Source: Flavobacterium sp. KJJ
Lineage (GTDB): Bacteria > Bacteroidota > Bacteroidia > Flavobacteriales > Flavobacteriaceae
DNA length: 64,000 bases
Direction of reading: 5' to 3'
Assembly: GCF_000708595.2 (NCBI RefSeq)
Contig: NZ_JARP01000001.1
Coordinates: 744,001-808,000 of the forward strand
The notes beneath the pieces are model-generated. The model was not told the DNA's origin, did no database searches, and worked only from the letters and a program-made list of their open reading frames with translations. Shown here in pieces: positions 1-64,000 of this stretch. Position 1 is the first letter of the stretch. The number at the start of each line of letters is the position of its first letter. Made by a program: the position numbers and the translations under genes.

Positions 1-909
1 AAATTAGGAAAGCTTTCTGGTTTAGAAGATTACGAATTGTTTTTATGCAGTTCTGGTGCTGAAGCAAACGAAAATGCCTTAAAACTAGCCTCTTTCCATA
101 ACGGAAAATCAAGAGTGGTAGCTTTTGATAATTCTTTCCACGGAAGAACTTCTGCAGCCGTTGCGGTTACGGACAATAAAAAAATTGTTGCGCCAATAAA
201 TGCACAGCAAGTTGTTACTTTTTTACCGCTAAACCAAATCGAATTAGTCGAAGCGGAACTGGCTAAAGGAGATGTAACTGCTGTAATTATTGAAGGAATT
301 CAAGGAGTTGGAGGTTTAGACCAAGGAACTACCGAATTTTTTCAGGCTTTAGAAAAAGCATGTAAAAAACATGATGTGGTCTTGATTTTAGATGAAGTAC
401 AATCAGGATACGGAAGAAGCGGAAAATTCTTTGCTTTCCAACATCACGGAATCAACGCTGATATTATTTCAGTTGCAAAAGGAATGGGGAATGGTTTTCC
501 GGTTGGAGCCATTTTGATTTCTCCAAAATTTGAAGCAAGTTTCGGATTATTAGGAACTACTTTCGGCGGAAGCCATTTATCTTGTGCTGCAGGAATTGCC
601 GTTTTAGATGTAATTGAAAAACTAGATTTACAAAAAAATGTAAATGAAGTGTATGAATATTTCTTAGAAAAAATAAAAGAAGTTGACGGAATCAAACAAG
701 TAAAAGGAAAAGGTTTGATGCTTGGAGTTGAATTTGATTTTGATGTTGCAGCTTTGAGAAAAAAGCTAATCATCGAAAAACATATTTTTACAGGAAGTGC
801 CAACAATAAAAACCTGTTAAGAATTTTACCGCCTTTAACTGTCAAAAAAGCTGATATTGATACGTTTGTAAAAGCTTTAAAAGAAAGTTTAGAAGAATTA
901 AAAAACTAA
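1..909 (+). CDS. argD: N-acylornithine aminotransferase, 5' truncated by window edge
   Basis: Class III (ornithine-type) PLP aminotransferase that transfers an amino group from glutamate to N-acyl-glutamate semialdehyde in arginine synthesis. The frame is open from base 1, so the N-terminus lies outside the window. Visible family motifs are SSGAEANENALKLA, the F-HGRT loop, the LILDEVQSGYGRSG segment carrying the PLP-contacting Asp, the AKGMGNGFPVGA lysine that forms the Schiff base, and TFGGSHLSCAAG. About 302 of roughly 375 to 400 residues are present. It opens a run of arginine/proline genes on the same strand, which favours ArgD over other class III enzymes. A general ornithine aminotransferase is the main alternative. 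Confidence 0.9.
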   Translation, partial: KLGKLSGLEDYELFLCSSGAEANENALKLASFHNGKSRVVAFDNSFHGRTSAAVAVTDNKKIVAPINAQQVVTFLPLNQIELVEAELAKGDVTAVIIEGIQGVGGLDQGTTEFFQALEKACKKHDVVLILDEVQSGYGRSGKFFAFQHHGINADIISVAKGMGNGFPVGAILISPKFEASFGLLGTTFGGSHLSCAAGIAVLDVIEKLDLQKNVNEVYEYFLEKIKEVDGIKQVKGKGLMLGVEFDFDVAALRKKLIIEKHIFTGSANNKNLLRILPPLTVKKADIDTFVKALKESLEELKN

Positions 910-922
910 TTCTCGTTACGTT

Positions 923-1002
923 AAACCTGATGGGTTTTTAAAAGCTGTCAGGTTTCGAAAGACAAAGTATAGTATCCTAACAGGTTTAGAAAACATGTTA
1001 GG
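923..1002. repeat. two adjacent short hairpins in argD-proA gap
   Basis: AAACCTGA at 923-930 pairs with TCAGGTTT at 948-955, and CCTAACA at 976-982 pairs with TGTTAGG at 996-1002. Neither is followed by a clear T-run, so these look like dispersed intergenic repeats rather than terminators. Confidence 0.5.
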
Positions 1003-1059
1003 TATCAATACAGTTTCGAAAAAAAGAAACAACCAAAAAACAACCAACCACTAGAAATT

Positions 1060-2253
1060 ATGAATCCATTATCAATTGAAAAACGCAATTTGGTTTTGCG
1101 CTCCATGACAAAACTGGTCGAGCAGGAGCGGAATGAGATAATCTTGACCAATCAGGAAGATCTTGCCGATTACGACGGCTCAGATTTAGCGATGGAAGAA
1201 CGCTTAAAAGTCGATGATAAAAAAGTTGATGAGATGATTTTATCGTTGAAACAATTGGCTTCTCAAGAAGACCCCGTTGGCGTTGAGCGTTTTCATTTTA
1301 CGCATGATAATGGAATTAAAGTCATTAATAAAACAGCCGCTTTCGGAACGATTTTAATTATTTACGAATCACGTCCAGATGTTACAATCGAAGCTGGCGG
1401 AATTGCCTTTAAATCTGGAAATAAGATTTTATTAAAAGGTGGGAAGGAATCTTTAAAATCAAATTTAAAAATTGTAAGTCTTTGGCATAAAGCTTTAGAA
1501 GAAAATGGAGTTTCGAAAGACTGGGTTGAATATTTAAATTATAATCGTGCAGAAACTCAGGCTTTCTTAGAAAAACCAACTCAAAAAGTCGATTTAATTG
1601 TGCCAAGAGGAGGAGAAAAATTAATTGAGTTTGTAAAAGCACACGCGACTTGCCCAGTAATTGTTAGCGGACGAGGTAATAATTTTGTTTACGTTCATAA
1701 AGATGCAGATACTGATTTGGCTTTAAAAGTAATTTTGAATGCTAAAACCTCTAAAATCTCAGCTTGCAATGCAGTAGACAAAGTTTTAATTGATGCTAAA
1801 TTGCCCAATTTTGAAGGTTTTACAGCTATTTTAATAGAAACATTAAAAGAATCAAATGTTGAAGTTATCGTTGACAAATCTCTGGAAAATTTTGAAGATA
1901 CAGAAACACTTCAAAAAGAAGATATTTGGTACGAAGAGTTTTTAGATTATAAAATTGTAATCGGAACAATTGATTCTGAGGAACATGCAATCGAAAAGAT
2001 CAATAAATATTGCGGGGGACATTCGGCAGTAATAATTACCAGAGACGACGAAGCTGCAAAAAAATTTATGGACGCAGTCGATGCTGCTGCTGTTTACCAA
2101 AATGCTTCAAGCCGTTTTACAGACGGAGGACAATTTGGCTTAGGCGGAGAATTAGCAATAAGCACTGATAAATTACATCAACGTGGGCCAATTGGTTTGC
2201 AGCATCTTGTAACAAACAAATGGTACGTTTACGGAGAAGGACAGATACGATAA
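1060..2253 (+). CDS. proA: gamma-glutamyl phosphate reductase
   Basis: NADPH-dependent reduction of gamma-glutamyl phosphate to glutamate 5-semialdehyde, the second step of proline synthesis. The 397-residue product has the aldehyde-dehydrogenase-like fold of ProA. The catalytic Cys is in SKISACNAVDKVL (about Cys236), and the YESRPDVTIEAGG, LKGGKES and FGLGGELAISTDKLHQRGP motifs are all characteristic. Length is close to the usual 410 to 420. It lies upstream of proB, the reverse of the enterobacterial proBA order, inside an arginine cluster, so both glutamate-derived pathways sit together. Confidence 0.95.
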   Translation: MNPLSIEKRNLVLRSMTKLVEQERNEIILTNQEDLADYDGSDLAMEERLKVDDKKVDEMILSLKQLASQEDPVGVERFHFTHDNGIKVINKTAAFGTILIIYESRPDVTIEAGGIAFKSGNKILLKGGKESLKSNLKIVSLWHKALEENGVSKDWVEYLNYNRAETQAFLEKPTQKVDLIVPRGGEKLIEFVKAHATCPVIVSGRGNNFVYVHKDADTDLALKVILNAKTSKISACNAVDKVLIDAKLPNFEGFTAILIETLKESNVEVIVDKSLENFEDTETLQKEDIWYEEFLDYKIVIGTIDSEEHAIEKINKYCGGHSAVIITRDDEAAKKFMDAVDAAAVYQNASSRFTDGGQFGLGGELAISTDKLHQRGPIGLQHLVTNKWYVYGEGQIR

Positions 2254-2392
2254 TTTTAGAGTTCAGATTTTAGATTGAAGATTAACGATTTTTGATTTCA
2301 GATTATTGGAATTTGGAATTTATTTATTGGAATTATTTATAGATAAAGCTTTGCGAACTTAACGTTTGTAAACACAAACAATATAAAAAAAC

Positions 2393-2441
2393 CTTGCGCC
2401 CTTTGCGTTAAAAATAACTTAGTGCCTTAGCGCCTTCGTGG
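2393..2441 (+). repeat. octamer word array before proB
   Basis: Consecutive 8-base words CTTGCGCC, CTTTGCGT, then after 9 bases CTTAGTGC (2418-2425), CTTAGCGC (2426-2433) and CTTCGTGG (2434-2441). The same CTTCGCGC-CTTCGTGG words precede argE at 5283-5298. A possible GTG start for proB at 2438 lies inside the array and is therefore not trusted. Confidence 0.7.
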
Positions 2442-2455
2442 CAAAAACAAAAGAC

Positions 2456-3217
2456 ATGGCAAAAAAACGGATTTTATTAAAAATAGGAAGTAATACTTTA
2501 ACCAAAGAAACCAATCATATTTCGCGGGGAAAGATTGAAGACCTCGGAATACAGATTGCGGCTCTAAACGATGAGTACGAATTCATTATAGTGAGTTCTG
2601 GAGCAATTGCAGCGGCAAAGCAATTTGTAAAGCTGGATAATCAAGATAAAGATGTTTTCGTGAAGCAGGCTTTGGCCTCTATCGGACAACCTCATTTAAT
2701 GCGGATTTACAATGAAAATTTTAAGGATTTAGGACTAAATACTTCGCAGTGTTTACTTTCTTATTCTGATTTCGAAAAAGAGCAGACCAAAAAGAACATT
2801 GTAAATACAATTAATGTATTAGTTAAAAACAATTACATTCCGATTATCAATGAAAACGATACTGTTGCCACAGATGAAATTCGGTTTGGGGATAACGATA
2901 AATTAGCAGCTTTAACGGCGGTTCTTTTAAATGTTGATATTCTGATCATTGCCACGAATACAAACGGAATTTATACGAAAGAATCGATTTATGAAGAAGT
3001 TCCAGAAACAATAAAATTGGTAAATGATTTAAAAACGCTTGAAAAAGAAATCGGAGAATCGAAATCATCACACGGAACAGGAGGAATGCAATCTAAAATA
3101 GAAGCAGCTGCAATCGCAAAGGCAGCAAATATCGAAACCTGGATCGTAAACGGATTAAATGATAATTTTATTCTAAAAGCATTAAAGGATGAAATTCTGT
3201 TTACTAAAATAATCTAA
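2456..3217 (+). CDS. proB: glutamate 5-kinase
   Basis: Phosphorylates glutamate to gamma-glutamyl phosphate, the first and usually feedback-inhibited step of proline synthesis. The product begins MAKKRILLKIGSNTLT and has the amino-acid kinase fold with IIVSSGAIAA, PIINENDTVA, FGDNDKLAALTAVL and SHGTGGMQSKIEAA motifs. At about 253 residues it ends after the kinase domain and lacks the C-terminal PUA domain of the E. coli enzyme, as in many short-form ProBs. I chose ATG 2456 over GTG 2438 because 2434-2441 belongs to a non-coding octamer repeat that also occurs before argE. Confidence 0.92.
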   Translation: MAKKRILLKIGSNTLTKETNHISRGKIEDLGIQIAALNDEYEFIIVSSGAIAAAKQFVKLDNQDKDVFVKQALASIGQPHLMRIYNENFKDLGLNTSQCLLSYSDFEKEQTKKNIVNTINVLVKNNYIPIINENDTVATDEIRFGDNDKLAALTAVLLNVDILIIATNTNGIYTKESIYEEVPETIKLVNDLKTLEKEIGESKSSHGTGGMQSKIEAAAIAKAANIETWIVNGLNDNFILKALKDEILFTKII

Positions 3218-3222
3218 TGAGT

Positions 3223-3294
3223 CAATTAGAAAATTAGTTAATTAGATAATGAGCAATTATCCAATTTTCTAATTATCACATTATCTAAATTAAT
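3223..3294. repeat. inverted word array, proB-argF gap
   Basis: AATTAGAAAATTAG near 3224 matches the complement of CCAATTTTCTAATT in the right half, and TTAGATAATG (3242-3251) matches the complement of CATTATCTAA near 3269-3278. The pairs lie in the order A-B-A'-B', so alternative foldings are possible. Confidence 0.6.
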
Positions 3295-3305
3295 AAAAAA
3301 AACAA

Positions 3306-4253
3306 ATGAACTATATCTCAATAAAAGACATCAACTCATTATCAAAATGGGTAAAACAAGCGATAAAAATCAAAAAGAATCCGCTTAAAAATCAAAGTTT
3401 AGGAAAGAATAAAACCTTAGGAATGTTATTTTTCAATCCGAGTTTAAGAACGCGTTTGAGTACTCAAAAAGCGGCTTTAAATTTAGGAATGAACGTAATG
3501 GTAATGAATTTTACCAACGAAGGCTGGACTTTAGAATTTGAAGATGGAGCAATAATGAATTCGGGTGCTTCAGAACACATTAAAGAAGCAGCAGAAGTAG
3601 TTTCTCAATACTGTGATATTATCGCAATCCGTGCCTTTGCAGGTTTGGTTGATAAAGAAAAAGATTACCAAGAAACAGTAATCTCAGGATTCTTGAAATA
3701 TGCTACAGTGCCAATTGTTAATATGGAAAGTGCCGTTCGTCATCCAATGCAGTCTTTAGCAGATGCTATTACGATGGAAGAATTCAAAACGAAACACAAA
3801 CCAAAAGTAGTACTTTCATGGGCTCCGCATCCAAAAGCGTTACCACAAGCCGTTGCTAATTCATTCGTAGAAATGATGCAGATGCAAAAAGATATGGATT
3901 TTGTAATCACGCATCCAGAAGGTTACGAGCTAAGTCCAGAAATTACAAAAGATTGCAAAATCGAATACGATCAAGATAAAGCTTTCGAAAATGCCGATTT
4001 CGTTTACGTAAAAAATTGGAGCAACTTCAACGATTACGGAAAAGTAACCAACAGCGATCCGAACTGGACCGTTACAGCCGAAAAAATGGCTTTAACCAAC
4101 AATGGAAAATTCATGCACTGTCTTCCAGTTCGTCGTAACGTAATTGTTAGCGATGAAGTTTTAGACGGCGAAAATTCAATTGTAATTGAACAAGCGAATA
4201 ACAGAACGTATTCTGCACAATTAGTTTTACAGAAGATTCTGAAGAAATTGTAA
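3306..4253 (+). CDS. argF': N-acylornithine carbamoyltransferase (probably succinyl-type)
   Basis: Transfers the carbamoyl group to an N-acylated ornithine, giving N-acylcitrulline, the Bacteroidetes/Xanthomonas variant of step 6 of arginine synthesis. The 315-residue product has the carbamoyl-phosphate loop NPSLRTRLS (about 44-52), the AVRHPMQSLADA motif in place of the classic HPxQ loop, and HCLPVRRNV near the C-terminus. Trp74 in the EGWTLEF segment matches the acylornithine enzymes rather than classic OTC. Ser89 occupies the position of Glu92 in the Xanthomonas acetylornithine enzyme and Pro90 in the Bacteroides fragilis succinylornithine enzyme (my alignment from memory), which favours succinylornithine. 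The adjacent argB and argE fit the acylated route. Confidence 0.9.
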   Translation: MNYISIKDINSLSKWVKQAIKIKKNPLKNQSLGKNKTLGMLFFNPSLRTRLSTQKAALNLGMNVMVMNFTNEGWTLEFEDGAIMNSGASEHIKEAAEVVSQYCDIIAIRAFAGLVDKEKDYQETVISGFLKYATVPIVNMESAVRHPMQSLADAITMEEFKTKHKPKVVLSWAPHPKALPQAVANSFVEMMQMQKDMDFVITHPEGYELSPEITKDCKIEYDQDKAFENADFVYVKNWSNFNDYGKVTNSDPNWTVTAEKMALTNNGKFMHCLPVRRNVIVSDEVLDGENSIVIEQANNRTYSAQLVLQKILKKL

Positions 4254-4267
4254 TTTTTTTAAAGTTG

Positions 4268-4346
4268 CTAAGATTCTAAGCTACTAAGATGCTAAGAAAC
4301 TTTGCGCAAAAAAACTTAGTATCTTAGAATCTCAGAACCTTAGAAT
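4268..4346. repeat. 4+4 octamer inverted word array before argB
   Basis: Left arm: four perfect-register octamers CTAAGATT, CTAAGCTA, CTAAGATG, CTAAGAAA (4268-4299). Right arm: CTTAGTAT, CTTAGAAT, CTCAGAAC, CTTAGAAT (4315-4346), each carrying the complement of the constant CTAAG part (one with a single change). The argB start codon follows at 4350. Constant 5 bases plus variable 3 bases per unit. Confidence 0.85.
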
Positions 4347-4349
4347 CTT

Positions 4350-5123
4350 ATGAATGTATCAGTAATAAAAATAGGTGGAAACATCATCGATAACCCAGCA
4401 GAATTAGAACAATTCTTAACCGATTTTTCTAAAATCGAAGGCTACAAAGTATTAGTTCACGGCGGTGGAAAATCGGCTACGAAAATGGCACAGAGTATTG
4501 GTTTGGTTCCGCAAATGATTGACGGACGAAGAATTACAGATGCTCCAATGCTGGATGTTGTAGTAATGATTTACGCGGGACAAATCAACAAACACATTGT
4601 GGCACAATTGCAGGCCAAAGACAATAATGCAATTGGTTTTTCAGGAGCTGATGGGAATTTAATTCAGTCGGTAAAAAGAAACCATCCAACAATCGATTAC
4701 GGATTTGTAGGCGATGTAAAACAAGTCAACACAAAATTATTGGCAACTTTGTTAGAAGCTGGGGTTGTTCCTGTTTTCTGTGCCATTACACACGATAAAA
4801 ACGGACAATTACTAAACACAAATGCGGATACTATTGCAAGCGAATTATCAATTGCATTATCTGAAGTTTTTGATGTTACATTGACTTACTGTTTTGAAAA
4901 ACAAGGCGTTTTGCAGGATTCAGAAGATGATTCGTCTGTAATTACTGAAATCAACGAAACATTATACAATAAACTAAAAGAAGAAAAAGTAATCCATTCT
5001 GGAATGATTCCGAAATTGGATAACTGTTTCAATAGTTTGTCAAGAGGTGTGCAGAAAATCAAAATTGGACATCACAGAATGCTTCAAAACTCAAATATTC
5101 CGCATACAACGATTACATTATAA
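4350..5123 (+). CDS. argB: N-acylglutamate kinase
   Basis: Amino-acid kinase family enzyme that phosphorylates N-acetyl- or, in this type of pathway, possibly N-succinyl-glutamate. The 257-residue product starts MNVSVIKIGGNIIDN with the KIGG phosphate motif, has VLVHGGGKSATKMA at about 35-48, the DGRRITDA substrate loop, LLNTNADTIASELS and the GMIPKLDN segment. No N-terminal regulatory helix of the arginine-inhibited type is visible. It lies between the carbamoyltransferase and deacylase genes. Confidence 0.93.
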   Translation: MNVSVIKIGGNIIDNPAELEQFLTDFSKIEGYKVLVHGGGKSATKMAQSIGLVPQMIDGRRITDAPMLDVVVMIYAGQINKHIVAQLQAKDNNAIGFSGADGNLIQSVKRNHPTIDYGFVGDVKQVNTKLLATLLEAGVVPVFCAITHDKNGQLLNTNADTIASELSIALSEVFDVTLTYCFEKQGVLQDSEDDSSVITEINETLYNKLKEEKVIHSGMIPKLDNCFNSLSRGVQKIKIGHHRMLQNSNIPHTTITL

Positions 5124-5132
5124 AATAGAAAT

Positions 5133-5189
5133 CACAGATTAAAGGATTAGCAGGATTAAAAAATCTGTGAAAATTCTTTTAATCTGTGG
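5133..5189. repeat. inverted word array, argB-argE gap
   Basis: CACAGATTAAA (5133-5143) pairs exactly with TTTAATCTGTG (5178-5188). Extra copies of the GGATT and AATCTGTG words lie between them. It follows argB directly and has no T-run. Confidence 0.6.
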
Positions 5190-5274
5190 CAAAAAAATAG
5201 AATTGTGCGGAGCATTTTAAATATTAATTTTAGAAATTTGCGCCAATCAAAAATGTCGCAGATTTAAATTAAAA

Positions 5275-5298
5275 CTTTGTGACTTCGCGCCTTCGTGG
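5275..5298 (+). repeat. octamer word array before argE
   Basis: CTTTGTGA, CTTCGCGC and CTTCGTGG in perfect 8-base register. The last two resemble the array before proB (2426-2441). A longer argE reading from 5279 would start inside it. Confidence 0.65.
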
Positions 5299-5314
5299 CA
5301 AAGAAACCATAACT

Positions 5315-6385
5315 ATGAAAAATATTGCAACGCTTACCCAGGAAGCAATTAGTTTATTAAAAAGTCTTATTGAAACCCCTTCATTTTCAAGTGAAGAAGA
5401 TCAAACGGCACTTTTAATCGAAAATTGGTTCAATCAGAATGAAATTCCTTTCAAGAGAGAAAACAACAATGTGTGGGCTTTTAATAAATATTTCGACGAA
5501 AACAAACCAACACTTTTACTGAATTCACATCACGATACCGTAAGACCTAATCAGGCGTATACGAATGATCCGTTTAAAGCAATCGAAAAAGACGGAAAAC
5601 TATTTGGATTAGGAAGCAATGATGCTGGAGGCTGTCTGGTGTCATTACTAGCGACTTTTGTTCATTTTTACGAAAACCAAAATCTATCTCATAATATTGT
5701 TATTGTGGCTTCCGCCGAAGAAGAAAGCAGCGGAAAAAATGGTTTAAACAGTGTTTTAAAGCATTTGCCAGAATTAGATTGTGCGATTGTTGGAGAACCA
5801 ACTTTAATGCAGTTAGCAGTGGCAGAAAAAGGTTTATTAGTTTTGGATGTAAAAGTAAAAGGAACCGCAAGCCACGCCGCACATCAAAACGATGATAATG
5901 CTTTATACAAATCAATTCCGGTAATGGAGTGGTTTAAAAACTATAAATTCGATAAAATCTCAGACGTTTTAGGTCCTGTAAAAATGACCGTAACGCAAAT
6001 CAACGCAGGAAAACAGCATAATGTTGTACCTTCTGAGTGCGATTTGGTTGTAGATATTCGTGTAACCGATCGTTATACCAATGCTGAAATTTTAGAAGTA
6101 GTAAAAGCAAACGTAAATGCAGAAGTAACGCCAAGATCTATGCATTTAAATGCTTCTTCTATTCCAGTTGCGCACGGTTTAGTTCAGGCAGGAATTGCTT
6201 TAGGAAGAACAACTTATGGATCTCCAACACTTTCAGATCAATCGGTTTTGAGCTGTCAGTCTTTAAAATTAGGACCAGGAGAAACATTGCGTTCGCATTC
6301 AGCAGACGAATTTATTTTTGTAAATGAAATTGAAGAAGGAGTCGATTTGTATGTCAAAATACTAACTGATTTCTTTAAATTATAA
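5315..6385 (+). CDS. argE: N-acylornithine/N-acylcitrulline deacylase (M20 family)
   Basis: Zinc-dependent M20 peptidase-family amidohydrolase. In the argF' pathway its substrate would be N-acylcitrulline, releasing citrulline. Metal and catalytic motifs are visible: NSHHDTVRP (first His and catalytic Asp), GSNDAGGCL (bridging Asp), ASAEEESSGKNG (general-base Glu-Glu) and VGEPT. The lid-domain KGTASHAAH segment follows. From ATG 5315 the product is about 356 residues, normal for the family. The upstream alternative start at 5279 lies in a repeat and is rejected. argH follows on the same strand. Confidence 0.9.
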   Translation: MKNIATLTQEAISLLKSLIETPSFSSEEDQTALLIENWFNQNEIPFKRENNNVWAFNKYFDENKPTLLLNSHHDTVRPNQAYTNDPFKAIEKDGKLFGLGSNDAGGCLVSLLATFVHFYENQNLSHNIVIVASAEEESSGKNGLNSVLKHLPELDCAIVGEPTLMQLAVAEKGLLVLDVKVKGTASHAAHQNDDNALYKSIPVMEWFKNYKFDKISDVLGPVKMTVTQINAGKQHNVVPSECDLVVDIRVTDRYTNAEILEVVKANVNAEVTPRSMHLNASSIPVAHGLVQAGIALGRTTYGSPTLSDQSVLSCQSLKLGPGETLRSHSADEFIFVNEIEEGVDLYVKILTDFFKL

Positions 6386-6393
6386 TATTTTTT

Positions 6394-6480
6394 AGGAGCT
6401 AATCCCGCTATCCGTTCCAATCTTTTATTTTTTAAAGGAAAAAATAAAAGGATTTCCACTGCTATCGGGGCTAGGAGCCA
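6394..6480. repeat. palindromic intergenic element, copy 1
   Basis: About 87 bp imperfect palindrome in the argE-argH gap. The left half reads CTAATCCCGCTATCCG, and the right half ends ATCGGGGCTAGGAGCC, close to its complement. An inner perfect stem, CTTTTATTTTTT with AAAAAATAAAAG, has the loop AAAGG. A related element lies at 16361-16450, sharing the TCGGGGCTAG end. Confidence 0.75.
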
Positions 6481-6513
6481 TTCATAATAAAGAAAATACA
6501 AAGATTAGGAAGA

Positions 6514-6552
6514 TCTAAAAATCTAAGTAGTCTAAAAATCTAAAAATCTACC
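6514..6552 (+). repeat. TCTAAAAA octamer array before argH
   Basis: TCTAAAAA (6514-6521), TCTAAGTAG (6522-6530), TCTAAAAA (6531-6538), TCTAAAAA (6539-6546) and TCTACC run up to the argH start codon at 6554. Only one arm is obvious. Confidence 0.65.
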
Positions 6553-6553
6553 T

Positions 6554-7834
6554 ATGAAACTTTGGGAAAAAGGAATACCAACAGATAAACAAATCGAACA
6601 ATTCACCGTTGGAAACGACCGTGAACTGGATTTGGTTCTGGCAAAATACGATGCTTTAGGTTCAATCGCTCACGCCAAAATGCTGGGACAGATTGGTTTG
6701 TTAACTGAAGAAGAAACCACTTCTTTGGTTGATGCGTTAAACGAAATTATCGCTGATATTGTAGTGGGTAATTTCGAAATCGAAGACAGTTTCGAGGATG
6801 TGCATTCTAAAATAGAATATTTATTAACGGCAAAACTGGGAGATGCCGGAAAAAAAATCCACACCGCACGTTCTCGTAACGATCAGGTTTTAGTAGATGT
6901 TCATTTGTATCTAAAAGACGAATTAAAAGCAATAAAAGAGCAGGTAAAAACATTATTTGACTTGTTAATGGAATCGGCAGAAAAACATCAAAACGTTTTA
7001 TTGCCAGGTTATACGCATTTACAAATTGCCATGCCATCGTCATTCGGAATGTGGTTTTCTGCTTACGCTGAGAGTCTTATTGATGATATTACGATGCTGA
7101 ACGCCGCTTCCAAAATTGTAGATCAGAATCCGTTAGGATCTGCTGCAGGTTATGGAAGTTCATTTCCAATCAATAGAACATTTACAACAAAAGAATTAGG
7201 ATTTGAAACCTTAAAATACAATGCCGTTGCAGCACAAATGAGCCGTGGAAAAGCGGAGAAAACAGTTGCTTTTGCGATGACAAGTGTGGCTGGAACGTTA
7301 TCAAAATTTGCGATGGACGTTTGTTTGTATATGAGCCAAAACTTTGATTTTATTGGTTTACCGGCACATCTTACAACTGGTTCAAGCATTATGCCCCACA
7401 AAAAGAATCCTGATGTTTTCGAATTAATTAGAGGAAAATGCAATAAGATTCAGGCGCTTCCATACGAAATCACTTTAATCACCAATAATCTGCCAAGCGG
7501 TTATCATAGAGATTTACAGCTTTTAAAAGAAGGTTTATTTCCAGCGATTCAGACTTTAAAATCTTGTTTGGATATTGCAATATTTTCTATAAAAGATATT
7601 ACAGTTAAAGATCATATTTTAGAAGATAAAAAATATGATTACTTGTTTACAGTTGATACTTTAAACGAGATGGTTGTAGCAGGAATGCCGTTTAGAGATG
7701 CTTACAAAGCTGTTGCTGAGCAATTAGAAGCGGGAACATACAAGTCTCCAAAAGAAACAAAACATACTCATGAAGGAAGTATCAATAATTTATGTTTAGA
7801 TGCGATTAAAGATAAAATGAGGGCAGCTTTTTGA
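6554..7834 (+). CDS. argH: argininosuccinate lyase
   Basis: Last step of arginine synthesis: cleaves argininosuccinate to arginine and fumarate. The 426-residue product belongs to the fumarase/aspartase superfamily, with HTARSRNDQV, the LPGYTHLQ motif carrying the catalytic His, and the flexible signature loop TTGSSIMPHKKNPDVFELIRG. Length is slightly below the roughly 460 of enterobacterial ArgH. It closes the arginine cluster and is followed by a strong terminator at 7871. Confidence 0.96.
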   Translation: MKLWEKGIPTDKQIEQFTVGNDRELDLVLAKYDALGSIAHAKMLGQIGLLTEEETTSLVDALNEIIADIVVGNFEIEDSFEDVHSKIEYLLTAKLGDAGKKIHTARSRNDQVLVDVHLYLKDELKAIKEQVKTLFDLLMESAEKHQNVLLPGYTHLQIAMPSSFGMWFSAYAESLIDDITMLNAASKIVDQNPLGSAAGYGSSFPINRTFTTKELGFETLKYNAVAAQMSRGKAEKTVAFAMTSVAGTLSKFAMDVCLYMSQNFDFIGLPAHLTTGSSIMPHKKNPDVFELIRGKCNKIQALPYEITLITNNLPSGYHRDLQLLKEGLFPAIQTLKSCLDIAIFSIKDITVKDHILEDKKYDYLFTVDTLNEMVVAGMPFRDAYKAVAEQLEAGTYKSPKETKHTHEGSINNLCLDAIKDKMRAAF

Positions 7835-7870
7835 TATTGTGAAATGTAATAAGTTGGATGTAAAAAGTAA

Positions 7871-7904
7871 AAAGGTCATTGATTTGTTTCAATGACCTTT
7901 TTTT
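7871..7904 (+). terminator. intrinsic terminator after argH
   Basis: AAAGGTCATTGA pairs with TCAATGACCTTT around a 6-base loop, followed by a T-run. It separates argH from the convergent pectate lyase gene and could serve both strands. Confidence 0.9.
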
Positions 7905-7915
7905 ATAGGAGAGAT

Positions 7916-9235
7916 TTAATTTTTTACAACTTTAAAAGTTTTAATTCTATTCTCGATTTGAATTTTGCAGATGTAAGTTCCTTTGGCAAGATTTCCCACA
8001 TTCAATTCTAATTTTTCATCAGAGGATATATTTTTTGAGTTTGTGTAAACTTTAGATCCATTTGCAGAAAAAATACTTATAATGGCAGTTCCATTTTCAT
8101 GATTAGAAAATTGAATGTTTAATAGGCTGTCAATAACTGTTGGATAATATTTTAAATCTAAATCAAGACTCGATTTATCATTTAAGCCTAAATTAGTACA
8201 GCTTGAAGAAATTTTCCCATCCGCAACAGCTTGAAGTGTTGCACCCGCACCGCAAGACGTATTCGTTATATAACCCGCAACATCAGCAACAGGAATTGTG
8301 GTGTAAGCATAAGAAGGTTTTGCAACTGCATCACCATAATCTGCCGGAGCTTTAAGGCTGTTCACAAATGTAGCGCCTGCAATACCTCCGTCAGTGCTAA
8401 TGTAGTTTTTAAATGCAGTGCCAATTTTGGCAAAATCTGTACCTTCAACGTAGCAGGTCGAATTTTTATCGCCTCCACCTAAACCAATTGCCAGTGATCC
8501 TGATACAGAAGTATTATAGTAGCAATTAAGAATATGAAGTTCTGCGTTTCTAGCTCGAGGCATACGTTCTTTACATCCCTCTGCCCAATAGCAATTTTTA
8601 AAAGTAATGCTGTAATGACCATCTGCAGGATAATCCGTTTTGCTTGAACCAATAAGATCCGTAAATCTGTGATCGTCTGCACCGCCAGAACCTCCAGCTT
8701 TTGGAGCTTTTAAATAGGTAAATTTACACCATGAAATTGTGACATTGTCTGCAGTTCCTTTATTATCAAAATTCCCATCCATTCCGTCTTGAAATTCACA
8801 ATGATCCACCCATAAATTTGTAGCTTCAGAGGTAAGATTATCATGACCGTCAACATCATAAGCTCCAGGACCTTCAAAAATTAAGTTTCGAATAATAATA
8901 TTATTTGATCCCGCTTTTAAATTCAGAATTCCAGATCCTGCAGCAGTTTGATCGTTGTTTACCAATTTTGCTCCGGGCAATCCTATAATAGTTTTATCAC
9001 TTACTAATAAACTCGTATACGTAAAATTAATCGTTCCAGAAACTAAAATGACCTGTGGAGTTGTCAGTTTAAGTTTTGCAGTTAAATCTGCCAAAGTAGA
9101 AACAGTTACTGGAGTTGCTGTTCCACCGCCAGTTGTATTCGAGCCAAAACCTTCTGGTGCTGACAAATAATAATTTTGTGCGGAAAGTGAGGATAAACTC
9201 AGTAGGAAAATGAGTAAAAAAAGATTCTTTTTCAT
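7916..9235 (-). CDS. secreted pectate lyase, PL1-type, with type IX sorting domain
   Basis: Predicted extracellular pectate lyase that cleaves polygalacturonate by beta-elimination. The 439-residue product has a signal peptide (cleavage near SLSA-QN at 19-20) and a right-handed beta-helix domain with the PL1 signatures WVDHCEF (142-148) and RMPRARNAE (224-232, including the catalytic Arg region). The C-terminal part from about 362 (YYPTVIDSLLNI... to GTYICKIQIENR...KTFKVVKN) matches type A sorting domains exported through the type IX system. No other pectin genes are near. A perfect 14-base palindrome lies upstream at 9279-9292. Exact substrate specificity within PL1 is not certain. Confidence 0.9.
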   Translation of the reverse strand: MKKNLFLLIFLLSLSSLSAQNYYLSAPEGFGSNTTGGGTATPVTVSTLADLTAKLKLTTPQVILVSGTINFTYTSLLVSDKTIIGLPGAKLVNNDQTAAGSGILNLKAGSNNIIIRNLIFEGPGAYDVDGHDNLTSEATNLWVDHCEFQDGMDGNFDNKGTADNVTISWCKFTYLKAPKAGGSGGADDHRFTDLIGSSKTDYPADGHYSITFKNCYWAEGCKERMPRARNAELHILNCYYNTSVSGSLAIGLGGGDKNSTCYVEGTDFAKIGTAFKNYISTDGGIAGATFVNSLKAPADYGDAVAKPSYAYTTIPVADVAGYITNTSCGAGATLQAVADGKISSSCTNLGLNDKSSLDLDLKYYPTVIDSLLNIQFSNHENGTAIISIFSANGSKVYTNSKNISSDEKLELNVGNLAKGTYICKIQIENRIKTFKVVKN

Positions 9236-9278
9236 TTAAGTGTATTTATTTGGTTTAATAAGTGGTTTTATTATTAAA

Positions 9279-9292
9279 TGTAATCGATTACA
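9279..9292 (-). promoter_or_regulatory. perfect palindrome upstream of pectate lyase, LacI-type operator candidate
   Basis: TGTAATCGATTACA is a perfect 14-base palindrome 44 bases upstream of the lyase start. Its central-CG dyad resembles operators of LacI-family sugar regulators. No LacI gene is in the window. Confidence 0.6.
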
Positions 9293-9515
9293 CGAATGTA
9301 AATAATAAATTTTGAACTGCTTTATTTTTGATAAAAATATTTGAGTTTTTGGATTTTTAAAAGATTAAATCTTACAATTTGTATAAAAAAATAAATAGAA
9401 ATAATTTGATAAAACATTTCTGCAAACATAATTATTGTCTTTTTTTAATACAATTTTAAACCAGAAAACTCATGCTAAATACATATATTTGAAAATAGTT
9501 ATTTAAACAAATAGT

Positions 9516-10511
9516 ATGGTAAAATTTGAAACTGAAGCTGCTAAATCGCTTGTAGACAAAAATCTAATTACAGAAAATCAATTTAATGAGATTGTTGCTT
9601 ATCGTGATCTGAATATTTTTTCCTTAAATGCAGAATTAAAATTCTTTCTATACTTATCTGTTTTGCTTTTCACGTCTGGTATTGGAGTATTAATATATCA
9701 GAATATAGATACCATTGGCCATATTGCCATTCTTTCAATATTACTTATCATTATTGTAGTGTGTTTTTATTATTGTTTCAAACATTCAAAAGGATTTCAA
9801 AAAACAGAAACTGCTTTTGAAAATCCAGTTATAGAATATTTGGTTTTAGCGGCTAATATTTTGACATGTATTTTTATAGGTTATCTTCAATTTCAATATA
9901 AACCTTTTGGTACACATTACGGATTAGCTACTTTAGTTCCAACAATAGTCAGTTTTATTTGTGCCTATTACTTCGACAATAAAAGTGTTTTAACGATTGC
10001 AATTACGGGTTTGGCAGCATATATCGGACTTTCTGTAACGCCTCAGGATTTATTAAATAATGATTTTTATGGACATCAAAACTTAAGTTATTCTGCTGTC
10101 TTGCTGGGCGGTTTGCTTATTTTATGGACTATTTACAGCTTGCAAATAAATTTAAAAATTCATTTTAATCTCATCTATCTAACTTTTGCCCTGCATTTAA
10201 TAAGCATAGCATCGATCAGTAATTTAGTTGACTATAATAAAGACGGCATTTGGTTTCTTTTTGCAATTGTATTAACGGGTTCATCTTATTATTTTTATAA
10301 AATCAGTCATGAAATCAGAGCAATTTCCCTGTATGTTTTTATGATAATTTACGCCTATATAGGCTTAAATATCTTTTTATTTAGAATTTTTGAATTTATT
10401 GATTTTTCAGATGTTTGGGCCTTGTTTGTTTTAATATTACCAGCTTATTTCATTGGCTCAATTATATTATTTATTAAACTGATTAAAAACTTCAATAAAG
10501 AAATCGCATAA
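9516..10511 (+). CDS. DUF2157-like multi-pass membrane protein
   Basis: Function unknown. The 331-residue protein opens with a short soluble segment (about 1-42, containing LVDKNLITENQFNEIVAY, typical of the DUF2157 N-terminus), followed by eight or more hydrophobic segments to the C-terminus. It overlaps the next gene by one base (TAA/ATG at 10509-10513), so the two are almost certainly translated together. No catalytic motif is visible. Confidence 0.75.
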   Translation: MVKFETEAAKSLVDKNLITENQFNEIVAYRDLNIFSLNAELKFFLYLSVLLFTSGIGVLIYQNIDTIGHIAILSILLIIIVVCFYYCFKHSKGFQKTETAFENPVIEYLVLAANILTCIFIGYLQFQYKPFGTHYGLATLVPTIVSFICAYYFDNKSVLTIAITGLAAYIGLSVTPQDLLNNDFYGHQNLSYSAVLLGGLLILWTIYSLQINLKIHFNLIYLTFALHLISIASISNLVDYNKDGIWFLFAIVLTGSSYYFYKISHEIRAISLYVFMIIYAYIGLNIFLFRIFEFIDFSDVWALFVLILPAYFIGSIILFIKLIKNFNKEIA

Positions 10512-11677
10512 TGATAGTACACGATAAAAATTTATTAGATAATGAAGCTTTACTAGAAGAAGCAAACTCTTTGCAAAGCGGTGGATTTATAAGTAAGGAA
10601 CAAAATAATTTAATCAAAAAAGAGTTACCCGCTTTTAGAAGTCAAAGTAATATTTTGGTACGATTTGGATTCTTTTTATTAGGATCATTTTTATATTCCT
10701 CTATTTGTGGTGCATTTTCATTAATTGGAATGGCCGGAGAAGATTTTTATTTTAAAATATGCTGTTATATTTTTGCCGCTGTTGGTTTTGGAGGTGCAGA
10801 GTTATTGGCAAATCAAAATTATAGAAACCATGGGCTAGATGATGCTTTTATCCTGGGGGCTATTCTAAATTTAGGACTTGCTGTTGCTTTTACAACAGAT
10901 GGATACGAATTAGTAATTGCTGCTTTTGTTGCAGTTGCCTCTTTTTTTATGTACAGAAGATACTTGCATATAATGGCCTTGGTGGTTTTTTGCTTAGCGT
11001 CTTCAGCAATTTTATTTTATGGTCTTTTTGAATTTGGCGCAATCGGAAAAACCATTTTGCCCTTTGTTACGATGCTATTTTCGGCAGTTTTTTATTTCTT
11101 TACTAAAAAAACAGTCCTTAATTTGACTGAAACCTACTATTATAACGGTCTTTTGTTAGTGAACAGTTTTTGCTTAATTCTGTTTTATCTTTCTTGTAAT
11201 TACTTAGTAGTCAGAGAGCTTTCTGTATTATTATTAGGAAACGAAATACTTCCAGGAACTGATATTCCTTTTGCTGTTTTCTTTTATGCCTTTACACTTA
11301 TTGTGCCGATTGTTTATTTGGTTCAGGCTTTAAAAACAAAAGACAGAATCATGCTTTGGATAAGTTTTCTAGCCATAGGTTTTTCAATTTACACCATTCG
11401 TTTTTATTATTCAGTTTTGCCAATTGAAGTTGCGTTGACCCTTGGAGGAGCAATATTATTTGTAATAGCGTATTTTTCAATCAAAAAATTGAAAGAGAAA
11501 GATAGCGGTTTAACCTTTAAACCAGATAGAATCAATAATTCTAGCGCCTTTTTAAATGCTGAAGCTCTAATTGTAGCATCGACGTTTGGATTAAAACCAG
11601 AAGTAAAACCTCAAAGTTCTCCAATGGATTTTGGAGGTGGAGGATTTAGCGGAGGCGGTTCTGGAGGAAGTTTTTAG
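10511..11677 (+). CDS. second DUF2157/DUF4401-like membrane protein with Gly-rich tail
   Basis: Function unknown. The 388-residue protein has a soluble N-terminus with LQSGGFISKEQNNLIKKE, resembling its upstream partner, then about ten hydrophobic segments, a cytosolic linker rich in Lys, and a C-terminal tail ending FGGGGFSGGGSGGSF. The related N-terminal motif and one-base overlap suggest an ancient duplication or a two-subunit membrane complex. The Gly/Ser tail resembles those of some TPM-domain or YgcG-like membrane proteins, but no such domain is seen here. Confidence 0.7.
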   Translation: MIVHDKNLLDNEALLEEANSLQSGGFISKEQNNLIKKELPAFRSQSNILVRFGFFLLGSFLYSSICGAFSLIGMAGEDFYFKICCYIFAAVGFGGAELLANQNYRNHGLDDAFILGAILNLGLAVAFTTDGYELVIAAFVAVASFFMYRRYLHIMALVVFCLASSAILFYGLFEFGAIGKTILPFVTMLFSAVFYFFTKKTVLNLTETYYYNGLLLVNSFCLILFYLSCNYLVVRELSVLLLGNEILPGTDIPFAVFFYAFTLIVPIVYLVQALKTKDRIMLWISFLAIGFSIYTIRFYYSVLPIEVALTLGGAILFVIAYFSIKKLKEKDSGLTFKPDRINNSSAFLNAEALIVASTFGLKPEVKPQSSPMDFGGGGFSGGGSGGSF

Positions 11678-11679
11678 AA

Positions 11680-11839
11680 ATGTGAAATGTGAAGTGTGAA
11701 ATGTGAAATGTGAAAAGTAAAATGTGAAATGTGAAATGTGAAATGTGAAATGTGAAATGTGAAATGTGAAATGTGAGAAGTAATAACTAGGTATTCCTTC
11801 ACAGTCTCACATTTCACATTTTACATTTCACATTTCACA
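11680..11839. repeat. 14+6 heptamer inverted word array
   Basis: Fourteen heptamers in perfect register (11680-11777), eleven of them exactly ATGTGAA and three with one to three changes. After 20 bases come six heptamers of the complement type TTTCACA (11798-11839, three exact). It fills the gap between convergent genes and could fold into a long degenerate hairpin in either strand. It is followed by AAATAAAAAAAC, a weak tail for termination of the minus-strand gene. Confidence 0.9.
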
Positions 11840-11849
11840 AATAAAAAAA

Positions 11850-12239
11850 CTAGACCTTACTTTTTAATGCTTCAGCATCAATATCGCTGTGTGAAACGTT
11901 GTAAACAGCTTTTCCGTTTTTAATTAAGATAAGTTGCGGTGATTCATGATAAACATTGAATCTATCAGCAATTTCATTTGAGATATCTCTATGTGCTATT
12001 AAATCTAGAAAATAAGCATCAACTACATTGTTCAAATCAAATTCTCTTTCAAATTGTTTTAGTGCCATACGGCTGATACTGCATCTTGTGCTGTGTTTAA
12101 ATATAACAACTGGCTTTTCATTTGATATGGTTTCGATTTCCATCAATTGATGAATATCAGTTAATTCGGTCCAATTAACTTTGCTTTGTGGAGAATCTGT
12201 ATTCTCTGAATTTCCGAAGATTGAATTAAAAAAACTCAT
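11850..12239 (-). CDS. ytxJ: YtxJ-type bacillithiol-system thioredoxin-fold protein
   Basis: Small (129-residue) thioredoxin-fold protein of the YtxJ/DUF2847 family. It is proposed to act as a monothiol bacilliredoxin in organisms that use bacillithiol. The family motif VVIFKHSTRCSISRMAL is at about 44-60, with Cys53 as the single redox-active cysteine. ESPQLILIKNG supplies the cis-Pro loop. It is transcribed towards the word array at 11680-11839. No bacillithiol-synthesis gene is in the window. Confidence 0.85.
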   Translation of the reverse strand: MSFFNSIFGNSENTDSPQSKVNWTELTDIHQLMEIETISNEKPVVIFKHSTRCSISRMALKQFEREFDLNNVVDAYFLDLIAHRDISNEIADRFNVYHESPQLILIKNGKAVYNVSHSDIDAEALKSKV

Positions 12240-12446
12240 ATTTGACTTGTTTTATGACTTTTTGGCATTAAAATATGATATAAATCATTTTTTAAGTGTC
12301 ATTTTGTCTTTATTTTTACTATGGAATATAATTTGTCTATCCGACTACAAAGTTAGCTTATTTGAAGCAAAAATTTTATCTCAATAAGTTGTAACTTTAA
12401 TCATATTGAATAGCAAACAAATAAAAATCAATCAAATCGAATAAAT

Positions 12447-15050
12447 ATGAACATAAATAAATTTACTATTAAGTCGCAAGAAGCCATTCAGCTCTCACAG
12501 CAATTGGCGCAACGCAACGGACAGCAACAAATAGAAAACGAACACATTTTTAAAGCTATTTTTGAAGTAGATGAAAATGTAGCGCCTTTTATTTTGAAGA
12601 AACTCAATGTAAATGTGCCGTTATTTTTACAAATATTAGACAGTACAATTCAGAGTTTTCCAAAAGTTTCTGGAGGCGATATTTTACTTTCCAGAGATGC
12701 AAATAAAGCACTTAATGAAGCTGAAATTATTGCTCAAAAAATGAATGACGAATACGTTTCGATCGAACATTTGATTCTGGCAATTTTCGATTCTAAAAGC
12801 AAAGTTTCTCAAATTCTGAAAGATCAAGGTGTAACCGGAAAGGGTCTTAAAGCAGCAATCGAAGAGCTTCGAAAAGGAGAAAGAGTAACATCTGCTTCTG
12901 CAGAAGAAACATATAACGCTTTAAACAAATACGCTAAAAATTTAAACGAATTAGCGCGCACAGGAAAATTAGATCCAGTTATTGGACGTGATGAAGAAAT
13001 TCGCCGCGTACTGCAGATTCTGACAAGAAGAACCAAAAATAACCCAATGTTGGTTGGGGAACCTGGAGTGGGTAAAACTGCAATTGCTGAAGGTTTAGCA
13101 CACAGAATTGTTGATGGAGACGTTCCGGAAAATTTAAAAGATAAAATCGTTTTCTCATTAGATATGGGAGCTCTGATTGCTGGAGCAAAATTCAAAGGAG
13201 AATTTGAAGAACGCTTAAAATCAGTTGTTAAGGAAGTTACAGCTGCAGAAGGGGATATTGTTTTATTCATTGATGAGATTCACACGCTTGTAGGCGCGGG
13301 TGGAGGCGAAGGCGCAATGGACGCAGCTAATATTTTAAAGCCAGCTTTGGCTCGCGGTGAATTAAGAGCAATTGGAGCAACGACTTTAGATGAATATCAA
13401 AAATACTTTGAAAAGGATAAAGCTTTAGAAAGACGTTTTCAAAAGGTTTTGATTGATGAGCCAGATACGGAAAGTGCGATTTCAATATTGCGTGGAATTA
13501 AAGAAAAATACGAAACGCATCATAAAGTTCAAATTAAAGATGAAGCAATTATTGCCGCAGTCGAACTTTCGCAACGTTATATTACAAATCGTTTTTTACC
13601 AGATAAAGCGATCGATTTGATGGATGAAGCAGCTTCTAAACTTCGTATGGAAATCAATTCAAAACCAGAAGAGTTAGATGTTTTGGATCGTAAAATAATG
13701 CAGCTGGAAATTGAAATTGAAGCCATAAAACGCGAAAAAGAAGAAAGCAAGCTTAAAATCTTACGCATGGATTTGGCGAATTTAAAAGAAGAACGAAACG
13801 AAATCTATGCAAAATGGAAATCTGAAAAAGATGTTGTTGACGGAATTCAGGCTGTAAAATTAGAAATTGAAGATTTTAAATACGAAGCAGAACGTGCAGA
13901 ACGTGATGGCGATTACGGAAAAGTAGCTGAAATTCGTTACGGAAAAATTAAAGAAGCGCAAGAACGTCTTGATGTTTTACAGAAACAATTACAAGAATAT
14001 CAATCAGGTAATTCATTAATTAAAGAAGAAGTTACTCGTGAAGATATTGCCGAAGTAGTTGCAAAATGGACTGGAATTCCGGTTATGAAAATGCTTCAGA
14101 CTGAGAGAGAAAAACTGTTGCATCTTGAAGATGAATTGCACAAACGTGTGGTAGGTCAGGAAGAAGCAATCGAAGCCGTTAGCGATGCCGTTCGAAGAAG
14201 CCGTGCAGGTTTGCAGGATATGAAAAAACCAGTTGGAACATTCTTATTCTTAGGAACAACCGGAGTTGGTAAAACAGAGTTGGCAAAAGCTTTAGCAGAA
14301 TATCTTTTTGATGACGAAAATGCGATGACAAGAATTGATATGAGTGAGTACCAGGAACGCCACAGTGTGAGCCGTTTGGTTGGTGCGCCTCCGGGATATG
14401 TTGGTTATGATGAAGGTGGTCAATTGACAGAAGCTGTTCGTAGAAAACCGTATTCTGTGATTTTGCTGGACGAGATCGAAAAAGCGCATCCAGACACTTT
14501 TAATATTTTATTGCAGGTATTAGACGAAGGCCGATTGACAGATAATAAAGGTCGTTTGGCTGATTTTAAAAATACAATTATAATTATGACTTCTAATATG
14601 GGAAGTCAGATTATACAAGAAAAGTTTGAAAATCTTAAAGGTGGAGTAGAAGCAGCAACAGAAGCCGCAAAAACTGAAGTTTTGGGATTATTAAAACAAA
14701 CTGTCCGTCCGGAATTTATAAACCGTATCGACGAAATCGTAATGTTTACGCCATTAACAGTCGAAAATATTTCGAGAATTGTTGGCTTGCAACTAAAAAG
14801 TGTTACAAAAATGCTGGCACTGCAAGGTATCGCTATGGATGCAACACCAGAAGCTATTCAGTATTTGTCTGACAAAGGATATGATCCGCAGTTTGGTGCA
14901 AGACCAGTAAAACGTGTGGTTCAAAGAGAAGTATTAAATCAATTGTCTAAAGAAATTTTGGCAGGAAACATTACTACAGACAGTATTATTTTATTAGATG
15001 CTTTCGACGGAAAATTGGTTTTTAGAAATCAAACACAGCCTGTCGTATAA
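12447..15050 (+). CDS. clpB: ATP-dependent disaggregase ClpB
   Basis: Hexameric AAA+ chaperone that, with DnaK, extracts polypeptides from aggregates. The 867-residue product has the Clp N-domain repeats (1-145), the first AAA domain with Walker A GEPGVGKT (204-211) and Walker [15 protein letters not shown], a coiled-coil middle domain (about 405-525), the second AAA domain with Walker A GTTGVGKT near 603, and the C-terminal sensor region [15 protein letters not shown]. The intact middle domain distinguishes ClpB from ClpA and ClpC. It stands alone between ytxJ (divergent) and its own terminator. Confidence 0.97.
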
Positions 15051-15078
15051 TTCTTAGGTTATTTTTTTGAGGAAAAAG

Positions 15079-15107
15079 CACCAGTCGAAAGGCTGGTGTT
15101 TTTTTTT
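15079..15107 (+). terminator. intrinsic terminator after clpB
   Basis: CACCAGTC-GAAA-GGCTGGTG hairpin with a GAAA tetraloop, followed by nine or more T. A near-identical CACCAG/CTGGTG terminator follows the DUF808 gene at 16311. Confidence 0.9.
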
Positions 15108-15225
15108 AAATATACAAAATCCGTGAATCATGAAACTTTTTATAAAATTAATATAAAAAGATTTTCTTGCTAAATTCTGACCTTTACTTAAACAATTAAA
15201 AAATAATAACATAAAAAAAAATACT

Positions 15226-15348
15226 ATGAACAACTTATTTAGAGGATTATTAGCAGGTTACGGTGCAAAAAAATTAGGAGGCGGATGCTTTGGAACTGTA
15301 TTGGTTTTTATAATCATTTGGGCACTTTTAGGGCAATGCAGCCGTTAA
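15226..15348 (+). CDS. 40-residue single-span membrane peptide
   Basis: Short open frame starting MNNLFRGLLAGYGAKKLGGG and ending QCSR. It has a basic/Gly-rich head (about 1-19) and one hydrophobic span (about 22-36, CFGTVLVFIIIWALLG). The ATG is preceded by an A-rich leader of the kind common in Bacteroidetes. It sits 54 bases before the DUF808 gene on the same strand. Function unknown; similar short GG-Cys hydrophobic proteins are common in flavobacterial genomes, to my knowledge. A chance frame is possible, but the hydrophobic pattern and position argue for a real gene. Confidence 0.65.
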   Translation: MNNLFRGLLAGYGAKKLGGGCFGTVLVFIIIWALLGQCSR

Positions 15349-15402
15349 TTCTAAAGGATGAATTAAATAAAAAGTATTAAATTCGCACAAATAAAAAATA
15401 TA

Positions 15403-16287
15403 ATGGCATCAGGGTTTTTCGTACTATTAGATGATATTGCTGCAATCATGGATGATGTTGCAGTAATGAGCAAAGTTGCAGCAAAAAAAACAGCAGGTAT
15501 TTTGGGTGATGATTTGGCAGTAAATGCCGAAAAATCTTCAGGATTTGCTTCATCTAGAGAACTTCCCGTGCTTTGGGCAATTAGCAAAGGATCGCTTCTT
15601 AATAAAATAATTATTTTGCCAATCGCTTTTCTTTTAAGTGCCTTTTTACCAATTGCAATAATAGTAATTCTGGTTTTAGGAGGCTTGTTTTTAGCTTATG
15701 AAGGTGCCGAAAAAATTTACGAATTTTTCTTCCCGCACAGTCACGAAGAATCAGAAGGAATAACAGAAGAAACTTTTACAGAAGAAGAAATTCTGGCAGC
15801 CGAGAAAGGAAAAATAAAATCAGCTATTTTAACCGATTTTATTTTATCTGTCGAAATTGTAATTATTGCTTTGGGAACCGTCATTGGCAAACCTATTTTG
15901 CAGCAAATTGTGGTTGTATCAATTATTGCGGTAATTGCAACAGTTGGTGTTTATGGCATTGTTGCGCTTATTGTGCGAATGGATGAAGCAGGTTTTAAAC
16001 TGATCCAGATTAGTAAAAAGGAAAATGGAGTACTGAAATTTATCGGAAATATTTTAGTTCAGGCACTTCCTAAGGTTATTAAGGCTTTAACTATAATTGG
16101 TACGATCGCTTTAATTTTAGTAGCGGGAGGTTTATTCATCCATAATATTGAATTTTTCCACCATCTATTGCCGAATTTCCCATCCATAATAAGAGAATTT
16201 ATAATCGGACTAGCATTAGGATTTATCGTTTTAGCGATTGTAAATCTTATTAAAAAAATCTTCAAAAAGAAAGAACCAGCACTATAA
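15403..16287 (+). CDS. DUF808 (YedI-like) inner-membrane protein
   Basis: The 294-residue product begins MASGFFVLLDDIAAIMDDVA, the hallmark N-terminus of the DUF808/YedI family, followed by KKTAGILGDDLAVNAEKSSG. At least six hydrophobic segments follow, with an acidic cytosolic loop (about 108-138, HSHEESEGITEETFTEEE) and a Lys-rich C-terminus. The biochemical role is unknown. A 40-residue membrane peptide lies just upstream, and a terminator follows. Confidence 0.85.
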   Translation: MASGFFVLLDDIAAIMDDVAVMSKVAAKKTAGILGDDLAVNAEKSSGFASSRELPVLWAISKGSLLNKIIILPIAFLLSAFLPIAIIVILVLGGLFLAYEGAEKIYEFFFPHSHEESEGITEETFTEEEILAAEKGKIKSAILTDFILSVEIVIIALGTVIGKPILQQIVVVSIIAVIATVGVYGIVALIVRMDEAGFKLIQISKKENGVLKFIGNILVQALPKVIKALTIIGTIALILVAGGLFIHNIEFFHHLLPNFPSIIREFIIGLALGFIVLAIVNLIKKIFKKKEPAL

Positions 16288-16310
16288 TTCGATTTAGAAA
16301 CATAATTAAA

Positions 16311-16341
16311 AACACCAGTCATAAAGCTGGTGTTTTTTTTT
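16311..16341 (+). terminator. intrinsic terminator after DUF808 gene
   Basis: ACACCAG-tcataaag-CTGGTGT hairpin followed by a T-run of nine. The stem is the same as that of the clpB terminator. Confidence 0.88.
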
Positions 16342-16360
16342 GAAGCAGAAATAAACGTTT

Positions 16361-16450
16361 CAATTCACGTTTTGTCCCGCCATACACTATATCTTTTTCT
16401 GTCTGGAGCAGCCAGAAAAAGGATACCGTTTCTGTCGGGGCTAGAATTGA
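16361..16450. repeat. palindromic intergenic element, copy 2
   Basis: About 90 bp imperfect palindrome with outer arms CAATTC/GAATTG, a TCCCGCCAT left motif, a TCGGGGCTAG right motif, and an inner stem CTTTTTCTG/CAGAAAAAG. It has the same architecture as 6394-6480, with a different inner stem. Confidence 0.72.
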
Positions 16451-16619
16451 AAGTTTAATTTTCATAAGAAATAACGGTAGTTGCGCAATTTTTTTTATTA
16501 AATAAATATTTGATCTTTAGCCGTTTAATGTTTTTGTAAAACTATTTAACATTTTGTCAAAGCAACCATTGCAATTATCTAACGTCTTCATAGTAATTAA
16601 CAATTAATTATTATTTTAT
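16451..16619. other. A+T-rich spacer, nothing identified
   Basis: Together with the terminator and palindrome this makes the 332-base gap 16288-16619. I see no reading frame or hairpin of note in this last part, apart from the leader of the lipoprotein gene. Confidence 0.5.
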
Positions 16620-17030
16620 ATGAAAAGTTTTAGATTAAAATCAGTTTTAGTAGTATTATTTTTAGCAACTGTATTTGTTTCGTGCAGCAATGACGATGAT
16701 GTAAAAACAACAAATCCAACAACAAAAGTTGCACTGGTTACAGAAGTTAAGGGGCCAGCAACAGGAAAAGTAAATGAAGAATTAAGTTATGATGTAACGT
16801 TTATTGTTGATAATGCTTGCGGAGAGTTTGATAAAATTTCTGAAGTTACAATTGGTGGAGTAAAAGGATTGCAAGTTGAAGCAAAATATCCATCAGAAGT
16901 TTGTACACAACAAGTTCCAGATCCAAAGAAAACAGTTTACAAATTCAAATCGACTACAAAAGGAACATTTGAAATTAAATTTAAAAAATCAGAGACTGAA
17001 TTTGTAACTGCAAAAGTGGTTATTGAATAA
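16620..17030 (+). CDS. small lipoprotein, function unknown
   Basis: The 136-residue product starts MKSFRLKSVLVVLFLATVFVSCSNDDD: a lipoprotein signal with the acylated Cys at about 22, followed by an Asp-rich stretch as seen in surface-exposed Bacteroidetes lipoproteins. The remainder looks like one all-beta Ig-like domain (VTEVKGPATGKVNEELSYDVTF...), with two Cys (about 67 and 95) that may form a disulphide. It is a single-gene unit ended by an inverted-repeat terminator. Confidence 0.7.
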   Translation: MKSFRLKSVLVVLFLATVFVSCSNDDDVKTTNPTTKVALVTEVKGPATGKVNEELSYDVTFIVDNACGEFDKISEVTIGGVKGLQVEAKYPSEVCTQQVPDPKKTVYKFKSTTKGTFEIKFKKSETEFVTAKVVIE

Positions 17031-17057
17031 GCAATTTTAGTTCTTAATTTTAGGTTT

Positions 17058-17127
17058 AAAAACCATTTTGCAATTATCTTATTTATTTAAAATGGAATGA
17101 GATAATTGTAAAATGGTTTTCTTTTTA
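17058..17127 (+). terminator. long-stem terminator after lipoprotein
   Basis: AAACCATTTTGCAATTATCT pairs with the matching complement ending in AAAATGGTTT (17101-17120) with few mismatches; T-rich tail CTTTTTAATT. Confidence 0.8.
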
Positions 17128-17199
17128 ATTAGTAAAGTGAATAAATACAATCTTTGTGAACTTTGCATAAATCTTTGTATCCTTTGCGTTTAAGCAGAC

Positions 17200-17230
17200 T
17201 TTGCCATTCCTCTAAAATTTACTATTTTTG
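17200..17230 (+). promoter_or_regulatory. Bacteroidetes-type promoter of aguB
   Basis: TTTG at 17200-17203, 19 bases, then TATTTTTG (TAnnTTTG) at 17223-17230. The predicted transcript starts about 12 bases before ATG 17249. A longer reading from TTG 17228 would overlap the promoter and is rejected. Confidence 0.75.
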
Positions 17231-17248
17231 CACTCTAAATTTTATGTC

Positions 17249-18139
17249 ATGCCGAAAAGAAAATATAAAATAGCCGTTATTCAGTTAAACCTGAATGACG
17301 TTGCCGAAAATAATCTAAAAAAATGTATCAGCTGGGTAAGAGATGCTGCAGGAAAAGGCGCAGAAGTTATCTTGCTTCCAGAATTATATAGCAGTCACTA
17401 TTTTTGCCAAAGCGAAGATGTAGATAATTTTGCATTAGCAGAACCATTATACAGCACTTCTTTTATTGCTTTCAGCGAATTGGCAAAAGAATTAGGAGTT
17501 GTAATTATTGTTCCTTTCTTCGAAAAAAGAATGGCCGGAATTTACCACAACAGTGCTTACATTATTGATACAGATGGTACAGAAGCTGGTTTGTATAGAA
17601 AAATGCATATTCCGGATGATCCTCATTTTTATGAAAAATTCTATTTCACTCCTGGCGATTTAGGTTTTCAGGCGATTGAAACTAAAAAAGGAACTGTTGG
17701 TACTTTAATCTGCTGGGATCAATGGTATCCAGAAGCAGCTCGTATAACTGCTTTAAAAGGTGCTGAAGTATTATTTTATCCAACTGCAATTGGATGGCAT
17801 CCAAAAGAAAAAGAGCAATACGGAGAAAATCAATACGGCGCTTGGATGAATGTAATGAAAGGTCACGCTGTAGCAAATGGAGTTTTCGTAGCTGCTGCAA
17901 ACCGAATTGGTTTAGAAAAATATATTGAAGGAACAGAAGGAATTCAATTTTGGGGAGCTTCATTTATTGCTGGACCTCAAGGTGAAATTTTAGCTCAGGC
18001 TTCTCACGATCAAGAAGAAATTTTAATTGCTGAAGTTGATTTAGACTTACAGGAAAATGTTCGTCAAAACTGGCCATTTTTCAGAGACAGAAGAATTGAT
18101 GCTTTTGGAGATATTACAAAAAGAGCAATTGATAAATAA
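17249..18139 (+). CDS. aguB: N-carbamoylputrescine amidohydrolase
   Basis: Carbon-nitrogen hydrolase (nitrilase superfamily) that converts N-carbamoylputrescine to putrescine, CO2 and ammonia, the second step of the agmatine route. The catalytic triad is visible as Glu45 (LLPELYSSHYF), Lys118 (LYRKMHIPDDPHFYEKFYF) and Cys155 (GTLICWDQWYPEAAR). The segment QNYGAWMN-like (ENQYGAWMNVMKGHAVANG) and the C-terminal RRIDAF agree with AguB rather than generic nitrilases. From ATG 17249 it has about 296 residues. Its partner aguA lies 3.3 kb downstream, separated by two minus-strand genes. Confidence 0.93.
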   Translation: MPKRKYKIAVIQLNLNDVAENNLKKCISWVRDAAGKGAEVILLPELYSSHYFCQSEDVDNFALAEPLYSTSFIAFSELAKELGVVIIVPFFEKRMAGIYHNSAYIIDTDGTEAGLYRKMHIPDDPHFYEKFYFTPGDLGFQAIETKKGTVGTLICWDQWYPEAARITALKGAEVLFYPTAIGWHPKEKEQYGENQYGAWMNVMKGHAVANGVFVAAANRIGLEKYIEGTEGIQFWGASFIAGPQGEILAQASHDQEEILIAEVDLDLQENVRQNWPFFRDRRIDAFGDITKRAIDK

Positions 18140-18167
18140 TTAATTATTATTTAAACAATAAAAAAAA

Positions 18168-18243
18168 GGACAAAGCTTACTAAACTTTGTCCTTTTTCTT
18201 TGCAAATAAAAGGCGGTTTCAATTATTGAAACCGCCTTTTATA
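18168..18243. terminator. double hairpin between aguB and the OmpA gene
   Basis: GGACAAAG/CTTTGTCC with a TTTTTC tail (18168-18199) reads as the aguB terminator. AAAAGGCGGTTTCAATTATTGAAACCGCCTTTT (18208-18240 region) is a near-perfect stem with A/T flanks that can terminate the minus-strand OmpA gene. Confidence 0.88.
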
Positions 18244-18262
18244 TATTTAAATTCTTTTAGAA

Positions 18263-19522
18263 TTATTTTACTTGGAAAGTAACTCTTCTCACGATTTGAC
18301 GTGCTTCTTTAGAATTTTTGTTTACAGAAGTATCTTCTCCGTTAGCAATTACATTCAATCTAGAAGCATCGATTCCAGCGTTTGTAGCTACGCTTTTCAC
18401 AGCTTCAGCTCTTTTTCTAGACAATTCAGTGTTATAGTTAGAACTTCCAATTTCGTCAGAATATCCAATGATATCGGCAGTTTTACCTGGATTGTTTTTC
18501 AAGTATTTCACTAAGAAATCAACACCAGATAATGAAGCATTTGTTGGTTTAGATGAATTAAAATCAAAATAAACATTTACATATCCGCCATTAATCAATT
18601 CTTCGATAGTACCGTTAGTTGCAGTTGCTTTACCGTTTTGTCCGTAAGTTTTTTCTAAATAGCTTTCTAACTCATCAGGAACACCATTTTGATTCGTATC
18701 AATAGATTGTCCTTTTGTATTTACTGCTACTCCAGAAACTGTATTTGGTTCTAAATCATACAAGTCAGCAACACCATCTTTATCAGTGTCGATAAGTCCA
18801 GTTTCAATTGTTGTAACTCTTTCTTCCAATTCTTTGTAACGATCTTCTTCACCAACCCAGTCAGCATGTTTTGCATTTTTACCTAGATAGAAAGTCAAAC
18901 CAACAGAAGCGTTTAACAATACTCCGTCAAAAGAACCGCTTGTAGTATTACCCATTCCGTCAAAGTTCCAGTTTTGTCTTCCATTAACAATTCCCGTAAG
19001 GTCACCTGTCAATGCAACTCTGTTGCTTAATTTAATTTGTCCAGTCAAACCAGCAATTCCGTGAGCCATATAATCTTGTCCGCCTGGCCCAGTTTCAGTA
19101 CTAATTTGAGAAACTCCAAAACCACCATGAGCCAAAATACCAATTGTATTTGTCCAAGTTTCAAAATTTAAAGCTCTTCCTACGTTAACAACACCTTGTA
19201 AACTTGCTCTAACATATCTGCTTTCGAAGTCAGGAGTATTTTCACGTTCTTTAAATTGATCGTAACCAACATCTAATTTCAAACCAAACTTAGGATTGAA
19301 CATGTATCTAGCACCTAAATCTGCGTGAAAGAAATTTAAAGATTCTGTTGAATAACCTGGAGTCATCGTTCTGGTTGGTTTGTTAACACCACCATTTAAT
19401 TCGATAGACCATTTGTTGTACTCTTGGTCAGTAGATGGCTTTGCAGAAGTTGTAGCCATATTTTGAGCGCCCGCAGCGACTGTTAATAGTAATAAAGATA
19501 ATGATGCTAATTTCTTTTTCAT
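18263..19522 (-). CDS. OmpA-family outer-membrane protein with thrombospondin-3-like calcium repeats
   Basis: The 419-residue protein has a signal peptide (about 1-19, ending AAGAQN), an N-terminal eight-strand-type beta-barrel (about 35-215), a short acidic Ca-binding linker with DTDKDGVADLYDLEPNT and DTNQNGVPDELE, and a C-terminal OmpA domain (about 305-419) with FDFNSSKPTNASLSGVDFL and the peptidoglycan-binding signature GYSDEIGSSNYNTELSRKRA. It probably tethers the outer membrane to peptidoglycan. A TACTTTTG promoter box lies upstream at 19563-19570 on the minus strand. Confidence 0.92.
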   Translation of the reverse strand: MKKKLASLSLLLLTVAAGAQNMATTSAKPSTDQEYNKWSIELNGGVNKPTRTMTPGYSTESLNFFHADLGARYMFNPKFGLKLDVGYDQFKERENTPDFESRYVRASLQGVVNVGRALNFETWTNTIGILAHGGFGVSQISTETGPGGQDYMAHGIAGLTGQIKLSNRVALTGDLTGIVNGRQNWNFDGMGNTTSGSFDGVLLNASVGLTFYLGKNAKHADWVGEEDRYKELEERVTTIETGLIDTDKDGVADLYDLEPNTVSGVAVNTKGQSIDTNQNGVPDELESYLEKTYGQNGKATATNGTIEELINGGYVNVYFDFNSSKPTNASLSGVDFLVKYLKNNPGKTADIIGYSDEIGSSNYNTELSRKRAEAVKSVATNAGIDASRLNVIANGEDTSVNKNSKEARQIVRRVTFQVK

Positions 19523-19562
19523 GATATCAAAAATTTAATTTGTTTTTTATTTTAATTCCTGA

Positions 19563-19570
19563 CAAAAGTA
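19563..19570 (-). promoter_or_regulatory. -7 promoter box of OmpA gene
   Basis: Minus strand reads TACTTTTG (TAnnTTTG), predicting a leader of about 35 bases. No clear -33 TTTG was found at the usual spacing. Confidence 0.55.
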
Positions 19571-19672
19571 TAGCTCATGTTTATGACATGTGTTGTATCG
19601 GGTCTTACATAATTCCCACTAATTAACTTAGAATTCTGAAAATGTGTTAATTAAAGTTAAATATTTTATACA

Positions 19673-19707
19673 AAAAAAGGATAAAATTTAATTTTATCCT
19701 TTTTTTG
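19673..19707 (-). terminator. terminator after the choice-of-anchor lipoprotein
   Basis: AAAAAAAGGATAAAATT pairs with AATTTTATCCTTTTTTT, symmetric with a T-run on both strands. It lies just beyond the stop of the minus-strand gene. Confidence 0.85.
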
Positions 19708-19723
19708 ATTTTTACTATATCGA

Positions 19724-21241
19724 TTACTTTAAATCTGGCTGATAAATTTTAATTGTGCCATCTCCTTCGCTGCTGACAACTAATAAACTTCTTTTTGTTG
19801 GACTCTTAGAAGCCGGAATAAAAAGTACACCTTCTGGTGCATCGCCTGTTTTTACGGTTTGCAAATATTGAGGAGAAGCTGGATTTGTAACATCGTAAGT
19901 CATAAATGCATCAGATCTTTCTAAACCAACAAATAATATGTTTTGAGTTCCCATTTTAGCTACCACAACAGCTTCTGGTTCAGAACCTTTGTCATCGCTT
20001 CTTTTATCATCGTAAGTTCCCAATTCCTGAGTTTTTTTGTCAACATCATTTTTGCTGTCAAAGACAATTTTTCCAGTATTTCCATTCCATATAGAGAAAG
20101 AACGTGCGCCAAAACTTACCATTTCATCTAAGTCACCATCGCCGTCAGTATCACCCATATCAGCAATCAAATTCAATCTTCCTAAATTAGGTTCTAATTT
20201 TAAAGTAGCAGCATCAGGAAAAACTGTTGCGTCTAACTTCATGTCTTTCATTCGCTTAATATCAGTATTGGCAGTATATTCTCTGGCATCTCCTTCATTA
20301 GCTGTTACAAAATACGGAACATTATTAGCAGAAAAATGACTAATAGCGTCTGGCATGAACATACCTTTTACTTTCCATGGATTAAAAGCTACTTTATCAT
20401 CTTTATCGCTTACATCAATCGCGTTTTCAGCAGTATTAAAATCTTTAAATCCTAAAGGATAAATCGCTGTAATAGTTTTAGAAGTTAAATCTACTTTTGC
20501 AACGCCATTATTTTCCTGTAAAGTTACCCAAGCTGTTTTAGAATCGTCAGAAATAGTAATGTATTCAGGCTCAATATCTTGAGTAAAACTTTTAGCAAAT
20601 TTTGAAATTCTAAATCCGTCTTTAGCTAATGTCGCTGCCTGACCGCTGAAAGAAGCAAAATCTAATGTTGTAACAGCATATGTGCTTGTTTCAATAATAG
20701 AAATAGTTCCGTTTGGATCTTGAGAATAATCAGTATTTGGTTCGCCTTCATTAGCGGTCATAATATATTTTCCGTCAGCTGAAAAAGTAATCATATCTGG
20801 CAATGCACCAACGGTAACTTGTTTTATTAAGCTATAATCTGTGGTGTTAAAAACAACGACTTTTCCGTTTCCTTGTTTGTTAACTGTTGATTCTAAAGCA
20901 ACAGCAAGCTTTCCATCGTAAATAGAAACACTATTTGAAGCACCTTCATATGGTGTTAAATCAATTTTGCCAACTTTAACAGGTTTTGTTGGGTCAGAAA
21001 TATCAATTACATCAATTTGATTTGTACCACTGTTATTTACTGTAAAAAGTCTTTTTGTTTTTTCATCATAAGCAGAAATTTCAGCTGCAGCTTCACCGCC
21101 AATGGTGATAGACCCAATTTCCTTAAAAGAAGCTGGATTTTCATTTACTGCAACTTCAGGTTCTCCTTTTGAATTTTCATCGTTATTACAGCTTGCCATT
21201 ATAAAAAGTGCTGCTAATAATGAGATAGTTAGTTTTTTCAT
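19724..21241 (-). CDS. choice-of-anchor-I type beta-propeller lipoprotein
   Basis: The 505-residue product begins MKKLTISLLAALFIMASCNNDEN, a lipoprotein signal (Cys about 18). The body is a beta-propeller-like repeat region with GKYIMTANEGEPNTDY, EPEYITISDDSKTAWVTLQENNGVAKVDL and VTANEGDAREY. These NEGE/NEGD motifs define a family annotated as choice-of-anchor I or alkaline-phosphatase-like surface proteins. Here the anchor is a lipid, not a sorting domain. An Asp-rich segment DMGDTDGDGDLDEM may bind calcium. The enzymatic role is unproven. Confidence 0.82.
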   Translation of the reverse strand: MKKLTISLLAALFIMASCNNDENSKGEPEVAVNENPASFKEIGSITIGGEAAAEISAYDEKTKRLFTVNNSGTNQIDVIDISDPTKPVKVGKIDLTPYEGASNSVSIYDGKLAVALESTVNKQGNGKVVVFNTTDYSLIKQVTVGALPDMITFSADGKYIMTANEGEPNTDYSQDPNGTISIIETSTYAVTTLDFASFSGQAATLAKDGFRISKFAKSFTQDIEPEYITISDDSKTAWVTLQENNGVAKVDLTSKTITAIYPLGFKDFNTAENAIDVSDKDDKVAFNPWKVKGMFMPDAISHFSANNVPYFVTANEGDAREYTANTDIKRMKDMKLDATVFPDAATLKLEPNLGRLNLIADMGDTDGDGDLDEMVSFGARSFSIWNGNTGKIVFDSKNDVDKKTQELGTYDDKRSDDKGSEPEAVVVAKMGTQNILFVGLERSDAFMTYDVTNPASPQYLQTVKTGDAPEGVLFIPASKSPTKRSLLVVSSEGDGTIKIYQPDLK

Positions 21242-21262
21242 TTTAAATAGTTTTTAGTTTGT

Positions 21263-21270
21263 CAAAAGTA
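21263..21270 (-). promoter_or_regulatory. -7 promoter box of the choice-of-anchor gene
   Basis: Minus strand TACTTTTG, about 20 bases before the start codon. Confidence 0.5.
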
Positions 21271-21393
21271 ATTAGGAGAACTTGGGTGTATATTAAGGCT
21301 TCATTATTTAATCTTTAACTTAAATTTTACCACATATTTTGGCATAATTTTGATTTGAATTTTACTTTATTTTTTATAATCCTTTTGAATGTT

Positions 21394-21401
21394 TATCTTT
21401 G
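21394..21401 (+). promoter_or_regulatory. -7 promoter box of aguA
   Basis: TATCTTTG (TAnnTTTG) 26 bases before ATG 21428. Confidence 0.6.
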
Positions 21402-21427
21402 TGCTCTTTTAAAATTAGAACCTCTTT

Positions 21428-22468
21428 ATGTCAACAAATAATAGAAGATTTCCAGCAGAATGGGAAAAGCAACAAGGAATTGTATTGTGTTTTCCGCATA
21501 ATGGCAACGATTGGCCGGGAAAATACGAAGCCGTTCAATGGGCTTTTGTAGAATTTATTAAAAAAGTCGCAACTTTTGAAACTGTTTTTTTGGTCGTAGC
21601 CGATGAAAAATTAAAAGCAAAAGTTACTGAAATGTTAGAAAGTGCACGCGTAAATCTTGCGAATGTTTCTTTCATTATTCATAAAACAAATAGAAGCTGG
21701 ATGCGTGATTCTGGACCAATTATTGTGAAAAATGGTTCTAAAAGAGAAGCTTTAAATTTCAACTTTAATGGCTGGGCAAAATATAAAAATTATCAATTAG
21801 ATAAATTTGTTCCAGGTAAAATTGCTGATTTTATTGATGTGCCATTAACTCAGGTTACTTATAAAGGAAAACCAGTAATTGTTGAAGGAGGCGCAATTGA
21901 TGTAAATGGAAGAGGAACTTTGTTAACCTCTGAAGAATGTTTGATGCATCCTACAACTCAGGTTCGAAATAAAAATTTCACTAAAGAAGATTACGAAGCT
22001 GTTTTTAAAGAATACTTAGGAATTACCAATGTAATCTGGCTTGGAAACGGAATTGAAGGAGATGATACACATGGTCATATCGACGATTTATGCCGATTTG
22101 TAAATGAAGATACCATTGTAACAATTGTTGAAACAGATAAAAACGATTCAAATTATAAACCTTTACAGGATAATTTAAAGCGTTTACAAAATGCAAAATT
22201 AGAAGACGGAAAATCGCCGACAATTGTAGCGCTTCCAATGCCAAAACGTGTTGATTTTGAAGATTTAAGATTACCGGCAAGTTATGCTAATTTCTTGATT
22301 TTGAATAATTGCGTTTTAGTTCCAACTTTTAATGACAGCAACGATCGCGTAGCTTTAAATATATTATCAGAATGTTTTCCTGATCGTGAAGTAATCGGAA
22401 TTAGCTGTATTGATTTTATCTGGGGATTCGGAACTTTACATTGTTTAAGCCAACAGATTCCGGCTTAA
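21428..22468 (+). CDS. aguA: agmatine deiminase
   Basis: Hydrolyses agmatine to N-carbamoylputrescine and ammonia. This is a 346-residue guanidino-group-modifying (PAD-type) enzyme. Conserved substrate-binding and catalytic segments are RSWMRDSGPIIV, VEGGAIDVNGRGTLL, the GDDTHGHIDDLCRF motif with the catalytic His/Asp, and the C-terminal GTLHCLSQQIPA with the nucleophilic Cys at about 339. It pairs functionally with aguB at 17249. Putrescine made this way would feed polyamine synthesis. Confidence 0.93.
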   Translation: MSTNNRRFPAEWEKQQGIVLCFPHNGNDWPGKYEAVQWAFVEFIKKVATFETVFLVVADEKLKAKVTEMLESARVNLANVSFIIHKTNRSWMRDSGPIIVKNGSKREALNFNFNGWAKYKNYQLDKFVPGKIADFIDVPLTQVTYKGKPVIVEGGAIDVNGRGTLLTSEECLMHPTTQVRNKNFTKEDYEAVFKEYLGITNVIWLGNGIEGDDTHGHIDDLCRFVNEDTIVTIVETDKNDSNYKPLQDNLKRLQNAKLEDGKSPTIVALPMPKRVDFEDLRLPASYANFLILNNCVLVPTFNDSNDRVALNILSECFPDREVIGISCIDFIWGFGTLHCLSQQIPA

Positions 22469-22498
22469 TTTTCGTCTCTAATTATTATAATATTATTG

Positions 22499-22527
22499 AG
22501 CTGTCACTAAAAGTGACAGCTTTTTTA
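22499..22527 (+). terminator. intrinsic terminator after aguA
   Basis: AGCTGTCACT-aaa-AGTGACAGCT stem followed by TTTTTT. Confidence 0.92.
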
Positions 22528-22576
22528 TTTACATATACTTAACATACAGAACTACCGTGCGTCCCGGCAACATTCT

Positions 22577-22584
22577 TAAATTTG
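22577..22584 (+). promoter_or_regulatory. -7 promoter box of EEP gene
   Basis: TAAATTTG, 40 bases upstream of ATG 22625. Confidence 0.45.
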
Positions 22585-22624
22585 TCCAGTCAACAAATGC
22601 AGCAATGCAGATTCAATTTTTATA

Positions 22625-23809
22625 ATGAAAAAAATATTTTTGGTCCTTTCTATGCTTTCTCAGGGAGCTCTTTTTTCACAAACTAATCCACAAAAACCAG
22701 TTGAACTTACATTTGCTACCTATAATGTAAGTATGGAATCTGAAAACTATTTTCCGAGAGGTACGAAGGGAAATTCGGAGCAGATATTGATCAATCAGCT
22801 TGATTCAGGAAATAACCTTCAAATTAAAAACATCGCCCAAATTATTCAGACGGTAAGGCCGGATGTTATTTTGCTAAACGAGTTTGATTACATTAAAAAT
22901 CCTAAACTTGGGGTAAAGGCGTTTATTAAAAATTATTTAAAAGTGGCTCAAGGCGGAGCAACGGCCATTGATTATCCTTATTTCTATTACTCAACGGTGA
23001 ATACTGGTCAGCCAAGCCCTTACGATTTGAACAATGACGGAAAGTCAGAAAATTTTGGAAATGATGCTTGGGGATTTGGTATGTATCCTGGTCAATATGC
23101 TATGATGATTTTGTCAAAATACCCTATTGATGTTAAGGCAGTCCGTACTTTTCAACATTTTAAATGGAAAGATATGCCGGGAGCATTGCTTACCAAAAAC
23201 GCGGATGGTTCGGATTGGTATAGCAAGGAAGCATGGGAGCAATTTCCATTATCTTCCAAATCTCACTGGGACGTTCCTGTTCAAATTGGTAAGAAAACGG
23301 TTCATATTTTAGCCAGTCATCCTACTCCTCCTTCTTTTGATGGTGCAGAAGATCGTAATGGAAAAAGAAATCATGATGAAATCCGTTTCTGGAAGGACTA
23401 TATTTCAGACAATGTAGCTTCATATATTTATGATGACAAAGGGGTAAAAGGAGGCTTACCTTCGAATTCTCAATTTGTTATAGTGGGTGATCAAAATGCT
23501 TCACCGGTAGAAGGAAATGCTATTATGGAAGGTATAAAGTCATTACTTGACCATCCTAAAGTTAACAGCGACCTTACACCTGCAAGTAAAGGAGGTGCGG
23601 AACATAGTCCTCAAAACCCTTTCGGAATTAATCATACTGCCTTTTGGAGAATGCGTGCTGATTATGTATTGCCTTCAAAACTTGGTTTTAAGGTTATCAA
23701 CAGCGGTGTGTTCTGGCCTGCAAAAGGTGAACCAATGTCAGAATTGGTTGAAAAACGTGAATCAAGTTCAGATCATCGTTTAGTTTGGGTGAAGGTAGTT
23801 TTGGAGTAA
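22625..23809 (+). CDS. secreted endonuclease/exonuclease/phosphatase-family hydrolase
   Basis: The 394-residue protein has a signal peptide (about 1-19, FSQT) and an EEP (DNase I-like) fold: YNVSMES near the N-terminus, PDVILLNEFDY with the metal-binding Glu, VHILASHPTPP with a catalytic His, VIVGDQNASP (GDxN motif) and the terminal SSDHRLVWV (SDH motif). All four hallmark motifs are present, so it is probably an active phosphoesterase. The substrate (nucleic acid, phospholipid or sugar phosphate) cannot be told. It may be exported to the periplasm or surface; no sorting domain is present. Confidence 0.85.
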   Translation: MKKIFLVLSMLSQGALFSQTNPQKPVELTFATYNVSMESENYFPRGTKGNSEQILINQLDSGNNLQIKNIAQIIQTVRPDVILLNEFDYIKNPKLGVKAFIKNYLKVAQGGATAIDYPYFYYSTVNTGQPSPYDLNNDGKSENFGNDAWGFGMYPGQYAMMILSKYPIDVKAVRTFQHFKWKDMPGALLTKNADGSDWYSKEAWEQFPLSSKSHWDVPVQIGKKTVHILASHPTPPSFDGAEDRNGKRNHDEIRFWKDYISDNVASYIYDDKGVKGGLPSNSQFVIVGDQNASPVEGNAIMEGIKSLLDHPKVNSDLTPASKGGAEHSPQNPFGINHTAFWRMRADYVLPSKLGFKVINSGVFWPAKGEPMSELVEKRESSSDHRLVWVKVVLE

Positions 23810-23899
23810 ATAACCCCTTCTTTATATTTTTTGTTTTTTTAAACGCAAAAAAATCTTTGCAACTTCGCTCCCGAAGCCTCAGGATGCGAGACTCAAAAC

Positions 23900-23937
23900 A
23901 AAAAGAGCTTGTTAGTTTAATTCTAACAAGCTCTTTA
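23900..23937. terminator. bidirectional terminator between EEP gene and fahA
   Basis: AAAGAGCTTGTTAG pairs perfectly with CTAACAAGCTCTTT around TTTAATT; the two genes converge here. Confidence 0.88.
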
Positions 23938-23970
23938 TTATATGAACTAAAATTAATATTTTAGGGATCC

Positions 23971-25254
23971 TTATGGTCTGATAAAGGGAGGCAATAATTG
24001 ACTGCAAACTTCTCCAAAACCAATTCGTACTTCAGCATTTTCGCAGAAACCTCTTATGATTATGGTATCGTTATCTTCTATAAATTTACGTTCGCTTCCA
24101 TCTTTTAATTTAATCGGATTTTTTCCTCCCCAAGTCAGTTCTAACATAGAACCGAAGCTGTCTGGAGTTGGTCCAGAAATAGTTCCAGAGCCCATCATAT
24201 CACCAGAATTCACACGGCATCCGTTTGAAGTATGATGCGCTAATTGCTGACTCATTGACCAATATAAATATTTAAAATTTGATTTTGAAACTATAGTTTC
24301 TTCTGCTTCTTCAGGTTTAATTGAAACTTCTAAATGAATATCAAAAGCTTTTTTGCCTTTTGTTTGTAAATAAGGAAGCGGCGACGGATCTTGTTTTGGA
24401 CCTTTTGTTCTAAAAGGCTCTAAAGCATCCATAGTCACAATCCAAGGAGAAATAGAGGTCGCAAAGTTTTTTGCTAAGAATGGTCCAAGTGGCACATATT
24501 CCCATTTCTGAATATCGCGTGCACTCCAGTCATTCAATAAAACCATTCCGAAAATATAATCTTCAGCTTCGTAAGTGGGGATATTTTCTCCCATTACATT
24601 AACGTCGGTTGTAATAAAAGCAGTTTCTAATTCAAAATCAACTAAACGAGACGGACCAAAAACAGGATATTTTTCTCCAGCAGGCAAAGTTTGTCCCATT
24701 GGTCTGTGAACCGGAATGCCAGACGGAACAATAGTAGAACTTCTTCCATGATAACCTACAGGTATATGAAGCCAGTTTGGCAATAAAGCATTTTCAGGAT
24801 CACGGAACATTTTTCCTACGTTAGTAGCGTGTTCTTTACTTGAATAAAAGTCAGTATAATCGCCAATTAAAACCGGCAATTGCATTTCGACATCATCAAT
24901 TTTAAAAATAACAATATCTTTATCTTTTGTTGAATCTCTAAGTTGAGGGTTCGTTTCATCGAAAATTTCTGCGATACGATTTCGAACTAAACGCCATGTT
25001 TTTTTTCCATCAGAAATAAAATCATTAAGCGTGTCTTGCATGAACATATCATCAGTTAAATCTATTCCTTCAAAATAGTTCAATTGTTGTAAAGCTCCTA
25101 AATCTATAGCGTAATCGCCAATTCTTGTTCCTACTGTAACGACATTTTCTTTAGTAAGAAATACACCGAAAGGAATATTTTGAATAGGGAAGTCGCTATT
25201 TTCTGGCACTTCTAACCATGATTTTCTTTTGGTATCGTTGGCGGTTATTGGCAT
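23971..25254 (-). CDS. fahA: fumarylacetoacetase
   Basis: Cleaves fumarylacetoacetate to fumarate and acetoacetate, the final step of tyrosine/homogentisate breakdown. The 427-residue product contains the N-terminal SH3-like FAH domain (IPFGVFL...) and the catalytic domain with DFYSSKEHATNVGKMFRD, HIPVGYHGRSSTIVPSG, the metal-binding DFELETAF and NDWSARDIQKWEYVPLGPFL, then CRVNSGDMMGSGTISGP. Length and motifs match eukaryotic-type FAH. Its promoter faces glyA. Other tyrosine-catabolism genes are not in the window. Confidence 0.95.
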   Translation of the reverse strand: MPITANDTKRKSWLEVPENSDFPIQNIPFGVFLTKENVVTVGTRIGDYAIDLGALQQLNYFEGIDLTDDMFMQDTLNDFISDGKKTWRLVRNRIAEIFDETNPQLRDSTKDKDIVIFKIDDVEMQLPVLIGDYTDFYSSKEHATNVGKMFRDPENALLPNWLHIPVGYHGRSSTIVPSGIPVHRPMGQTLPAGEKYPVFGPSRLVDFELETAFITTDVNVMGENIPTYEAEDYIFGMVLLNDWSARDIQKWEYVPLGPFLAKNFATSISPWIVTMDALEPFRTKGPKQDPSPLPYLQTKGKKAFDIHLEVSIKPEEAEETIVSKSNFKYLYWSMSQQLAHHTSNGCRVNSGDMMGSGTISGPTPDSFGSMLELTWGGKNPIKLKDGSERKFIEDNDTIIIRGFCENAEVRIGFGEVCSQLLPPFIRP

Positions 25255-25288
25255 GTGAATGTTAATTATTTGTTGAAAAATTGTATGT

Positions 25289-25319
25289 CAAATATATCAT
25301 AATCTAACAGTTTGACAAA
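25289..25319 (-). promoter_or_regulatory. fahA promoter
   Basis: Minus strand TTTG (25319-25316), 19 bases, TATATTTG (25296-25289), predicting a leader of about 30 bases. It overlaps the glyA promoter region on the other strand. Confidence 0.72.
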
Positions 25320-25329
25320 CGTTTTTTTG

Positions 25330-25337
25330 TATTTTTG
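25330..25337 (+). promoter_or_regulatory. glyA -7 promoter box
   Basis: TATTTTTG 26 bases before ATG 25363. A longer glyA reading from 25312 would span this box, so the ATG at 25363 is preferred. Confidence 0.65.
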
Positions 25338-25362
25338 CAGGAAATTAACGAAAAACGAAAAA

Positions 25363-26637
25363 ATGCAACGCGACGAACAAATTTTTGACCTTATACTAGA
25401 GGAACAAGACAGACAAATTCACGGACTAGAACTTATTGCTTCTGAGAATTTTGTAAGTGACGAAGTAATGGAAGCAGCTGGTTCTGTTTTAACTAATAAA
25501 TATGCCGAAGGTTATCCTGGCAAAAGATACTACGGCGGTTGCGAAGTAGTTGACGTTATCGAGCAAATTGCAATAGACAGAGCAAAAGAATTGTTTGGTG
25601 CTGAATACGCAAACGTACAGCCTCACTCAGGTTCTCAAGCTAATACAGCAGTTTACCACGCTTGTTTAAATCCTGGTGATACTATTTTAGGTTTTGACTT
25701 ATCTCATGGTGGTCACTTAACTCACGGTTCTCCAGTAAACTTTTCAGGTCGTTTATACAAGCCAGTTTTTTACGGTGTAGATGCTGAAACTGGTCGTTTA
25801 GATTATGATAAAATTCAAGAAATTGCGACTAAAGAACAGCCAAAATTAATCATCGCCGGAGCATCTGCTTATTCTCGCGATATGGATTTTGCACGTTTCA
25901 GAGAAATCGCTGACAGCGTAGGAGCGATCTTATTTGCTGATATTTCTCACCCTGCAGGTTTAATTGCAAAAGGATTAATGAATGACCCGATTCCTCATTG
26001 TCATATCGTTTCTACAACAACACACAAAACTTTGCGTGGGCCACGTGGAGGTTTGATTTTGATGGGAAAAGATTTCGAAAATCCACAAGGTTTGAAAACT
26101 CCAAAAGGAGAAATCAGAATGATGTCATCATTATTAGATCTTGCTGTTTTCCCAGGAAATCAAGGTGGACCATTAATGCACATTATTGCTGCTAAAGCCG
26201 TTGCTTTTGGTGAAGCATTAAAAGATGAGTTCTTTACGTATGCTATGCAATTGCAAAAAAATGCAAACGCTATGGCCGATGCATTTGTAAAAAGAGGATA
26301 CCAAATTATTTCTGGCGGAACCGATAACCACATGATGCTTATTGACTTAAGAAATAAAAACATTTCTGGTAAAGAAGCTGAAAATGCATTAGTAAAAGCA
26401 GAAATTACAGTAAATAAAAATATGGTTCCATTTGACGATAAATCTCCATTTATCACATCTGGAATTCGCGTAGGAACAGCTGCAATCACAACTCGTGGTT
26501 TAGTTGAAGAAGATATGGAAACTATCGTAGCGCTTATCGATAAAGTTTTGTCTGATCATACAAACGAAACAGTTATCGAAGAAGTAGCTAACGAAGTAAA
26601 TGAAATGATGAGCGAAAGACCTATTTTCGTATATTAA
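25363..26637 (+). CDS. glyA: serine hydroxymethyltransferase
   Basis: PLP enzyme interconverting serine and glycine with tetrahydrofolate, the main one-carbon source. From ATG 25363 ([14 protein letters not shown]) it has about 424 residues, the usual bacterial length. Signatures are [18 protein letters not shown], the [11 protein letters not shown] segment, [29 protein letters not shown] (Schiff-base Lys) and [13 protein letters not shown]. It is divergent from fahA and followed by miaE after a word array. Confidence 0.96.
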
Positions 26638-26645
26638 ATATTGGT

Positions 26646-26779
26646 CATAAAGTCTTAAAGTCGAAGGTCGAAAGTCTTGGAATGGAAAGTAAATTTCTAT
26701 TTTAGTTTTTGATCTTCGACTTTTATTTTTACGAATTTTGACTTTGCAACTTTATGACTTTCTAACTTTAAGACTTAAA
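26646..26779. repeat. inverted word array before miaE
   Basis: Left arm: CATAAAGT, CTTAAAGT, CGAAGGT, CGAAAGT (26646-26675). Right arm: GACTTTGC, AACTTTAT, GACTTTCT, AACTTTAA, GACTTAAA, five octamers in perfect register (26740-26779), ending three bases before the miaE start at 26783. The arms are complements of AAAGT/ACTTT. Confidence 0.8.
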
Positions 26780-26782
26780 AAT

Positions 26783-27376
26783 ATGGGCGTACTAAGATTA
26801 CAACTGCCAACAGACCCAAGATGGGTAAATATTGTAGAGAAAAACATTGAAGAAATCTTGACAGATCACGCTTGGTGCGAGCAAAAAGCAGCAACAAATG
26901 CGATTACAATTATAACGAATAACTCTGAGCATCAAGATTTGGTGAAAGATTTATTGGCTTTAGCCAAAGAAGAAATCGATCATTTTGAACAGGTTCATAA
27001 TATTATTATCAAAAGAGGCTTAAAATTAGGTCGCGAACGTAAAGACGACTATGTAAATGAATTGTATTTGTATATGAAAAAAAGCGGCGACGGAAGCCGT
27101 GTTTCTGGATTAGTCGAAAGATTGCTTTTTTCAGCGATGATCGAAGCAAGAAGCTGTGAACGTTTTAAGGTTTTATCTGAAAATATTCAGGACGAAGAAT
27201 TAGCTGTTTTTTACAGGGAATTAATGGAAAGTGAAGCTGGACATTATACTACATTCATTACTTACGCACGTAAATACGGAGTTGGAATTGATGTAGAAAA
27301 ACGTTGGAGAGAATGGCTTGCCTATGAAGAATCAATCATTAAAAATTACGGAAAAGGAGAGACGATTCACGGGTAA
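26783..27376 (+). CDS. miaE: tRNA 2-methylthio-N6-isopentenyladenosine-37 hydroxylase
   Basis: Non-haem di-iron enzyme hydroxylating the isopentenyl side chain of ms2i6A37 in tRNA. The 197-residue four-helix protein has the di-iron ligands in the expected places: EKNIEEILTDHAWCEQKAA, AKEEIDHFEQVH (ExxH), FSAMIEARSCERF and ESEAGHYTTF (ExxxH). I chose ATG 26783 because the upstream in-frame alternative at 26738 would translate the right arm of the repeat. The family MiaE assignment is good; no mia genes are adjacent. Confidence 0.9.
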   Translation: MGVLRLQLPTDPRWVNIVEKNIEEILTDHAWCEQKAATNAITIITNNSEHQDLVKDLLALAKEEIDHFEQVHNIIIKRGLKLGRERKDDYVNELYLYMKKSGDGSRVSGLVERLLFSAMIEARSCERFKVLSENIQDEELAVFYRELMESEAGHYTTFITYARKYGVGIDVEKRWREWLAYEESIIKNYGKGETIHG

Positions 27377-27506
27377 AAAGTTTTGTTTCAGGCTTTTTTT
27401 ATTTCAGGTTTCAGGTTTTCTTTGTTTCAAGTTTGTCACGTGAGTGAAATCTAAACGCGTTCTGATTGAAAATTTCAGGTTTACAATAAATAAAATCAGT
27501 ATAAAT

Positions 27507-27662
27507 CCGCGTCTTCTCGAAGCGAATCTGTGTCATCTGCGTCAAAAGGTACGTTCCAATTAAAAAACTTCTTGAACCTCCGTGCCATCTTTGTGAATCT
27601 CTGTAAAACTCTAAAATAAAAAATCCCCGTCTTCGCAAAGCGAATCTTTCACATCCGCGTTC
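27507..27662. repeat. two direct copies of a ~38 bp degenerate element
   Basis: Copy 1 at 27507-27545 and copy 2 at 27625-27662 share CGTCTTC, AAGCGAATCT, CATC and GCGT in the same order and spacing. Between them is CCGTGCCATCTTTGTGAATCTCTGT, of related composition (27580-27604 region). Confidence 0.6.
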
Positions 27663-27729
27663 CAAATAAACGCAAAGTTTTAATAATCTAAATTCTATCC
27701 CGAAGCTTCGGGACTACAATCTAAAATTG

Positions 27730-27737
27730 TATCTTTG
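27730..27737 (+). promoter_or_regulatory. guaC -7 promoter box
   Basis: TATCTTTG, 22 bases before the guaC ATG; just downstream of the TCCCGAAGCTTCGGGA palindrome, which could be an operator or a dispersed repeat. Confidence 0.6.
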
Positions 27738-27759
27738 AAAGTAACCAAAATTCAAAGCC

Positions 27760-28800
27760 ATGAGAATAGAAACTGATCTGAAATTAGGATTTAAGGACGT
27801 AATGATTCGACCAAAAAGATCAACGCTGAAAAGCAGATCTGAAGTATCTTTAGAAAGAAATTTTAAGTTTTTGCACAGCACTTCAGATTGGACAGGAATC
27901 CCAATTATGGCGGCAAATATGGATACAGTTGGTACTTTTGAAATGGCTCAGGTTTTAGCCAAAGAAAAACTTTTTACGGCAATTCATAAACACTATACTT
28001 TAGAAGAGTGGAATGATTTTTTAAAAAATGTCACTCCCGATTTCTACAATTATATTGCTATAAGTACAGGAACGGGAAAAGAAGATTTTGCTAAAATCGG
28101 CCAAATTATTACAGCAAATCCTTTATTGAAATTCATTTGCATTGACGTTGCGAACGGTTATTCAGAACATTTTGTACAATTTTTAAAACAAACGCGAAAA
28201 CAATATCCGGATAAAGTTATTATTGCAGGAAATGTAGTTACAGGTGAAATGGTCGAAGAACTATTATTGGCCGGAGCTGATATTGTAAAAGTCGGGATTG
28301 GCCCGGGATCTGTTTGTACAACTCGCGTAAAAACAGGCGTGGGTTATCCGCAGCTTTCAGCGATTATAGAATGTGCAGATGCAGCGCACGGATTAGGCGG
28401 ACATATTATAAGCGACGGCGGATGCAGCACTCCTGGAGATGTTGCTAAAGCATTTGGAGCAGGTTCAGATTTTGTAATGCTGGGCGGAATGCTGGCCGGA
28501 CATACTGAAAGTGGAGGAGAATTGATCGAAGTGGAAGGCAAGAAATTCAAACAATTTTACGGAATGAGTTCTACAACTGCTATGGATAAACATGTTGGTG
28601 GCGTTGCTGAATATCGTGCAAGCGAAGGGAAAACAGTTCAGGTGCCGTTTAAAGGAAATGTAATAAGCACAGTTTTAGATATTCTAGGCGGTTTAAGAAG
28701 CACTTGTACTTATGTTGGCGCTTCGAGATTAAAAGAATTGACCAAGCGAACTACTTTTATAAGAGTCAGCGAGCAAGAAAATCAAGTTTTTACAAATTAG
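27760..28800 (+). CDS. guaC: GMP reductase
   Basis: NADPH-dependent deamination of GMP to IMP in purine salvage. The 346-residue TIM-barrel protein belongs to the IMPDH/GMPR family. It lacks the CBS domain insertion of IMP dehydrogenase and has the catalytic [20 protein letters not shown] loop with Cys186, the same number as the catalytic Cys of E. coli Gua[15 protein letters not shown] and [29 protein letters not shown] are further signatures. The next gene, a GNAT, starts 15 bases downstream. Confidence 0.94.
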
Positions 28801-28815
28801 TATTTTTCAAATAAT

Positions 28816-29313
28816 ATGATTTCACTTTCAGAAGCAACAATAGCAAATCTTAAAACAATTCAAGAAATAGCACATTTAACTTGGCCGCTGACCTATGGAG
28901 AAATTTTATCTAAAGAACAGTTAGATTATATGTTGAATCTAATTTATTCAGATGAAGCCTTAAAAACTCAATTTGAAAAGAAAGAACAGTTGTTTTATTT
29001 AATTTTAGATGATGAAACAACAGTTGGTTTTATCGGAATTGAACATAATTACAAAAATGGATTCGTAACTAGAATTCATAAAATATATCTTTTGCCAGAA
29101 ACTCAGGGAAAAGGAATAGGAAAAAAAGTTATAGCAGAAATCGAAAAATTAGCATTTGAAAAAAAATCAATCGCATTATCACTAAATGTAAATAGATTTA
29201 ATAACGCACTCCGTTTCTATCAAAAACTAGGATTTGAAGTTACCGATGAAGTCAATATTGACATTGGAAATGGATTTTTGATGGAAGATTATGTGATGGA
29301 AAAGCGATTGTAA
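28816..29313 (+). CDS. GNAT-family N-acetyltransferase
   Basis: The 165-residue protein has the GNAT acetyl-CoA site as IHKIYLLPETQGKGIGKKVIAEIE (motif A, Q/RxxGxG/A) at about 91-114, and motif B as LNVNRFNNALRFYQKLGFEV. The substrate is unknown. It is only 15 bases after guaC and so probably shares its transcript. The sequence resembles many flavobacterial general GNATs acting on small molecules or protein N-termini. Confidence 0.85.
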   Translation: MISLSEATIANLKTIQEIAHLTWPLTYGEILSKEQLDYMLNLIYSDEALKTQFEKKEQLFYLILDDETTVGFIGIEHNYKNGFVTRIHKIYLLPETQGKGIGKKVIAEIEKLAFEKKSIALSLNVNRFNNALRFYQKLGFEVTDEVNIDIGNGFLMEDYVMEKRL

Positions 29314-29376
29314 AGGTTAAAATAAATCATAAAAAGGCATTGACTGTAATTGTACTTAGCTAAATATTAAAAAAGC

Positions 29377-29384
29377 TAACTTTG
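29377..29384 (+). promoter_or_regulatory. -7 promoter box of HI0074/MNT pair
   Basis: TAACTTTG, 13 bases before the ATG at 29398, so the frameshifted gene and the nucleotidyltransferase gene appear to form one transcription unit. Confidence 0.55.
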
Positions 29385-29397
29385 TAAAAAAAATAAT

Positions 29398-29858
29398 ATG
29401 GAAGATATAAGATGGGAACAAAGATTTTCTAATTTTAATAAAGCGCTATTAAAGTTAGACGAATCAAACAAAATTATTTAGATGACGAAGATGAATTAGA
29501 TGCTGATAATTTAGGATATGTTGTAGAGGAACTAATAAAAGAAGGCCTAATTCAAAGATTTGAATATACTCATGAATTAGCTTGGAATGTAATGAAAGAT
29601 TATGCTTTTTTTCAGGGAAATTCGACAGTTGGGGGTTCTAGAGATGCAACAAGGGAAGCTTTTAGATTACATATAATTGATAATGCTGAAATGTGGATGG
29701 ATATGATTCAGATCCATAATAAAACTTCTCATACTTATAATGAGGAAATTGCAAATGAAATATTTAATAAAATAATTAATGACTATTTCCAATTGTTTTT
29801 AGATTTTCAAAAAAAAAATGGAAGAAAAAAAAGTGGTGAACAAATTAATCTAATTTAA
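29398..29858 (+). pseudogene. HI0074-family (HEPN-fold) partner protein, frameshifted
   Basis: Reading from ATG 29398 gives MEDIRWEQRFSNFNKALLKL, then meets TAG at 29479-29481. The downstream part continues in another frame from about 29463 (IKQNYLDDEDE...YVVEELIKEG...RFEYTHELAWNVMKDY) to 29858. Joined, the two parts make a normal-looking HI0074-family protein of about 150 residues, the helical partner of minimal nucleotidyltransferases. A single lost base near 29463 explains the break. The family segment normally reading R-N-x-T-S-H (RX4H) is HNKTSHTY here, so the Arg is also replaced. Sequencing error cannot be excluded. Confidence 0.75.
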
Positions 29859-29862
29859 TTTT

Positions 29863-30180
29863 ATGAGTTCGTTTGGTCTTTCTTCAAATTATATAACTAA
29901 AATTAATTCAGTATTTCATCAGTATTTTAATATTGATGAAGTTATAATATTTGGTTCAAGAGCGAAAGGCAACTATAGAGATAATTCTGATATTGATTTG
30001 GTAATAAAAGGAAAATTCATTGATTTGTCAACTTTGCAACAAATCGAAAACAAATTAGAAGAGTTATATATACCCAATTTTATTGATTTAATAATCTTTG
30101 ATAAAATTGAAAACCCTGATTTGGTAAATCATATAAATAGAGTAGGTAAACAGTTTTATAAAAAAGGCAAATCTTATTAA
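29863..30180 (+). CDS. MNT-type minimal nucleotidyltransferase (HI0073-like)
   Basis: The 105-residue product has the nucleotidyltransferase core FGSRAKGNYRDNSDIDLVIKG (about 27-47), with the GS motif and the two metal-binding Asp of DxD. The third carboxylate is probably in IDLIIFDKIE. It starts 4 bases after the HI0074-like gene, the standard two-gene layout of HI0073/HI0074 and of HEPN/MNT toxin-antitoxin pairs, in which the MNT protein modifies and neutralises the HEPN partner. It is intact, unlike the partner. Confidence 0.85.
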   Translation: MSSFGLSSNYITKINSVFHQYFNIDEVIIFGSRAKGNYRDNSDIDLVIKGKFIDLSTLQQIENKLEELYIPNFIDLIIFDKIENPDLVNHINRVGKQFYKKGKSY

Positions 30181-30186
30181 TTTGTA

Positions 30187-30822
30187 TTAACTCACAATAA
30201 TATCATATTTAAATAATAATCCTTTTACTTCTTTTAAAGCAAAAACAGCTTTTTTGAGCTTAGTTTTTGATGGATCAATTGTATAATTGTAACTGGTCTT
30301 AAAATCGGCTTTGTTGGCAGTTGCCTTGTCAAATTCTGAGCGATATAAATCGCAATTATCAAAAAGTACGCTTGTAAGATCTGTTGCCATAAAATCTACC
30401 GCAATTAAACTGCAGTTGGTAAAAGTAGTTCCTTTGATTTTTAGTGTGTAAAACTTAGAAAAATCAAGGATGCAATCGTAAAAATGAACTTCAAAAATTA
30501 GTTTGTCGCACATGGCGAAATTCACTTCCTTAATTTCGCATCGATTAAAAGATGCAGTTCTAAAAGCGACGTAATTAATCTTTGCTTCACTAAAAGTACA
30601 ATCATTAAAAATGCAGTCAATAAAAGTAACAGCTAAAAAGGTGCAGGCAGAAAAATTGCATTTATTAAATATACAGCATTCGAAATCCTTAAAATTAAGA
30701 TCGTCTCTATTATAAATAATAGTATCGTATTCTTTATCAAGGAAATATTCGCTCTCTTTTTTCAAGGTGACTTTTAATTTTTTAGGTTGAAAAGATACTA
30801 ATTTAAGTAAAATATTATGCAA
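30187..30822 (-). CDS. pentapeptide-repeat protein, Qnr/McbG-like size
   Basis: The 211-residue protein is built largely of A(D/N)LXX-type pentapeptides (FKDFE CCIFN KCNFS ACTFL AVTF..., later SCLFD/DCDLY-like units), predicting a right-handed quadrilateral beta-helix. The C-terminal SYNYTIDPSKTKLKKAVF followed by LKEVKGLLFKYDIIV resembles the dimerisation tail of Qnr/McbG proteins that protect gyrase, but such function is not shown. The only plausible start is TTG at 30820-30822: an in-frame TAA lies two codons upstream, and no ATG precedes the repeats. It converges on the MNT gene with only 6 bases between. Confidence 0.75.
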   Translation of the reverse strand: MHNILLKLVSFQPKKLKVTLKKESEYFLDKEYDTIIYNRDDLNFKDFECCIFNKCNFSACTFLAVTFIDCIFNDCTFSEAKINYVAFRTASFNRCEIKEVNFAMCDKLIFEVHFYDCILDFSKFYTLKIKGTTFTNCSLIAVDFMATDLTSVLFDNCDLYRSEFDKATANKADFKTSYNYTIDPSKTKLKKAVFALKEVKGLLFKYDIIVS

Positions 30823-30898
30823 AATTTACAGTCAAAATTTATAATTTGATGTAGCTTTACGTTGATTTTTTTTAAAGTAAAAATGATAATTACAAAAT

Positions 30899-32308
30899 AT
30901 GGAATCAACAAGAAAAGAACATGATTTTTTAGGAGAATTAGATATTCCTAATCAACTATATTATGGTATTCAGACCTTTAGAGCTGTAGAGAATTTTAAT
31001 ATTACGGGAATTCCAATTTCAAAAGAACCTTTATTTATCAAAGCTTTAGGGTATGTAAAAAAAGCCGCTGCTATGGCAAATAAAGACTGTGGCGCTTTAG
31101 ATCCTAAAATTGCCGAAGCAATTTGCTACGGAAGTGATCAGGTTATTGAAGGTAAATTCGATAAAGAATTTGTAAGCGACTTGATTCAGGGCGGGGCGGG
31201 AACTTCAGTAAATATGAATGCAAATGAAGTAATTGCCAATATTGGTTTAGAATATCTTGGACATAAAAAAGGGGAATACAATTTCCTTCACCCAAATAAT
31301 CATGTTAACTGTTCTCAATCTACAAATGATGCGTACCCGTCTGCTTTTAGAATTGCACTTTACTTGAAAATGGAAAGTTTTATTAAAACATTAGAAGGCT
31401 TGGAAATCGCTTTTGCTGCAAAAGGAGAGGAGTTTAAAAATGTTTTAAAAATGGGAAGAACGCAATTGCAAGATGCCGTTCCGATGACTTTAGGACAAGA
31501 ATTTAAATCTTACGCAACTACAATTGGTGAAGACGTACGAAGGTTAAAAGATGCTCAGAGCCTGGTTTTAGAAATCAATATGGGAGCTACTGCAATTGGT
31601 ACAAGAGTAAATGCACCAGAAGGATATCCTGAAATTTGTGTAAACTACTTAGCAAAAGAAGTTGGAATTCCGCTAACACTTTCACCAGATTTAATTGAAG
31701 CGACAGTCGATACTGGAGCGTATGTTCAAATCATGGGAACATTAAAAAGAACGGCTGTAAAAATCTCTAAAATCTGCAACGATTTAAGATTATTGAGTTC
31801 TGGACCAAGAACAGGTATAAACGAAATTAATTTGCCCGCACGTCAGCCGGGTTCTTCTATTATGCCCGGAAAAGTAAATCCGGTAATTCCAGAAGTAGTC
31901 AACCAGACTTGTTTTTATGTAATCGGACAGGATTTAACGGTTACTATGGCAGCTGAAGCAGGACAATTACAATTAAATGTAATGGAACCAGTAATTGCTT
32001 TTGCTATGTTTACATCGTTAGACTATCTTTCAAATGCAATTCAAACTCTAATTGATAAATGTATCATCGGAATTACTGCAAATGTTGATCACTGTTATAA
32101 TATGGTAATGAACAGTATTGGAATTGTAACACAATTGAACCCTATTTTAGGTTATGAAGAAAGTGCAAGTATTGCCGGCGAAGCTTTAAAAACAAATAAA
32201 AGCGTTCATGAAATTGCTGTTATCGAGAGAAAAGTAATCACTCAGGAAAAATGGGATGAGATTTATTCTTTAGAGAATCTAATTCATCCAAAATTTATCA
32301 CGAAATAA
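30899..32308 (+). CDS. aspA: aspartate ammonia-lyase
   Basis: Deaminates aspartate to fumarate. The 469-residue fumarase/aspartase-superfamily protein starts with STRKEHDFLGELDIPNQLYYGIQT, typical of AspA, and has GAGTSVNMNANEVIAN, the substrate-binding VNCSQSTNDAYPSA region, GRTQLQDAVPMTLGQEF and the catalytic loop GSSIMPGKVNPVIPEVVNQ. Fumarase C is the main alternative. The N-terminus and the absence of the FumC-type HNTQVPxxT form favour aspartase. Confidence 0.92.
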   Translation: MESTRKEHDFLGELDIPNQLYYGIQTFRAVENFNITGIPISKEPLFIKALGYVKKAAAMANKDCGALDPKIAEAICYGSDQVIEGKFDKEFVSDLIQGGAGTSVNMNANEVIANIGLEYLGHKKGEYNFLHPNNHVNCSQSTNDAYPSAFRIALYLKMESFIKTLEGLEIAFAAKGEEFKNVLKMGRTQLQDAVPMTLGQEFKSYATTIGEDVRRLKDAQSLVLEINMGATAIGTRVNAPEGYPEICVNYLAKEVGIPLTLSPDLIEATVDTGAYVQIMGTLKRTAVKISKICNDLRLLSSGPRTGINEINLPARQPGSSIMPGKVNPVIPEVVNQTCFYVIGQDLTVTMAAEAGQLQLNVMEPVIAFAMFTSLDYLSNAIQTLIDKCIIGITANVDHCYNMVMNSIGIVTQLNPILGYEESASIAGEALKTNKSVHEIAVIERKVITQEKWDEIYSLENLIHPKFITK

Positions 32309-32325
32309 AAGATTATTTATGATCT

Positions 32326-32361
32326 AAAAAGCCTTCAGTGTTTATATGACGGCTTTTTTAT
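32326..32361 (+). terminator. terminator after aspA
   Basis: AAAAAGCC and GGCTTTTTT stem around a 17-base loop containing a weaker inner pairing; T-rich end. Confidence 0.7.
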
Positions 32362-32391
32362 GCTTTTAAAAATATGTTTTAAAGCATTTTA

Positions 32392-32871
32392 TTAATAGAA
32401 TATTTTATAAAAAATACCAGCTAAAATAAGATATATAAAAAGACATATTACATTAACAAACAATACTTTGAGGTATTTATTTAATGAAGGAATATTTTCT
32501 CTAAAAAAGGTATAATTCATTACTGTTGCTGCACCGCCAATGAATCCTCCAATTGCGCCTCCGCCGATTATTATTAAAAAAGGCAAACCGCCAATTAAAT
32601 ATTCATACCATTTTAATTTTTTTGCCATAGGATGTTTCGTTCCATTTATATTCAAAACTTGTGCTGATATATCTGGAAAATTTGCTTTAGGGAAAGCTTT
32701 AACGGTTTCATTATTGGCTGTTTTTAATAAAAATGGCTTCCCTTTTTCTTTAGTTTGCTCAACAAGAATCCCATTTTGTTTTAATGTTGATTTGCCTGAG
32801 AAAATATTATTTTCAAATTCAAAAGTATCGTTTGGAAAGTCTTCTAGAGTAAATTCAAAATTATTTTTCAT
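32392..32871 (-). CDS. hypothetical membrane protein
   Basis: I do not recognise the family. The 159-residue product has a soluble beta-rich N-terminal half (about 1-85, with FPNDTFEFENNIFSGKSTL and LNINGTKHPMAKKLKWYEYL) and two to three hydrophobic C-terminal segments (about 90-112, GLPFLIIIGGGAIGGFIGG, and 135-157). It stands alone between convergent aspA and divergent BamA-like gene. Confidence 0.65.
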   Translation of the reverse strand: MKNNFEFTLEDFPNDTFEFENNIFSGKSTLKQNGILVEQTKEKGKPFLLKTANNETVKAFPKANFPDISAQVLNINGTKHPMAKKLKWYEYLIGGLPFLIIIGGGAIGGFIGGAATVMNYTFFRENIPSLNKYLKVLFVNVICLFIYLILAGIFYKIFY

Positions 32872-33156
32872 TGTTTATTTTTTTAGGAATGTTTCAAATG
32901 AAATCATTAGTGTTGGTGTATTTAAATATTTTGCAAAAATAATTGAAACTGGTAATTTGCGTGATTGCTAAAAGCTTAAAAAGAAACAGAATAAGATTTT
33001 ATTTCAATAGTAATTTGAAGAATAATTTATTCTAAATATAGAACTTGTTTTTTAGATGTATTAAGTCTATATATAATTTTAGTTTTATAAAGTGTTGAAA
33101 ATAAGCGTTATATTTACATAGCAATTGATGTTATTTCAGAAAATTAAAATTCTTAG
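32872..33156. other. A+T-rich intergenic region
   Basis: 285 bases between two divergent genes. I see no frame, hairpin or word array worth naming; promoters for both genes must lie here, but no TAnnTTTG box stands out. Confidence 0.4.
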
Positions 33157-34428
33157 ATGATAAAAATTTTAAAAAATAATTGTTTTCAGAATAAATACAG
33201 CCTTTTAGGATTGTTCTTCTTTATTCAATTCAGTTTGATTGCTCAAATTGAATCAGGCGGTTCCGAAATTTGTCCACCAAAAACATTCTTCGAACTTTTT
33301 ACAAAAAAAGATTCTGTTCATGTAATTAAACCTGTAAAAAACAGTTTTTTTTTAGTTATTCCAGTTATCGGTTCTCAGCCGGCGACCGGATTTGTTTTTG
33401 GCGGTGTAGCACAGTATACTTTTAAAGGAAAACAAAAAGTAGCTAAATATTCAATTGCCAATGTGGGCATAACTTATACAACAAAAAAACAGTGGCTTGT
33501 CAATATTAAAAACAGTATTCTTCTAAAAAACAATAAGATATTTCTAAACGGAGATTATAGAATCTATATATTTTCTCAGCCCAATTACGGTTTAGGAACT
33601 AATATTATTCCGCCTCGACGCGATCAGGAACCAAATTTTAGTATTGATTCGCTTGCTCAGCCAATGGATTATAATTATTTTAAGTTTCACCAAACGGCTT
33701 CTTTTGAGGTAAAGCCTAATTTTTATGTCGGAGGTGGTGTAAATATCGACTGGTATACTTCTATAAAAGATAAAGAATTGGATATTGCAAATGGAATATC
33801 TACGTATCATTATGATTACAGTCAAAAATATGGATTTAATAATTTAGAATATTTTTTAACGGGCGTAAGTCTTAATTTGGTATACGATTCACGAGACAAT
33901 CAAATTAATGCTACACACGGCTGGTTTGCCAATATTAATTATAGATTTAATCCCGTATTGTTTAAAAATCAGGAATACAGTAATGTTTTATATACAGAAT
34001 ATCGAAATTTTATTCCGCTTTCGGCAAAAAAGAAAGGCTATATTTTGGCACTTTGGACCTATGGACAATTTGTAACCAGAGGAAAAGTTCCGTATTTAAA
34101 CCTGCCCGCAAATGGCTGGGACCAGCGAAGCCGAAGCGCCGAAGGGTATACACAGGGATTGTTTAGAGGAACGAATTTAGTTTATCTTTCAACTGAATTT
34201 CGCTTTCCAATTACCTGTAATCAAATGTTTAGCGGTACGGTTTTTACCAATTTTGTAACCGCAAATAATCCAGATACAAATACCCATCTTTTTCAATATA
34301 TTCAGCCTTCATTTGGTGCAGGATTACGAATTTTAATCGATAAAGCAACCCGAACGAATCTAATTGTAGACTACGCTTGGGGCAATAATTCAAAAGGTTT
34401 TTATTTGAATGCCGGCGAAACTTTCTAA
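33157..34428 (+). CDS. BamA/TamA-like (Omp85 barrel domain) outer-membrane protein
   Basis: The 423-residue protein has a signal peptide (about 1-36, FSLIAQ), then a C-terminal Omp85-type beta-barrel with VSLNLVYDSRDNQINATHGWFANINYRF (the YDSRDN...G motif), the FRGTNLVYLSTEFRFPI strand and a final LIVDYAWGNNSKGFYLNAGETF ending in Phe. No POTRA domains are present, so it resembles the short surface-antigen D15-like proteins of Bacteroidetes rather than BamA itself. Cargo or function unknown. Confidence 0.82.
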   Translation: MIKILKNNCFQNKYSLLGLFFFIQFSLIAQIESGGSEICPPKTFFELFTKKDSVHVIKPVKNSFFLVIPVIGSQPATGFVFGGVAQYTFKGKQKVAKYSIANVGITYTTKKQWLVNIKNSILLKNNKIFLNGDYRIYIFSQPNYGLGTNIIPPRRDQEPNFSIDSLAQPMDYNYFKFHQTASFEVKPNFYVGGGVNIDWYTSIKDKELDIANGISTYHYDYSQKYGFNNLEYFLTGVSLNLVYDSRDNQINATHGWFANINYRFNPVLFKNQEYSNVLYTEYRNFIPLSAKKKGYILALWTYGQFVTRGKVPYLNLPANGWDQRSRSAEGYTQGLFRGTNLVYLSTEFRFPITCNQMFSGTVFTNFVTANNPDTNTHLFQYIQPSFGAGLRILIDKATRTNLIVDYAWGNNSKGFYLNAGETF

Positions 34429-34554
34429 TAAAAAATATTCTAAAAGCATTTCGAAATACTAAAAGCTCATTTTTTTATTGGTTTATATGTTCAACTGTTC
34501 ATAATTAAATCATAATTTACAACTATTGCCATTTAGATTTTTAAACTCAATTCT

Positions 34555-34562
34555 TATTTTTG
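34555..34562 (+). promoter_or_regulatory. -7 promoter box of two-component operon
   Basis: TATTTTTG, 20 bases before ATG 34583. Confidence 0.55.
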
Positions 34563-34582
34563 TTACTAATAGAAATATTTAG

Positions 34583-35257
34583 ATGAAATTATTAATAGTC
34601 GAAGACGAACCAAATCTTTTATCCATTCTGCGTAAAGGATTTGCCGAAAACAATAACGAAGTCAGCGTGGCTCTCGATGGCAAAACAGCTCTCGAAATGA
34701 TTCACAATTACAATTTTGATGTTGTAGTCTTAGATGTTATGCTGCCCGATATCAACGGAATCGAAATTTGCAGAAGATTGCGTGCCAGCAAAAATTTTGT
34801 CCCAATTTTACTTTTGACCGCTTTAGGAACTTCAGAAAATATTGTAACCGGATTAAACGCTGGTGCCGATGATTATTTAGTGAAGCCTTTTAAATTTGGA
34901 GAACTCGATGCAAGAGTAAATGCCTTGAACAGAAGAGCAAATCAGGAAACTGAAAAAGTAGATACTATCGTAATTGCAGATTTAGAGATTAATGGAAAAG
35001 CTAAAACCGTAAAAAGAAACGGAGAATCAATTGTCTTGACTGCGAAAGAATTTAAATTATTGTATTATTTGGCCAAAAATACAGGCAGAATAGTATCGCG
35101 CGATCAAATTTTAGATAATGTCTGGGACATTAATTTTGATATGAATACTAACGTTGTTGATGTGTATATCAATTACTTGAGAAAAAAAATAGATAAGCCT
35201 TTTAATTCCAAACTTATTCATACCATGAAGGGTTTAGGTTATGTTATACAGCCATAA
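34583..35257 (+). CDS. OmpR/PhoB-type response regulator
   Basis: The 224-residue protein has a receiver domain (1-118) with acidic pocket VEDE, phosphoacceptor Asp51 (VVVLDVMLPDING), Thr in LLLTALG and Lys in DDYLVKPF. It is followed by a winged-helix DNA-binding domain (about 128-224) with VLTAKEFKLLYYLAKNTGRIVSRDQIL and VYINYLRKKID. Its stop at 35257 is one base before the ATG of the partner kinase, so the pair is co-translated. Target genes are unknown. Confidence 0.95.
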   Translation: MKLLIVEDEPNLLSILRKGFAENNNEVSVALDGKTALEMIHNYNFDVVVLDVMLPDINGIEICRRLRASKNFVPILLLTALGTSENIVTGLNAGADDYLVKPFKFGELDARVNALNRRANQETEKVDTIVIADLEINGKAKTVKRNGESIVLTAKEFKLLYYLAKNTGRIVSRDQILDNVWDINFDMNTNVVDVYINYLRKKIDKPFNSKLIHTMKGLGYVIQP

Positions 35258-35258
35258 A

Positions 35259-36662
35259 ATGGATATAAGAAAAAAAATTACTTTTACTTATGTAGCCTTG
35301 TCTACCTTTAGTACATTATTATTGTGTATTATTGTTTTCGTTTTATTTAGAGAAAATAACCGTTATCACTTCTTAAAAAGATTAGAAGACAGAGCTAAAA
35401 TTGTAGCTTCGATTCATTTTCAAAAAGATCCTGAAAAAATAAAATACTATAAAAATCTTAAAAAGAACGGACTCGAAGAACTTATAGAAGAGGAAGAATT
35501 TGTTCTTAAAATAAACAGTGCCAATAGTTTTGATTATAATACTGCTCTTAATTTGCCAAATCAGTTTTATACTAATATTTTAACTACAGGCAAAGATTAT
35601 TTTGAGGTTAACAGCAAATATTATTTAGGACAGGTTTTTACAGAAAACAATCAGAAATATATTGTAATTGTTGCCGCACGTGACCGAAGAGGAAAAACCA
35701 CAACGATTTATATTGTAAAAATATTATTTTTTGGCGGTATCGGATTTATTCTTCTCGCTTTCTTTTTAGGACGTTTTTTAGCGAAACGTGTTATAAATCC
35801 TGTTGCTAGAATTACCAAAGAAGTAAACCGAATCAGTGCTTCAAATCTCCACAACAGATTGCCGGAAGTTAAAAACTCAGATGAAATTTCAGATCTTACT
35901 GAAACGTTTAATGATATGCTCGACCGATTAGAAACTTCATTTGAAATTCAGGCGAATTTTATTAATAATGCTTCTCACGAATTAAAAACGCCAATTACAA
36001 CTATTATTGCCGAGTCTGAAATTATGTTGCTTAAAGAGCGAGAAGTTTCAGAATATATTGAGTCATTGCAAAATATTTACAGTCAGGCTTCTAGATTAGG
36101 AAACTTAACAGAAAGTCTATTAAAACTGACTCAAACAGGTTACGACGGCAAAAAGCAAGTTTTAGATATAGCACGTATAGATGAGCTTTTGATGGATGTA
36201 AAATCAGATCTTGATAAAATTTATCCCGACAATCGCGTGAGCATGAAGTTTAATTTTGCTCCAAAAGATTCTAATTTGCTTTTAATTCCGTGCAACAAGC
36301 CTCTTTTAGAGTTAGCAATTAACAATATTGTGACAAACGGAGTAAAATATTCGGATAATAACGAAGTTTTTGTAACGCTTTCAGCAAATCAGGAAGTGAT
36401 TAAAATTTCTATTAATGATATCGGAATTGGAATTCCGCCAGAAGATATTCCGCATTTGTATGAACCTTTCTTTAGAGGAAAAATTGCCACTAAATATATT
36501 GGTTACGGTTTAGGTTTGCCGTTGGCATCCAAAATTATCCGCATGCACGACGGTGAGATACAAGTACAGTCAGAGCAAAATAAAGGGACTATTGTAACTA
36601 TTATTTTCAAGAAGTCAAAAATCAAAAATTCCAACATTAAAAATTCTAATGTTGAATCTTAG
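35259..36662 (+). CDS. sensor histidine kinase
   Basis: The 467-residue inner-membrane kinase has TM1 about 11-31, a periplasmic sensor of about 120 residues, TM2 about 153-173, HAMP (about 175-228), HisKA with phosphoacceptor His240 in NNASHELKTPITTII, and HATPase with NNIVTNGVKYSDN, DIGIGIPPEDIPHLYEPF and GYGLGLPLASKI. ATG 35259 is preferred to 35241, which overlaps the regulator gene. The last 16 codons (KKSKIKNSNIKNSNVES) translate the start of a repetitive word array that continues past the stop, so the tail is probably not functional. Confidence 0.94.
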   Translation: MDIRKKITFTYVALSTFSTLLLCIIVFVLFRENNRYHFLKRLEDRAKIVASIHFQKDPEKIKYYKNLKKNGLEELIEEEEFVLKINSANSFDYNTALNLPNQFYTNILTTGKDYFEVNSKYYLGQVFTENNQKYIVIVAARDRRGKTTTIYIVKILFFGGIGFILLAFFLGRFLAKRVINPVARITKEVNRISASNLHNRLPEVKNSDEISDLTETFNDMLDRLETSFEIQANFINNASHELKTPITTIIAESEIMLLKEREVSEYIESLQNIYSQASRLGNLTESLLKLTQTGYDGKKQVLDIARIDELLMDVKSDLDKIYPDNRVSMKFNFAPKDSNLLLIPCNKPLLELAINNIVTNGVKYSDNNEVFVTLSANQEVIKISINDIGIGIPPEDIPHLYEPFFRGKIATKYIGYGLGLPLASKIIRMHDGEIQVQSEQNKGTIVTIIFKKSKIKNSNIKNSNVES

Positions 36663-36684
36663 AAAATTCTAATTTTAGATTAAG
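36617..36684. repeat. word array overlapping the kinase 3' end
   Basis: TCAAAAA-type and TCTAA-type words run from inside the kinase gene into the gap. AACATTA (36633-36639) pairs with TAATGTT (36647-36653) and further TCTAAT/ATTAGA-like pairs follow. Confidence 0.55.
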
Positions 36685-36739
36685 ACCCTTCTAATTTACA
36701 GGGAGTTACTTTGTATGTATAAACTAAACGATTATACTT

Positions 36740-37462
36740 ATGAAAAATTTCCTTATACCAACCACATTAAAAGACGATACAATTTCTGCCGTAAAATCGG
36801 CTGTTAACCAAGCGAAAGATTCAGATTGCGAAATCATTTTAATGATAAGCGCTGAAACTCCAGATTCGTATTCGTCATCTTATTTTTTGCGCGAAATGAA
36901 AACGGGACTTACTGCAAGTCAAGAAGAAATTTTAGAAACGTGCAGATATATTGTTGATCGTATTCCGAATTGCAAATTAAAAGTTCATAATCAATACGGA
37001 CTTTCATCGCCAATTTTTAAACGTATTATCGAGCATTTCTCTGTAAAATTAGTTATTCTGACTAATTCTTATAAACATGAAACAAAACGAATTCATCAAT
37101 ATTTAATTCAGTTAGCCGGAAATCAAAAATGCCCGATTTTGCATTTAGGATCAGAAGAATCGAAAGATGGATTTAATAAAGCACTTTATATTGAAAACGC
37201 CAATGCAAATATGCATGTTAAAGATGTGCAGCAGTTTGTAACTGAAAATTTCTCTTTTGAAATTGTAAGCCAAACATCAAATTTTGATGATAATTACGAA
37301 AATTTTGCGCCTTATTTATCTGAAGCAATTTCCAAATACGACATCGATTTGTTAGTTGAAACTCGTAAAGGAGAAAAAATAAAATTCAACAAAACTAAAA
37401 AAGAAAATATAAACGAAAGACTCGGACTTCCGGTTCTTTCACTTTATGAAGAATTGGCTTGA
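36740..37462 (+). CDS. UspA-like universal stress protein
   Basis: The 240-residue protein begins MKNFLIPTTLKDDTISAVKSAVNQAKDSDCEIILM, the ATP-alpha-hydrolase-like UspA start. A second, weaker half begins near 140. The canonical ATP-binding G-x2-G-x9-GS/T is not clear, so nucleotide binding is doubtful. It lies between the two-component genes and a bestrophin channel, all on the plus strand; the 77- and 45-base gaps could allow co-transcription. The role may be envelope or ionic stress. Confidence 0.68.
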   Translation: MKNFLIPTTLKDDTISAVKSAVNQAKDSDCEIILMISAETPDSYSSSYFLREMKTGLTASQEEILETCRYIVDRIPNCKLKVHNQYGLSSPIFKRIIEHFSVKLVILTNSYKHETKRIHQYLIQLAGNQKCPILHLGSEESKDGFNKALYIENANANMHVKDVQQFVTENFSFEIVSQTSNFDDNYENFAPYLSEAISKYDIDLLVETRKGEKIKFNKTKKENINERLGLPVLSLYEELA

Positions 37463-37507
37463 TCCAAATTTCTTCAAAAAACGCAAGTTTAATTTAAAAC
37501 CGAAAAT

Positions 37508-38455
37508 ATGTTATTAAAGAAAAGAATTCCAATGAAGTACGTTCTCGGGAAAATTAAAGTAGAATTAGGTCTGGTAATGACTTATACAATTTTGTTTGAA
37601 ATTTTTCATCACTATTTTATTAATATTTCAGTTGATATTCCGATAGCAATTCCAACAATGGTTGGTACCATTATTTCGCTGTTATTGGCTTTTAAATCGA
37701 ATCAGGCTTATGACAGATGGTGGGAAGCCAGAATTATTTGGGGATCAATCGTAAATGAGTCCAGAACTTTGGTAAGACAAATGCTGACTTTTTATAAAGA
37801 CCCTGAATTTTCTGTAGAAGCAAATGAATTCAAAGAGAATTTTACAAAACGACAAATTGCATGGTGTTACAGTTTAGGGCAGGCTTTACGAAATAAAGAT
37901 GCCATAAAACCAATCAAAGAATTTATAAGTGAAGAAGAATTAAACTTTGTAAAAAATCATCAGAATGTCCCGAATGCGATCTTATTGCTTCATTCTAGAG
38001 ATTTGAGAATTGCCAGAAAAGACAAACGTTTAAATACCTATCAGCAAGTAGAAATAGATAAAACCATAACACGATTATGTGACGCAATGGGGAAATGTGA
38101 GCGTATTAAAAACACCATTTTTCCAACAACTTACAGCATGTATATCAGAATGACATTGTGTTTATTTATTCTTTTATTGCCTTTCGGATTAATCAGTTTG
38201 TTGAGCTGGTTTGCAATTCCGTTGATTACAATTATTGGAGGAACATTTTTCTTAATTGAAAAAATGGCAATCCATTTACAAGATCCTTTCGAGAACAGAC
38301 CAACAGACACGCCTGTTACTGCAATTTCAAATACAATCGAAAAGAACTTAATGCAAATGCTTAATGAATATCAAAGTGAATTTGATATTATTAAGGAATT
38401 TGACCTTAAACCTGAAACCAAAAAAGCGCCAGCAGACGCCTACTTTGTTTTATAA
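37508..38455 (+). CDS. bestrophin-family ion channel
   Basis: The 315-residue membrane protein of the bestrophin/UPF0187 family forms pentameric anion (or cation) channels. The diagnostic segment is LLAFKSNQAYDRWWEARIIWGSIVNESRTLVRQM (about 59-92). Hydrophobic segments lie near 20-58 and about 215-260, and DPFENRPTDTPVTAISNTIEKNLMQML is the conserved C-terminal bestrophin motif. It follows a UspA-like gene and precedes a terminator. Confidence 0.92.
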   Translation: MLLKKRIPMKYVLGKIKVELGLVMTYTILFEIFHHYFINISVDIPIAIPTMVGTIISLLLAFKSNQAYDRWWEARIIWGSIVNESRTLVRQMLTFYKDPEFSVEANEFKENFTKRQIAWCYSLGQALRNKDAIKPIKEFISEEELNFVKNHQNVPNAILLLHSRDLRIARKDKRLNTYQQVEIDKTITRLCDAMGKCERIKNTIFPTTYSMYIRMTLCLFILLLPFGLISLLSWFAIPLITIIGGTFFLIEKMAIHLQDPFENRPTDTPVTAISNTIEKNLMQMLNEYQSEFDIIKEFDLKPETKKAPADAYFVL

Positions 38456-38480
38456 TTAAATGTTGGAATTAGATTAGTTG

Positions 38481-38517
38481 GAAACCAGACAGCAATTATG
38501 TTGTCTGGTTTTTTAGT
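38481..38517. terminator. terminator between bestrophin and MocR genes
   Basis: AAACCAGACA pairs with TGTCTGGTTT around GCAATTATGT, followed by TTTT; lies between convergent genes. Confidence 0.9.
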
Positions 38518-38518
38518 T

Positions 38519-39937
38519 TTACGAATCGAGCAGTTTTCCGAGAGTTTGTATCGATTGACGTAATTCATTTGTCCACGGTAAACCAAAACTTAATCGCATG
38601 CAATTCGAAAATTGATTTTGCAGAGAGAAAATTCTTCCCGGCGCAATGCTGATTTTTTGTTTCATGGCCAAATGATAAAAAGCTCCGGTATCTACATTTT
38701 TATCTAATTCGACCCAAAGGAAAAAACCGCCTTGAGGCTGACTCACCTTAGTTCCCGCCGGAAAAGATTCTAAAACGGTATTAATGTAATTGTTGCAGTT
38801 GTGATTTAAAATCTGGCGAATTTTGCGAAGATGATTTTCATATCTTCCGTTTTTAAGAAAATCGCCCACAACTTCATGCGTAATAGTAGGCGAGGAGAGC
38901 GTGTGATAAATTTTATTTCGCAGAATATCTTTTTTGAATTTCCCCGGAGAAACCCAGCCCACGCGATAACCTGGTGCCAATGTTTTAGAAACAGAACTGC
39001 AGCAAAGTACAATACCGCTTTCATCAAAAGTTTTACAATTAGATGGTCGGCTAGAGCCAAAATACAAATCGCCGTGAATATCATCTTCGATTAGCGGAAT
39101 ATTGTAAAATTCCATCAATCGAACTACTTCTTTTTTATGTTCTGTTGGCATCATGCTTCCAGACGGATTGCTGAAGTTGCTCATCAATAAACAGAGCTTA
39201 ACTTTTCTAGAAGAAAGCGCTTTTTTTAACGCATCTAATTCAATTCCAGTTGTCATATTTGTCGGCAATTCCATAATATATAAACCCAAAGATTTAGCCA
39301 ATTGCAAAATGCCAAAATAAGCAGGACTCTCTGTAATAATAGTATCTCCAGGTTTGGTCAGTGTCATTAAGCAATGTGATATAGCGCTTGTACAGCCTGG
39401 CATTGTAATAATGTCTTCCTCGGTCAGTGAGCCTCCCCACGTAAAAGACCATCTTGCAATTTCTCTTCTTAAATTCTGATTTCCTTGTACTTGCTCGTAA
39501 CTCGTACCGCTGTTTGTAAGCTGACGCATGGCCTGAACCATTCCTTTGTTTAATTTAGCAATTGGCAGCAATTCATTTGATGGAAAACCTAAAGAAAGCA
39601 TCGTAATACTTTTATCTGTCATATTGCCGTAAACCTGATCGATTAAGTCTTGTCTGTCGATGTTTTGAACGCTCAAAATAGGTTTGCTTGCCGAAGGTTC
39701 AGTAATAATTCTAGCCGAAGTATTGCTCACATAATAGCCAGATTGTGGTCTTGATTCTATCAGTGATCGGCTTTCAATTTCATAATAGGCTTTGCTTACT
39801 GTACTCATACTATAGCCCGTTTCAGCGCAGACTTCACGTATAGAAGGCAGTTTGTCGCCAACATTTAGTACACCTGATTTTATTTGTTTTTCGATGCGAT
39901 CTGCAAATTGCAAATACAAGTAATTTGAATTTTTCAT
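38519..39937 (-). CDS. MocR-type regulator (GntR helix-turn-helix fused to PLP aminotransferase fold)
   Basis: The 472-residue protein has an N-terminal winged helix of the GntR type (about 1-75, with KLPSIREVCAETGYSMSTVSKAYYEIESRSLI). A class I aminotransferase-like domain follows, with TESPAYFGIL, LMSNFSNPSGSMMPTEHK, the PLP-lysine region CCSSVSKTLAPGYRVGW and LSFGLPW. MocR/PdxR/GabR-type regulators sense PLP or amino-acid adducts. The divergent neighbour is an EamA exporter, the usual target arrangement, which suggests it controls an amine or amino-acid exporter. The stop lies two bases beyond the terminator. Confidence 0.9.
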   Translation of the reverse strand: MKNSNYLYLQFADRIEKQIKSGVLNVGDKLPSIREVCAETGYSMSTVSKAYYEIESRSLIESRPQSGYYVSNTSARIITEPSASKPILSVQNIDRQDLIDQVYGNMTDKSITMLSLGFPSNELLPIAKLNKGMVQAMRQLTNSGTSYEQVQGNQNLRREIARWSFTWGGSLTEEDIITMPGCTSAISHCLMTLTKPGDTIITESPAYFGILQLAKSLGLYIMELPTNMTTGIELDALKKALSSRKVKLCLLMSNFSNPSGSMMPTEHKKEVVRLMEFYNIPLIEDDIHGDLYFGSSRPSNCKTFDESGIVLCCSSVSKTLAPGYRVGWVSPGKFKKDILRNKIYHTLSSPTITHEVVGDFLKNGRYENHLRKIRQILNHNCNNYINTVLESFPAGTKVSQPQGGFFLWVELDKNVDTGAFYHLAMKQKISIAPGRIFSLQNQFSNCMRLSFGLPWTNELRQSIQTLGKLLDS

Positions 39938-39942
39938 AAAAA

Positions 39943-39974
39943 AAAACTGTTATGGTGCAATTTACAAAAACTGT
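39943..39974. promoter_or_regulatory. candidate MocR operator (direct repeat)
   Basis: AAAACTGT occurs at 39943-39950 and again at 39967-39974, 24 bases apart, in the 99-base gap between the MocR and EamA starts. MocR-family regulators commonly bind direct repeats. Confidence 0.5.
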
Positions 39975-39990
39975 ATCTGTATTGCTGTTT

Positions 39991-39998
39991 TATTTTTG
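39991..39998 (+). promoter_or_regulatory. -7 promoter box of EamA gene
   Basis: TATTTTTG. The GTG at 39998, which would extend the EamA protein, overlaps this box, so the GTG at 40037 is favoured. Confidence 0.6.
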
Positions 39999-40036
39999 TG
40001 AAATTTGCTTTATCAGAAATAATAAAAATAACTCCT

Positions 40037-40954
40037 GTGAAAACAACAAAATACTACATAGCAGCAATTACCGCATACACCATTTGGGGATTTTTCAGTT
40101 TGGTTTTAAGACCTATTCACGACTATGCATCGCTGGATATTTTGTTCTTCCGAGTATTTAGTTGCAGTATTTTAATGCTTTTGATTTGTTTTTTATTTAA
40201 AAGAAAAACGCTTCAGGATACTATTTCTATCTTCAAATCTTTATCAGCTTCTGAAAAGAAAAAGGCAATTTTGCTAAACATAGGCGGAAGCGTTTTTTTA
40301 ATGTCTAATTGGTTTACTTTTATATATGTTATGAATCATGTCAGCGTAAAAGCTACTTCTTTGGCGTACTTGGTCTGCCCAATTTTAACCACTTTGCTGG
40401 CTTATTTTATTTTGCATGAAAAATTAAGCAAAACACAATGGATTTCTGTTGGATTGAGTATTTCGGGCTGTTTATTGCTGTCATATGCTGATATTATGGA
40501 TATGTTTTTCAGCATCATTATCGGATTTACTTACGCTTGTTATTTGGTTAGTCAGCGTGTGAACAAAGGCTTTGATAAATTCATTGTGCTCACATTTCAT
40601 ATTACTTTAGCGGCTTTGGTATTATTGCCATTCTATCCAGCATACAGCGGACCGGTTCCGACTGAATTCAAGTTCTATTTTTGTATCGAAACAATAGCTA
40701 TTTTGTTTACAATATTTCCTTTATTCCTAAATTTATATACGCTTTCTGGAATTAATTCATCAACTGTAGGAATGCTGCTAAACATCAACCCAATGATCGC
40801 TTTTGGATTAGCAAATTTTGTTTATCACGAAAAAATATCAGCTTTGCAGATAAGTGCTTACGGTATCATTTTTATAGCTGTTTTGGTTTTTAACTCGCAT
40901 CATCTTTTTGCTTTAAAACAAAAATATATCCTGTCGTCTAAAGATTCGGTTTAA
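40037..40954 (+). CDS. EamA/DMT-superfamily transporter
   Basis: Ten-span drug/metabolite transporter, probably an exporter. The protein begins MKTTKYYIAAITAYTIWGFFSL from GTG 40037 (about 305 residues) and contains two EamA halves: the first ends ILTTLLAYFILHEKLSKTQWI and the second ends NPMIAFGLANFVYHEKISALQI. No nearby ATG exists, and the longer reading from GTG 39998 overlaps the promoter box. The opening resembles RarD-type proteins. Divergence from a MocR regulator suggests regulation by it. Confidence 0.85.
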   Translation: MKTTKYYIAAITAYTIWGFFSLVLRPIHDYASLDILFFRVFSCSILMLLICFLFKRKTLQDTISIFKSLSASEKKKAILLNIGGSVFLMSNWFTFIYVMNHVSVKATSLAYLVCPILTTLLAYFILHEKLSKTQWISVGLSISGCLLLSYADIMDMFFSIIIGFTYACYLVSQRVNKGFDKFIVLTFHITLAALVLLPFYPAYSGPVPTEFKFYFCIETIAILFTIFPLFLNLYTLSGINSSTVGMLLNINPMIAFGLANFVYHEKISALQISAYGIIFIAVLVFNSHHLFALKQKYILSSKDSV

Positions 40955-41019
40955 AATGTAATTTGCATACTTTTTATTGGTTTAAAAATAAAATTACAAG
41001 AATCTTAACAGGGTTTTAA

Positions 41020-41055
41020 AACAGGAATGAGTATTTTTCATTTCTGTTTTTTTTA
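41020..41055 (+). terminator. terminator after EamA gene
   Basis: ACAGGAATGA pairs with TCATTTCTGT (one G-T) around GTATTTT, followed by TTTTTTT. Confidence 0.75.
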
Positions 41056-41194
41056 TGCAGTAAAGTGTGGTAAAAATAATGTAACAGATTACTAATATTA
41101 AAGTTTTTTTTTGGTTTAATTACCCTTAAAAAATTTTTTAATCTATGAAATCAGTCGCGACATAAACCTATTACAAAACCGATTCGAAAATTTT

Positions 41195-43459
41195 ATGAAA
41201 AATACAAAACTCCAAGCCTTTCTTCCTTTATTCTATTTAGTATGGTCTGACGATCTTTTAACTCAAAAAGAATTTGCTACAATTCAAGAATTTATAAATG
41301 CTTTAACTTGGCTTTCGCCAGAAGAAAAACAACAGCTTCTTTCTAAAGTTGATATTTCAAATCCACCTTCGCGAAATGAACTCGCACAGTGGAAACTCGA
41401 TATTGAGTCGCACATCGAAGACAAATCTTCTATAAAATCTATTTTTGATATTGCAGTTGCATTGTCAGATAAAGATTTAGATATAAATGCTTTAAAATCT
41501 GATTTTACAAAACTAGAGAACGATTTGGGATTTTTAGGAGAAGAAGCAATTCAGAACTTTAAGACTAAAGCATCTTCTTTCACTGCAAGTTCCCAAACCA
41601 ACAGCAATTTTGATATTCAAAAAATAACATCACTTTTGGATGGTCAGCAAGCTTCAATAATTAAAAAAGTAAAATCAGTTATTTCGAGACCTGAATTTGC
41701 TTACGAAACTTCGACAGATGTAAATGTTTACCGCCAAACCGTTTACGATTGGTGTAAAATATTGGCAGAAGAAAATCTTGGAAATATGGCATATCCAAAG
41801 CGATATGGCGGAGGAGAAAACATAGCCGATTATTTTGCTATTATGGAAACCTTGAGTTATCACGATTTAAGTTTAGTGATAAAATTTGGCGTTCAGTTTG
41901 GACTATGGGGAATGAGTGTTCAATCGCTTGGAACCGAAAAACATTATGCAAAATATTTAAAAGATATTGGATCTCTAAAAATTCCAGGCTGTTTTGCTAT
42001 GACTGAAACGCATCATGGCTCAAACGTAAAAGGTCTTGAAACAACAGCCACTTACAATCATAATGATCAAACATTTACGATTCATACACCACACAAAAAA
42101 GCACAAAAAGAATATATTGGCAACGCTGCAGTTCACGGACAAATGGCTACTGTTTTTGCTAAACTTATAATTGATAATCACGATTACGGCGTAAATGCTT
42201 TTGTGGTGCCGTTGCGCGATACAAATGGAAATACTTTGAAGGGAGTTACAATTGGTGATTGCGGTCATAAAATGGGACTAAATGGCGTTGATAACGGAAC
42301 AATTAGTTTTGATCAGGTTGTAATTCCGAAAGAAAATATGCTGGACAGATTTGCTTCTGTAAATGATAAAGGAGAATTTGAAAGTCCAATTCCGAGTGAT
42401 AACCGTCGCTTTTTTACGATGCTGGGAACTTTGGTTGGAGGAAGAATTGGTATTCCGCGTTCGGCTTTGGCAGCAGCCAAATCTGGTTTAACAATCGCAA
42501 TTCGTTATAGCGATCAAAGACGACAATTCGGACCAGAAGGCGGATCAGAAGTTCCGATTTTAAATTACAGAATGCACCAGCGCCGTCTATTGCCACATTT
42601 AGCGAAAACATATGCAGTGCATTTTGCTTTGCAATACCTTACAAAACGATTCTTAAATAAAACCGAAGCAGAAATGCAGGAAATCGAAGCTTTAGCAGCC
42701 GGAATGAAATCATATTCGACTTGGAGTACACGAGATATTTTGCAAGAATGCCGTGAAGCATGCGGTGGTAAAGGATATTTATCTGAAAATAGAATCGGCG
42801 CGCTAAAAAATGATACCGAAATTTACACCACTTTTGAAGGCGACAACACAGTTTTGATGCAATTAGTAGCTAAAAATCGCCTATCAGAATTCAGAAAATC
42901 TTTTGGCGAAATGGGATCGCTTGGAATCATAAATTATGTTTATGAAAATGCAAAAACAGCCATAGCAGAGAAAAATCCGATTGCTACCAGAAGAACAGAT
43001 GATGAACATTTGCTTGATGGCGAATTTCATTTGCAGGCTTTTATACATAGAGAAAAAACAATATTGGCATCAGCAGCCAGACGTATCAAAAAATTAGTTG
43101 ATGGAGGATTAGAACCTTATGATGCTTTCAATGTTGTACAGCATCAAATGATTGATGTGGCGCAGGCATATTTGGAAAGAATTGTTTTAGAGCAATTTCA
43201 AGAAGTCATAAAAACCGTTGAAGATGAAAAATCAAAAGAAATCTTGATCAAATTATATCAATTATATGCACTTTCGCAGATAGAAAAAAATAAAGCCTGG
43301 TATCTTGAAGACGGTTACATGGAGGCTGTAAAAACAAAAGCAGTTCGTAAAATAGTTAACCAATTGTGTTGGGACATTCGTCCAGATGCAGTTGCATTAG
43401 TGAACGCTTTTGATATTCCGGAAAGTTGTTTGGCAGCGCCAATTGCGGTAAATATTTAA
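41195..43459 (+). CDS. acyl-CoA dehydrogenase/oxidase family protein, long form
   Basis: The 754-residue flavoprotein has an N-terminal extension of about 180 residues before the acyl-CoA dehydrogenase core. The core shows GCFAMTETHHGSNVKGLETTA (FAD/substrate motif), GHKMGLNGVDNGTISFDQVVIP, SDQRRQFGP and the C-terminal ECREACGGKGYLSENRIGALKNDTEIYTTFEGDNTVLM. The last motif, with EGDN and the Glu region, is typical of acyl-CoA oxidase-like (ACX) enzymes. It probably performs the first step of beta-oxidation. It is monocistronic, bounded by terminators. Confidence 0.9.
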   Translation: MKNTKLQAFLPLFYLVWSDDLLTQKEFATIQEFINALTWLSPEEKQQLLSKVDISNPPSRNELAQWKLDIESHIEDKSSIKSIFDIAVALSDKDLDINALKSDFTKLENDLGFLGEEAIQNFKTKASSFTASSQTNSNFDIQKITSLLDGQQASIIKKVKSVISRPEFAYETSTDVNVYRQTVYDWCKILAEENLGNMAYPKRYGGGENIADYFAIMETLSYHDLSLVIKFGVQFGLWGMSVQSLGTEKHYAKYLKDIGSLKIPGCFAMTETHHGSNVKGLETTATYNHNDQTFTIHTPHKKAQKEYIGNAAVHGQMATVFAKLIIDNHDYGVNAFVVPLRDTNGNTLKGVTIGDCGHKMGLNGVDNGTISFDQVVIPKENMLDRFASVNDKGEFESPIPSDNRRFFTMLGTLVGGRIGIPRSALAAAKSGLTIAIRYSDQRRQFGPEGGSEVPILNYRMHQRRLLPHLAKTYAVHFALQYLTKRFLNKTEAEMQEIEALAAGMKSYSTWSTRDILQECREACGGKGYLSENRIGALKNDTEIYTTFEGDNTVLMQLVAKNRLSEFRKSFGEMGSLGIINYVYENAKTAIAEKNPIATRRTDDEHLLDGEFHLQAFIHREKTILASAARRIKKLVDGGLEPYDAFNVVQHQMIDVAQAYLERIVLEQFQEVIKTVEDEKSKEILIKLYQLYALSQIEKNKAWYLEDGYMEAVKTKAVRKIVNQLCWDIRPDAVALVNAFDIPESCLAAPIAVNI

Positions 43460-43485
43460 ACTTTAAAAATTAAGAAATCTACTGA

Positions 43486-43536
43486 TTCCAAGTTATTCTT
43501 CAAATTGAAGAACCAACTTGGAATTATTTTTTTTAT
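43486..43536 (+). terminator. terminator after acyl-CoA dehydrogenase gene
   Basis: TTCCAAGTT pairs with AACTTGGAA, with an inner TTCTTCAA/TTGAAGAA stem, followed by TTATTTTTTTT. Confidence 0.88.
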
Positions 43537-43664
43537 TTCTCTGTATTTTTGAAATAAATAATTTTATGTCACTGCTATAAGTACACATGTTTGAAATAGA
43601 GTTTAAACTGTTTTAGATAAAAATATCATCTTATAAATAATTCCTTTTTATGTAATCAATTTAC

Positions 43665-43672
43665 TATATTTG
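43665..43672 (+). promoter_or_regulatory. -7 promoter box of DUF6377-type gene
   Basis: TATATTTG, 25 bases before the TTG start at 43698, in line with a short leader. Confidence 0.6.
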
Positions 43673-43697
43673 TAAGTCTCATTTATTACCCATCAGC

Positions 43698-45341
43698 TTG
43701 AAAAAATATTTTCTGTTTCTAACAATTATTTTGTTTTGCTTTCCTGTTTATGCATTGGATAGTACAGATACTATTTTATCAAAATTGAATGATGCCTTGA
43801 GAAATAAGGAGCGCTATGTGCAGCTAAAAGAAGAGCGCATTTTAAACTTCAAGAAAATCAAATCTGATGATTTGACGAAAGAGCAGGAGTACAATTATAA
43901 TAAAACGTTATACACAGAATATCAAAAGTTTAATTCTGATTCGGCTATTTTTTACGTAAAAAAGAATTTGAAACTTTCGGGTGAACTTCAAAATAAAGAT
44001 TTAAAAGACCAAGCCGAACTTCAATTGGCAACACTTTATTCTTCTTCAGGAAAATACAGAGAATCTGAAGCTCTTTTAAAAGGAATTAATAAAAAAGAAT
44101 TGTCAAAAACATTGCTTCCTCAATACTACGAAGCTTACAGAGAATTTTATGAGCATTATGTGGCAAATAGTTATGATGAAATTTACATTGAGCAAATCAG
44201 GAAATACAGAGATTCTTTATTAGAAATATTAGATCCGAAAACGCTCAAGTATAAAATTAATCTGATTCAAAGACATATTTCGTATAAAAGGTTTGGCATT
44301 GCTCAAAAAAAATTGATGCAATTGTTACAAACAGCAGATCAGGATAACACGCAATATGCCATGATTGGCTATTTGTTAGGAAGTATTTATGAAACAAAGC
44401 ATCAATCAGCATTAAGAAAAAAATACTACGCACTTTCAGCTATTTCAGATATTAAACATGCCATCAAAGACAATGCTTCATTGCAGGAATTGGCTTTGGC
44501 ATATTTTGAAACGGGCGATGTAGATATGGCCTACAAATTGACACAATCTGCAATTGCTGATGCTCTTATTTGTAATGTTCAGTTTCGTACACTTCAAATG
44601 TCTGAAGTTTATTCGATTATAAACACTGCTTATTTAGAAAGAGAAGCAAAACGAAAAATGCAGCTACAATTGTATTTGCTTTTCATCAGTATTCTTTCCG
44701 TATTCTTGATTGTAGCCGTGATTTATGTGTACAAGCAAATGAAAAAAGTCTCAAAAATTCGTGGAGAACTTTTTATTACAAGTCAAAAATTAGCTGAATT
44801 AAACCAAGATATTACTGAAACAAATAATCAGTTGCAGGAACGTAATGCCCAACTTTCAGAATCGAATCATATTAAGGAAGAATATATTGCGCACTTTTTC
44901 AATTTATGTTCTACCTACATTAATAAGCTGGAGAATTACCGCATTATTTTAAATAAAAAAGCAACAGCCAAACAATTTGATGAAATTTATAAAATTCTAA
45001 AATCTACAACCTTAGTTGATAACGAATTAGAAGAATTGTACAAGAACTTCGATATTATTTTCTTGAATCTGTATCCAACATTTGTAAAAGATTTTAACGC
45101 GCTGCTTATAAATGAAGAACAAATTATTTTGAAACAGGGAGAACTGCTCAATACCGAGCTTCGCATCTTCGCTTTAATCCGACTCGGAATTACAGACAGT
45201 GTAAAAATTGCAGCCTTTCTTCGTTACTCTTTAAGCACGATTTATAATTATCGTACGAGAGCAAGAAATAAAGCAGCTGTTTCGAGAAATGATTTTGAAC
45301 AAATGGTCATGAGAATAGGCTTAATTTCCTTGAAAGTCTAA
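43698..45341 (+). CDS. DUF6377-type membrane-anchored TPR/coiled-coil regulator
   Basis: The 547-residue protein has a signal peptide (about 1-19, CFPVYA), a TPR-like helical periplasmic region (about 20-315), one membrane span (about 320-343, LLFISILSVFLIVAVIYVY), a coiled coil (about 350-400) and a C-terminal segment with LNTELRIFALIRLGITDSVKIAAFLRYSLSTIYNYRTRARNKA, which resembles a LuxR-like helix-turn-helix. Proteins of this layout often regulate polysaccharide loci in Bacteroidetes. The start is TTG at 43698, supported by the signal peptide and a promoter box 25 bases upstream. It precedes the GH3 gene. Confidence 0.78.
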   Translation: MKKYFLFLTIILFCFPVYALDSTDTILSKLNDALRNKERYVQLKEERILNFKKIKSDDLTKEQEYNYNKTLYTEYQKFNSDSAIFYVKKNLKLSGELQNKDLKDQAELQLATLYSSSGKYRESEALLKGINKKELSKTLLPQYYEAYREFYEHYVANSYDEIYIEQIRKYRDSLLEILDPKTLKYKINLIQRHISYKRFGIAQKKLMQLLQTADQDNTQYAMIGYLLGSIYETKHQSALRKKYYALSAISDIKHAIKDNASLQELALAYFETGDVDMAYKLTQSAIADALICNVQFRTLQMSEVYSIINTAYLEREAKRKMQLQLYLLFISILSVFLIVAVIYVYKQMKKVSKIRGELFITSQKLAELNQDITETNNQLQERNAQLSESNHIKEEYIAHFFNLCSTYINKLENYRIILNKKATAKQFDEIYKILKSTTLVDNELEELYKNFDIIFLNLYPTFVKDFNALLINEEQIILKQGELLNTELRIFALIRLGITDSVKIAAFLRYSLSTIYNYRTRARNKAAVSRNDFEQMVMRIGLISLKV

Positions 45342-45491
45342 TTATTTATTTTAAAAGTACTACTTTTTTTGCTGTTTATTTTTTATTAATTAATTGATAT
45401 TCAGTAAATTGATTTTTTATTTTACTACTTTTTTTGGTTTAAAATTCCAACACGAACTATAACGTTTTAGCTTTACAATATTATTATAAGG

Positions 45492-45499
45492 TACTTTTG
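45492..45499 (+). promoter_or_regulatory. -7 promoter box of GH3 gene
   Basis: TACTTTTG. A TTG at 45497 that would lengthen the GH3 protein lies inside the box. Confidence 0.55.
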
Positions 45500-45547
45500 A
45501 CTTCAAGTCCCTTCATTATAAATAAATGCTTTAATAAATTAATAGTT

Positions 45548-47764
45548 ATGTTTAAAAACGTTAAAACAATTGTTGTTTTACTTTTGTTGAGCTCGTTCGG
45601 TGTAAATGCACAGAGTAAAGTTCCGGTTTATCTTGATGATAAAAAGCCAATTAATGAACGTGTAGAAGATGCACTTTCTAAAATGACCACAGCTGAGAAA
45701 ATTGCCATTATTCATGCGCAGTCTAAATTTAGTTCGCCAGGTGTACAGCGTTTAGGAATTCCAGAAAACTGGATGACCGATGGACCACACGGAATTCGTA
45801 CTGAGGTTAAATGGGACGAATGGGATCAGGCTGGCTGGACAAACGATTCTTGTATTGCATTTCCGGCTCTTACAGCACTTGCTGCAACTTGGAACAAAGA
45901 CTTAGCTTCCTTATATGGAAAATCAATTGGAGAAGAAGCACGTTACCGTAACAAAAATGTATTATTAGGGCCAGGAGTAAATATTTACAGAACGCCATTA
46001 AATGGTCGTAACTTCGAATATATGGGAGAAGATCCGTTCTTGACTTCAAAAATGGTGGTTCCTTATATTAAAGGAGTACAATCAAATGGAGTTGCTGCAT
46101 GCGTAAAACATTTTGCGTTAAACAATCAAGAAACAAATCGTAATACGGTAAACGTAATTGTCGACGATCGTGCATTATACGAAATCTATCTTCCAGCTTT
46201 TAAAGCAGCTGTTCAAGAAGGAGACGCCTGGGCAATTATGGGATCTTATAATAAATTTAAAGGACAGCAATGTTGCCACAATGAGTTTTTGCTGAATGAT
46301 ATTCTGCGTGGAGAATGGGGTTTTAAAGGAGTTGTAATCTCAGATTGGGGTGGAGTTCATGATACAAAACAAGCTATTCATAATGGTTTAGATATGGAAT
46401 TTGGTTCTTGGACGAATGGACTTTCGTGGGGAACAAGTAATGCATATGACAACTATTATCTGGCAAAACCATATTCTGAAATGATCAGAAAAGGAGAAAT
46501 AGGAACTAAAGAATTAGATGAAAAAGTACGTCGAATTCTGCGTTTGTCTTTTCTAACAACGATGAATAAAAATCGCCCTTTTGGATCTTTCGGAACTAAA
46601 GAACATGCTGATGCTGGTTTAAAAATTGCTGAAGAAGGAATTGTATTGCTTCAAAACAACAATAATATTTTACCAATTAATCTTTCTAAAACTAAGAAAA
46701 TTGCGGTTATTGGAGAGAATGCCATTAAAATGATGACTGTTGGTGGAGGAAGTTCTTCATTGAAAGCAAGATATGAAATTACACCGCTTGAAGGTCTGAA
46801 AAAGAGAATCGGAAATCAGGCTGAAATCGTTTATGCTCGAGGTTATGTTGGAGATCCGACAAGCAATTATAATGGTGTTATTGCAAAAGTAAGTTTAGAA
46901 GAAAAACGTACACAAGCTGAATTAACAGCAGAAGCTTTGAAAGTAGCTAAAGATGCTGATGTTGTTTTGTTTATTGGAGGTTTAAACAAAAGTGAAAACC
47001 AAGATGATGAAGGACATGATCGTAAAGAATTAGGACTTCCGTACAATCAAGATAAATTAATTACAGATTTAGTTAAGGTAAATAAAAATGTTGTTTTTGT
47101 AAATATTTCAGGAAATGCTGTGGCAATGCCGTGGGTGAAAGAAGTTCCAGGAATTGTTCAAGGCTGGTTTTTAGGTACTGAAGCTGGAAATGCTTTGGCC
47201 GCTGTTTTGGTTGGAGATGTAAATCCGTCTGGAAAATTAACGTTTACTTTTCCTGTAAAATTGTCTGATAACGGAGCGCATGCTTTAGGAGAGTTTCCTG
47301 GTGGAGAAGAAGTTACATATAAAGAAAGTATTTTTGTAGGATACCGTTGGGCAGACAAACAAAAAGCAAAACCATTATTTTCTTTCGGACACGGTTTAAG
47401 CTACACTACTTTCGAATACGGAAAAGTTACGGCAGATAAAAAACAAATGGCTGCTGGAGATCAAATTACATTTTCTGTAAAAATAAAAAACACAGGAAAC
47501 CGTGAAGGTTCAGAAGTTGTACAGCTTTATATCAGTGATTTAAAATCTTCTTTGGTTCGTCCGATTAAAGAATTAAAAGGATTTGATAAAATTTCGCTTC
47601 AAGCGGGAGAAGAAAAAACAGTGACATTTACAATTGATAAAACGGCATTGAGTTTCTTCGATGATAAAAAACACGACTGGGTTGCTGAGCCAGGAGTTTT
47701 TGAAGCTATTATAGGAGCATCATCAACAGATATAAAATCTAAAGTGAATTTTTCACTTCAATAA
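45548..47764 (+). CDS. bglX: secreted glycoside hydrolase family 3 beta-glucosidase
   Basis: Exo-acting beta-glycosidase that releases terminal beta-glucose (or xylose) from oligosaccharides. From ATG 45548 (MFKNVKTIVVLLLLSSFGVNAQ, a signal peptide) it has about 738 residues, with a GH3 N-domain (GPGVNIYRTPLNGRNFEYMGEDP; nucleophile Asp in GVVISDWGG at about 264), a GH3 C-domain (IGGLNKSENQDDEGHDRKELGLP) and a C-terminal fibronectin-III-like domain (EVVQLYISDLKSSLVRPIKELKGF). Likely periplasmic. A membrane regulator gene lies upstream. Exact sugar specificity cannot be read from the motifs. Confidence 0.93.
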   Translation: MFKNVKTIVVLLLLSSFGVNAQSKVPVYLDDKKPINERVEDALSKMTTAEKIAIIHAQSKFSSPGVQRLGIPENWMTDGPHGIRTEVKWDEWDQAGWTNDSCIAFPALTALAATWNKDLASLYGKSIGEEARYRNKNVLLGPGVNIYRTPLNGRNFEYMGEDPFLTSKMVVPYIKGVQSNGVAACVKHFALNNQETNRNTVNVIVDDRALYEIYLPAFKAAVQEGDAWAIMGSYNKFKGQQCCHNEFLLNDILRGEWGFKGVVISDWGGVHDTKQAIHNGLDMEFGSWTNGLSWGTSNAYDNYYLAKPYSEMIRKGEIGTKELDEKVRRILRLSFLTTMNKNRPFGSFGTKEHADAGLKIAEEGIVLLQNNNNILPINLSKTKKIAVIGENAIKMMTVGGGSSSLKARYEITPLEGLKKRIGNQAEIVYARGYVGDPTSNYNGVIAKVSLEEKRTQAELTAEALKVAKDADVVLFIGGLNKSENQDDEGHDRKELGLPYNQDKLITDLVKVNKNVVFVNISGNAVAMPWVKEVPGIVQGWFLGTEAGNALAAVLVGDVNPSGKLTFTFPVKLSDNGAHALGEFPGGEEVTYKESIFVGYRWADKQKAKPLFSFGHGLSYTTFEYGKVTADKKQMAAGDQITFSVKIKNTGNREGSEVVQLYISDLKSSLVRPIKELKGFDKISLQAGEEKTVTFTIDKTALSFFDDKKHDWVAEPGVFEAIIGASSTDIKSKVNFSLQ

Positions 47765-47792
47765 TTTCATTATTTTCTAAATTGGTTGGTTG

Positions 47793-47831
47793 TAAAGCCG
47801 CAATTGTAAAAAGTTGCGGCTTTGCTTTTTC
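47793..47831 (+). terminator. terminator after GH3 gene
   Basis: AAAGCCGCAA pairs with TTGCGGCTTT around TTGTAAAAAG, followed by GCTTTTTC. Confidence 0.85.
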
Positions 47832-47887
47832 AAATTAGTTAGATGTAAAAATTTAAAATATCGAAGTAATTCAAAAAAATAAATGAC

Positions 47888-48535
47888 ATGACAAAAACGA
47901 TACTAAGTGCTATGGTTTTATTTCTATTTCAAAACCTTTCGGCACAAAGCCTGAATAAAATGCAATGGTTTAATGAACCTGAAAAATGGGAAATTAAAAA
48001 TAATGCTTTGATTATGAATGTAACGGCAAGCAGCGATTATTGGCGAATTTCACATTACGGATTTACTGTGGATGATGCGCCTTTTTATTACGCAACTTAC
48101 GGAGGAGAGTTTGAAGCGAAGGTTAAAATAACAGGAAATTATATCGCACGTTTTGACCAAATGGGATTAATGATTCGTGTTGATGAAAAAAATTACATTA
48201 AAACCGGAGTCGAATTTGTTGATGGTAAATTCAATATCAGTACCGTTGTCACGCACGATAAAAGCGATTGGAGCGTAACAACTCTAGAAAAAGCACCTCC
48301 ATTTGTATGGATAAAAGTTGTGAGAAGATTAGATGCTGTTGAAGTTTTCTTTTCTTACGATGATAAAAATTACATCTTGACGAGAAATGCGCCATTGCAA
48401 GATAATACGCCAGTAATGGTTGGTCTAATGGCTGCTTCGCCAGACGGAAAAGGATTTGAGGCAAAGTTCGAAAATTTCACAGTAAAACATTGGCCAGATC
48501 AGAGGAGATTGGAATGGCTGAAGAATCACCAGTAA
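47888..48535 (+). CDS. secreted DUF1349 concanavalin-like protein
   Basis: The 215-residue protein has a signal peptide (about 1-19, NLSAQS) and a DUF1349 jelly-roll domain: FEAKVKITGNYIARFDQMGLMIRVDEKNYIKTGVEF, then WIKVVRRLDAVEVFFSYDDKNY and VMVGLMAASPDGKGFEAKFENF. Members bind or act on carbohydrates in some proposals, but no enzyme activity is established. It sits between GH3 and acyltransferase genes but has its own transcript start, since a terminator follows GH3. Confidence 0.85.
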   Translation: MTKTILSAMVLFLFQNLSAQSLNKMQWFNEPEKWEIKNNALIMNVTASSDYWRISHYGFTVDDAPFYYATYGGEFEAKVKITGNYIARFDQMGLMIRVDEKNYIKTGVEFVDGKFNISTVVTHDKSDWSVTTLEKAPPFVWIKVVRRLDAVEVFFSYDDKNYILTRNAPLQDNTPVMVGLMAASPDGKGFEAKFENFTVKHWPDQRRLEWLKNHQ

Positions 48536-48536
48536 T

Positions 48537-48600
48537 AATTGTTAATTGTAAATTATCAATTATTAATTGCAAACGTACCATTAACAATTAATAATTAACG
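48537..48600. repeat. heptamer inverted word array before acyltransferase gene
   Basis: Left arm in 7-base register: AATTGTT, AATTGTA, AATTATC, AATTATT, AATTGCA (48537-48571). Right arm: ATTAACA, ATTAATA, ATTAACG (48580-48600), ending five bases before ATG 48606. Confidence 0.75.
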
Positions 48601-48605
48601 ATTTT

Positions 48606-49745
48606 ATGAATTCTATTTCTACAGATATAAAACCTAAAAAACATTACGAAATCCTAGACGGATTGCGTGGAGTTGCTGCTATTTTAGTTGTTGCTTTTCA
48701 TATTTTTGAAGCTTTTGCAGGTGGAAACCGTTTTATACAAATCATTAATCACGGTTATTTGGCTGTTGATTTCTTTTTTCTTTTATCTGGATTTGTTGTC
48801 GCCTACGCTTATGATGATCGCTGGGGTAGAATGACGCAATGGGAATTCTACAAGCGACGTTTAATTCGATTGCAGCCTATGGTCATTATGGGAATGATAA
48901 TTGGCGCCATATTCTACTATTTTCAGGCCTCAGATATTTTATTTCCTCAGATTGCCGGAATGCCCATTTGGAAACTGATTCTAACCATGATTGTTGGTTT
49001 TACTTTGCTTCCTATTCCTCCCTCGATGGAAATTAGAGGCTGGGGCGAAATGCATCCGCTTGACGGGCCGGCTTGGTCACTTTTTTTCGAATATATTGCC
49101 AACATTTTATATGCTTTGTTCTTTCGTAAATTCTCGAATAAAGTGTTGGGAATTTTTGTATTGTTATTTGCTGGGTTACTCATTAATTATACTGTCTTTG
49201 GACCCAAAGGTGATGTAATTGGTGGCTGGTCTTTAAATTTTGAGCAGATGAATGTTGGCTTTACTCGATTACTGTATCCGTTTTTTGCGGGAATTTTGCT
49301 TTCTCGTTTAGGAAAATTAATTCATATAAAAGGTGCTTTCTGGATTTGCAGTTTGCTTATTGCTGCAGTGCTTATTATACCAAGAATTGGAGACGAAAAC
49401 AGTTTATGGATGAACGGCTTATACGAATCAATTTGTATTATTTTAGTTTTCCCTTTAATTGTTTCTATAGGAGCAGGAGGAGAAATTAATAACCCGTTTT
49501 CGATTAAAATCTGCAAAGTGCTGGGCGATATTTCGTACCCAATTTACATTACACATTATCCCTTAATTTACTGGTTTACTGCTTGGGTCGTTGACAATAA
49601 AATTACCTTAAATGAAGGTTATCTTGTGGGAGTCGGAGTTTTAATTTCAAGCATTGTAATCGCTTATTTATGTTTAAAATTATACGATGAACCAGTTAGA
49701 AACTGGCTTCAAAGTAAATTTCAAAAAAGTAATAGAGGTTCATAG
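48606..49745 (+). CDS. acyltransferase family 3 membrane protein (OafA/YrhL-like)
   Basis: Multi-pass O-acyltransferase of about 379 residues and ten hydrophobic segments. The N-terminal signature is LDGLRGVAAILVVAFHIFEAF (His about 37), followed by YLAVDFFFLLSGFVVAYAYDDRW and FYKRRLIRLQPM. Family members acetylate sugars of O-antigen, exopolysaccharide or peptidoglycan. Target unknown. Proximity to GH3 and DUF1349 genes suggests a link with carbohydrates, but there is no shared transcript evidence. Confidence 0.87.
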   Translation: MNSISTDIKPKKHYEILDGLRGVAAILVVAFHIFEAFAGGNRFIQIINHGYLAVDFFFLLSGFVVAYAYDDRWGRMTQWEFYKRRLIRLQPMVIMGMIIGAIFYYFQASDILFPQIAGMPIWKLILTMIVGFTLLPIPPSMEIRGWGEMHPLDGPAWSLFFEYIANILYALFFRKFSNKVLGIFVLLFAGLLINYTVFGPKGDVIGGWSLNFEQMNVGFTRLLYPFFAGILLSRLGKLIHIKGAFWICSLLIAAVLIIPRIGDENSLWMNGLYESICIILVFPLIVSIGAGGEINNPFSIKICKVLGDISYPIYITHYPLIYWFTAWVVDNKITLNEGYLVGVGVLISSIVIAYLCLKLYDEPVRNWLQSKFQKSNRGS

Positions 49746-49749
49746 ATTC

Positions 49750-49980
49750 AAAGGAGCAAAGGAGCAAAGCAAAATCTTCGATTTCATCCGGAAGCCTCGT
49801 CGGATTGTAAAGCTAAACCTTAATGAAAATGAATTTCTATTTTGTTAGTTATAGAAATTCAAAAAGGGATGAAACCTTAAAAGTTTCATCCCTTTTATAT
49901 TTTAGGAGAAGCCAAAATAAAAAAAGTTCAAAGTGAAAACTTTGCACCTTTGCTTCCTTTGTTACTTTGAACCTTAAAAA
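49750..49980. repeat. octamer inverted word array flanking a terminator
   Basis: Left arm AAAGGAGC, AAAGGAGC, AAAGCAAA (49750-49773). Right arm CTTTGCAC, CTTTGCTTC, CTTTGTTA, CTTTGAAC (49940-49972). The arms complement each other and enclose the hairpin GAATTTCTAT/ATAGAAATTC (49831-49860) and the terminator. Confidence 0.7.
49862..49897. terminator. bidirectional terminator between acyltransferase and OYE genes
   Basis: AAAAGGGATGAAAC pairs perfectly with GTTTCATCCCTTTT around CTTAAAA; A/T tracts on both sides. Confidence 0.9.
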
Positions 49981-49983
49981 AAC

Positions 49984-51090
49984 TTATTCTAAAACCAATT
50001 CTCCTAGAGCTTCTTTACTGAAACCTTTCAGTTGATCTGTTTTTCCAGCCTTAATTTTTGCAACCCAATTTGGATCAGATAATAATGGTCTTCCAACAGC
50101 AACTAAGTCAAAATCACCTCTGTCGAAACGTCTGTTTAATTCTTCTAAAGAAGTTGGCTGTGAACTTTCTCCTGCAAAAGCACCAAAGAAATCACCAGAA
50201 AGTCCAACAGAACCAACAGTAATTGTTGGTGCTCCAGTAACTTTTTTAGCCCATCCTGCAAAGTTCAAGTCAGATTCTTCGAATTCTGGTTCCCAGAAAC
50301 GACGCTGTGAACAGTGTAAAATATCAACACCAGCATCAACAAGCGGTGTAAGCCAAGCTTCTAATTCTTGTGGGTTTTTAGCCAATTTATAATTGTAATC
50401 AGAAGGTTTAAATTGAGAAAAACGCATGATAACAGCAAAATCATTCCCAACTTGTTTTCTAATTTCTTTTACTACTTCAATAGCAAAACGGTTACGTTCC
50501 GGCAATGTTTTTCCACCGTAAATATCTTCACGTAGATTCGTTTCGGCTCTAAAAAACTGATCGATTAAATAACCGTGTGCACCGTGAATTTCGATAGTAT
50601 CAAAACCTAATCTTTTGGCATCGGCAGCAGCTTTTCCAAAAGCAAGGATAGTATCTTCAATATCTTTTTCAGTCATAGAAACTCCATTTCTGAAATCAGG
50701 TCTATTTAATCCAGACGGACCTTCAAATGGAACAGGAGGAACCCATCCAGAGTGATGATTATCCATAATTCCCATATGCCAAATTTGTGGTCCCATTGAA
50801 CCTCCGGCTGCGTGAACTTCATCAATTACTTTTTTCCAGCCGTTTAAAGCCGCTTCGCCATAAAAATGTGGTACATTGGCATCGTTAGAGGAAGATGGCC
50901 TGTCAATTACAGTTCCTTCAGATAATATTAATCCAACTTCACCTTCAGCTCTTTTTTGGTAGTAAGAAGCTACTGCATCAGTTGGAACTCCGTTTGGAGA
51001 AAATGAGCGCGTCATTGGCGCCATTACGATTCGGTTTTTAAGATTTAACGTTTTTAAGTTAAATGGAGAAAACAGGTTGTTTGTACTCAT
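49984..51090 (-). CDS. old yellow enzyme-family alkene reductase
   Basis: FMN- and NAD(P)H-dependent reductase of activated C=C bonds or nitro compounds. The 368-residue TIM barrel has the N-terminal LFSPFNLKTLNLKNRIVMAPMTRSFSPNG, the IWHMG segment and FDTIEIHGAHGYLIDQFFRAETNLREDIYGG, which holds the substrate-binding HxxH pair. VAVGRPLLSDPNWVAK is the FMN phosphate site. An ArsR-type repressor gene ends 6 bases upstream, so the two are one operon, likely induced by electrophiles. Confidence 0.92.
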   Translation of the reverse strand: MSTNNLFSPFNLKTLNLKNRIVMAPMTRSFSPNGVPTDAVASYYQKRAEGEVGLILSEGTVIDRPSSSNDANVPHFYGEAALNGWKKVIDEVHAAGGSMGPQIWHMGIMDNHHSGWVPPVPFEGPSGLNRPDFRNGVSMTEKDIEDTILAFGKAAADAKRLGFDTIEIHGAHGYLIDQFFRAETNLREDIYGGKTLPERNRFAIEVVKEIRKQVGNDFAVIMRFSQFKPSDYNYKLAKNPQELEAWLTPLVDAGVDILHCSQRRFWEPEFEESDLNFAGWAKKVTGAPTITVGSVGLSGDFFGAFAGESSQPTSLEELNRRFDRGDFDLVAVGRPLLSDPNWVAKIKAGKTDQLKGFSKEALGELVLE

Positions 51091-51096
51091 AGTAAT

Positions 51097-51399
51097 TTAC
51101 AAATTAGTTTGAATTAATTTACTGAGTGCTTCAAAGGCACCTTCGTTGCGTTTATAGTAGGTCCATTGTCCAACGCGCTTTGCTTCGATAAATCCGGCAC
51201 GCTGTAAAATCGACAAATATTCTGAAACTGTCGATTGTGTCAGGCCAGCTTTTGCTTGAATTTGCCCAACACAAACGCCATGTTCAAATCCAGCATGCTG
51301 CAATTGATCAGGGAAGTTTATTTCGGGTTCTTTCAGCCATTCCAGCATTTGTAATCTGGATTTGTTAGACAGTGCCTTAAAAATTTCTATATGTTCCAT
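51097..51399 (-). CDS. ArsR-family repressor of the OYE operon
   Basis: The 100-residue winged-helix regulator reads MEHIEIFKALSNKSRLQMLEWL, then HGVCVGQIQAKAGLTQSTVSEYLSILQRAGFIEAKRVGQWTYYKR, the typical ArsR recognition helix and wing. A CVGQI-type Cys (about 43) is present, but no CxC metal site, so it may sense thiol-reactive compounds rather than metals. It is the first gene of the ArsR-OYE operon and is probably autoregulated: a perfect inverted repeat overlaps its promoter, and ATG follows the -7 box by only four bases. Confidence 0.88.
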   Translation of the reverse strand: MEHIEIFKALSNKSRLQMLEWLKEPEINFPDQLQHAGFEHGVCVGQIQAKAGLTQSTVSEYLSILQRAGFIEAKRVGQWTYYKRNEGAFEALSKLIQTNL

Positions 51400-51403
51400 G
51401 CTG

Positions 51404-51411
51404 CAAATATA
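51404..51411 (-). promoter_or_regulatory. ArsR promoter box, leaderless arrangement
   Basis: Minus strand TATATTTG then CAGC then ATG. The transcript is expected to start at or next to the A of ATG. Confidence 0.65.
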
Positions 51412-51430
51412 TCGACTTTTCCCGATATAT
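51407..51430. promoter_or_regulatory. inverted-repeat operator of ArsR-OYE operon
   Basis: ATATATCG and CGATATAT form a perfect 8-base inverted repeat with an 8-base spacer, overlapping the -7 box. This fits autorepression by a dimeric ArsR protein. Confidence 0.7.
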
Positions 51431-51479
51431 CAATTAAGTAAAAAATATTTAGGATAATTTTAAGATGGAGGAGCTGAAT

Positions 51480-51512
51480 TTTGAAAGATTTAATAAAGAA
51501 AATTTATATTTG
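51480..51512 (+). promoter_or_regulatory. promoter of TlpA-like gene
   Basis: TTTG (51480-51483), 21 bases, TATATTTG (51505-51512), 43 bases before ATG 51555. Confidence 0.65.
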
Positions 51513-51554
51513 CTTACAGATTAAAAAGTCCCAAACAAATAAACTTAATCAATT

Positions 51555-52049
51555 ATGAAAAAAACGTTACTCATTTTAGCATTTGTATGCTTTGTTATAA
51601 CTTCTTCAAAAGCCCAAGTTGTAGGACTTGAAGTAGGAGATATTGCACCAGAAATTGATCTTCCGGATACAAAAGGAAATAACGTTGCACTTACTTCTTT
51701 ACGAGGTGATTTAGTACTTATTGATTTTTGGGCATCTTGGTGCGGACCCTGTATTAAAGAACAGCCAGAATTATTAAAATTGTATAATGCTTATCCTGGA
51801 AAATTATCTATATATAGCGTTTCAATGGATACTAAAAAGCCATTATGGCTTGGTGCTTTAGCAAAAACAAAATCCCCTTGGATTCAAGTAAGCGATTTAA
51901 AATATTGGAAATCTCCTGCAGCGACAGATTATATGCTTCAATCAGTTCCGCTAAATTTTTTAATTGATAAAAACGGAATTATTTTAGCCAAAAATATTCA
52001 CGGAAATGCTTTGAATGAAATGGTTAAGAGTGTGCTGGCGGCGCAATAG
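51555..52049 (+). CDS. TlpA-like periplasmic thiol-disulphide oxidoreductase
   Basis: The 164-residue thioredoxin-fold protein has a signal peptide (about 1-20, TSSKAQ), the redox motif WASWCGPCIKEQP (Cys63-Cys66) and the VPLNFLIDKNG cis-Pro loop. The AhpC-TSA/TlpA layout suggests reduction of periplasmic disulphides or cytochrome maturation. It is divergent from the ArsR-OYE operon and might belong to the same stress response, although no shared operator is seen on its side. Confidence 0.88.
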   Translation: MKKTLLILAFVCFVITSSKAQVVGLEVGDIAPEIDLPDTKGNNVALTSLRGDLVLIDFWASWCGPCIKEQPELLKLYNAYPGKLSIYSVSMDTKKPLWLGALAKTKSPWIQVSDLKYWKSPAATDYMLQSVPLNFLIDKNGIILAKNIHGNALNEMVKSVLAAQ

Positions 52050-52279
52050 AAATATAATTGAAACAGTATATAATTGTACTAATCATTCTAGTCTTTCTGG
52101 TGCCATTTTTATTTGCTTACTATAACGATTATAAAGAAATCCTGTATCATTTTTAAAAGGTTTAACAGGATTTCTGAAATTAGCATTGCTTGTATTTCGC
52201 TGTTCTTTTATCAATAAAATAAATTCACTTATTTCAATATTTTTTGAATAAGGAATAGAGATTTTAAATTTGAATTTAA
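52050..52279. other. 230-base gap without a supported gene
   Basis: A+T-rich; a minus-strand frame (52083-52289) has no start context or protein-like pattern and overlaps the next gene. Nothing else seen. Confidence 0.4.
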
Positions 52280-52753
52280 ATGGAATCAAAACTTAGTTTG
52301 TCGGAATTTCGAACAAGATTAAAAGATAATACAGAAATTGGTTCTCTAAGGGTAAAATTAAATCTCTTTAGAATATTTCCAAGATTTGGAGGAACAAAAC
52401 CTTTTTATGGACTTTTTGATGATAAGAGTTTTAGATTAACCATAAATTCACCAACATCACCAACTTATTTTATTTTAAGAGGGAATTACAAGAATGTAAA
52501 CGATATACTTAAAGTAAATTACATTGTTGAACCAAACAGTAAATTTCAATTGATTTGGACAAGATTCTCTCCTGTCGTTTTTTTAATTGCCATTAATATA
52601 TTTTTCCTCTTTTTTGGCAAGGGACTTAGGCGCGCATCTACCATTGTCAGTTTGTTTTTGCTTATTGTGATTTTCTATTCAAGATGGAAAGAGGAAAGAA
52701 AAGGAAAAAAATTAGAGCAAAAGTTCATTAAGATTTTTGAAATTAAAAAATAA
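52280..52753 (+). CDS. hypothetical membrane protein
   Basis: Not recognised. The 157-residue product starts MESKLSLSEFRTRLKDNTEIGS, with a soluble beta-rich N-terminal domain (about 1-90; NYKNVNDILKVNYIVEP) and two close hydrophobic segments (about 93-110 and 117-133) before a Lys-rich tail (RWKEERKGKKLEQKF). It has no clear operon partner. Confidence 0.65.
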   Translation: MESKLSLSEFRTRLKDNTEIGSLRVKLNLFRIFPRFGGTKPFYGLFDDKSFRLTINSPTSPTYFILRGNYKNVNDILKVNYIVEPNSKFQLIWTRFSPVVFLIAINIFFLFFGKGLRRASTIVSLFLLIVIFYSRWKEERKGKKLEQKFIKIFEIKK

Positions 52754-52780
52754 GTTAAAAATGAAATTCTAAATTTGATT

Positions 52781-53281
52781 TTAAAAAGCGATTCCGAATT
52801 GAAAACCAACTGTAAAAGTAGCTGGATGATCATTGCCAAATCTAACCGGAAGCGGCACGGCAACAAAATAACTGCAATTATCGCTTTTTATTACAGTTTT
52901 GTTTAATACAGGAGTTACTCCGTATCTTCCACTGCTTTCAAAAGCGGCTCTTCCTGCAAAAGTGTAACCGTTTCCTAAAGCAACCAATACGCCCGGATGA
53001 AACAATAAATTTGTTACTTTATCGCTTCCGTCTTGTGCTTTTATATTGGGAACTACTTCGAATGAAAAGCCAATTTTTTGATTTTTCCAGATGTTAATTC
53101 CAGTAGGGAAGCCTACAGCATAGTAATCTCTGAAATTTACATTCGTTTGTTCATTACTAATCGTTACAAGAGGATGCATGATCCCGAAATAGCCTGTTAT
53201 TTTAGGATAAACTGTTTGAGAAAAAGCATCAGTACAAAAAGAAAATAGTGCAATTAAGAAAATGTGTTTTAATGAATTCAT
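52781..53281 (-). CDS. small outer-membrane beta-barrel-like protein
   Basis: The 166-residue protein has a signal peptide (about 1-21, DAFSQT) and alternating amphipathic strands (KIGFSFEVVPNIKA, YTFAGRAAFESSGRYG, TFTVGFQFGIAF), ending in an aromatic (GIAF), as outer-membrane barrels do. Size suits a six- to eight-strand barrel. No specific family recognised. It lies downstream of the ChrB-AraC fusion on the same strand, with its own promoter box. Confidence 0.7.
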   Translation of the reverse strand: MNSLKHIFLIALFSFCTDAFSQTVYPKITGYFGIMHPLVTISNEQTNVNFRDYYAVGFPTGINIWKNQKIGFSFEVVPNIKAQDGSDKVTNLLFHPGVLVALGNGYTFAGRAAFESSGRYGVTPVLNKTVIKSDNCSYFVAVPLPVRFGNDHPATFTVGFQFGIAF

Positions 53282-53301
53282 AATAGTTTTTGTTAGTAAA
53301 A

Positions 53302-53309
53302 CAAAACTA
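53302..53309 (-). promoter_or_regulatory. -7 promoter box of the small barrel gene
   Basis: Minus strand TAGTTTTG (TAnnTTTG), 20 bases before the start codon. Confidence 0.5.
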
Positions 53310-53337
53310 TCAGGAATATAAAACTATAAATAGAACA

Positions 53338-54204
53338 CTATTTACTTTTTGTATCTGAATTACTTTTTAGTGTATTTTTTCTATACGAAGAAGGATTGTT
53401 GCCAGTATGGAGTTTAAAAATCCTGGTAAAATGACTTTGGTCTGAAAACCCAGTCATGTAAGCGATTTCAGTAAGTGTATAAGTAGAATTCTGAATAAGA
53501 TTTATGGCTTTTTCGATTCGTAATTTTCGAACATATTCTCCAAAATTTAAATCTTCAAAATACTTAGAAAACTCTCTTGATAAATAAGATGGATTTAATT
53601 CTAAATCATTTGAGATTTTCTTGAGATCAAAAGCAAACTGTGTATCAATTTGGTCTTGAATTATTTCTTTTAAATCTTTTACCCACGAAGGTGTTTTTTG
53701 AGCTGATTTCTTTTCGATTAAAAACTTTTTATAAACTTCATGAAGGAGGCTTTCAAAAGGACTGTTTTGTAAATGATTTTGTTTGTACAAATGCGTTGCC
53801 CACGTATAGAGTGCATCATAAAGTATCATTCCATTTTGTAATAATTCCGAATCATTTGTGATATTGTGCGAAAGCCCAGCAGAAATCGCCCAAAGCCCAG
53901 CAGATTCCTTTGCAATTTCATGTTGGTCTGTGTCGGCACCACGAACAATTTTTGCTATAATTAAAACGGCAGGATCTTTAATTTGATACTTTTTAACAAT
54001 GTAATCAAAAGTACATTCTTCATTATAATGCGTGAATTCGACATTCGGAATATCAAACGGAATAGCGTTTAATTCTTTTGCCTTATTCAGAACTTCACTA
54101 AACGGAACATAAATAAATTCAGCATCAGCATCAACGAATTTTTTGATCAGCCACGGGCATGCAATTCTATCAATTTTTGGCCTTTCGCGGGTAATCCATT
54201 TCAT
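53338..54204 (-). CDS. ChrB C-terminal-type (chromate resistance) domain fused to AraC helix-turn-helix
   Basis: Two domains in 288 residues. The N-terminal part (about 1-145) begins WITRERPKIDRIACPWLIKKFVDADAEFIYVPF and includes IPFDIPNVEFTHYNEECTFDYIVKKY and AKIVRGADTD, all hallmarks of the ChrB C-terminal (Chrome_Resist) domain. The C-terminal part (about 180-280) is an AraC/XylS DNA-binding domain: LKKISNDLELNPSYLSREFSKYF and LTEIAYMTGFSDQSHFTRIFKLHTGNNPSSYRK. The layout implies a regulator in which a ChrB-like sensor drives an AraC-type DNA binder. No chrA transporter is present. A 127-residue unknown gene lies 18 bases upstream in the same operon. Confidence 0.88.
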   Translation of the reverse strand: MKWITRERPKIDRIACPWLIKKFVDADAEFIYVPFSEVLNKAKELNAIPFDIPNVEFTHYNEECTFDYIVKKYQIKDPAVLIIAKIVRGADTDQHEIAKESAGLWAISAGLSHNITNDSELLQNGMILYDALYTWATHLYKQNHLQNSPFESLLHEVYKKFLIEKKSAQKTPSWVKDLKEIIQDQIDTQFAFDLKKISNDLELNPSYLSREFSKYFEDLNFGEYVRKLRIEKAINLIQNSTYTLTEIAYMTGFSDQSHFTRIFKLHTGNNPSSYRKNTLKSNSDTKSK

Positions 54205-54222
54205 TTTTAGAAGACTTAAAAA

Positions 54223-54606
54223 TTAATTCATGCCTTCAATTATATTGCGAACACCGCCAAAACTAGTTTTCAGCATTTCTCTGATCTGAAATTGTGTTTT
54301 GTTTCGGGTAACAGCTTTCCATACATTAAAATCAAAAATATGTATTTCCTGCGCATTTGGGTTCGTAACAAAAGAAAGTCTTGCGATTGAATATTTAAAA
54401 TACTTTAATTCATGCGAAATATGGCGATTTGGTACCACAACAAGAATCGTTTCCCAGCTAAGGAAATCTTTTGGTACATCTTCTCTTTCAGTTAATCCAA
54501 GAGATTCAAAAAAAGCGATTATTTTTTGATCGTTAAGTTTATCAATTTTCTCATCAATTCGCTTAATGGCGTCTAACAGCGAATTCTCATCTTTAATAAC
54601 AGTCAT
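54223..54606 (-). CDS. hypothetical protein co-transcribed with ChrB-AraC fusion
   Basis: Not recognised. The 127-residue soluble protein opens with a helical segment (MTVIKDENSLLDAIKRIDEKIDKLND), followed by LGLTEREDVPKDFLSWETILVVVP, and no signal peptide or membrane span. It ends 18 bases before the fusion gene, so the two form an operon, and the products may act together. The sequence HIFDFNVWKAVTRNKTQ has no motif I can name. Confidence 0.6.
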   Translation of the reverse strand: MTVIKDENSLLDAIKRIDEKIDKLNDQKIIAFFESLGLTEREDVPKDFLSWETILVVVPNRHISHELKYFKYSIARLSFVTNPNAQEIHIFDFNVWKAVTRNKTQFQIREMLKTSFGGVRNIIEGMN

Positions 54607-54830
54607 CGTAATACTAAGTTTGGTTTAATTTCTTGTTAAAATTACATCAAATGCGAATCATTTAATAATGTATAGGCCATAGAATGATTCTAAATTTTGA
54701 AACGCATTTTTATCTCATTTATTTTATGTCAAATCAGCCCTATTTTGATAAAATACTATTAATTAAAACCGTTTTTAAAGCTTAATTTTATCGCTCTTTG
54801 TATTTTTAAATTTTAGCTAACCGTGTTTTT

Positions 54831-57650
54831 ATGAAAATTATTTCGCCAAAAAGACTTATTCTGTGTGTTGTTTTTTTAATGACCTGTTTCGCATTTGCAC
54901 AAAACAAATCAGAAAGGGATTTGATTTTAATCGACAAAGATTGGCGTTTTTCATTCGGACATTTGTATGATACCGAGAAAGATTATGGACACGCAACAGG
55001 CTATTTTTCTTACTTGACAAAAACAGGATTTGGCGATGGTCCCGCGGCCAAAGACTTTGATGACCGCGCTTGGAGAAAATTAGATTTACCGCACGATTGG
55101 GCCGTAGAACAGCCTTTTAGTGAAAAGGCAAGTTATAGTCACGGATTTAAAATGGCTGGAAAAAATTATCCAGAAAAAAGCATTGGCTGGTATCGAAAAA
55201 AAATAACAATTCCGGAAAGTGATAACGGCCGAATTATTTCGATAAAATTTGATGGCATTTTCAGAAATTCGAAAGTGTTTTTCAACGGATATTTCCTTGG
55301 AACAGAAGAAAGCGGTTATAACGGATTTGAATATGACGTTACAGCGTATGTAAATTATGGAGGAGAAAATACACTCGTGGTGCGCGCCGATGCCTCAATG
55401 GAAGAAGGATGGTTTTATGAAGGAGCAGGTATTTATAGGCATGTTTACCTGCAGAAAACAAATCCAATTCATGTTATTTCAAATGGAACTTACGTAACCT
55501 CAGAAATCAAAAATACTAATGCAGCAATTATTGCCGAAGTTAACATTGAGAATAAAGGAAATTATAAAGGCAGTATTGAAATTGTTCAGACTGTTTTTGA
55601 TTCTTCGGGTAAATCAGTTGCTGCAGTTTCTGAAAATGTGGTGGTGCCAGATTTTTATAAAATAGCAAATTACATTTCAAAATTAACTGTAAATAATCCG
55701 TTATTATGGGATATTGAATCGCCAATTTTATACAGATTAAGTACTCAAATTAAGCAAAACGGAAAAATAGTAGACAGTTATGAAACGCCTTTCGGAATCA
55801 GAGCGATTCGTTTTGATGCTGAAAAAGGTTTTTTCTTGAACGGAAAACCTTTAAAATTAAAAGGAACAAACAATCATCAGGATCATGCCGGAATTGGAAC
55901 TGCACTGCCGGATGAATTGCAGTATTTTAGAATCAAAAAACTCAAAGAGATGGGTTCCAATGCCTATCGCTGTTCACATCATCCGCCAACGCCAGAACTA
56001 CTGAAAGCTTGTGATGAATTAGGAATGCTGGTGATTGATGAAACGCGGTTGATGGGAATTAATGATTATCATTTGAATGACTTAAAACGAATGATAGAAC
56101 GTGACCGAAACCATCCAAGTGTTTTTTGCTGGTCGGTTGGAAATGAAGAATGGAATATTGAAGGCAATATTGTGGGCGAACACATTACCGAAGTGATGCA
56201 GGGATTTACAAAAGGCATTGATTCGACACGGCCTGTAACGGTTGGAATAAGTAGCGGATTTAAAAGCGGTATTTCATCTGTAGTAGAAATTATGGGCTAT
56301 AATTATCTCGGAAACGGCGATATTGACGCGCACAGAAATCAGTTTAAAAACCAGCCCGGAATGGGAACAGAGGAAGGATCTACGTTCGCTACTCGAGGTG
56401 TATATTTTACAGATGATGCAAAACATTATCAAAGTGCTTATGATAAAAAACCACGCCCGACTTTTTACAGTATTGAGGAAGGATGGAAGTTTTATGCCGA
56501 GCGACCTTATTTGGCTGGCGTATTTTTTTGGACAGGTTTTGATTACCGCGGTGAACCAACGCCTTATGGATGGCCATCGGTAACGTCGTATTTTGGAATG
56601 ATGGATGTCTGCGGTTTCCCGAAGGACAATGTTTTTTATCTAAAATCTTGGTGGGGAAATTCGCCCGTTGTTCATGTTATGCCACATTGGAATTGGAGTG
56701 GGATGGAAGGCAAAGAAATCGATGTTTGGGTACATTCTAACTGCGATGAAGTTGAATTATTTCTGAATAAGAAAAGCTGTGGAAAGAAGAAAATGGAGCA
56801 AAACGGACATTTGCAATGGAAGGTAAAATACGCGCCGGGAACTTTAGAAGCAATTGGTTATAAAAACGGCAAAAAAATACTTTCAGACATTCAGAAAACT
56901 ACTGGCAATGGAGAAAATCTAAAGCTTACTTTAGATAAAGAAAATGTTCCAAATTCAAAAGTTATGGTTGTAACGGTTGAAGTGACAGATAAAAAGGGTC
57001 TACATGTACCAACTTCAAACAATGAAATTAATTTTTCTATTGAAGGCGGGAAAATTTTAGGGGTTGGGAATGGCGATCCTACTTCTTTAGAAAAGGATCA
57101 GTTTATAGATGAACTTGTGCTTGTTCCTATAACGAATTTGGAAGAACAAAAACTGGCTTCCGCCGATTTGCCACAACAACTGCTATCGTATTCAGAAAAC
57201 GAATGGAAGATAGCTTTTAAAGACAGAGATTATAAAAATCAAGCTCCAGCTTATGTGTATCGTGGAGAATTTGATTTAAAAAATAATGCAGCTACAAATG
57301 TTGTGAGTTTCTTTTATAAAAAAATAGGAGTAAACGCAACGGTTTTTGTAAACGGAAAAAAAGTGGAACCAAGTGCAGAAGATTCTCAAAAATACATGCT
57401 TAATTCGAATGTTTTAAAAGAAGGAAAAAACAATATTTACATTGCCGCAACGCCTTTGCAAAAAATTAAAGATTGGGATGTTATGAATACTGATCCCGGA
57501 ATTATTCAAGTAATAACGCCAGCAGAACTTTGGAAAAGAAAACTTTTTAATGGTTATGCACAGATCATTATTCAAAAAGATGAAACTGCGAATGAAGTTG
57601 TTTTGTCTGCTATAGCGAAAGGATTACGCTCAGCAAGTTTACGAAACTAG
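54831..57650 (+). CDS. secreted glycoside hydrolase family 2 (beta-galactosidase-like)
   Basis: The 939-residue protein has a signal peptide (about 1-23, CFAFAQ) and GH2 layout: sugar-binding domain (IGWYRKKITIPESDNGRIISIKFDGIF), immunoglobulin-like domain, TIM barrel (RAIRFDAEKGFFLNGKPLKLKGTNNHQDHAGIG), with the acid/base Glu in CWSVGNEEWN (near 435) and the nucleophile probably in MGTEEGST. WTGFDYRGEPTPYGWP matches beta-galactosidase-like members. A DUF4982-type Ig domain and C-terminal extension follow. It has no sorting domain. It stands alone; no SusCD genes are nearby. Confidence 0.92.
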   Translation: MKIISPKRLILCVVFLMTCFAFAQNKSERDLILIDKDWRFSFGHLYDTEKDYGHATGYFSYLTKTGFGDGPAAKDFDDRAWRKLDLPHDWAVEQPFSEKASYSHGFKMAGKNYPEKSIGWYRKKITIPESDNGRIISIKFDGIFRNSKVFFNGYFLGTEESGYNGFEYDVTAYVNYGGENTLVVRADASMEEGWFYEGAGIYRHVYLQKTNPIHVISNGTYVTSEIKNTNAAIIAEVNIENKGNYKGSIEIVQTVFDSSGKSVAAVSENVVVPDFYKIANYISKLTVNNPLLWDIESPILYRLSTQIKQNGKIVDSYETPFGIRAIRFDAEKGFFLNGKPLKLKGTNNHQDHAGIGTALPDELQYFRIKKLKEMGSNAYRCSHHPPTPELLKACDELGMLVIDETRLMGINDYHLNDLKRMIERDRNHPSVFCWSVGNEEWNIEGNIVGEHITEVMQGFTKGIDSTRPVTVGISSGFKSGISSVVEIMGYNYLGNGDIDAHRNQFKNQPGMGTEEGSTFATRGVYFTDDAKHYQSAYDKKPRPTFYSIEEGWKFYAERPYLAGVFFWTGFDYRGEPTPYGWPSVTSYFGMMDVCGFPKDNVFYLKSWWGNSPVVHVMPHWNWSGMEGKEIDVWVHSNCDEVELFLNKKSCGKKKMEQNGHLQWKVKYAPGTLEAIGYKNGKKILSDIQKTTGNGENLKLTLDKENVPNSKVMVVTVEVTDKKGLHVPTSNNEINFSIEGGKILGVGNGDPTSLEKDQFIDELVLVPITNLEEQKLASADLPQQLLSYSENEWKIAFKDRDYKNQAPAYVYRGEFDLKNNAATNVVSFFYKKIGVNATVFVNGKKVEPSAEDSQKYMLNSNVLKEGKNNIYIAATPLQKIKDWDVMNTDPGIIQVITPAELWKRKLFNGYAQIIIQKDETANEVVLSAIAKGLRSASLRN

Positions 57651-57660
57651 TTTAAAAAAT

Positions 57661-57760
57661 GGTTTCAGGTTTCAGTTTTCAAGTTAGTTTTTACATAAAA
57701 TAACCTGAAACCTGAAACCTGAAACCTGAAACCTGAAACCTGAAACTTGAAACTTGAAAC
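57661..57760. repeat. heptamer inverted word array, CCTGAAA type
   Basis: Left arm GGTTTCA, GGTTTCA, GTTTTCA (57661-57681). Right arm six CCTGAAA plus two CTTGAAA, eight heptamers in perfect register (57704-57759). It separates the convergent GH2 and propeller genes. The same word recurs at 59461-59585 and 27386-27415. Confidence 0.9.
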
Positions 57761-57768
57761 AAAAAACT

Positions 57769-58749
57769 TTAATCTATCTTTTGAATAGTATAACTTGACT
57801 GCGTTTTATCTCCAGCCAATAATTCCCCTAATTTAGAATGGATTACATACACATTTCCATCTGAAGCTAATGCAGCAGTGGTTGGAAATTCATCTTTTCC
57901 AATAGCAGTTTCACTTATTTTTGAAGCACTTGCCCAATTGTCTTTACTAGAAAAAGTATAAGTTTTGCCCAAACCTAAACCATTTTCTACAACAACTAGA
58001 TTATTGTTCTTATCTAATTCAATACCATCAGGAGCACTAAACGCTATTCCTTTAACTTCTGTAATAACAGCAGGATTTGAAAGCAATATTTTGAATAATT
58101 TTGAATCATCAGTTTTTACAGCTAGCAAATAACCATCTGGATGAAAAACAATTCCATTTAAGCCAAATTGATTGGCTGCGGGCTGAAACAAGTTGCTTGT
58201 AGCAAATAAAGATGCCGTATAATTACCGTCAATTTTATAAATATTTGGAGAAAACGAGTCGGTAATATAAATATTTCCTGTATTATCGACAGCAATGTCA
58301 TTTGGGCAAGATCCGGCACTTGGGGTGAAATTTTTCAGCTCAATTTCTTTGATTAAGGCACCAGAACTAAGATTAAAAATACTCACCGTTGCAATAGTTC
58401 CGGCGCTGTTGGAAGTACTTTTTTGTGAAATCCCTAAATCAGCATTCGCTACGATTAATCGGTTTCTGGCTTCGTCGGTATAAACTCCTGTTGGTAAAAC
58501 TAATTTAGGGCTTGTTGCAAAAACAGCAGTTACGCCTTTTGTACTCATTACATAAACAGCTCCCTTATACATTGAACTAAATACAAACTTTTCATTTTTA
58601 GAATCGTAATCAATTCCCTCGGGATAAAGTCCAATATCAGTTATAGTATAGTTGCTTTGAAGTGAAGCGGGCGTTGTTCCGGATTTTTTTTCGGTGTCGC
58701 AAGCCATGAAGAGGATTGAAAACGCAGTAATTAAAATAGTATTTTTCAT
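57769..58749 (-). CDS. SMP-30/NHL-type beta-propeller lipoprotein
   Basis: The 326-residue product begins MKNTILITAFSILFMACDTEKK (lipoprotein, Cys about 17). The body has propeller-like repeats such as YPEGIDYDSKNEKFVFSSMYKGAVYVM, NDIAVDNTGNIYITDSFSPNIYKID, GLNGIVFHPDGYLLAV and PDGIELDKNNNLVVVENG. These resemble SMP-30/gluconolactonase and NHL proteins; calcium-binding Glu/Asn/Asp of the SMP-30 site are plausible but not proven. A lactonase role is possible. Confidence 0.78.
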   Translation of the reverse strand: MKNTILITAFSILFMACDTEKKSGTTPASLQSNYTITDIGLYPEGIDYDSKNEKFVFSSMYKGAVYVMSTKGVTAVFATSPKLVLPTGVYTDEARNRLIVANADLGISQKSTSNSAGTIATVSIFNLSSGALIKEIELKNFTPSAGSCPNDIAVDNTGNIYITDSFSPNIYKIDGNYTASLFATSNLFQPAANQFGLNGIVFHPDGYLLAVKTDDSKLFKILLSNPAVITEVKGIAFSAPDGIELDKNNNLVVVENGLGLGKTYTFSSKDNWASASKISETAIGKDEFPTTAALASDGNVYVIHSKLGELLAGDKTQSSYTIQKID

Positions 58750-58849
58750 TTTTATAATTTTAAATTATGTGTCCTTATTGACAATGCAAATCTGGGACAG
58801 AATACTAAAAATAAAAATGAACTGGTTTAGGAAATTAGGTTGAACTAGT

Positions 58850-59437
58850 TTAACTTTTTGAGGATTTTCGATTCCGAATTTTACTTAGGTATTCAGTACT
58901 GAAACCTAAATACGAAGCCAACGCATATTGCGGAACACGTTTTGCAATTGCAGTATATTTGCTCATAAATTCATCATACCGTTCTTCGGCTGTTTTAGTG
59001 AGATTGGATAAAAGTCTTTTTTGATGAAAAGCCAGTGAACGCTGTGTAATAATACGTTCGAATTTTTCGAGTTTCGGAATTTCCTGAAGAAATCGCTGCT
59101 CATCTTCATAAGCAATTTGAATTAGAATTGAATCTTCTAAAGCTTCAACAAATAAAGTTGCGGGTTCCTGATAAATTAAACTGCTGTAATCAGAAATCCA
59201 CCAATCCTCAATAGCAAATGACAAAGTATGTTCCTTTCCTTCATTATCTACTAAATAACCTCTGAAAGCACCTTTTACAACATAACTTTTGTGTTGGCAA
59301 ACAAAACCCGGCTGTACAATAAATTGTCTTTTTTTGACCTTCGTTATTTTCAAATAAGAAGCCAGATGATTTTTTTCTTCATCTGTCAAATCAACATATC
59401 TTGAGATATAGTTTATAACGGGCATTAGATCGTTCAT
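58850..59437 (-). CDS. Crp/Fnr-superfamily regulator
   Basis: The 195-residue protein has a cyclic-nucleotide-binding-like beta-roll (about 20-125, with KKRQFIVQPGFVCQHKSYVVKGAFRGYLVD) and a short C-terminal helix-turn-helix (about 160-190, PQYALASYLGFSTEYLSKIRNR). This is the usual size and layout of Bacteroidetes Crp-like proteins, whose ligand is mostly unknown. Its start codon follows TATCTTTG by four bases, predicting a leaderless mRNA. Divergent from an AraC-type regulator. Confidence 0.88.
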   Translation of the reverse strand: MNDLMPVINYISRYVDLTDEEKNHLASYLKITKVKKRQFIVQPGFVCQHKSYVVKGAFRGYLVDNEGKEHTLSFAIEDWWISDYSSLIYQEPATLFVEALEDSILIQIAYEDEQRFLQEIPKLEKFERIITQRSLAFHQKRLLSNLTKTAEERYDEFMSKYTAIAKRVPQYALASYLGFSTEYLSKIRNRKSSKS

Positions 59438-59441
59438 GTAA

Positions 59442-59449
59442 CAAAGATA
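59442..59449 (-). promoter_or_regulatory. Crp-like gene promoter box, leaderless arrangement
   Basis: Minus strand TATCTTTG, then TTAC, then ATG of the Crp-like gene. Confidence 0.65.
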
Positions 59450-59457
59450 ATTTTTTT

Positions 59458-59593
59458 GTTTCAGGTTTTAAGTTTTGTTTGTTTCAGGTTGAAATGAGAT
59501 TATAAAACTTTGCTAACGCTGCGGTTAACTGCTCCAACATAACTTGAAACCTGAAACAAATAAAAAACCTGAAACAAACAAAAACTGGAAACA
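59458..59593. repeat. TTTCAGG/CCTGAAA words between Crp-like and AraC genes
   Basis: GTTTCAGGTTTTAAGTTTTG and GTTTCAGGTTG on the left; CTTGAAACCTGAAAC, CCTGAAAC and CTGGAAAC on the right (59543-59593). Looser register than the 57661 array, with the same word. Confidence 0.65.
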
Positions 59594-59618
59594 AAACATT
59601 TTTTTTATTTGAATTTCA

Positions 59619-59626
59619 TAACTTTG
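59619..59626 (+). promoter_or_regulatory. AraC gene promoter box, leaderless arrangement
   Basis: TAACTTTG, then TGAA, then ATG 59631. Confidence 0.65.
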
Positions 59627-59630
59627 TGAA

Positions 59631-60503
59631 ATGAAAGAGCAAACAGATTGTCAGGTTTCTGAACTTGGTATAAACGATTTAAAACTAAAAGGTTTTAAAG
59701 TTTACGAGATAAATGGCGACGTAAGTAAAATACCAGCTTATAACCGTCGTGATTATTACAAAATTTGTATTAATACCAGCAAAAGTCTTATACATTACGC
59801 GGATCGCGGTATAGAAACGGAAGGAACAATTTTGTTTTTTGGAAATCCGATAATTCCGTATTCTTGGGAAATTATTTCACCTGAATATCAAGGATATGCC
59901 TGCGTTTTTACAGAAGAATTTTTGAAAGTAAACGATCGTTCAGAAACCCTTCATGAATCTCCTTTATTTAAAATAGGAGGAACGCCAATTTTTACGTTAA
60001 CTGCTGAGCAAAAAGTGTTTATAGATTCGTTGTTTCAAAAAATGATTGAAGAACAAGAAACAGATTATGTTTTTAAAGATGATTTAATGCGCAATTACAT
60101 CAATTTAATTCTTCATGAATCGATGAAAATGCAGCCTTCAGAAAACTTCTTTAGACATAAAAATGCTTCTTCTAGAATTACTTCTTTGTTTTTAGAACTT
60201 TTAGAAAGACAATTTCCTATTGAAACAAAAGACCAGCCTCTTTCCTTGAAAACGCCTCAGGATTACGCGCAAACGCTTGCAGTTCATGTAAATCACTTAA
60301 ATCGTTCTGTGAAAGAAATTACAGGAAAACCAACAACTGCTCATATTACCGAAAGAATTATTAGTGAAGCAAAAGCCTTGTTGCATCATACAGATTGGAG
60401 TATTTCAGACATTGGTTATTCGCTCGGATTCGAATATCCTAGTTATTTTAATAATTACTTTAAAAGACTAACTGGAACTATTCCGAAATCGCTTAGAATG
60501 TAA
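59631..60503 (+). CDS. AraC-family transcriptional regulator
   Basis: The 290-residue protein has an N-terminal cupin-like sensing domain (about 30-160; YKICINTSKSLIHYADRGIETEGTILFFGNP) and a C-terminal AraC helix-turn-helix pair (about 190-290) with DYAQTLAVHVNHLNRSVKEITGKPTTAHI and LLHHTDWSISDIGYSLGFEYPSYFNNYFKRLTGTIPKSLR. It precedes two cupin genes on the same strand, which may be its targets. The effector is unknown. Confidence 0.9.
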   Translation: MKEQTDCQVSELGINDLKLKGFKVYEINGDVSKIPAYNRRDYYKICINTSKSLIHYADRGIETEGTILFFGNPIIPYSWEIISPEYQGYACVFTEEFLKVNDRSETLHESPLFKIGGTPIFTLTAEQKVFIDSLFQKMIEEQETDYVFKDDLMRNYINLILHESMKMQPSENFFRHKNASSRITSLFLELLERQFPIETKDQPLSLKTPQDYAQTLAVHVNHLNRSVKEITGKPTTAHITERIISEAKALLHHTDWSISDIGYSLGFEYPSYFNNYFKRLTGTIPKSLRM

Positions 60504-60697
60504 ATTGTTTCAATTTCTTAATTTTTTGTTTGAATATTGTTATTTCTAACAAGCACCATTTGACTAAATTTGCCTTGAAATTATAGTATTAATCCTTTAT
60601 CAGTTTTTAACAGGCTAAATAAATACTTCATAAAGCGCATTCTAGCTTTCCTTGATTTAGTTTTTCTGATTCTGATAATTCCAAAAACAAGAAATTT

Positions 60698-61114
60698 ATG
60701 AAAACATCAGATAATCAAATTAATGAAACCATTTTTCCTAAAGGAGACTTAGCACCTGCAGCTTATTTTACAGGAAATGCTTATGTAAAAATGCTTGTTC
60801 CAAATGATCCAATTTTAAATACTGCAGTTGGAAATGTTGTTTTTGAAGCCGGCGCAAGAAACAACTGGCACACGCATTCTGGCGGACAAATCTTAATCGT
60901 GACGCACGGAACAGGATATTATCAGGAAGTAGGAAAACCAATTCAGCTATTGCAAGTGGGTGATGTAGTAAATATTCAGCCCGAAGTAAAACATTGGCAC
61001 GGTGCATCTCCAGAAAGTGAATTTACGCATATTGCCATTAGCACAAATACACACAGCGGTATTGTAGACTGGCTTGAACCTGTAACCGATGAAGAATACA
61101 ACAGTTTTAAATAA
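60698..61114 (+). CDS. single-domain cupin protein
   Basis: The 138-residue protein has cupin motif 1 (ARNNWHTHSGGQILIVTHGTGYYQEVG) and motif 2 (VNIQPEVKHWHGASP), giving a full His-His-Gln/Glu-His metal site. The sequence resembles the cupin half of carboxymuconolactone-decarboxylase-linked and mandelonitrile-lyase-like cupins. Substrate unknown. It and the next gene are tandem paralogues, 28 bases apart, preceded by an AraC regulator. Confidence 0.85.
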   Translation: MKTSDNQINETIFPKGDLAPAAYFTGNAYVKMLVPNDPILNTAVGNVVFEAGARNNWHTHSGGQILIVTHGTGYYQEVGKPIQLLQVGDVVNIQPEVKHWHGASPESEFTHIAISTNTHSGIVDWLEPVTDEEYNSFK

Positions 61115-61142
61115 ATCAAACTCAAAAAATAAATAAACACTT

Positions 61143-61556
61143 ATGTCAACAAATTATACAGCAGTTATTGAAGAAGGAAAAGTCCCGAATACGTATATGA
61201 CGGGCGAAGTATCTTATAAAAAACAAACAAGCGATATTCATCCGGAAAATACGATGATTAAAGAAGTTACTTTTGAGCCTTGTGCAAGAAGTAACTGGCA
61301 CAGCAATGCAAGTCTGCAATTGCTTATCGCAACAAACGGAAATGGGTATTATCAAGAAAAAGGAAGTGCAATCAGATTGCTTCATAAAGATGAAGTTGTT
61401 ACGATTTTGCCAGGAATTGAACATTGGTATGGTGCAACGCCTTTCAGCAAATTCTCTTATATAGCCATTATCACAGAAATAGATAAAGGTCACGGAATGT
61501 GGCTCGAAAGCGTAAGTGATGAGGAATATTTCGGAGATATAAATTCCAATATTTAA
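61143..61556 (+). CDS. second cupin protein with altered metal site
   Basis: The 137-residue paralogue of the upstream cupin aligns along its length. Motif 1 reads ARSNWHSNASLQLLIATNGNGYYQEKG, where the partner has HTHSGGQILIV: the second His and neighbouring Gly are replaced. Motif 2 reads VTILPGIEHWYGATP, retaining one His. The metal site may therefore be incomplete, or the protein may bind a different ligand. A strong terminator follows. Confidence 0.83.
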   Translation: MSTNYTAVIEEGKVPNTYMTGEVSYKKQTSDIHPENTMIKEVTFEPCARSNWHSNASLQLLIATNGNGYYQEKGSAIRLLHKDEVVTILPGIEHWYGATPFSKFSYIAIITEIDKGHGMWLESVSDEEYFGDINSNI

Positions 61557-61601
61557 ATTCCAAAGTCTAAAACTTGCGACATAGGCAAGAACCTTAAAAA
61601 A

Positions 61602-61642
61602 GAAAAACCCCTCAAGCAATTCAACTCTTGAGGGGTTTTTTA
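61602..61642 (+). terminator. intrinsic terminator after cupin pair
   Basis: AAAACCCCTCAAG pairs with CTTGAGGGGTTTT around CAATTCAACT, followed by TT. Confidence 0.93.
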
Positions 61643-61670
61643 AAATAAATAATAACCAATTAAATTTATT

Positions 61671-62258
61671 TTATTTTTTGTCTAAATTTTGTTTTAGCAT
61701 TTTAGCATGTTCCAAATGTGCGGTCAATCCGGCAATATTATTGGATGCCCAAATTCTAACTTGTTCGTCTTTTGCATCTTCAGATGCTTTTTTTAATTTA
61801 TCGATGGCTTTTTCATGACCGTCAATCATTAAGTCGGCGAATTTTTTATCAAAATCAAGACCTGATTTTTCATTTAATTTGTTGTATTCATCTTGACCAT
61901 CTTCTGTTAAAGAAGTTGGTAAAGTAAAGTTTTTAGCTTTCGCTAAAGCGCTTACTTCAGACGCTGCTTTGGTGTGCTCGTCAACAAGCATTTTACCAAA
62001 ATTTTTCACTTCTGTATTTGTACTTTTTATTTGAGCTAATTTTCCGATTTCGATTTCAGCCAAATTAATTTCGGCTTGATCCACTAGAAATTTAGAATCG
62101 TCTTTTGTATCGTCTATAGAGTCAAATTTTGCTTCGTTTGCATCTTCTGCTACTTCTTTTGGGTCTTCTTGTTTTGGTTCATTTTTGCAAGAATTCAAGA
62201 AAATAATGATAAGTCCTGCTCCTAAAATTAATTTTCCGGCTAATAGTATCTTTTTCAT
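61671..62258 (-). CDS. DUF4142 lipoprotein
   Basis: The 195-residue product has a lipoprotein signal (ILNSC-like, FLNSCKNEP, Cys about 24), an acidic linker and a helical DUF4142 (ferritin-like) domain with FLVDQAEINLAEIEIGKLAQIKSTNTEVKNFGKMLVDEHTKAASEV and the GHEKAIDKLKKAS helix. Metal-ligand-like Glu/His pairs (EIEIG, DEHTK, DGHEKA, EHAK) sit at equivalent places in the helices. Function unknown; often linked to stress. Confidence 0.87.
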   Translation of the reverse strand: MKKILLAGKLILGAGLIIIFLNSCKNEPKQEDPKEVAEDANEAKFDSIDDTKDDSKFLVDQAEINLAEIEIGKLAQIKSTNTEVKNFGKMLVDEHTKAASEVSALAKAKNFTLPTSLTEDGQDEYNKLNEKSGLDFDKKFADLMIDGHEKAIDKLKKASEDAKDEQVRIWASNNIAGLTAHLEHAKMLKQNLDKK

Positions 62259-62723
62259 GATTTATAGTTTAAATGTTATGATGTAAAATTATTCACATTG
62301 AAGGAGAATATTTTACAGCATTTTTAGATAATGTTATAGGATTTTGATACAGATAAGGTTTTACAAAAACATTCATTTAATATAATGTTTTCGCTTTATA
62401 AAAAATAAATTAAATAAGAATTGAGTCTTCATTAAAATAATGTCAAGATTTTTAGATTAAGCAAAACTCAACCTGAATTTAAAATGATCAAGATTCATTC
62501 GTTGTAAAACATTAAATGAATTAATGAGATCAATATTTTAGTGATGTATCGGGTAGGAGATATTATATATAAGCATTGGCAGAATAAATTTTTTATAAAC
62601 TTAAATTATTTGTCCTAGAGTTAATTATGAAAATTATTAGAAAAATTGTATAACGGTAAAATCTTAGTTTATATTGAATTTTGATATACCAAACATCAAA
62701 TTATTAATCTAAATTTTCAAATC
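62259..62723. other. 465-base non-coding gap
   Basis: Between the divergent DUF4142 and small-protein genes. Very A+T-rich; I see no frame over 30 codons with a plausible start, no terminator and no word array. A small RNA cannot be excluded by eye. Confidence 0.45.
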
Positions 62724-62897
62724 ATGCCAGATTCAAAAAACAAAAATGAATTGCATTCAGGAGAAGAAGGAGGAAGAGTTAGACCATATGAAGAGTGGAC
62801 AAAGGATGAATTGTATCAGCAAGCTATTAAAGCTGGTATTTCAGGCCGTTCTTATATGAATAAAAAGAGTCTAATCCGCTCGTTACGTACCCATTAA
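62724..62897 (+). CDS. 57-residue Rho-N/SAP-like small protein
   Basis: The product opens MPDSKNKNELHSGEEGGRVR; its second half, WTKDELYQQAIKAGISGRSYMNKKSLIRSLRTH, fits the helix-extended-helix of Rho N-terminal-like or SAP-like DNA/RNA-binding motifs (T-x-x-E/D-L-Y-x-x-A...I-x-G-R-S...L-I-x-x-L-R). It stands just upstream of topoisomerase IB, with a 9-base word array in between. A nucleic-acid-binding role is inferred only from the motif. Confidence 0.72.
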   Translation: MPDSKNKNELHSGEEGGRVRPYEEWTKDELYQQAIKAGISGRSYMNKKSLIRSLRTH

Positions 62898-62912
62898 AAT
62901 TAAAATAATAGT

Positions 62913-62992
62913 GCCGCAGATTTCGCAGATTTGAAGAATAAGAAAAGAATAATGAAAGAGAGAATCTCTGAAAATCTGTGAAATCTGCGGCA
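62913..62992. repeat. nonamer inverted word array before topoisomerase IB
   Basis: CGCAGATTT occurs twice in perfect 9-base register (62915-62932); the complement words AATCTCTGA, AAATCTGTG and AAATCTGCG (62963-62989) follow. The 20-base arms 62913-62932 and 62972-62991 match at 19 of 20 positions as an inverted repeat. Confidence 0.88.
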
Positions 62993-63031
62993 AAAATAGC
63001 CACTTGACGGAAAAAATTAAAAGTTACTATC

Positions 63032-64000
63032 ATGAATGCAGCAGCAAAAACCGAAAAACTAATGAATCAATTAATCAAAACACCACATTTGGTGATTGAT
63101 AAATTAGATTTAGTTTACGTAAACAACCAAACATTACCTATTGAAAGATGCAAATGCGAAGATGGTTTTATTTATAAAAAAAACGGACGCTGTATTAAGC
63201 AAAAAAGTGAGCTAAAACGAATCAGCAGTTTGGTTTTGCCTCCCGCTTGGGTAAATGTGCAAATATCAGATTTGCCAAATGGACATTTACAGGCCGTTGG
63301 TTTAGATGATAAAAACAGAAAGCAATATAGATATCATCCAAAATGGAATTTGATCCGCAATCAGACTAAATTCTATAAAATAGCCGAATTTGGTTCTAAA
63401 CTTCCTGCTATCAGACAACAAGTCGATACTGATTTAGAGCAAAAAGACTGGGGTAAAGAAAAAGTCATTGCGCTTGTAATTCGATTGATGGAAGAAACGC
63501 ACATCCGAATCGGAAATGAAAAATACGCAAAAGACAATAAATCATACGGGCTTTCGACTTTACGAAAACGCCACATCAACATCAATAAAAATTCGCTTAG
63601 GTTTGAATTTATTGGAAAAAAAGGAAAACAGCATACAATTACAACCAGAAATAAACAACTGGTAAAATTAGTAAGCCGATGTGAGGAAATTCCAGGAAGA
63701 GAAGTTTTTAAATATTACGATAAAAACGGCGAAAGAAAAGTTTTGGACAGCCATATGGTCAATGAATATCTGCATACCATTTCTGGCGAATATTTTAGCG
63801 CAAAAGATTTTAGAACTTGGGCTGCCTCAATTATATTTTTTGAAAGTTTGATGGAAATGGGAGTCACTTCTGATGAAAAGGAAATCAAAAAGAACATTCT
63901 TTCTGCTTACGACAGTACTGCTGAAGCATTAGGTAATACAAGGAATGTCTGTAAAAATTATTATGTACATCCGTTGTTGGTTTCGACTTATGAAGACGGA
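63032..64000 (+). CDS. type IB DNA topoisomerase, 3' truncated by window edge
   Basis: Relaxes supercoils by a 3'-phosphotyrosine intermediate. 323 residues are present, and the frame is open at the end. The family core is clear: LPPAWVNVQIS, GHLQAVGLDDKNRKQYRYHPKW, RLMEETHIRIGNEKYAKDN, FRTWAAS (catalytic Arg) and KNYYVHPLLVSTY, in which Tyr311 before VHP is the likely nucleophile. So only the C-terminal tail is missing. Near the N-terminus the usual G-K-G-F segment reads RCKCEDGFIYKKNGRCIK, with three Cys not typical of the family. A Rho-N-like gene lies upstream. Confidence 0.93.
   Translation, partial: MNAAAKTEKLMNQLIKTPHLVIDKLDLVYVNNQTLPIERCKCEDGFIYKKNGRCIKQKSELKRISSLVLPPAWVNVQISDLPNGHLQAVGLDDKNRKQYRYHPKWNLIRNQTKFYKIAEFGSKLPAIRQQVDTDLEQKDWGKEKVIALVIRLMEETHIRIGNEKYAKDNKSYGLSTLRKRHININKNSLRFEFIGKKGKQHTITTRNKQLVKLVSRCEEIPGREVFKYYDKNGERKVLDSHMVNEYLHTISGEYFSAKDFRTWAASIIFFESLMEMGVTSDEKEIKKNILSAYDSTAEALGNTRNVCKNYYVHPLLVSTYEDG

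Follow-up and report, generated by a model that had tools for sequence, protein, structure and literature searches.

A ChrB_C-AraC fusion protein as a likely stand-in for ChrB in chr operons of Bacteroidota, present without chrA in Flavobacterium sp. KJJ

The ChrB_C domain is known in three settings: within the ChrB regulator, on its own (ChrF) and linked to rhodanese. ChrB of Ochrobactrum tritici TnOtChr is the regulator encoded by the first gene of its chr operon; the changes R180A, R187A and H229A were reported to abolish chromate induction, R18 and R23 to matter for DNA binding, and a change of H258 made the protein insoluble (PMC3817168). ChrF of the chrBACF operons is a separate protein without a DNA-binding domain. 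The O. tritici ChrF was reported to be a Mn superoxide dismutase and not a regulator; it reportedly contained 1.0 Mn per protein, and dimers formed when it was cross-linked (PMC4779226). In Arthrobacter FB24 a chromate-induced ChrB-Cterm gene lies near chrA and apart from ChrB-Nterm (PMC2751784); it is not fused to an AraC domain. The two proteobacterial chr operons that were read in this work showed the order ChrB, ChrA, superoxide dismutase and a separate ChrB_C protein. The rhodanese setting was seen in locus L247, where a 'sulfurtransferase/chromate resistance protein' adjoining chrA carries ChrB_C as a C-terminal module joined to rhodanese, not to a DNA-binding domain; a protein of this kind goes by the name ChrE.

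The window analyzed here, a whole stretch of 64,000 nucleotides from Flavobacterium sp. KJJ, contains ChrB_C in a different combination. The features of the locus were the following:

52280..52753, plus strand: 157-aa gene (cluster c9 of the neighbour clustering), flanking the cassette on the other side
52781..53281, minus strand: 166-aa predicted outer-membrane beta-barrel, conserved gene downstream of the fusion
53338..54204, minus strand: ChrB_C-AraC fusion, putative regulator of 288 aa with an ATG start
53377..53613, minus strand: AraC-type DNA-binding domain (HTH_18), fusion residues 198-276
53800..54198, minus strand: ChrB_C (PF09828) domain of the ChrF type, fusion residues 3-135
54223..54606, minus strand: 127-aa gene, already at the site before the cassette was inserted downstream of it; not a conserved partner
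54831..57650, plus strand: glycoside hydrolase family 2 gene, divergent from the 127-aa gene whether or not the cassette is present

The initial annotation had placed a ChrB_C domain N-terminal to an AraC domain, and this layout was confirmed by Pfam. The N-terminal region aligned to profile positions 1-131 of the 132 of PF09828 (E 1.5e-50; 171 bits, the cut-off being 25), and the C-terminal region matched HTH_18 (PF12833, E 6.4e-20) and HTH_AraC (PF00165, E 1.4e-11), both above the cut-off. The fusion resembles the AraC/XylS family regulators in its C-terminal HTH_18 and differs from them in that its sensor part is ChrB_C, which to our knowledge is unusual within that family. It differs from ChrB in that its DNA-binding part is a C-terminal AraC domain and not the N-terminal ChrB_N: PF20229 (ChrB_N) gave no match to the fusion up to E 1, whereas the same model does match two proteobacterial ChrB proteins. 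A scan with PF20229 over 121 genomes of the genus gave no match (0/121), nor did any control genome match in that scan.

The solved structures related by sequence to the fusion were AraC-type DNA-binding domains. No solved structure of ChrB_C was found by sequence, the best result of the profile search being no better than E 0.06, and the structure model of the fusion was poor (mean pLDDT 59.7); the fold search carried out with this poor model again had AraC DNA-binding domains among its best matches. No operator or upstream motif shared by 18 loci and two plasmids was visible by eye. The proposed domain swap is real and fits ChrB_C as a portable sensor module. A section heading in the O. tritici study, 'ChrB is not Functional as Partial Protein', would nevertheless not favour a freely portable ChrB_C (PMC3817168). 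Among the papers listed by literature searches, which covered mostly work outside subscription journals, none described the layout ChrB_C plus AraC in its title or abstract. Two plasmid records label the fusion 'chromate resistance protein ChrB domain-containing protein'. The fusion is a little-described domain swap within a known kind of operon.

The residues of ChrB that respond to chromate were located in the fusion by alignment and residue spacing, the O. tritici numbering being matched by residue spacing together with an alignment of two other ChrB proteins. R6, R13 and H59 were the equivalents of R180, R187 and H229, and they were identical in all of the proteins compared, in sets of 10, 12 and 38. 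The ChrB_C domain of the fusion was 51-62% identical to four separate ChrB_C proteins encoded in chr operons and 25-26% identical to two ChrB. Furthermore, C16 and R88 of the fusion were shared with these four ChrF-like proteins, whereas the two ChrB have S and H, the latter being H258. The chrF primer printed in PMC4779226 encodes the same start as the fusion. From operon position and shared start the separate ChrB_C proteins that were aligned are probably ChrF, and at the level of sequence the sensor of the fusion is closer to ChrF than to ChrB. Since this sensor is ChrF-like and carries R88, the ligand of ChrB cannot simply be carried over to the fusion; judged from the conserved residues and the neighbouring genes, chromate or its immediate effect is the most likely ligand.

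The gene neighbours were compared in two sets of loci, and the window was counted in both. The first comprised 56 loci of same-genus genomes, including one other genus and a few broken or separate ChrB_C; the second comprised 81 loci, namely the best 80 of 483 relatives plus the window. These 80 were nearly all Flavobacterium, the remainder being two Ferruginibacter and two other Bacteroidetes, and distant relatives are under-sampled in the tree and in the dN/dS values given below because both take the best 80 of 483 plus the window. All 81 fusions had at least 270 aa, partly because of this choice. In 39 of the 81 loci a ChrA family of 388 aa was encoded no more than eight genes from the fusion and on its strand, downstream in 38 of them and upstream in L134, the ChrA of L151 being split in two frames; among the 56 same-genus loci it was on the strand of the fusion, and downstream, in 20. 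A superoxide dismutase family of 242 aa lay downstream, also on this strand, in 15/81 and 9/56 loci, respectively. One example of each family was identified, as a PF02417 chromate transporter (E 3.6e-79) and as an iron/manganese superoxide dismutase (Sod_Fe_C, E 4.1e-34). No ChrA was found among the neighbours examined in the remaining 42 of the 81 loci.

The proteobacterial operon order, set beside these Bacteroidota neighbours, indicates that the fusion occupies the place of ChrB. We therefore consider it likely that the fusion is the Bacteroidota stand-in for ChrB, a chromate-responsive operon regulator whose chrA is missing here. As such it would serve Bacteroidota chr operons in place of the proteobacterial ChrB: the ChrF-like N-terminal domain would sense chromate or its immediate effect, and the AraC domain would bind the promoter and, as we infer, switch on its own operon, made up of the fusion, a small barrel, chrA and sometimes superoxide dismutase. 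In the window the cassette lies behind an unrelated 127-aa gene, chrA being absent and the regulator and the barrel gene remaining. Because the fusions of relatives often head chr operons, the window copy is most likely such a regulator minus the pump. The earlier suggestion of a ligand other than chromate is not supported, given how widespread the fusion is beside chrA (an outcome that the initial annotation itself had named as refuting its reading), the presence of superoxide dismutase and the conservation of the ChrB response residues.

The absence of chrA, first noted for the locus, held for the genome as a whole: PF02417 had no match in this genome, which is 99.98% complete, and 9 of 14 control genomes were matched. 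The fusion was the sole ChrB_C of its own genome. In profile searches ChrB_C turned up in 52 of the 299 genus genomes, in 3 of 149 drawn over the family and in 16 of 345 drawn over the phylum. Among the 299 genus genomes, 35 had both ChrB_C and ChrA, 17 (that of the window included) ChrB_C only, 85 ChrA only and 162 neither, an association with a Fisher p of 1.8e-5 uncorrected for kinship; in G242, counted among the 35, the ChrA match is a fragment only. A ChrB_C frame of fusion length (at least 270 aa) was present in 47 of the 52, that is, in 34/35 genomes with a ChrA match and in 13/17 without. G347 carries three ChrB_C genes (L049, L057, L058): one fusion is intact, another is shortened, and the third gene is short and stands separately.

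Full-length two-domain fusions were also encoded on a Pedobacter plasmid and a Spirosoma plasmid. On the former the order was the fusion (59.8% identical), a barrel homologue, a chromate transporter, a ChrB-domain protein and DUF1259. In eight non-genus genomes that were read closely, six full-length relatives were recognized by profile score and length (L232-L236, L238), L239 was a shortened relative and L237 a different protein. ChrA adjoined three of the six intact fusions (L234, L235, L236), the barrel gene adjoined two (L233, L238), and neither was present in L232. Additionally, a Tn3-family transposase and a recombinase were observed directly before the fusion-barrel-chrA-ChrB_C-DUF1259 cluster of the Pedobacter plasmid pA27BH1 (L170, 194-8719), and these are a possible vehicle for the spread of the cluster.

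The conserved partner of the fusion, overlooked in the initial annotation, is the downstream 166-aa gene, which follows on the same strand after 56 nt. Its family was directly downstream of the fusion in 70 of the 81 loci (best 80 of 483 relatives plus the window) and in 44 of the 56 same-genus loci. The structure model of the protein (pLDDT 86) showed a leading helix and then strands up to a C-terminal phenylalanine, and its fold matches were designed barrels and proteins of the OmpX, Ail and OmpA type, with a best E of 3.5e-4. The start of the protein is hydrophobic by eye and forms a low-confidence helix in the model, and the last residue, F, was invariant in 39 barrel proteins. OMP_b-brl_2 (PF13568) was matched at E up to 1 by 5 of these 39, the protein of the window having no match. 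According to the model, the 166-aa protein is predicted to be an antiparallel outer-membrane beta-barrel ending in an aromatic residue. Both plasmids carry a homologue adjoining the fusion, with scores of 256 bits for Pedobacter and 227 bits for Spirosoma, and there it is annotated only as hypothetical. That the barrel affects chromate entry would be a guess.

The barrel is the most constant neighbour in the sampled loci, and this also suggests another reading, partly compatible with a ChrB stand-in, which we regard as tentative and rather doubtful: fusion and barrel may be a two-gene unit that has its own task, to which chrA is an optional add-on. Such a task may be, for example, to keep chromate or another oxyanion from crossing the outer membrane freely, or to respond to oxidative stress. 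It would agree with this that the barrel lies beside the fusion on the Spirosoma plasmid and in L233 and L238, where the stretches that were read lack chrA, but outside the genus the barrel adjoins only two of the six intact fusions. Moreover, the barrel also goes with chrA. It adjoined ChrA in 4 of 15 stretches around ChrA genes elsewhere (L258-L261), two of which belong to genomes in which no ChrB_C was found (G359, G296). ChrA genes related to that of the operon were observed away from a complete fusion in L248, L249, L251 and L258-L261, standing alone, beside a barrel gene or, in L248, beside an AraC-type protein; L248, L249 and L251 are examples without a barrel beside them.

The history of chrA was followed on an 83-row tree of the fusion, midpoint-rooted and including the Pedobacter and Spirosoma rows. 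The chrA label changed at least 18 times on this tree, with the label of L138 set by hand, and 15 of the changes were forced by well-supported branches. The deepest row was the Spirosoma plasmid fusion, with no chrA nearby; the five rows branching next after the Pedobacter row (L148, L167, L168, L150, L159) all had chrA, and in the 25-row group of the window 5 of 25 had it. A scan for remnants, from which an over-long ORF of L138 with an out-of-frame start within the barrel gene had been left out, gave matches to ChrA at E 1e-3 or better in 64 of 136 loci, some of which are the same place twice. The matches were partial in L037/L147, L040, L057, L079 and L086. A partial chrA adjoins the fusion in L040 (residues 298-386) and in L037 (the same record as L147), and it adjoins a broken fusion in L086. 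No chrA remnant was found in the window at E 1e-3; as the window holds none, it is from the tree that we infer that chrA was lost, rather than never present, in this strain.

Selection was estimated by pairwise counting of dN/dS among the best 80 of 483 relatives plus the window; pairs with dS outside 0.1-1.2 were left out of the medians, and dS was often near 1. Over the usable pairs, the median of the fusion was 0.055 without and 0.058 with a local chrA, and that of the barrel 0.122 without and 0.137 with it. Three chrA-less groups gave 0.041, 0.051 and 0.044 for the fusion, against 0.037 in a chrA-bearing group of four, and 0.059, 0.107 and 0.045 for the barrel. Hence, the fusion is under strong constraint despite chrA coming and going. 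This constraint, like the 13 of 17 ChrA-less genus genomes that keep a ChrB_C frame of at least 270 aa, is what a two-gene unit would lead one to expect. Nevertheless, ChrA is present elsewhere in the genome in some chrA-less groups (e.g., G363, G348), and the constraint may reflect that chrA. The ChrB_C frame was short or split in 4 of 17 genomes without ChrA versus 1 of 35 with it, which looks like decay, although G291, counted among the four, has a separate and more distant ChrB_C protein. Barrel genes were damaged or missing at some chrA-less loci: cut short in L110 (= L046), altered at the end in L106 (dN/dS 0.247 against L109) and absent from L093 (= L047). Because of the apparent frame decay, the barrel damage and the ChrA elsewhere, constraint is no proof of a chrA-independent role.

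The same short or split frames and the same damaged or missing barrel genes, together with the absence of ChrA from the genome, would fit a window copy that no longer has a function and is decaying as what is left of a chr operon. We consider this unlikely, as the fusion and the barrel are both full length here and the pairs with the window had median dN/dS of 0.058 for the fusion (14 pairs) and 0.092 for the barrel (8 pairs), although with dS near 1 these values would not reveal a function lost recently. A more far-reaching proposal is that in the fusion an enzyme-like ChrF domain, of a kind reported to hold manganese and to remove superoxide, has become a transcription switch. The fusion would read chromate stress through the redox or metal state of its ChrF fold, without binding chromate itself, and in many Bacteroidota selection would maintain it together with the barrel as an outer-membrane response that does not depend on chrA; this is speculative and, in our estimate, quite improbable. 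Under the preferred reading of a ChrB stand-in, the natural swap of the DNA-binding part within the same kind of operon suggests that ChrB_C may be a self-contained signal reader. The fusion offers a compact two-domain protein in which the ligand, the residues and the output of ChrB_C can be studied, and the finding points to a predicted outer-membrane protein within the chromate operons of Bacteroidota.

The 127-aa gene upstream, proposed in the initial annotation as an unrecognised partner co-transcribed with the fusion, lies on the same strand at a distance of 18 nt, and from this spacing co-transcription is plausible. The protein had no Pfam or NCBIfam match, and its profile gave nothing better than E 0.06 against solved structures. 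The gene was directly upstream of the fusion in 25 of the 81 loci (best 80 of 483 relatives plus the window) and in 18 of the 56 same-genus loci, and this frequency, with the close spacing on one strand, would speak for a regulator of another ligand working with the 127-aa protein. The 25 loci, however, form one well-supported group of the fusion tree, the window within it, a pattern as expected from one insertion. The 127-aa gene was present in 56 of 299 genus genomes (in G294, G328 and G357 by weak matches only), 20 of which lack ChrB_C; in the 36 with both, the two genes were adjacent in only 18.

Gene order was compared in 20 loci with the 127-aa gene and no adjacent fusion. The order of the window was kept without the fusion in 13 of them (L201-L203, L205-L214), with the hydrolase on one side of the 127-aa gene and thioredoxin-like, ArsR and flavin oxidoreductase genes on the other; in L208 another gene intervenes in the otherwise window-like order. 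L200 and L204 have the block without the hydrolase, and in L215-L219 the 127-aa gene is in other places. Of the 13 empty sites with the hydrolase, 7 have the 157-aa gene directly next to the 127-aa gene. Since the same gene order exists without the fusion, the cassette was inserted directly behind the 127-aa gene. A hairpin followed by T's was seen by eye right after the 127-aa gene in two of five empty sites examined (L207, L210); in the window the cassette sits at the position of this terminator-like hairpin, which makes read-through into the fusion plausible. The 127-aa gene is a bystander at the fusion locus and an older resident of the site. It was rejected as a conserved partner, and its working with the fusion on another ligand is very improbable.

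Two further observations concern the surroundings of the 127-aa gene. At 49984-51399 the window encodes an ArsR-type regulator and, separated from it by 6 nt, a flavin oxidoreductase resembling Old Yellow Enzyme, and both genes were found in 15/15 loci having this block (L200-L214). Finally, more distant relatives of the 127-aa gene adjoin a gene of 228-250 aa in L217-L219, and between L218 and L219 the shared gene order extends further, which may tell the function of these distant relatives.
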